A stretch of 15,092 nucleotides of DNA, from assembly GCA_020352575.1 (NCBI GenBank), contig CP070681.1, positions 1,662,298 through 1,677,389 of the forward strand. Reading direction: 5' to 3'. Below the pieces are notes generated by a model, which made no database searches, had not been told where the DNA came from, and saw only the letters and a program-made list of their open reading frames with translations. The translations under genes and the position numbers were made by a program. Of this stretch, positions 1-15,092 are shown piece by piece (positions within the stretch are counted from its first letter, which is position 1; every line of letters starts with the position of its first letter). This DNA is from Acidimicrobiia bacterium. Its GTDB lineage: Bacteria > Actinomycetota > Acidimicrobiia > Spongiisociales > JAENVV01.

Positions 1-2
1 GA

Positions 3-1781
3 GAGATCTGCGAGGCCGCCATGGCAGGGCCGGCGTCAGATGTGGAGCAGATGGTGGGCGACTACTACTCGTCGGGCATCGACGAGGACGCGATCGAGGC
101 GGCTGGTGCCGATCCCATTCGGCCACTCCTCGACCGCGTCGCCGCGGTGGTGAACGCCGACGAGTGGAGCGATGTCATCGTCGAACTGCGCCAACAGGGC
201 ATCGGTGCCTTCTTCGGCGGCTATGTCATGCCCGATTTCGAGGACTCCACCCGCTACCTCCTCTTCCTCACCCAGGGAGGGCTCGGGCTCCCCGAGAAGG
301 AGTACTACACCCGCGACGATGAGCGCTCCGTGGCCCTCCGGGAGCAGTACGAGCAGCACGTCGCCGCCCAGTTCGCCAACCTCGGATGGGACGACCCTGC
401 CGCAGCAGCCGCAACCGTCCTGCGCCTCGAGACCCGCCTTGCGGACGCCTCGTACACCGCGGTCGAGCTGAGGGACATCGACCGCACGATGAACCGGCAG
501 ACGATGGACGAGCTCGCAGCGCTCGCCCCGACCCTCGACCTAGTCGGCTTCCTCTCGGCCTTCGACGTCGATGTCCCCTCCATCAACCTCGACAACCCCG
601 GCTTCTTCGGCGAGGTCGATGCGATGCTCACCTCCGAGCCCATCGGGGACCTCCGCACACTGGTCAGCTGGTACGTGGTGCGTGCCACCGCCGGGTCGCT
701 CTCCGATGCGTTCGCCGACGAGTCGTTCGCCTTCTACGGCAAGGCCCTCGGCGGGCAGCAGGAGCAGAAGCCCCGCTGGAAGCGAGTGGTCGGTGCCATG
801 GGCGGCGACATCGGTGAGCAGCTCTCCCAGCTCTTCACGGCCGTCGCGTTCCCCCCCGAGGCCAAGGATCGGTGTGACGGCCTGGTTCGGCACCTCGTCG
901 ATGCCATGGGCGAGTCGATCCGGTCCCTCGACTGGATGGGTGAGGAGACCAAGCAGGAGGCACTCGGCAAGCTCGAGGCCTTCGGGGTCAAGATCGGGTA
1001 CCCCGACGAGTGGCGCGATTACTCGGGGCTCGAGATCGACCGAGGCCCATACGTGCTCAACCGGGCCCGTGCCGCGGGGTTCGAGTGGCGCCGCCAACTC
1101 GCCCGCCTCGACCAGCCGGTCGACACGAGCGAATGGCACATGGCCCCCCACATCGTGAACGCCTACTACTCGCCGCTCGAGAACGAGATCGTGTTCCCGG
1201 CCGGCATCCTGCAGCCCCCCTTCTTCTACGCCGAGGGCGACGACGCCGTGAACTTCGGTGCCATCGGGGCGATCATCGGACACGAGATCACCCACGGCTT
1301 CGACGACAAGGGCAGCCAGTTCGACGCCGAGGGCCATGTCCGCGACTGGTGGACCACCGAGGACCGCGAGGAGTTCGATCGGCGCGCCAAGGTGGTCGAG
1401 GAGCAGTTCGACGGGTACGAGGTCGAAGAGGGCCTCACTGTGAACGGTGCCCTCACGCTGGGCGAGAACATCGCCGACCTCGGTGGGCTCAACATCGCGT
1501 ATCGGGCGTTCAAGAACGCCGTGGCCGACGGCTCCGCGACCGCTGACGAGGTCGACGGCTACACCGCGGACCAGCGGTTCTTCCTCGCATTCGGGAGCAC
1601 CTGGCGCCAGAACGCATCCGACGAATACCTCCGCCTCATCGTCCAGAGCGATGTGCACAGCCCGGCGCGGTTCCGCTGCAACGGACCGCTCGGCAACCTG
1701 CCGATCTTCGCCGACGCCTGGGGGCTCGACGACGCCGTCCCGATGTTGCGGTCCCCGGAGGACCGCGTCGCCATCTGGTAG
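3..1781 (+). CDS. M13 family (neprilysin/PepO-like) zinc metallopeptidase, 5' end cut by window
   Basis: Zinc endopeptidase of the M13 family, which cleaves peptides and small proteins. The frame is open to the left window edge and the protein already matches the family before the first ATG at 21. Family members are usually about 630-700 residues and 586 are seen after that ATG, so the true start lies upstream and roughly the first 50-100 residues are missing. Residues below are numbered from the ATG at 21. The zinc site HEITH is at 421-425, the third ligand Glu482 lies in GENIADLGG, and the substrate-binding NAYY motif is at 380-383. NGPLGNLPIFADAW near the C-terminus matches the family. A signal peptide or membrane anchor cannot be judged because the N-terminus is absent. 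The stop is 5 bases before the next gene, so the two may be co-transcribed. Confidence 0.93.
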   Translation, partial: EICEAAMAGPASDVEQMVGDYYSSGIDEDAIEAAGADPIRPLLDRVAAVVNADEWSDVIVELRQQGIGAFFGGYVMPDFEDSTRYLLFLTQGGLGLPEKEYYTRDDERSVALREQYEQHVAAQFANLGWDDPAAAAATVLRLETRLADASYTAVELRDIDRTMNRQTMDELAALAPTLDLVGFLSAFDVDVPSINLDNPGFFGEVDAMLTSEPIGDLRTLVSWYVVRATAGSLSDAFADESFAFYGKALGGQQEQKPRWKRVVGAMGGDIGEQLSQLFTAVAFPPEAKDRCDGLVRHLVDAMGESIRSLDWMGEETKQEALGKLEAFGVKIGYPDEWRDYSGLEIDRGPYVLNRARAAGFEWRRQLARLDQPVDTSEWHMAPHIVNAYYSPLENEIVFPAGILQPPFFYAEGDDAVNFGAIGAIIGHEITHGFDDKGSQFDAEGHVRDWWTTEDREEFDRRAKVVEEQFDGYEVEEGLTVNGALTLGENIADLGGLNIAYRAFKNAVADGSATADEVDGYTADQRFFLAFGSTWRQNASDEYLRLIVQSDVHSPARFRCNGPLGNLPIFADAWGLDDAVPMLRSPEDRVAIW

Positions 1782-1786
1782 CCCCG

Positions 1787-2173
1787 TTGGAGTTCACCGC
1801 CCTCATGGGGTTCATCCCGGTCACGGACCTCGACGCCGTCGAGGGTTTCTACTCGGACGTGCTCGGGTTCCCGCTGGAACGCCGAGAGCCCGGGGCACTC
1901 GTCTACCGGATGGGTGACCACCTCCTGCGGGTGGTCCCGGTCGAGGGCATCGAGGTCAGCGGCCGCTTCACCCAACTCGGGTGGTTCGTCGACGACATCG
2001 CATCGACCGTTGCGGACCTCGCCTCCAAGGGCGTCGAGTTCCGGCGGTTCGACTTCATCCCCTCCGACGAGGCCGGAATCCACACCTTCCCCGGTGGGGG
2101 AGACCAGGTCGCCTGGTTCGAGGATCCCGCCGGCAACCTCCTCTCGGTGACGAAGGCGGGCCACGGGGCCTGA
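1787..2173 (+). CDS. VOC-fold (glyoxalase/bleomycin-resistance/dioxygenase superfamily) protein
   Basis: A 128-residue single-domain protein of the vicinal oxygen chelate fold. Family features visible are the opening strand FIPVTDLDAVEGFYSDVLGF, the central WFVDDI segment that starts the second beta-alpha-beta-beta-beta half, and a closing AWFEDPAGNLLSV strand with the usual Glu. The His metal ligand often found in the first strand is not there, so a full glyoxalase-I-type metal site is doubtful and the substrate is unknown. The start is uncertain. TTG at 1787 follows the peptidase stop by 5 bases but has no well-placed ribosome-binding site, because the nearest GGAGGA lies about 24 bases upstream. 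ATG at 1805 would still keep the first strand. The position suggests translation with the upstream peptidase. No specific link to the downstream AOR is evident. Confidence 0.85.
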   Translation: MEFTALMGFIPVTDLDAVEGFYSDVLGFPLERREPGALVYRMGDHLLRVVPVEGIEVSGRFTQLGWFVDDIASTVADLASKGVEFRRFDFIPSDEAGIHTFPGGGDQVAWFEDPAGNLLSVTKAGHGA

Positions 2174-2184
2174 ACCGCCGCGGG

Positions 2185-2190
2185 TACCAT
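2185..2190 (+). promoter_or_regulatory. Candidate -10 element for the AOR1/moaD-moeA/moeA unit
   Basis: TACCAT fits the TANNNT -10 consensus used by high-GC actinobacteria. It sits in the only gap (2174-2218) ahead of the AOR1 cluster. Transcription would start near 2197 and leave about 20 bases of leader containing the ribosome-binding site. No convincing -35 is visible. A short motif like this can occur by chance. Confidence 0.28.
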
Positions 2191-2207
2191 CGCTGCAGCC
2201 ACGCCGC

Positions 2208-2213
2208 AGGAGA
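2208..2213 (+). promoter_or_regulatory. Ribosome-binding site deciding the GTG start of AOR1
   Basis: AGGAGA lies 5 bases before GTG 2219. It supports this GTG as the true start, which also matches the AOR family N-terminus (GFAGKILHVDLT). Confidence 0.75.
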
Positions 2214-2218
2214 CCGCA

Positions 2219-4183
2219 GTGCCGCTCGGATTCGCCGGGAAGATCCTCCACGTCGACCTCACCGCAGGGACGCTCACCGTCGAGGAGCCGTCCGACGACT
2301 TCTACCGCCTCTATGGCGGTGGCTCCGCCATGGGCCTCCACTACCTCCTGCACGGCACGCCCGCCGGCGCCGATCCACTGGGCCCCGAGAACACCCTTGC
2401 CTTCATGCTCGGCGGGATCACCGGGGCACCAATCTCCGGCCAGAGCAGGGCAACGGTCGTCGCCAAGTCTCCCCTCACCGGTGGCGTCGGTGACTCCCAG
2501 GCGGGCGGCTTCTGGCCGGCCGAACTCAAGTTCGCCGGGTTCGACGGCATCGTCGTGACCGGTCAGTCACCCACTCCGGTGTACCTGTGGATCAACAAGG
2601 GCGAGGCCGAGCTGCGGCCCGCCGACCACCTCTGGGGCAAGACGACCCGGGAAGTGGACAGGATCCTCAAGGACGAGCTCGAGGACCAGCGGATCGAGAT
2701 CGCCCAGGTCGGCCCGGCCGGCGAGAAGCTCGTGAAGTTCGCCGCCATCATGAACATGGCCAACCGGGCCCACGGCCGCACCGGCATGGGCGCCGTGATG
2801 GGTTCCAAGAAGCTCAAGGCGATCGTCGTCCGCGGTGGCAAGAAGCGGCTCGAGATGGCCGATCCGGGCCGCCTCCGCGACCTCATGCAGACGTCCCGCG
2901 TGAACACCATCGAGGACCGGTCGATGGCGAGCTTCGGGAAGCTGGGCACGATCGGCGTGGTGAACGCCCAGAACGCCGGCGGGGGGCTCCCCACACGCAA
3001 CTGGCAGAGCGGCTACTTCGGTGACGACGAGGCCGAGGCGATCTCCGGCGAGACGCTCTACGAGGAGTGGCTGCGGGGAGCCGACGAAGGCACGCAGTTC
3101 AAGACCGGCCGGGACACGTGCTACTCGTGCGCGGTGCGCTGCAAACGCGTCGTCGAGGCCGAGTGGCAGGAGAAGGCCCTCGAACCGGACGCAGGCGGTC
3201 CCGAGTACGAGACGGCCGCCACCTTCGGCTCCTACTGCGGGATCAGCGACATGGGGGCGATCGTCCACGCCAACCAGCTCTGCAACGACTTCGGTGTCGA
3301 CACCATCTCGGCGGGGGCAACGATGGCCTTCGCCATCGAGTGCTTCGAAGCGGGCCTCATCACCGAGGAGGACACCGGCGGCATCCGCCTCGCCTGGGGT
3401 GACGCCGAGACCATGACCGCCATGCTTGAGAAGACCCTCTCCAGTGAGGGGTTCGGGGCCGTCCTCGCCGAAGGGTCGGCCGGTGCCGCCGAACGCATCG
3501 GTGGGGGAGCGGAGGACTTCGCGATGGTGGCCCACCGCCAGGAACTCCCTGCCCACATGCCGCAGAAGAAGCCGTCGCTCGGCGTCGTGTACGCAGTGAA
3601 CCCGTTCGGCGCCGACCACCAATCGAGCGAACACGACGGTGCCTACAGCCCCCGCGCACTCGAAAAGATCCCGCACAAGAACGGCAAGCGCATGGCCGAT
3701 GTCGGCCTCACGACTCCCCAGTCCTCAGGGGCGCTCAACCGGGAGAAGGTCGAGTTCGCCCTCGTCAGCCAGTACGCCTACTCGGCGATGGACACCGTGA
3801 ACGTGTGCCAGTTCGTGTTCGGCCTGGCCTGGCAGCTCATGGGGATGGAGGAACTCGCCGAGATCCACACCTCGGTCACCGGGGACGACATGGGCGTCGA
3901 CGACCTCCTCACCCTCGGCGCCCGCCGGCTCAACCTGTTGCGGGCCTTCAACGCTCGCGAAGGGATCACCCGGGAGCAGGACACGCTCCCCAAGCGCCTC
4001 TTCGACGAGCCGCTCGAGGGTGGCCGCACCGACGGGGTCGTGTATGACCGGGACGCCTTCGAGATCGCCCTCGACACGTACTACGAGATGGCTGGGTGGG
4101 ACCCTGCCACCGGCAACCCAACCCGTGAGACCCTCGAGGGACTCGACCTCGGGTGGGTCGCCGACGAACTGCGGCTCGCCTGA
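2219..4183 (+). CDS. aor: Aldehyde:ferredoxin oxidoreductase (AOR family, tungsten/molybdenum-pterin enzyme)
   Basis: Oxidises aldehydes to carboxylic acids, or runs in reverse, at a W- or Mo-bis-pyranopterin centre and passes electrons through a 4Fe-4S cluster, normally to ferredoxin. It is 654 residues long, slightly above the usual 600-620. The N-terminal domain (about 1-210) has the GGGSAMGLHYL segment and ends in the cofactor-binding stretch NRAHGRTGMGAVMGSKKLKA. The cluster ligands are Cys301, Cys304 and Cys308 (C-x2-C-x3-C) plus Cys530. Glu331 in GGPEYET and His467 in FGADH are candidate equivalents of the acid/base residues of Pyrococcus furiosus AOR. The C-terminus carries the family's DTLPKRLFDEPL and YYEMAGWDPATGNPT blocks. 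No signal peptide is seen, so it is cytoplasmic. The next gene, a MoaD-MoeA fusion, starts 4 bases after the stop, tying the enzyme to cofactor assembly. Whether it binds W or Mo, and its substrate, cannot be read from sequence. Confidence 0.95.
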   Translation: MPLGFAGKILHVDLTAGTLTVEEPSDDFYRLYGGGSAMGLHYLLHGTPAGADPLGPENTLAFMLGGITGAPISGQSRATVVAKSPLTGGVGDSQAGGFWPAELKFAGFDGIVVTGQSPTPVYLWINKGEAELRPADHLWGKTTREVDRILKDELEDQRIEIAQVGPAGEKLVKFAAIMNMANRAHGRTGMGAVMGSKKLKAIVVRGGKKRLEMADPGRLRDLMQTSRVNTIEDRSMASFGKLGTIGVVNAQNAGGGLPTRNWQSGYFGDDEAEAISGETLYEEWLRGADEGTQFKTGRDTCYSCAVRCKRVVEAEWQEKALEPDAGGPEYETAATFGSYCGISDMGAIVHANQLCNDFGVDTISAGATMAFAIECFEAGLITEEDTGGIRLAWGDAETMTAMLEKTLSSEGFGAVLAEGSAGAAERIGGGAEDFAMVAHRQELPAHMPQKKPSLGVVYAVNPFGADHQSSEHDGAYSPRALEKIPHKNGKRMADVGLTTPQSSGALNREKVEFALVSQYAYSAMDTVNVCQFVFGLAWQLMGMEELAEIHTSVTGDDMGVDDLLTLGARRLNLLRAFNAREGITREQDTLPKRLFDEPLEGGRTDGVVYDRDAFEIALDTYYEMAGWDPATGNPTRETLEGLDLGWVADELRLA

Positions 4184-4187
4184 GGAC

Positions 4188-5687
4188 GTGCCCACCGTCC
4201 GACTCCCGTCGCTCCTCCGCCGTTTCGCCGACGGCGTCGCGGAGGTCGAGGTGGACGCGAGCACCCTCATGGGGGTGATCAACGCCCTCGTGGAGATGCA
4301 CCCAACCCTCGGCCCCCGCCTCCTCGACAGGCGCGGCCGGCTTGCGTCGCACGTCCTCGTCCTCCACCGAGGCGAACTCGTGAAGCCCGAGTACATCGAC
4401 GAGGCGGAGTTCGACCCATCAGAACGGGTAGACCTATTGCTGCCGATCTCCGGCGGCGCCCACGACGTGCGCATGAAGGGGTTCCGTGAACGCGCCTCGG
4501 TCGAGGCGGCGCTCGATGCAGCCCTCCACGGCGTGGTGCCCCTCGCCACCGAGGAGGTCCTGCCGGGACTGGCCGCAGGCAGGGTGCTCGCCGGGGCGGT
4601 CGTGAGCGACGTCGACATCCCCCCGTTCCGGAGGGCAGCCATGGACGGATACGCGGTCCGGGCCGAGGACACGTTCGGTGCCACGGCGTACGACCCCGTC
4701 GAGCTGGCCGTCGTCGGGTCGAGCATGCCCGGTGTGGGGCCAGATGGTCCCATGGGTCCGGGCGAGGCGCTCCGGATCATGACCGGGGCACCGGTCCCCA
4801 CCGAGGCAGATGCCGTCCTCCGAGCCGAGGACGCAACGCTCGTCGGAGACGTGGTCGAGGTACGGGCTGCGGTCGCCTCGGGGCGCCATGTGGGTCGCGT
4901 CGGAGAAGACGTCGACCGCGGCGACACGGTGCTCGAAGCCGGACGACGAGTGCGGGCCCAGGATGCGGCACTCCTCGCCTCGATCGGAGTCCCGGGTGTC
5001 GAGGTCCACCGTCGGCCACGAGTGCGGATCGTTGTCTCCGGTGACGAACTCCGGGCGCCCGGCGATCGGCCGGGTGGCTTCCAGATCGTCGACTCGAACT
5101 CTGTCATGCTCACCGCACTCGTCGCGCGCGACGGTGGCCTCGTCGAGGTCGTCCGGGTCCCCGACGACGAGGCCGCGATGCGCAACGCGCTCCGACCGGA
5201 GGGCGTGGACGTGGTCGTCACGTCGGGGGCAGCGTCCGTCGGCGCCGAGGACCGCGTCCCGCTCCTCGTGGACGAGCTCGGTGAGCTCGTGGTCCACGGG
5301 GTGGCGATGCGTCCGAGCTCACCCACCGGCGTCGGCCGCATCGACGGCGTGCCGGTCCTCATCCTGCCCGGCAACCCCGTGTCGTGCCTGGTGGCCTACG
5401 AGTTCTTCGCCGGTCCGGTGGTCCGTCGCCTCGGCGGCCGCTCGACCGACTGGCCGCATCGGTTCGTACACCTCCCGCTTGGTGAGCGCCTCGTGTCCCA
5501 GGTCGGCCGCGTCGACTACGCCAGGGTGCGCATCGACGATGGTCATGTCTTCCCGATCGCCGTGTCGGGTGCATCCCGGTTGTCTTCGCTCACCGAGGCG
5601 GACGGTTTCGTGATCGTGCCGAAGGCACTCGAAGGCTTCCCGGTCGGGGCGGAGGTCGAGGTCGGCTTGTTCGAGGGCAGCCAGTGA
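4188..5687 (+). CDS. MoaD-MoeA fusion: pterin sulfur-carrier domain joined to molybdopterin molybdotransferase
   Basis: A 499-residue two-domain protein of pterin cofactor assembly. Residues 1-90 resemble MoaD, the ubiquitin-fold sulfur carrier of MPT synthase: they start VPTVRLPSLLRRFADG and end LLLPISGG, with Gly89-Gly90 where free MoaD has its C-terminal Gly-Gly. From about residue 96 (MKGFRERASVEAAL) to the end is a full-length MoeA/gephyrin-E domain with RRAAMDGYAV (Asp153), PTEADAVL, SGDEL, IVDSNS, TSGAASVGAED and LPGNPVS. The motif usually read as KPGKP is RPSSP here (375-379), losing both lysines. The GTG start is 4 bases after the AOR1 stop and has only a cramped GAGGA before it, so translation is probably coupled. 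An internal start (GTG 4467 or ATG 4473) could also yield MoeA alone, but no ribosome-binding site precedes either. The last bases overlap the next start (GTGA). Confidence 0.9.
   Translation: MPTVRLPSLLRRFADGVAEVEVDASTLMGVINALVEMHPTLGPRLLDRRGRLASHVLVLHRGELVKPEYIDEAEFDPSERVDLLLPISGGAHDVRMKGFRERASVEAALDAALHGVVPLATEEVLPGLAAGRVLAGAVVSDVDIPPFRRAAMDGYAVRAEDTFGATAYDPVELAVVGSSMPGVGPDGPMGPGEALRIMTGAPVPTEADAVLRAEDATLVGDVVEVRAAVASGRHVGRVGEDVDRGDTVLEAGRRVRAQDAALLASIGVPGVEVHRRPRVRIVVSGDELRAPGDRPGGFQIVDSNSVMLTALVARDGGLVEVVRVPDDEAAMRNALRPEGVDVVVTSGAASVGAEDRVPLLVDELGELVVHGVAMRPSSPTGVGRIDGVPVLILPGNPVSCLVAYEFFAGPVVRRLGGRSTDWPHRFVHLPLGERLVSQVGRVDYARVRIDDGHVFPIAVSGASRLSSLTEADGFVIVPKALEGFPVGAEVEVGLFEGSQ
5673..5677 (+). 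promoter_or_regulatory. Weak ribosome-binding site for the second MoeA gene
   Basis: GAGGG is 6 bases before GTG 5684 and inside the 3' end of the MoaD-MoeA gene. With the GTGA start/stop overlap it supports translational coupling and the GTG start. Confidence 0.45.
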
Positions 5688-7612
5688 GGCAGGAGCAGTT
5701 CCTCGATGTCATCGACGAGGAGGTCGCCCGGGCCCGATGGGACGCCGCCACGGAGGGGATCACGACGGGAGTCGAACGCGTGCCGCTGGCCGAGGCGCTG
5801 GGCAGGGTGGTTGCCGAGGAGGTGCGGGCCCGCGTCGACGTCCCCGGCTTCGATCGCTCCAACATGGACGGCTTCGCGGTCCGTGCCCAGGACACCTTCG
5901 GTGCCGAGGAGGCAGAGCCGGTGCGGCTCCGGGTGGCCGACATCCACCTCGAGGCCGGGAAATCGCCGCCCGCCGATCTGGAGGTGGATCCGGGCATCGC
6001 GGTCAGGATTGCCACGGGAGGGGTGATACCTCGCGGAGCGGATGCGGTGGTCATGGTCGAGGACACACAGCCCGATGGCGACGGCGTGCTCGTCGGCCGA
6101 GCCGTGGCGCCGGGTGGGAACGTTTCGTTCGCCGGGTCGGACATCGGGAGGGGAGAGGTGATCGCGCGCCCCGGCCGGGAGGTCTGGGCGAGGGAGACCG
6201 GCGTGCTTGCGTCGGTCGGCTGCGCCGACGTGACGGTCGTCCGACGGCCGAGGGTGCTCGTCGTGTCAACCGGGGACGAGATCGTTGCGCCCGGGGGAGA
6301 AGTCGGCGTTGGTGATGTGTACGACTCCAACCAACGGATCCTGCTCGACACCCTTGCGGAACTCGGAGCCGAACCCGTCGCGGGGGGGATCATCCCCGAC
6401 GACGAGGAACGCCTCCGTGCCGCGATCGCCGGAGCCGTCGCCGATGGGGCGATCGACCTCGTCTTGTTGAGCGGTGGGACCTCCAAGGGTGACGGCGACC
6501 TCAACGCCCGGCTCGTCCATGAGTTGGCAGCGGACCTACCGGGTCCCGGAGTGGTCGCCCACGGAGTCGCCCTCAAGCCCGGCAAGCCGCTCCTGTTGTC
6601 GGTCCTCGACGCAACCCCTGTCGTGGTCCTCCCCGGGTTCCCCACGTCGGCCATCTTCACGTTCCACGAGTTCGTCGCCCCGCTCGTCCGGCGACTCGGC
6701 GGGCGGGACCCCGCAGCAGCGGCGATCGTGGAGGCGCGCCTCCCCCTGCGGGTCGACGGTGCGCCCGGTCGAACGACGTATGCCCTCGTCGACCTGGTCC
6801 ATGCCGCCGACGGGATCGCCGCCTACCCGCTTGGCGCCGGGTCCGGCTCCGTGACGGCGTTCGCCCGGGCCGACGGGTTCATCCGGATCCCCTCCGATGT
6901 GGAGTACGTCGAGGAGGGAGAGATGGTCCGCGTGCGGCTCATCGATCCGTCGATCCGCCCCGCTGACCTCGTCGTCATCGGGAGCCATTGCGTGGGCCTC
7001 GACCACCTCCTCGGGCGGCTCGCCTCGGAGGGATTCCGGGTGAAGATGATCCCGGTCGGTTCCCGTGCGGGTCTCGCCGCACTCCGACGGGGGGAGGGGG
7101 ATGTGGCCGGCACCCACCTCCTGGACCCGGCCACGGGCACCTACAACAGGCCGTTCCTCCCCGCCGGGACGACGCTGGTCCCCGGCTACCGGCGTCGGCA
7201 GGGGATTGCGTCGGAGCCCGGCACGCTCGACCTCGACGGGATCGCCGACGCCGAACTGGGTGCCGTGCTCGGTTCCGGGTCCCTACGGATGGTGAATCGG
7301 AACCCGGGAGCGGGGACGCGGGTCCTCATCGACGGGCTCCTCGGGGGTGCCCGTCCGCCCGGCTACCTCCACCAGGCTCGCACCCACCACGGCGTGGCCG
7401 CTGCGGTCGCCCAGGGTCGGGCCGATTGGGGTGTCACCATCGAGACGGTCGCACGCGAAGCCGGGCTCGCATTCCGGTTCGTCGCCGACGAGCACTTCGA
7501 CCTCGCCGTTCGCACCGATCGCATGGCGCTTCCGGCCGTTGCGCGGCTCTTGGAGCTGGTCGGCGACGAGGGCGTGCGCGCCGAACTCGACGCGATGGGG
7601 TTCCCCGAGTAG
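5684..7612 (+). CDS. moeA: Molybdopterin molybdotransferase (MoeA) with C-terminal periplasmic-binding-protein-like domain
   Basis: MoeA inserts molybdate, or probably tungstate in AOR systems, into adenylated molybdopterin. This 642-residue protein has a complete MoeA part (about 1-415) with SNMDGFAV (Asp62), PRGADAVVMVED, STGDEI, VYDSNQ, SGGTSKGDGD from Ser263, an intact KPGKP at 298-302, and LPGFPTS. A second domain (about 425-640) follows, resembling the PBP-like, LysR-substrate/molybdate-binding-like domain known as a fusion partner of MoeA. Its marks are DLVVIGSHCVGLDHLL, GDVAGTHLLDP, NRNPGAGTRVLID and GRADWGVTIE. No signal peptide is present, so the binding domain is cytoplasmic and may sense or deliver oxyanion or cofactor, though its ligand is unproven. 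It is clearly not a recent duplicate of the upstream MoeA, since its motifs differ throughout. It is the last gene of the cluster, and the convergent AOR2 gene ends 15 bases further on. Confidence 0.93.
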   Translation: MRQEQFLDVIDEEVARARWDAATEGITTGVERVPLAEALGRVVAEEVRARVDVPGFDRSNMDGFAVRAQDTFGAEEAEPVRLRVADIHLEAGKSPPADLEVDPGIAVRIATGGVIPRGADAVVMVEDTQPDGDGVLVGRAVAPGGNVSFAGSDIGRGEVIARPGREVWARETGVLASVGCADVTVVRRPRVLVVSTGDEIVAPGGEVGVGDVYDSNQRILLDTLAELGAEPVAGGIIPDDEERLRAAIAGAVADGAIDLVLLSGGTSKGDGDLNARLVHELAADLPGPGVVAHGVALKPGKPLLLSVLDATPVVVLPGFPTSAIFTFHEFVAPLVRRLGGRDPAAAAIVEARLPLRVDGAPGRTTYALVDLVHAADGIAAYPLGAGSGSVTAFARADGFIRIPSDVEYVEEGEMVRVRLIDPSIRPADLVVIGSHCVGLDHLLGRLASEGFRVKMIPVGSRAGLAALRRGEGDVAGTHLLDPATGTYNRPFLPAGTTLVPGYRRRQGIASEPGTLDLDGIADAELGAVLGSGSLRMVNRNPGAGTRVLIDGLLGGARPPGYLHQARTHHGVAAAVAQGRADWGVTIETVAREAGLAFRFVADEHFDLAVRTDRMALPAVARLLELVGDEGVRAELDAMGFPE

Positions 7613-7627
7613 GGCCGGGCCGGACGT

Positions 7628-9445
7628 CTACAGGTAGCCCAGCTCGCGGGCGCGACCGTCCAGTTCCTCCAGGATCCGCCCCTGCATCTCGGCGAAGAAC
7701 TCGGGGGTGTTGAAGTACTCGAGTTCGGAGCTCTCAATGGGCTCGTGGGCTTCGGCGGGGAGCACATAGTCGGTCTCGTCGAACCCCGTCTTGCGCTCCA
7801 CGGCGTAGCCCCGGATGAAGGTGCGGTGCGTGGTGTCGAGGAGGGCCTGCTCGTCGATGTCGAGGTTTGCGGCGATCTGGAGCGCCTCAGCGTGCATCGC
7901 CGGCGTCGCCATCGAGAACTTGCAGAGACCGTCGATGTCGGAGCGGATGTAGTCCCAGCCGCGGTTCGTCACCGCATCGACCCAGTAGTCCACGCTCGTC
8001 TCACCCTCGGCGATCATGAGCAGGAAGGTCCGCATGCTCATGTGGCCGCCGGCGAGCGCCCACGGGAACCCCGGGTTGGAGTGCGGCACGTACGCCGGGT
8101 ACTCGACACCCTTGCTCTGCATCGCGAACTCGGGCGCGCCGAGCTCCTCGGCCATACGGAGGGTGCCCTGCCCGACGAAGGGCAGCTTGCCCGTGCCGAT
8201 CGCCTCCACCGCCGCGAGTGCGGCTGCTGCATCGCCGTAGGAGAGGCCGTCGGCAACCGGATTGCCGGGGTTGCGGCGGTTCCACTCCATGGCGTAGGCG
8301 AGGCTCACGCCGAGGGAGATCGAGTCCATGCACAGCTCATCGCACAGGGCGATGAGGTCCATCGCCGCTTCCTTGTCGAAGATGCCGAGCCCGACCGAGA
8401 GCAACGCGAGCGGCTCGTAGTCGAACTTGGCGCGGAAGCGGCCCTCCCCATCGTCGTCGTAGATGTTCTTGTGACACTTGATGCCGCACAGGTAGCACGA
8501 CTCCGAACGGACCTCGTACCCGCCGGCTTCCTCGAACGGGTCCCGGCGGAGCGCCACGTGTCGGTCGTCGCCGGTGGGCCGGAAGTTGAACTCGGGGATG
8601 ATGCCGTGCTCGCCCTGGGTGACCATCTGTCGCCACGTCCCGATCTCCCGGTAGATGCGCGAGCCCTCGCCGAGGTTGATCTCCTTGTTGAGGTCACGGA
8701 GGCCGCGTTGGCGCCCCGGGTCGTCCCCGTCGGCGATGATCGCCATGAGGTTCTTCGAGCCCATCACACCGCCGTAGCCACCCCGGCCGGCGTACCTGGC
8801 CTTCGAGTCGCCGGACTTCAACTGGTTGTCCGTGGAGAGCGCGATCGCCGCATACCGGACGTCGCCGCCCTGCTCACCCGCAGGGCCGATCACCGCGAAG
8901 TGGGCCTCGGGGTAGCGGCCGTGGAGGTGCTGGATCCGATCGTTGGAGTGGCGCCCGACGAGGTCGGAGGCGTCGATGAACTCGAAGTTCGCCGGGCCTT
9001 CCGGCCCGTTGGGATCCTCGCTCATGGTGAGGACGACGGCGACAGGCGTCTCCGAACGACCGGTGAAGATCACGTCGTCGATGCCGAGGCCCCGCAGCTT
9101 CGTGCCGAAGTGCCCACTGCCGGCGCTCCACATGAGGCCCGGGGTGCCGTTCCTGGCCCGCTTCAGAGGCGACCAGCCGTGGAAGTAGGTCCGCAGACCG
9201 GTCATGACCCGGGTGCCGGACAGCAGTCCGAGGTTCATCATGAGCGGGGCCTCGGGGGAGTACGGGTCGACCGGCTCCTGCCCGTCGAACCACTTCGTGG
9301 CGCGGGCGATGCCGCCGAGTGTGTCTTCGAGGTCGGTGCAGGCGATCGACTCGAACCGGACGTCCTTCGTGGTGAGGTCCACGTGGTACCGGTGCACCGT
9401 GAACTCGGTGAGGGGCTTCAGGTCCTGCAACTCGGCGGTCGTCAC
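7628..9445 (-). CDS. Second, divergent aldehyde:ferredoxin oxidoreductase family protein
   Basis: A 605-residue AOR-family protein on the minus strand. The 4Fe-4S ligands are complete: Cys317, Cys320 and Cys324 (CYLCGIKC) plus Cys508 (GLCKFS). The cofactor-binding stretch reads GRGGYGGVMGSKNLMA, FDYEPLALLS matches the region of the catalytic Glu, and GGHMS that of the catalytic His. It differs strongly from AOR1 at both ends: the N-terminus is longer and altered (HRYHVDLTTKDVRFESIA), and the C-terminus lacks the AOR1-type YYEMAGWD block, ending instead in NTPEFFAEMQGRILEEL. It is therefore a different subfamily, with unknown substrate, and a true aldehyde oxidoreductase activity is inference. 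The GTG start at 9445 was chosen for its ribosome-binding site 6 bases upstream. The frame stays open to an ATG at 9535, but those 30 residues look unlike the family. It is probably a client of the adjacent MoeA proteins. Confidence 0.9.
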   Translation of the reverse strand: MTTAELQDLKPLTEFTVHRYHVDLTTKDVRFESIACTDLEDTLGGIARATKWFDGQEPVDPYSPEAPLMMNLGLLSGTRVMTGLRTYFHGWSPLKRARNGTPGLMWSAGSGHFGTKLRGLGIDDVIFTGRSETPVAVVLTMSEDPNGPEGPANFEFIDASDLVGRHSNDRIQHLHGRYPEAHFAVIGPAGEQGGDVRYAAIALSTDNQLKSGDSKARYAGRGGYGGVMGSKNLMAIIADGDDPGRQRGLRDLNKEINLGEGSRIYREIGTWRQMVTQGEHGIIPEFNFRPTGDDRHVALRRDPFEEAGGYEVRSESCYLCGIKCHKNIYDDDGEGRFRAKFDYEPLALLSVGLGIFDKEAAMDLIALCDELCMDSISLGVSLAYAMEWNRRNPGNPVADGLSYGDAAAALAAVEAIGTGKLPFVGQGTLRMAEELGAPEFAMQSKGVEYPAYVPHSNPGFPWALAGGHMSMRTFLLMIAEGETSVDYWVDAVTNRGWDYIRSDIDGLCKFSMATPAMHAEALQIAANLDIDEQALLDTTHRTFIRGYAVERKTGFDETDYVLPAEAHEPIESSELEYFNTPEFFAEMQGRILEELDGRARELGYL

Positions 9446-9451
9446 CGTGGT

Positions 9452-9460
9452 CTCCTCCTC
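9452..9460 (-). promoter_or_regulatory. Strong ribosome-binding site fixing the AOR2 start
   Basis: On the minus strand GAGGAGGAG lies 6 bases before GTG 9445. It favours this start over the in-frame ATG at 9535. Confidence 0.75.
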
Positions 9461-9491
9461 GCGGGGCATCCCGCTGGATCGCGTTTGGGGA

Positions 9492-9497
9492 ACGATA
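9492..9497 (-). promoter_or_regulatory. Candidate -10 element for AOR2
   Basis: TATCGT on the minus strand fits TANNNT. Transcription would start near 9485, giving a leader of about 40 bases that includes the ribosome-binding site. The same hexamer appears before the GntR gene. The site lies in the divergent AOR2/M20 gap (9446-9541), which also holds the 10-base palindrome GGGGGCCCCC at 9504-9513. No clear -35 is seen. Confidence 0.3.
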
Positions 9498-9541
9498 GAA
9501 GACGGGGGCCCCCACGGCGCTCGTCCTGCCAACATGTGGCC

Positions 9542-10735
9542 ATGTCCCTCGCAGCCCTCCTCGAGGAGGCCACGAGCCTCCAGCCGCAGACAATCGAACT
9601 CCGCCGTGCCCTACATCGCCAGCCGGAGATCGGGCTCGACCTCCCCGTCACCCGCGAGATCGTGCTGGATGCGATTGCGGACCTTCCCCTGGGGCTCACG
9701 CTCCACGAGACGACGTCGGGGATCGTGGCCGTGCTCGAGGGCGGAATGCCCGGTCCGACCGTGCTGCTCCGTGGTGACATGGACGCCCTGCCACTCCAGG
9801 AGGACACGGGCCTCGACTTCGCCTCCGAGGTCGACGGTGCCATGCATGCGTGCGGGCACGACCTCCACACGGCCATGCTCGCCTCGTCGGCGCGCCTGCT
9901 CGCTGCGCACCGCGACGAGCTGCCCGGCAAGGTCGTCTTCATGTTCCAGCCCGGTGAGGAGGGGTTCGGCGGCGCCAGGTACATGCTCGACGAAGGGGTG
10001 TTGGACGCCACCGGTGAGATGCCGGTACGGGCCTTTGCCATCCATGTGTGGGCGGCCCGTTTCCCGGGCATCTCCTGCCGTGGTGGCGCGTTCATGGCCT
10101 CGGCCGACACCGTCGAGATCACCGTCAACGGCGCCGGCGGCCATGCCTCTGCGCCGTTCCTCGCCATCGACCCGATCCTCGCGGCCGCCGAGGTGATGAC
10201 GTCCATCCAGACTGCCATCACGCGGGAGGTGAATGCCTTCGACCCGGCCGTCTTCACCGTTTCGCAGATCCATGGTGGATCGACCCACAACATCATCCCG
10301 TCGAAGGTGGAACTCGGGGGCACGCTCCGCTGCGTGAGCGACGGGCGTCGCGCCGCGATGCTCGACCTCATCCCTCGCGTCGCGTCGGCGGTGGCCGAGG
10401 CCCACGGTGCCACCGCCGAGGTCGAGTTCTCGGAGGGGTACCCCGTGACCATCAACGACGACGAGGTGGCGGCCGAGGTCCGCGCCATCGCAACGGAGCT
10501 GTTCGGGGAGGACCGGGTGGCCAACCCGCCTTCACCGATCATGGGTGCCGAGGATTGGAGCTATGTCCTCCAGCGTGTTCCGGGCGCAATCGCGTTCCTC
10601 GACGCGAACCCTGGGGGCGCCACCGAGCCCGCCGGCAACCACTCGAACCTCGTCGTCTTCAACGAGGACGCCATGGCCCAGGGCGTTGCGCTCTACGCCG
10701 CCTACGCGATGGGGTCCCTCACAGCACACGCCTGA
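9542..10735 (+). CDS. M20 family amidohydrolase (metallo-aminoacylase/carboxypeptidase type)
   Basis: A 397-residue member of the M20 amidohydrolase group (hippurate hydrolase, IAA-amino acid hydrolase, N-acyl amino acid or N-acetyl-diaminopimelate deacylase relatives), which cleaves an N-acyl amide using a dinuclear metal site. Metal and catalytic residues are in place: Cys104 and His106 in MHACGHD, Glu139-Glu140 in FQPGEEGFGGARYML, His168 in IHVWAARFPG, and His367 in GNHSNLVVF. RGDMDALPLQE and GAEDWSYVL are also diagnostic. The dimerisation insert falls at about 180-295 (VNGAGGHAS to HGGSTHNIIPSKVELGGTLR). The length is typical, with no signal peptide, so it is cytoplasmic. ATG 9542 opens with MSLAALLEEATSL, but no ribosome-binding site precedes it. 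The exact acyl-amino acid substrate cannot be told. Its stop overlaps the start of the next hydrolase by one base. Confidence 0.93.
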   Translation: MSLAALLEEATSLQPQTIELRRALHRQPEIGLDLPVTREIVLDAIADLPLGLTLHETTSGIVAVLEGGMPGPTVLLRGDMDALPLQEDTGLDFASEVDGAMHACGHDLHTAMLASSARLLAAHRDELPGKVVFMFQPGEEGFGGARYMLDEGVLDATGEMPVRAFAIHVWAARFPGISCRGGAFMASADTVEITVNGAGGHASAPFLAIDPILAAAEVMTSIQTAITREVNAFDPAVFTVSQIHGGSTHNIIPSKVELGGTLRCVSDGRRAAMLDLIPRVASAVAEAHGATAEVEFSEGYPVTINDDEVAAEVRAIATELFGEDRVANPPSPIMGAEDWSYVLQRVPGAIAFLDANPGGATEPAGNHSNLVVFNEDAMAQGVALYAAYAMGSLTAHA

Positions 10736-11682
10736 TGGACATCCACCCGATCGACCGTTTCGCCGCCGTCCTCCAGCGGTCGGTCGCGGCTCGGGTCTTC
10801 GAGGGCGGCTGGGGCGACCCGGATCTCGTGGGCGCGCTGACCGCTGACGTGCTCGAAACGCCCGCGACCATTGCGCCCGTGTTGGGTGCCTCTCGCACGA
10901 CGAGGGGCTGCAGGTGGGTGGAGGGGACCTTCGAAAGCCCGGAGTGGCGCCTCCCCGAGTCGTCCCGCACGGCGCGATTCGTGTGGGCGAGGCCAGAAGG
11001 GGGTGAGGACGCGACGGTGGTCCTCCTGTCGGCGTGGGGGGAGCACTCCCTCGTGCCCCGCCTGCGGATGGCGCCTCGGCTGGCGGAACGGGGGATCGGC
11101 TCGATCATCCTCGAGAACCCGCTGTACGGTTCCCGTCGGCCTCGTTCCGGACAGGTCATCACGACGGTCGCCGAGTTCGCACTCATGGGCCGGGCGGTCG
11201 TCGAAGAGGCACGGGCGTTGATGGCATGGGTGCAACCCCACGGCCTGGTCGGCGTCGGGGGTTTCTCGATGGGGGCGAACACGGCCGCCCTCGCCGGGGC
11301 CGTGATGCCGTTCCCCGTCGCGATGGGGCTCCTCGCCCCGTCGCACTCCCCGGGACCGGTGTGGCGTGATGGGGTGATCAGCGGGGCCGTCGACATCGAA
11401 GCGCTCGGCGACGAAGGGCTCGACCGACTGGGGGATGCGTTGTCATCCGTGTCGGTGCTCCGGTTCCCTCCCCCGGACCATGCGAAGCACGCCGTGATCA
11501 TTGCGGGGCGCCGCGACGGCTACGTGCCGGCGTCGACGACCGAGGACCTCGCTGCGCACTGGCCGGAGGCCGAGGTCCGATGGAAGGACGCCGGGCACGG
11601 CACCCTCATCTGGTTCCACCGGGGCGAGTGGCTCGAGGCGATCGTCGCATCGTTCGAGCGACTGCGCGCCGCTACAGGTTGA
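10735..11682 (+). CDS. Alpha/beta hydrolase, ABHD18-like
   Basis: A 315-residue cytoplasmic alpha/beta hydrolase. The nucleophile elbow GGFSMGANTAALAG puts Ser178 as nucleophile, with Asp261 (AGRRDGYVP) and His288 (DAGHGTLIW) completing a likely Ser-Asp-His triad in the right order and spacing. A HSLVPRLRMAPRLAERGIGSIILENPLYGSRRP-type arrangement before the elbow (about 102-135) recalls the ABHD18/DUF2048 group, whose function is poorly known. The subfamily assignment is moderate. ATG 10735 overlaps the M20 stop (TGATG), so the two hydrolases are translationally coupled and may act on one pathway, such as an acylated or amide-linked compound. That link is inference. The last 11 bases overlap the 3' end of the convergent small membrane gene. 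Confidence 0.85.
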   Translation: MDIHPIDRFAAVLQRSVAARVFEGGWGDPDLVGALTADVLETPATIAPVLGASRTTRGCRWVEGTFESPEWRLPESSRTARFVWARPEGGEDATVVLLSAWGEHSLVPRLRMAPRLAERGIGSIILENPLYGSRRPRSGQVITTVAEFALMGRAVVEEARALMAWVQPHGLVGVGGFSMGANTAALAGAVMPFPVAMGLLAPSHSPGPVWRDGVISGAVDIEALGDEGLDRLGDALSSVSVLRFPPPDHAKHAVIIAGRRDGYVPASTTEDLAAHWPEAEVRWKDAGHGTLIWFHRGEWLEAIVASFERLRAATG

Positions 11683-11872
11683 GCAGGATCGCCCCGCCCC
11701 CGATGAGGGCGGCGAGGCCGAACACCACGAAGAGGACGACGGTGCCGGTCTCCTTGAGCAGCTTTACGAAGCCCTGCACCTTGCCCGTGTTCCACACCCA
11801 GGTGGGCTTGGCATAGGCGGACCAGAGCACGAAGACCCCGTAGACGACCAGGAACCATCCGAGATACACCAT
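11672..11872 (-). CDS. Small two-helix membrane protein of unknown function
   Basis: A 66-residue protein with two hydrophobic segments: residues about 3-20 (YLGWFLVVYGVFVLWSAY) and about 44-65 (TVVLFVVFGLAALIGGGAILL). They are joined by a basic, amphipathic loop (AKPTWVWNTGKVQGFVKLLKE), so the protein is probably a membrane hairpin. I do not recognise the family. The ATG at 11872 has no clear ribosome-binding site, but a TANNNT box 7 bases upstream would suit a leaderless transcript. A longer frame reaching 12205 overlaps the EF-G-like gene and reads as low-complexity Ser/Arg sequence, so it is not used. It is divergent from the EF-G-like gene and convergent with the hydrolase. Confidence 0.72.
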   Translation of the reverse strand: MVYLGWFLVVYGVFVLWSAYAKPTWVWNTGKVQGFVKLLKETGTVVLFVVFGLAALIGGGAILLNL

Positions 11873-11898
11873 GCGGGGAAACCTACCCCGTTCCCCGC
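11873..11898. repeat. Perfect 8-bp inverted repeat between divergent genes
   Basis: GCGGGGAA at 11873-11880 and its exact complement TTCCCCGC at 11891-11898 are separated by 10 bases. The repeat starts directly at the ATG of the small membrane gene, and its spacer holds that gene's candidate -10 box. It could be an operator or an RNA hairpin. Confidence 0.5.
11880..11885 (-). promoter_or_regulatory. Candidate leaderless -10 element for the small membrane protein
   Basis: TAGGTT on the minus strand fits TANNNT and ends 7 bases before the ATG. This is the spacing expected when transcription starts at or next to the start codon. It overlaps the inverted repeat. Evidence is limited to the hexamer and spacing. 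Confidence 0.3.
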
Positions 11899-11921
11899 TC
11901 CGGGCACCCCGTCGCGATGCG

Positions 11922-11927
11922 TAACCT
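11922..11927 (+). promoter_or_regulatory. Candidate -10 element for the EF-G-like gene
   Basis: TAACCT fits TANNNT. A transcript would start near 11934 and leave about 30 bases of leader that includes the GGAAGGAA ribosome-binding site. No good -35 is visible. Confidence 0.3.
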
Positions 11928-11951
11928 CTTCGGGACGCGAAACCAACACGG

Positions 11952-11956
11952 AAGGA
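11952..11956 (+). promoter_or_regulatory. Ribosome-binding site for the EF-G-like gene
   Basis: AAGGA lies 7 bases before GTG 11964 and supports this GTG as the start. The protein's first residues (VKVFSPDKIRNVALVGH) agree with the family. Confidence 0.65.
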
Positions 11957-11963
11957 ACCCACG

Positions 11964-14027
11964 GTGAAGGTCTTCTCACCTGACAAGATCCGGAACGTCG
12001 CACTCGTCGGCCACAGCGGGTCGGGGAAGACCACGCTGGCCGAGGCCCTCTTGTTCCGGGCGGGGAAGATCCAGCGACTCGGCACGGTCGAGGACGGCAA
12101 CACCGTCACGGACTTCGACGATGAGGAGAAGGCGCGGGGGATGTCCCTGTCGCTCGCCATGGCCCCCTTCGAGTGGAAGGGCCACAAGATCAACCTCATC
12201 GACACGCCGGGCTACGTCGATTTCGCCGGCGACATCCACGCTGCGATGAGCGTCGCCGGGTTGGCGATCTTCGTCGTGAGTGCCGTTGAGGGCATCGAGG
12301 TGCAGACCGAGTACGCCTGGCGGGTCGCCGAGGAACTCGGCGTCTCCCGCATGGTGTTCATCAACAAGCTCGACAAGGAGCAGGCTTCGTTCGAACGCAC
12401 GCTCGCCGAACTCCGTGAGCGGTTCGGGGCCGGCATCGCACCCGTCGAGCTCCCCATAGGGAGCGGCCCCTCGTTCCACGGCGTCGCGGACCTGTTCCGC
12501 GACAAGGCGTGGATCTACGACTCCGGCCATGCCGAGGTCACTGAGATGCCCGAGGACATGGTCGATCGGGAACACGAGGTCCACGACAACCTCGTCGAAG
12601 GCATCGTCGTCGCCGACGAGGAGATGCTCGAGGCGTACCTCGAGGGCGAGGTGCCGTCGGTCGAGGAGCTCGAGCACACCATGGCCAAAGGCATCAACGA
12701 AGCGACCGTCTTCCCGGTTGTGTGTGGCTCGGCGACGGGTCCGATCGCAGTTGACCGCCTCGCAGACTTCATCGTCGAGCTCGGCCCCTCGCCGGTCGAT
12801 CGCCCGCCTCGCGACGTGACCGCCGGTGACACGCACGTCGACGTGGTGTGCGATCCGGATGGTGATCCGCTCGCCTTCGTGTTCAAGACCATCGCCGACC
12901 CGTACGTTGGCCAGGTCTCCATGTTCCGGGTGATCTCGGGTCGGGTGACTCCCGAGATGCACCTCGTGAACTCGCGCAACGGGCAGGACGAGCGGCTCTC
13001 GCGGATCGCCACGATGATCGGCAAGGACACGGAGCTCGTCGATTCGCTCCCGGCGGGCGACATCGGCGTCGTCACGAAGCTCGTGGACACCAAGACCGGC
13101 GACACGCTCGCCCCGAAGGGTTCCCCGGTCCGACTCCCGGCGATCGGTCGACCGCAACCTGTGCTCGCCCAGGCCCTCATCCCCAAGACGCAGGCCGATG
13201 AGGACAAGTTGGCGAACGCCATCCACAGGGTCCTCGACGAAGACCCTGCGCTTCGACTCGAGCGGAGCGACGAGACCCACCAGACCCTGTTGTGGGGGAT
13301 GGGTGAGACCCACCTGGCCATCACGATCGAGAAGCTCCGCCGCAAGTTCGGCGTCGAGGTCGAGACGGAGCCGATGAAGGTCGCCTTCCGCGAGACGATC
13401 ACCCGCAAGGCTTCCGCCGAGGGCAAGCACAAGAAGCAGTCCGGTGGCCATGGCCAATTCGGCGTCTGCCAACTCGAACTCGAGCCGCTCCCGCGGGGCG
13501 CCGGCTTCGAGTTCGACGACCAGATCAAGGGCGGCGCGATCCCTCGCCAGTTCATCCCGGCGGTCGAGAAGGGCGTCATGGAGACGATGGCCGATGGCGG
13601 CCTCAACGGATTCCCCGTCGTCGACGTCCGGGTTCGCCTCGTCGATGGCAAGTACCACTCGGTCGACTCCTCGGAGATGGCGTTCAAGATGGCCGGGCGG
13701 CTCGGCTTCCGGGCGGCCATGGCGGGTGCCGGCCCCGTGTTGCTGGAGCCGATCTCCCGCATCGAGATCGTCGTTCCTGCCGAGTACCAGGGCGACATCA
13801 TGGGCGACCTCGCCGCGAGGCGCGGCCAGGTGCAGGGATCAGAGGCCGACCGCGACGGGCGGCAGCGCATCATCGGCCAGGTGCCGACCTCGGAGATCGT
13901 CACGTACGCGAACGACCTCCGCTCGATCACGCAGGGCTGGGGTCGGTTCACGGCGACCCACGACCACTACCAGGAGATGCCGAGCCACCTCGCTGCCAAG
14001 GCCATCGCCGAGGCCCAGGAGGACTAG
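11964..14027 (+). CDS. Elongation factor G-like translational GTPase (EF-G2/FusA2 type)
   Basis: A 687-residue paralogue of elongation factor G with the whole five-domain plan: G domain about 1-275, then domains II about 290-370, III about 390-465, IV about 470-595 and V about 600-680. The GTPase motifs are G16-T24 (GHSGSGKTT), DTPG at 80-83 and NKLD at 134-137. The P-loop differs from the GHIDAGKTT of housekeeping EF-G, and switch I reads KARGMSLSLA rather than ERGITI. Both point to the EF-G2 group, whose role (ribosome-dependent but often non-essential) is poorly defined. Domains IV and V are intact (GGHGQFGVCQLELEP, YHSVDSSEMAFKMA, RIEIVVPAEYQGDIMGDL). It has its own ribosome-binding site and stands alone, without rpsL, rpsG or tuf beside it, which also argues against the main fusA. 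The stop shares a CTAG with the convergent GntR gene. Confidence 0.92.
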   Translation: MKVFSPDKIRNVALVGHSGSGKTTLAEALLFRAGKIQRLGTVEDGNTVTDFDDEEKARGMSLSLAMAPFEWKGHKINLIDTPGYVDFAGDIHAAMSVAGLAIFVVSAVEGIEVQTEYAWRVAEELGVSRMVFINKLDKEQASFERTLAELRERFGAGIAPVELPIGSGPSFHGVADLFRDKAWIYDSGHAEVTEMPEDMVDREHEVHDNLVEGIVVADEEMLEAYLEGEVPSVEELEHTMAKGINEATVFPVVCGSATGPIAVDRLADFIVELGPSPVDRPPRDVTAGDTHVDVVCDPDGDPLAFVFKTIADPYVGQVSMFRVISGRVTPEMHLVNSRNGQDERLSRIATMIGKDTELVDSLPAGDIGVVTKLVDTKTGDTLAPKGSPVRLPAIGRPQPVLAQALIPKTQADEDKLANAIHRVLDEDPALRLERSDETHQTLLWGMGETHLAITIEKLRRKFGVEVETEPMKVAFRETITRKASAEGKHKKQSGGHGQFGVCQLELEPLPRGAGFEFDDQIKGGAIPRQFIPAVEKGVMETMADGGLNGFPVVDVRVRLVDGKYHSVDSSEMAFKMAGRLGFRAAMAGAGPVLLEPISRIEIVVPAEYQGDIMGDLAARRGQVQGSEADRDGRQRIIGQVPTSEIVTYANDLRSITQGWGRFTATHDHYQEMPSHLAAKAIAEAQED

Positions 14028-14776
14028 CTCAGCTCGAAGCTGGGGGTGTCACCGGCGCGATGCCAGGTGACCTCGAACCGGTAGATGTCGCCGCGTACGA
14101 GTGACTCGCGCCATTCGAGCGGCCCGTTCGCGGACTCGGTGCGCCGCTCGATGAGGAACACGGCGTCGGCCTCGCCGAGAGCGAGGATGTCGCGCTCGGC
14201 CCTGCTCGGCACGATCGGCCGGAGGTGCTCGGTACCCGACACCGGTGCAACGCCATGGCGCTTCGCGAGTTCGGTGTAGAGGGCCGTGTGCGAGAAATCG
14301 GCTTCGACGAGGTCGCGGTAGGGATCCGCCGGGAGCCACGTTCGGTCGAGGGCCAATGGGGTCCCGTCGGCACGGCGGAGCCGCTCGAGGAAGAAGAGCT
14401 CGGCGTCCGGGTCGATGCCAAGTTGCTCGGCGGCGGCCCGTTCCCGTCGCAACTCGCTGGTGAGCACGTCGGACTCCTGGGCGTACCCCTGGGCCTCGAG
14501 GCTGTTGAAGAGCGAGTAGATCGTCGAGGAGAGCGGTTGGTTGATCGCCTCCTGGTTCACGAACGTGCCGCGGCCTCGATGGCGGGTGAGCAGCCCCTCG
14601 GCCTCGAGTCGCCGGATCGCCTCGCGCACGGTGTGGCGACTCACCCCGTACTCGTCGACCAGTTCGTAGTCGGTGGGGAACCGGTCGGGGAACTCCCCTG
14701 CGGTCACGCGCGTGAGCAGGTCCTCGTGGACCCGTTGCCACAGCGGCTTGGACTGATCGCCTTCCCGAACGGTCAT
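14024..14776 (-). CDS. GntR family transcriptional regulator, HutC/UTRA subfamily
   Basis: A 250-residue DNA-binding regulator. Residues about 10-73 form the GntR winged helix (PLWQRVHEDLL, FPTDYELVDEYGVSRHTVREAIRRLEAEGLL, GRGTFV). Residues about 95-240 form a UTRA ligand-binding domain typical of HutC-type GntR proteins, with ELFFLERLRRADGTPLALDRTWL and WRESLVRGDIYRFEV. The effector, usually a small metabolite, is unknown. ATG 14776 begins MTVREGDQSKPLWQ. No ribosome-binding site is visible, but a TATCGT box 6 bases upstream would suit a leaderless transcript. The upstream neighbour on the same strand is the SulP-like transporter, only 22 bases away, so the regulator may control it or be co-transcribed with it. 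Its stop overlaps that of the EF-G-like gene by 4 bases. Confidence 0.93.
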   Translation of the reverse strand: MTVREGDQSKPLWQRVHEDLLTRVTAGEFPDRFPTDYELVDEYGVSRHTVREAIRRLEAEGLLTRHRGRGTFVNQEAINQPLSSTIYSLFNSLEAQGYAQESDVLTSELRRERAAAEQLGIDPDAELFFLERLRRADGTPLALDRTWLPADPYRDLVEADFSHTALYTELAKRHGVAPVSGTEHLRPIVPSRAERDILALGEADAVFLIERRTESANGPLEWRESLVRGDIYRFEVTWHRAGDTPSFELS

Positions 14777-14782
14777 CGGGGC

Positions 14783-14788
14783 ACGATA
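14783..14788 (-). promoter_or_regulatory. Candidate leaderless -10 element for the GntR regulator
   Basis: TATCGT on the minus strand fits TANNNT and is followed by exactly 6 bases before the ATG, the usual -10 to start distance for a leaderless gene. It lies between the arms of a short inverted repeat, GGCAC (14780-14784) and GTGCC (14794-14798), that could be an autoregulatory operator. Confidence 0.35.
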
Positions 14789-14798
14789 ACGGGGTGCC

Positions 14799-15092
14799 TC
14801 ACTCGAACCTGCTGAGGTAGGCGTGGGCGTGCACCGGGATGTTCGTGACCGAGAACGTGGTGTCGGCGGCCTCGGCCTCGTCCCGCACGGCCTCGAGGAT
14901 GCCGACGCCGGTGTAGTCGAGCCGTCCGAGCCGCGAGAGGTCGATGACAAGGGCGTCGGTCTCGGGGTGTGTGGCGAGGTTGTCCAGGAGGACCTCCTGG
15001 AACCGGGTGGCCGACGCGAAGAACATGACGCCCGACGGGGAGAGGGTGAGGGTGCCGTCGCTGAACGAGGCGTCGACCGTGACCCGACCGGC
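14799..15092 (-). CDS. C-terminal STAS domain of a probable SulP family anion transporter, 5' end cut by window
   Basis: The last 97 residues of a protein whose frame is open through the right window edge. The sequence matches a STAS domain: TLTLSPSGVMFFASATRFQEVLL, then VIDLSRLGRLDYTGVGILEAV, then a final FSVTNIPVHAHAYLSRFE. The MFFASA stretch and the LSRLGRLDYTG signature are typical of the cytoplasmic tail of SulP sulfate/anion permeases, more than of stand-alone anti-sigma-factor antagonists, which have a phosphorylated Ser in this loop. The membrane part would lie beyond the window, so the transporter call is inference. The anion could be sulfate, bicarbonate or another oxyanion. The GntR regulator begins 22 bases after its stop on the same strand. 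The ATG at 15026 is internal to the domain and not the start. Confidence 0.75.
   Translation of the reverse strand, partial: AGRVTVDASFSDGTLTLSPSGVMFFASATRFQEVLLDNLATHPETDALVIDLSRLGRLDYTGVGILEAVRDEAEAADTTFSVTNIPVHAHAYLSRFE

Follow-up and report, generated by a model that had tools for sequence, protein, structure and literature searches.

The closest described systems are fused proteins in which a sulfur carrier is released by cutting. MoaX, which a preliminary description of the DNA analyzed here had put forward as a precedent for cleavage, is indeed reported to be cut between Gly82 and Ser83, and the cut is required, the protease being left unidentified in that paper (PMC4326299). HvJAMM1 cuts a SAMP1-MoaE fusion in vivo, and no cut was seen when the di-glycine was missing (PMC4443979), while DRJAMM cuts MoaD-MoaE (PMC8832034); in work cited in the latter paper, the di-glycine was not required for HvJAMM1 to cut linear fusions. 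With regard to gene order, Iyer et al. (2006) reported moaD strictly adjacent to aldehyde ferredoxin oxidoreductase (AOR) genes and, in a few cases, beside moeA; they also proposed that JAB proteins might release carriers from fusions, and, in the part of the paper available, describe JAB genes as absent from the Mo/W-cofactor pathways (PMC1779556). A survey of archaeal fusions names MoaD-MoaE and MoaD-MoeB, and MoaD-MoeA is not named in its accessible part (PMC11237513). No description of a MoaD-MoeA fusion was found in the literature searched, to which most subscription papers and preprints did not belong. The suggestion that this arrangement is not a described system therefore holds for the fusion within that literature, but AOR-linked moaD, moaD beside moeA and the idea of a JAB cut were already present in the accessible part of Iyer et al. 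(PMC1779556).

The window, meaning the whole stretch of DNA that was analyzed, comprises 15,092 nucleotides from an Acidimicrobiia bacterium. Positions 4188-5687 of its forward strand form a single stop-free frame, from GTG to TGA, that encodes a 499-residue protein composed of a MoaD-like β-grasp domain (residues 1-90, ending in Gly89-Gly90) followed by a complete MoeA. The TGA of an AOR gene lies 4 nt ahead of the fusion's GTG, with nothing in between in the window, and the GTG of a second MoeA gene, encoding a MoeA with a PBP-like domain (MoeA-PBP), overlaps the fusion's TGA by 4 nt. Because of this short gap and this overlap, the genes for AOR, carrier-MoeA and MoeA-PBP look like one operon. 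The features are as follows:

2219..4183, + strand: AOR (aldehyde ferredoxin oxidoreductase, tungsten-enzyme family), with AFOR_N and AFOR_C
4188..4457, + strand: MoaD-like (SAMP1/CysO-type) beta-grasp sulfur-carrier domain, residues 1-90 (NF041918, profile, AF2, Foldseek)
4452..4457, + strand: codons of Gly89-Gly90, the internal di-glycine (alignment)
4458..4472, + strand: junction AHDVR, residues 91-95 (sequence comparison; model pLDDT <50 at 87-100)
4473..5684, + strand: MoeA (molybdopterin metallotransferase) domains I-IV, residues 96-499 (PF03453, PF00994, PF03454); stop codon at 5685-5687
5310..5324, + strand: RPSSP (residues 375-379), where E. coli MoeA has the oxyanion-pocket motif KPGKP (alignment)
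5684..7612, + strand: second MoeA with a PBP-like domain (MoeA-PBP), which has KPGKP (NF011068, 694 bits, above cut-off; PF12727)
7628..9535, - strand: a further AOR-family protein, divergent in sequence and encoded convergently to the operon (AFOR_N and AFOR_C)

The product of 7628-9535 (-) matches PRK09849 at E 1e-12, as compared to 5e-67 for the first AOR, and several related loci also have a similar protein encoded opposite the operon.

The fusion is real. A sequencing error or missed stop at the junction, which would have undone the original observation, was rejected: the frame is open, and proteins of 499-500 residues with the same open fusion come from other assemblies (P0002, P0003 and P0004, with 96%, 84% and 76% identity over residues 1-92, respectively). 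Error is made unlikely by this recurrence in other assemblies and by the 13 genomes, among 138 of the window's order, that carry the fusion. In that order, the window's own genome included, this MoeA subfamily was found in 25 genomes (E <= 1e-60), being fused in 13, unfused in 11 and present in one as a fragment that is not classifiable. The GTDB species set was also scanned with the peptide pattern [EDH]DVRM[RK]GF, which misses fusions with another junction, and returned 17 loci, 11 fused and six unfused; among the fused ones, L078 and L080 belong to Planctomycetota and L070 is an Acidimicrobiia locus that differs in sequence from the 13, the others repeating genomes among those 13. Thus, the genome survey that had been proposed yielded a total of 19 fusions, namely those of 13 order genomes, one further Acidimicrobiia (L070), two Planctomycetota and three metagenome proteins, placing the fusion in two phyla. 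A spread through the whole phylum was rejected: in a search of 396 phylum genomes with the fusion profile (E <= 1e-80, at most the best three candidates per genome scored), no fusion beyond the window's genome was among the matches listed, the only match covering the carrier start being in that genome and the other matches listed beginning at model position 86 or later.

In a tree of 33 MoeA domains of the subfamily and six outgroup rows, which has several weak branches and one very long outgroup row, the fused and unfused states require five changes, three of them forced by well-supported branches; a history of one gain and four losses would fit this tree. The unfused relatives, with about four losses on the best tree, could be taken to mean that the fusion is a decaying accident with a non-functional carrier half, and so could the fact that, in the 12 other fused genomes of the order, the MoaD domain is only 34-41% identical to that of the window, as compared to 62-69% for MoeA. 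Nevertheless, all fusions seen, from two phyla, have an open frame, and the Gly-Gly is invariant, which makes an accident scarcely credible. The fusion is old and conserved.

Residues 1-90 are a carrier of the MoaD/ThiS superfamily, of the SAMP1/CysO branch and not a classical E. coli-type MoaD. The preliminary description had read the protein as a complete MoaD followed by a complete MoeA; the fusion, the carrier fold and the MoeA part (MoeA_N, MoCF_biosynth and MoeA_C covering residues 104-494) are upheld, but the assignment to classical MoaD gives way to the SAMP1/CysO type. Separate family searches of the two halves were similarly divided, the MoeA models covering their part and SAMP1 (NF041918) matching residues 1-90 at E 1e-8 (35.6 bits, cut-off 60), but Pfam ThiS being only marginal on residues 1-90 alone (E 0.0063, 17.5 bits, cut-off 22.5); the window's carrier domain by itself falls below the curated cut-offs of the carrier models. 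Across the family, Pfam ThiS matched 10 of 11 scanned members at E <= 0.1 (best 1.6e-8). Moreover, residues 1-90 match SAMP1 of the PDB at E 7e-4. A profile was built from 15 of the 19 fusions (alignment A3), without G029, which is near G009, and without the window's relatives P0002-P0004; it reaches E values of about 1e-15 for CysO-type chains, 2e-11 for SAMP1 and 2e-9 for 2m19, a chain named molybdopterin converting factor subunit 1. Modelled with AF2, the domain has a mean pLDDT of 89.7, and its nearest folds in Foldseek are SAMP1 (3po0, TM 0.85) and CysO. Residues 1-90 thus show the beta-grasp fold and the family sequence profile of a sulfur carrier, and the di-glycine that closes such a domain (Gly89-Gly90), but not at a free C-terminus, as 409 residues follow in the encoded chain.

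The Gly-Gly is present in 19 of the 19 fusions seen. Across the 90 columns of the carrier alignment (15 rows), invariance is confined to P7, T26, G89 and G90, the rough chance of two named columns being among four invariant ones being 0.0015, and in a 16-row full-length alignment (the order's fusions and the metagenome proteins) seven of the first 90 positions are invariant, both glycines among them. The residue that follows is A, S, V or G in all cases, and the Gly-Gly sits at the junction, as in carrier fusions of the MoaX and D. radiodurans MoaD-MoaE type. In the structure prediction that had been proposed for the surroundings of Gly90, residues 87-100 of the full-length model are disordered (pLDDT <50). 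Judged by its conservation, the internal Gly-Gly has been treated by evolution as functional, and a buried Gly-Gly left unchanged over such a long evolution suggests that the protein is cut in two after synthesis. However, strict Gly-Gly retention need not mean recognition by a JAMM protease, given the HvJAMM1 cuts cited in PMC8832034.

The junction is also the place at which a second product could arise by internal re-initiation of translation, at Met96 or at a GTG for Val94, leaving the fused form as a by-product; this was one of three options initially considered. The ATG at residue 96 is conserved, and the duplex energy ahead of it reaches -5 kcal/mol or below in six of 15 sequences, the window's own first start having -1.7. 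Yet this MoeA subfamily has DVRM+GF as its conserved start, and all 11 unfused MoeAs of the order retain DVR or DIR ahead of the Met, while codon 94 is GTG in only seven of 13 and a Shine-Dalgarno-like word at -18 to -4 is found in two of 15, with none in the window (energy -2.5). Re-initiation would, in addition, leave no free Gly-Gly carrier. An internal MoeA start is thus not well conserved, though six of 15 look passable by duplex energy, and the option, weakened by these counts, appears very improbable to us. The Gly-Gly codons were also considered as a Shine-Dalgarno site and rejected, GGAGGT occurring in only two of 13 sequences, 15 nt from the ATG.

Two relatives, G101 and G102, have this same MoeA directly following an AOR gene but lacking the carrier, and their MoeA frame retains a vestigial IGGA ahead of DVRM. 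Both have a free carrier of the same type beside a second AOR, ending GG-APT* and GG-AA*. The MoeA of G101 and G102 nests among the fused forms (95/93), and their free MoaD domain groups with a fused one, with a support of 83/84 that is not strong. The simplest reading, as far as these sequences go, is that a fused ancestor was split at the junction. The carrier's Gly-Gly was kept, still not terminal, and would become C-terminal only if trimmed. QbsE/QbsD is a precedent for tail trimming. The free carrier that neighbours the second AOR in G040 and G071 has GG as its last two residues.

As to a protease, both Planctomycetota loci (L078 and L080) have, in this order, a JAMM gene on the opposite strand, TupA-TupB-TupC-like genes, the fusion and MoeA-PBP. 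The JAMM gene is of the Prok-JAB type, with an H-S-H-x7-S-x2-D core (assigned by eye), and is divergent to the Tup-like genes. TupA and TupB of L078 match NCBI tungstate models below their cut-offs, and TupA of L080 was assigned by reading its ORF. In Acidimicrobiia, the JAMM protein of G029 matches the desampylase model NF041370 (E 1.5e-20, 73 bits, cut-off 130), its gene having genes assigned by eye as MBL-fold, RNase PH and RdgB-like for neighbours, while no carrier match adjoins it. JAMM genes were found in nine of 13 fused and 10 of 11 unfused Acidimicrobiia genomes; JAMM presence was therefore rejected as a marker of the fusion and, being no commoner with it than without it, says little by itself. 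In the window's genome (G000; one contig, 69% complete) neither JAMM nor E1 was found, and MoaE gave a partial match only (model positions 87-114 of 114). A search of the window's genome for RNase PH, whose gene is close to that of JAMM in G029, was likewise negative, so that, at 69% completeness, the absence of JAMM and E1 proves little. E1-like genes are present in nine of the 13 fused genomes, E1 not being found in G000, G023 (92% complete), G036 and G066, and MoaE was not found in the fused genomes G036, G071 (96% complete), G122 and G123. In G009 (97% complete), E1, MoaE and JAMM are all present, with no carrier found beside the JAMM gene.

Cutting after Gly90 is the best supported of the three options initially considered, given the invariant Gly-Gly, the disordered junction, the JAMM genes beside both Planctomycetota loci, and the seemingly split relatives, in which GG is followed by two to three residues. 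A reversible switch would use the same protease, the uncut fusion being an inactive store from which a regulated JAMM cut would start sulfur supply and metal insertion together. The JAMM gene divergent beside the tup-fusion operons in both Planctomycetota loci agrees with such a switch, as does the inactivity of SAMP1-linked MoaE until it is cut by HvJAMM1 (PMC4443979); still, nothing shows regulation, and the G029 JAMM gene, from Acidimicrobiia, lies among unrelated genes, for which reason we regard a switch as quite improbable. More broadly, the fusion in Acidimicrobiia and Planctomycetota might be a zymogen of tungsten-cofactor assembly, that is, a 1:1 inactive ubiquitin-like precursor of which a single JAMM cut would activate both parts, a proposal that we consider rather doubtful. 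If true, control of the deubiquitinase type would operate within the Mo/W cofactor pathway, which was said to be without JAB genes, and in Planctomycetota this JAMM would be encoded beside a tungstate-type importer.

The remaining option, also among those first considered, is a docking or regulatory domain: the carrier would stay attached and bring MPT synthase or other tungsten-cofactor enzymes to MoeA, while a free carrier donates sulfur. Protein fusions often mark channelling. Other carriers are present in many of the genomes, and the unfused relatives show a MoeA without need of a covalent carrier, all of which would suit docking. On the other hand, a docking surface should be kept, yet invariance in the 15 sequences is limited to P7, T26 and the Gly-Gly, and strict Gly-Gly retention is left unexplained. 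Furthermore, no unfused carrier was found in G009, where two search models returned two carriers only, both with an internal GG; as a search with A3 returned a third carrier in its congener G029, this two-carrier finding applies to G009 alone. Altogether, we consider docking unlikely, and cleavage after Gly90 is the reading retained below.

Several other carriers were observed along the way. The window's genome encodes a second carrier fusion (L001:712-1815, -), in which a MoaD domain ending in IPPVSGG runs in frame into about 250 residues that have, by eye, the look of a multi-pass membrane protein; Pfam detects ThiS alone in L001. Fusions of this type also occur in L022-L027, L111, L112, L114-L124 and L127 (IPPVAGG in L027), the motif type being seen in 21 of 22 loci examined, and they are the sole carrier found by PF02597 in several genomes. 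Near JAMM genes, CysO-like carriers of L173 (G068) and L175 (G123) end GGAR* and GGR*, with a short tail after the Gly-Gly, and L174:3093-3359 (-) (G071:C166) is a CysO-like carrier ending AAAGG inside a 620-residue frame with an E1-like match, a possible carrier fusion with internal Gly-Gly that adjoins a JAMM gene. Free MoaD-like carriers of yet another type, ending QAVSGG (L221:2152-2409, L222:2040-2306 and L223:1500-1757), form their own branch (97/94) of the carrier tree.

The C-terminal part has the domains I-IV of a metal insertase (MoeA/Cnx1E/gephyrin-E) in order, and Foldseek returns MoeA 1uz5 at E 1e-38; the fused MoeA is below the cut-off of each MoeA model listed. The KPGKP oxyanion-pocket motif of E. 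coli MoeA is replaced by RPSSP, while the equivalent of the E. coli pocket residue Ser303 is kept as S399. Of the 33 rows of the subfamily, 23 share RPSSP; both Planctomycetota fusions have RPAAP, seven unfused genomes that belong to a single genus have RPSAP, and one row was not matched. MoeA-PBP of the same operon has KPGKP; KPGKP is not universal, however, as the MoeA chains of Pyrococcus vary at the motif (QPGKP, RPGRP, KPGRP). In Methylorubrum MoeA1, a tungsten preference has been tied to Arg291, at the position of the second Lys, together with Ala312, at the position of Ser303 (PMC13197769, as given in the accessible text); the window's MoeA has Ser378 at the position of Arg291, Arg375 at that of the Lys before it, and Ser399 kept.

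An AOR gene lies directly ahead of the fusion in the window, G009, G029 and G068, and, within the stretches of DNA covered, the link to AOR genes extends to 11 of 16 fused loci with an AOR-family gene nearby (window, G009, G016, G023, G029, G036, G068, G080, G084, G122 and L078), no such gene being seen near the fusion in the DNA covered for G071 and L080 (16 kb each) or for L070, G066 and G123 (8 kb or less). G071 has an AOR-family gene and a free carrier on another contig. As a separate observation, three similar small ORFs lie directly 5' of the fusion in L044:8563-10259 and L071:6284-8001 (by eye, lipoprotein-like, a 243-residue protein and a membrane protein); the L044 set is located between AOR and the fusion, and has no Pfam match. 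The AOR and Tup context and the remodelled pocket suggest a tungsten role for the fused MoeA. With its changed oxyanion pocket and its own carrier, beside a second MoeA with the E. coli-type motif, it makes testable the question of how AOR-containing bacteria separate tungsten- from molybdenum-cofactor assembly.

Overall, we infer, in part from precedent, a cut, a protease, a sulfur role and tungsten as the metal, and the most likely mechanism, which we hold to be reasonably probable, is that a JAMM-type protease cuts the protein, a precursor in tungsten-cofactor assembly, after Gly90. Translation would yield a single precursor chain joining the SAMP1/CysO-type carrier to MoeA, from which a JAMM/MPN+ protease of the desampylase/Mec type would, by cutting after Gly90, release the carrier with Gly-Gly at its C-terminus and a MoeA whose chain begins A-x-DVRM. 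The freed carrier would be adenylated and thiocarboxylated by an E1 (MoeB/MoeZ) and feed sulfur into the metal-binding pterin. Metal insertion for the AORs of the locus, with tungsten as the probable metal, would be the task of the released MoeA together with MoeA-PBP. If the cut is confirmed, a metal insertase would be a new partner among the few ubiquitin-like carriers released from a larger chain, and a deubiquitinase-type enzyme would be tied to tungsten-cofactor assembly by gene neighbourhood.

In comparison with known systems, the four MoeA domains are those of canonical MoeA and of PRK14498-type MoeA-PBP (NF011068), from which the fused MoeA differs in having RPSSP for KPGKP. The MoaD-related protein 1v8c of Thermus (160-168 residues) also combines a MoaD fold with an extra chain behind the carrier part, but that chain is short and is not MoeA. 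CysO/Mec and SAMP1/HvJAMM1 offer the closest carrier sequence and fold, and a relative's JAMM protein matches the desampylase model below cut-off; CysO and SAMP1 are free proteins, whereas the carrier here is fused. AOR-linked moaD (PMC1779556; aorD/aorE of Aromatoleum, PMC6365974) shares a carrier beside AOR, sometimes with moeA nearby; in what these papers make accessible, the carrier occurs as a free protein or, in Azoarcus, follows AOR in a fusion, while here it is fused ahead of MoeA. MoaX and MoaD-MoaE of M. tuberculosis and D. radiodurans share the N-terminal carrier, the internal Gly-Gly and a Moco-pathway enzyme behind it, and MoaX also has a small residue following the two glycines, Ser where the fusion has Ala. 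MoaX proper, a fused MPT synthase, ends in MoaE, whereas the partner here is MoeA, acting in metal insertion; the carrier is SAMP1/CysO-like, the locus is that of an AOR, and the cut, reported for those fusions, is one that we infer for this one.
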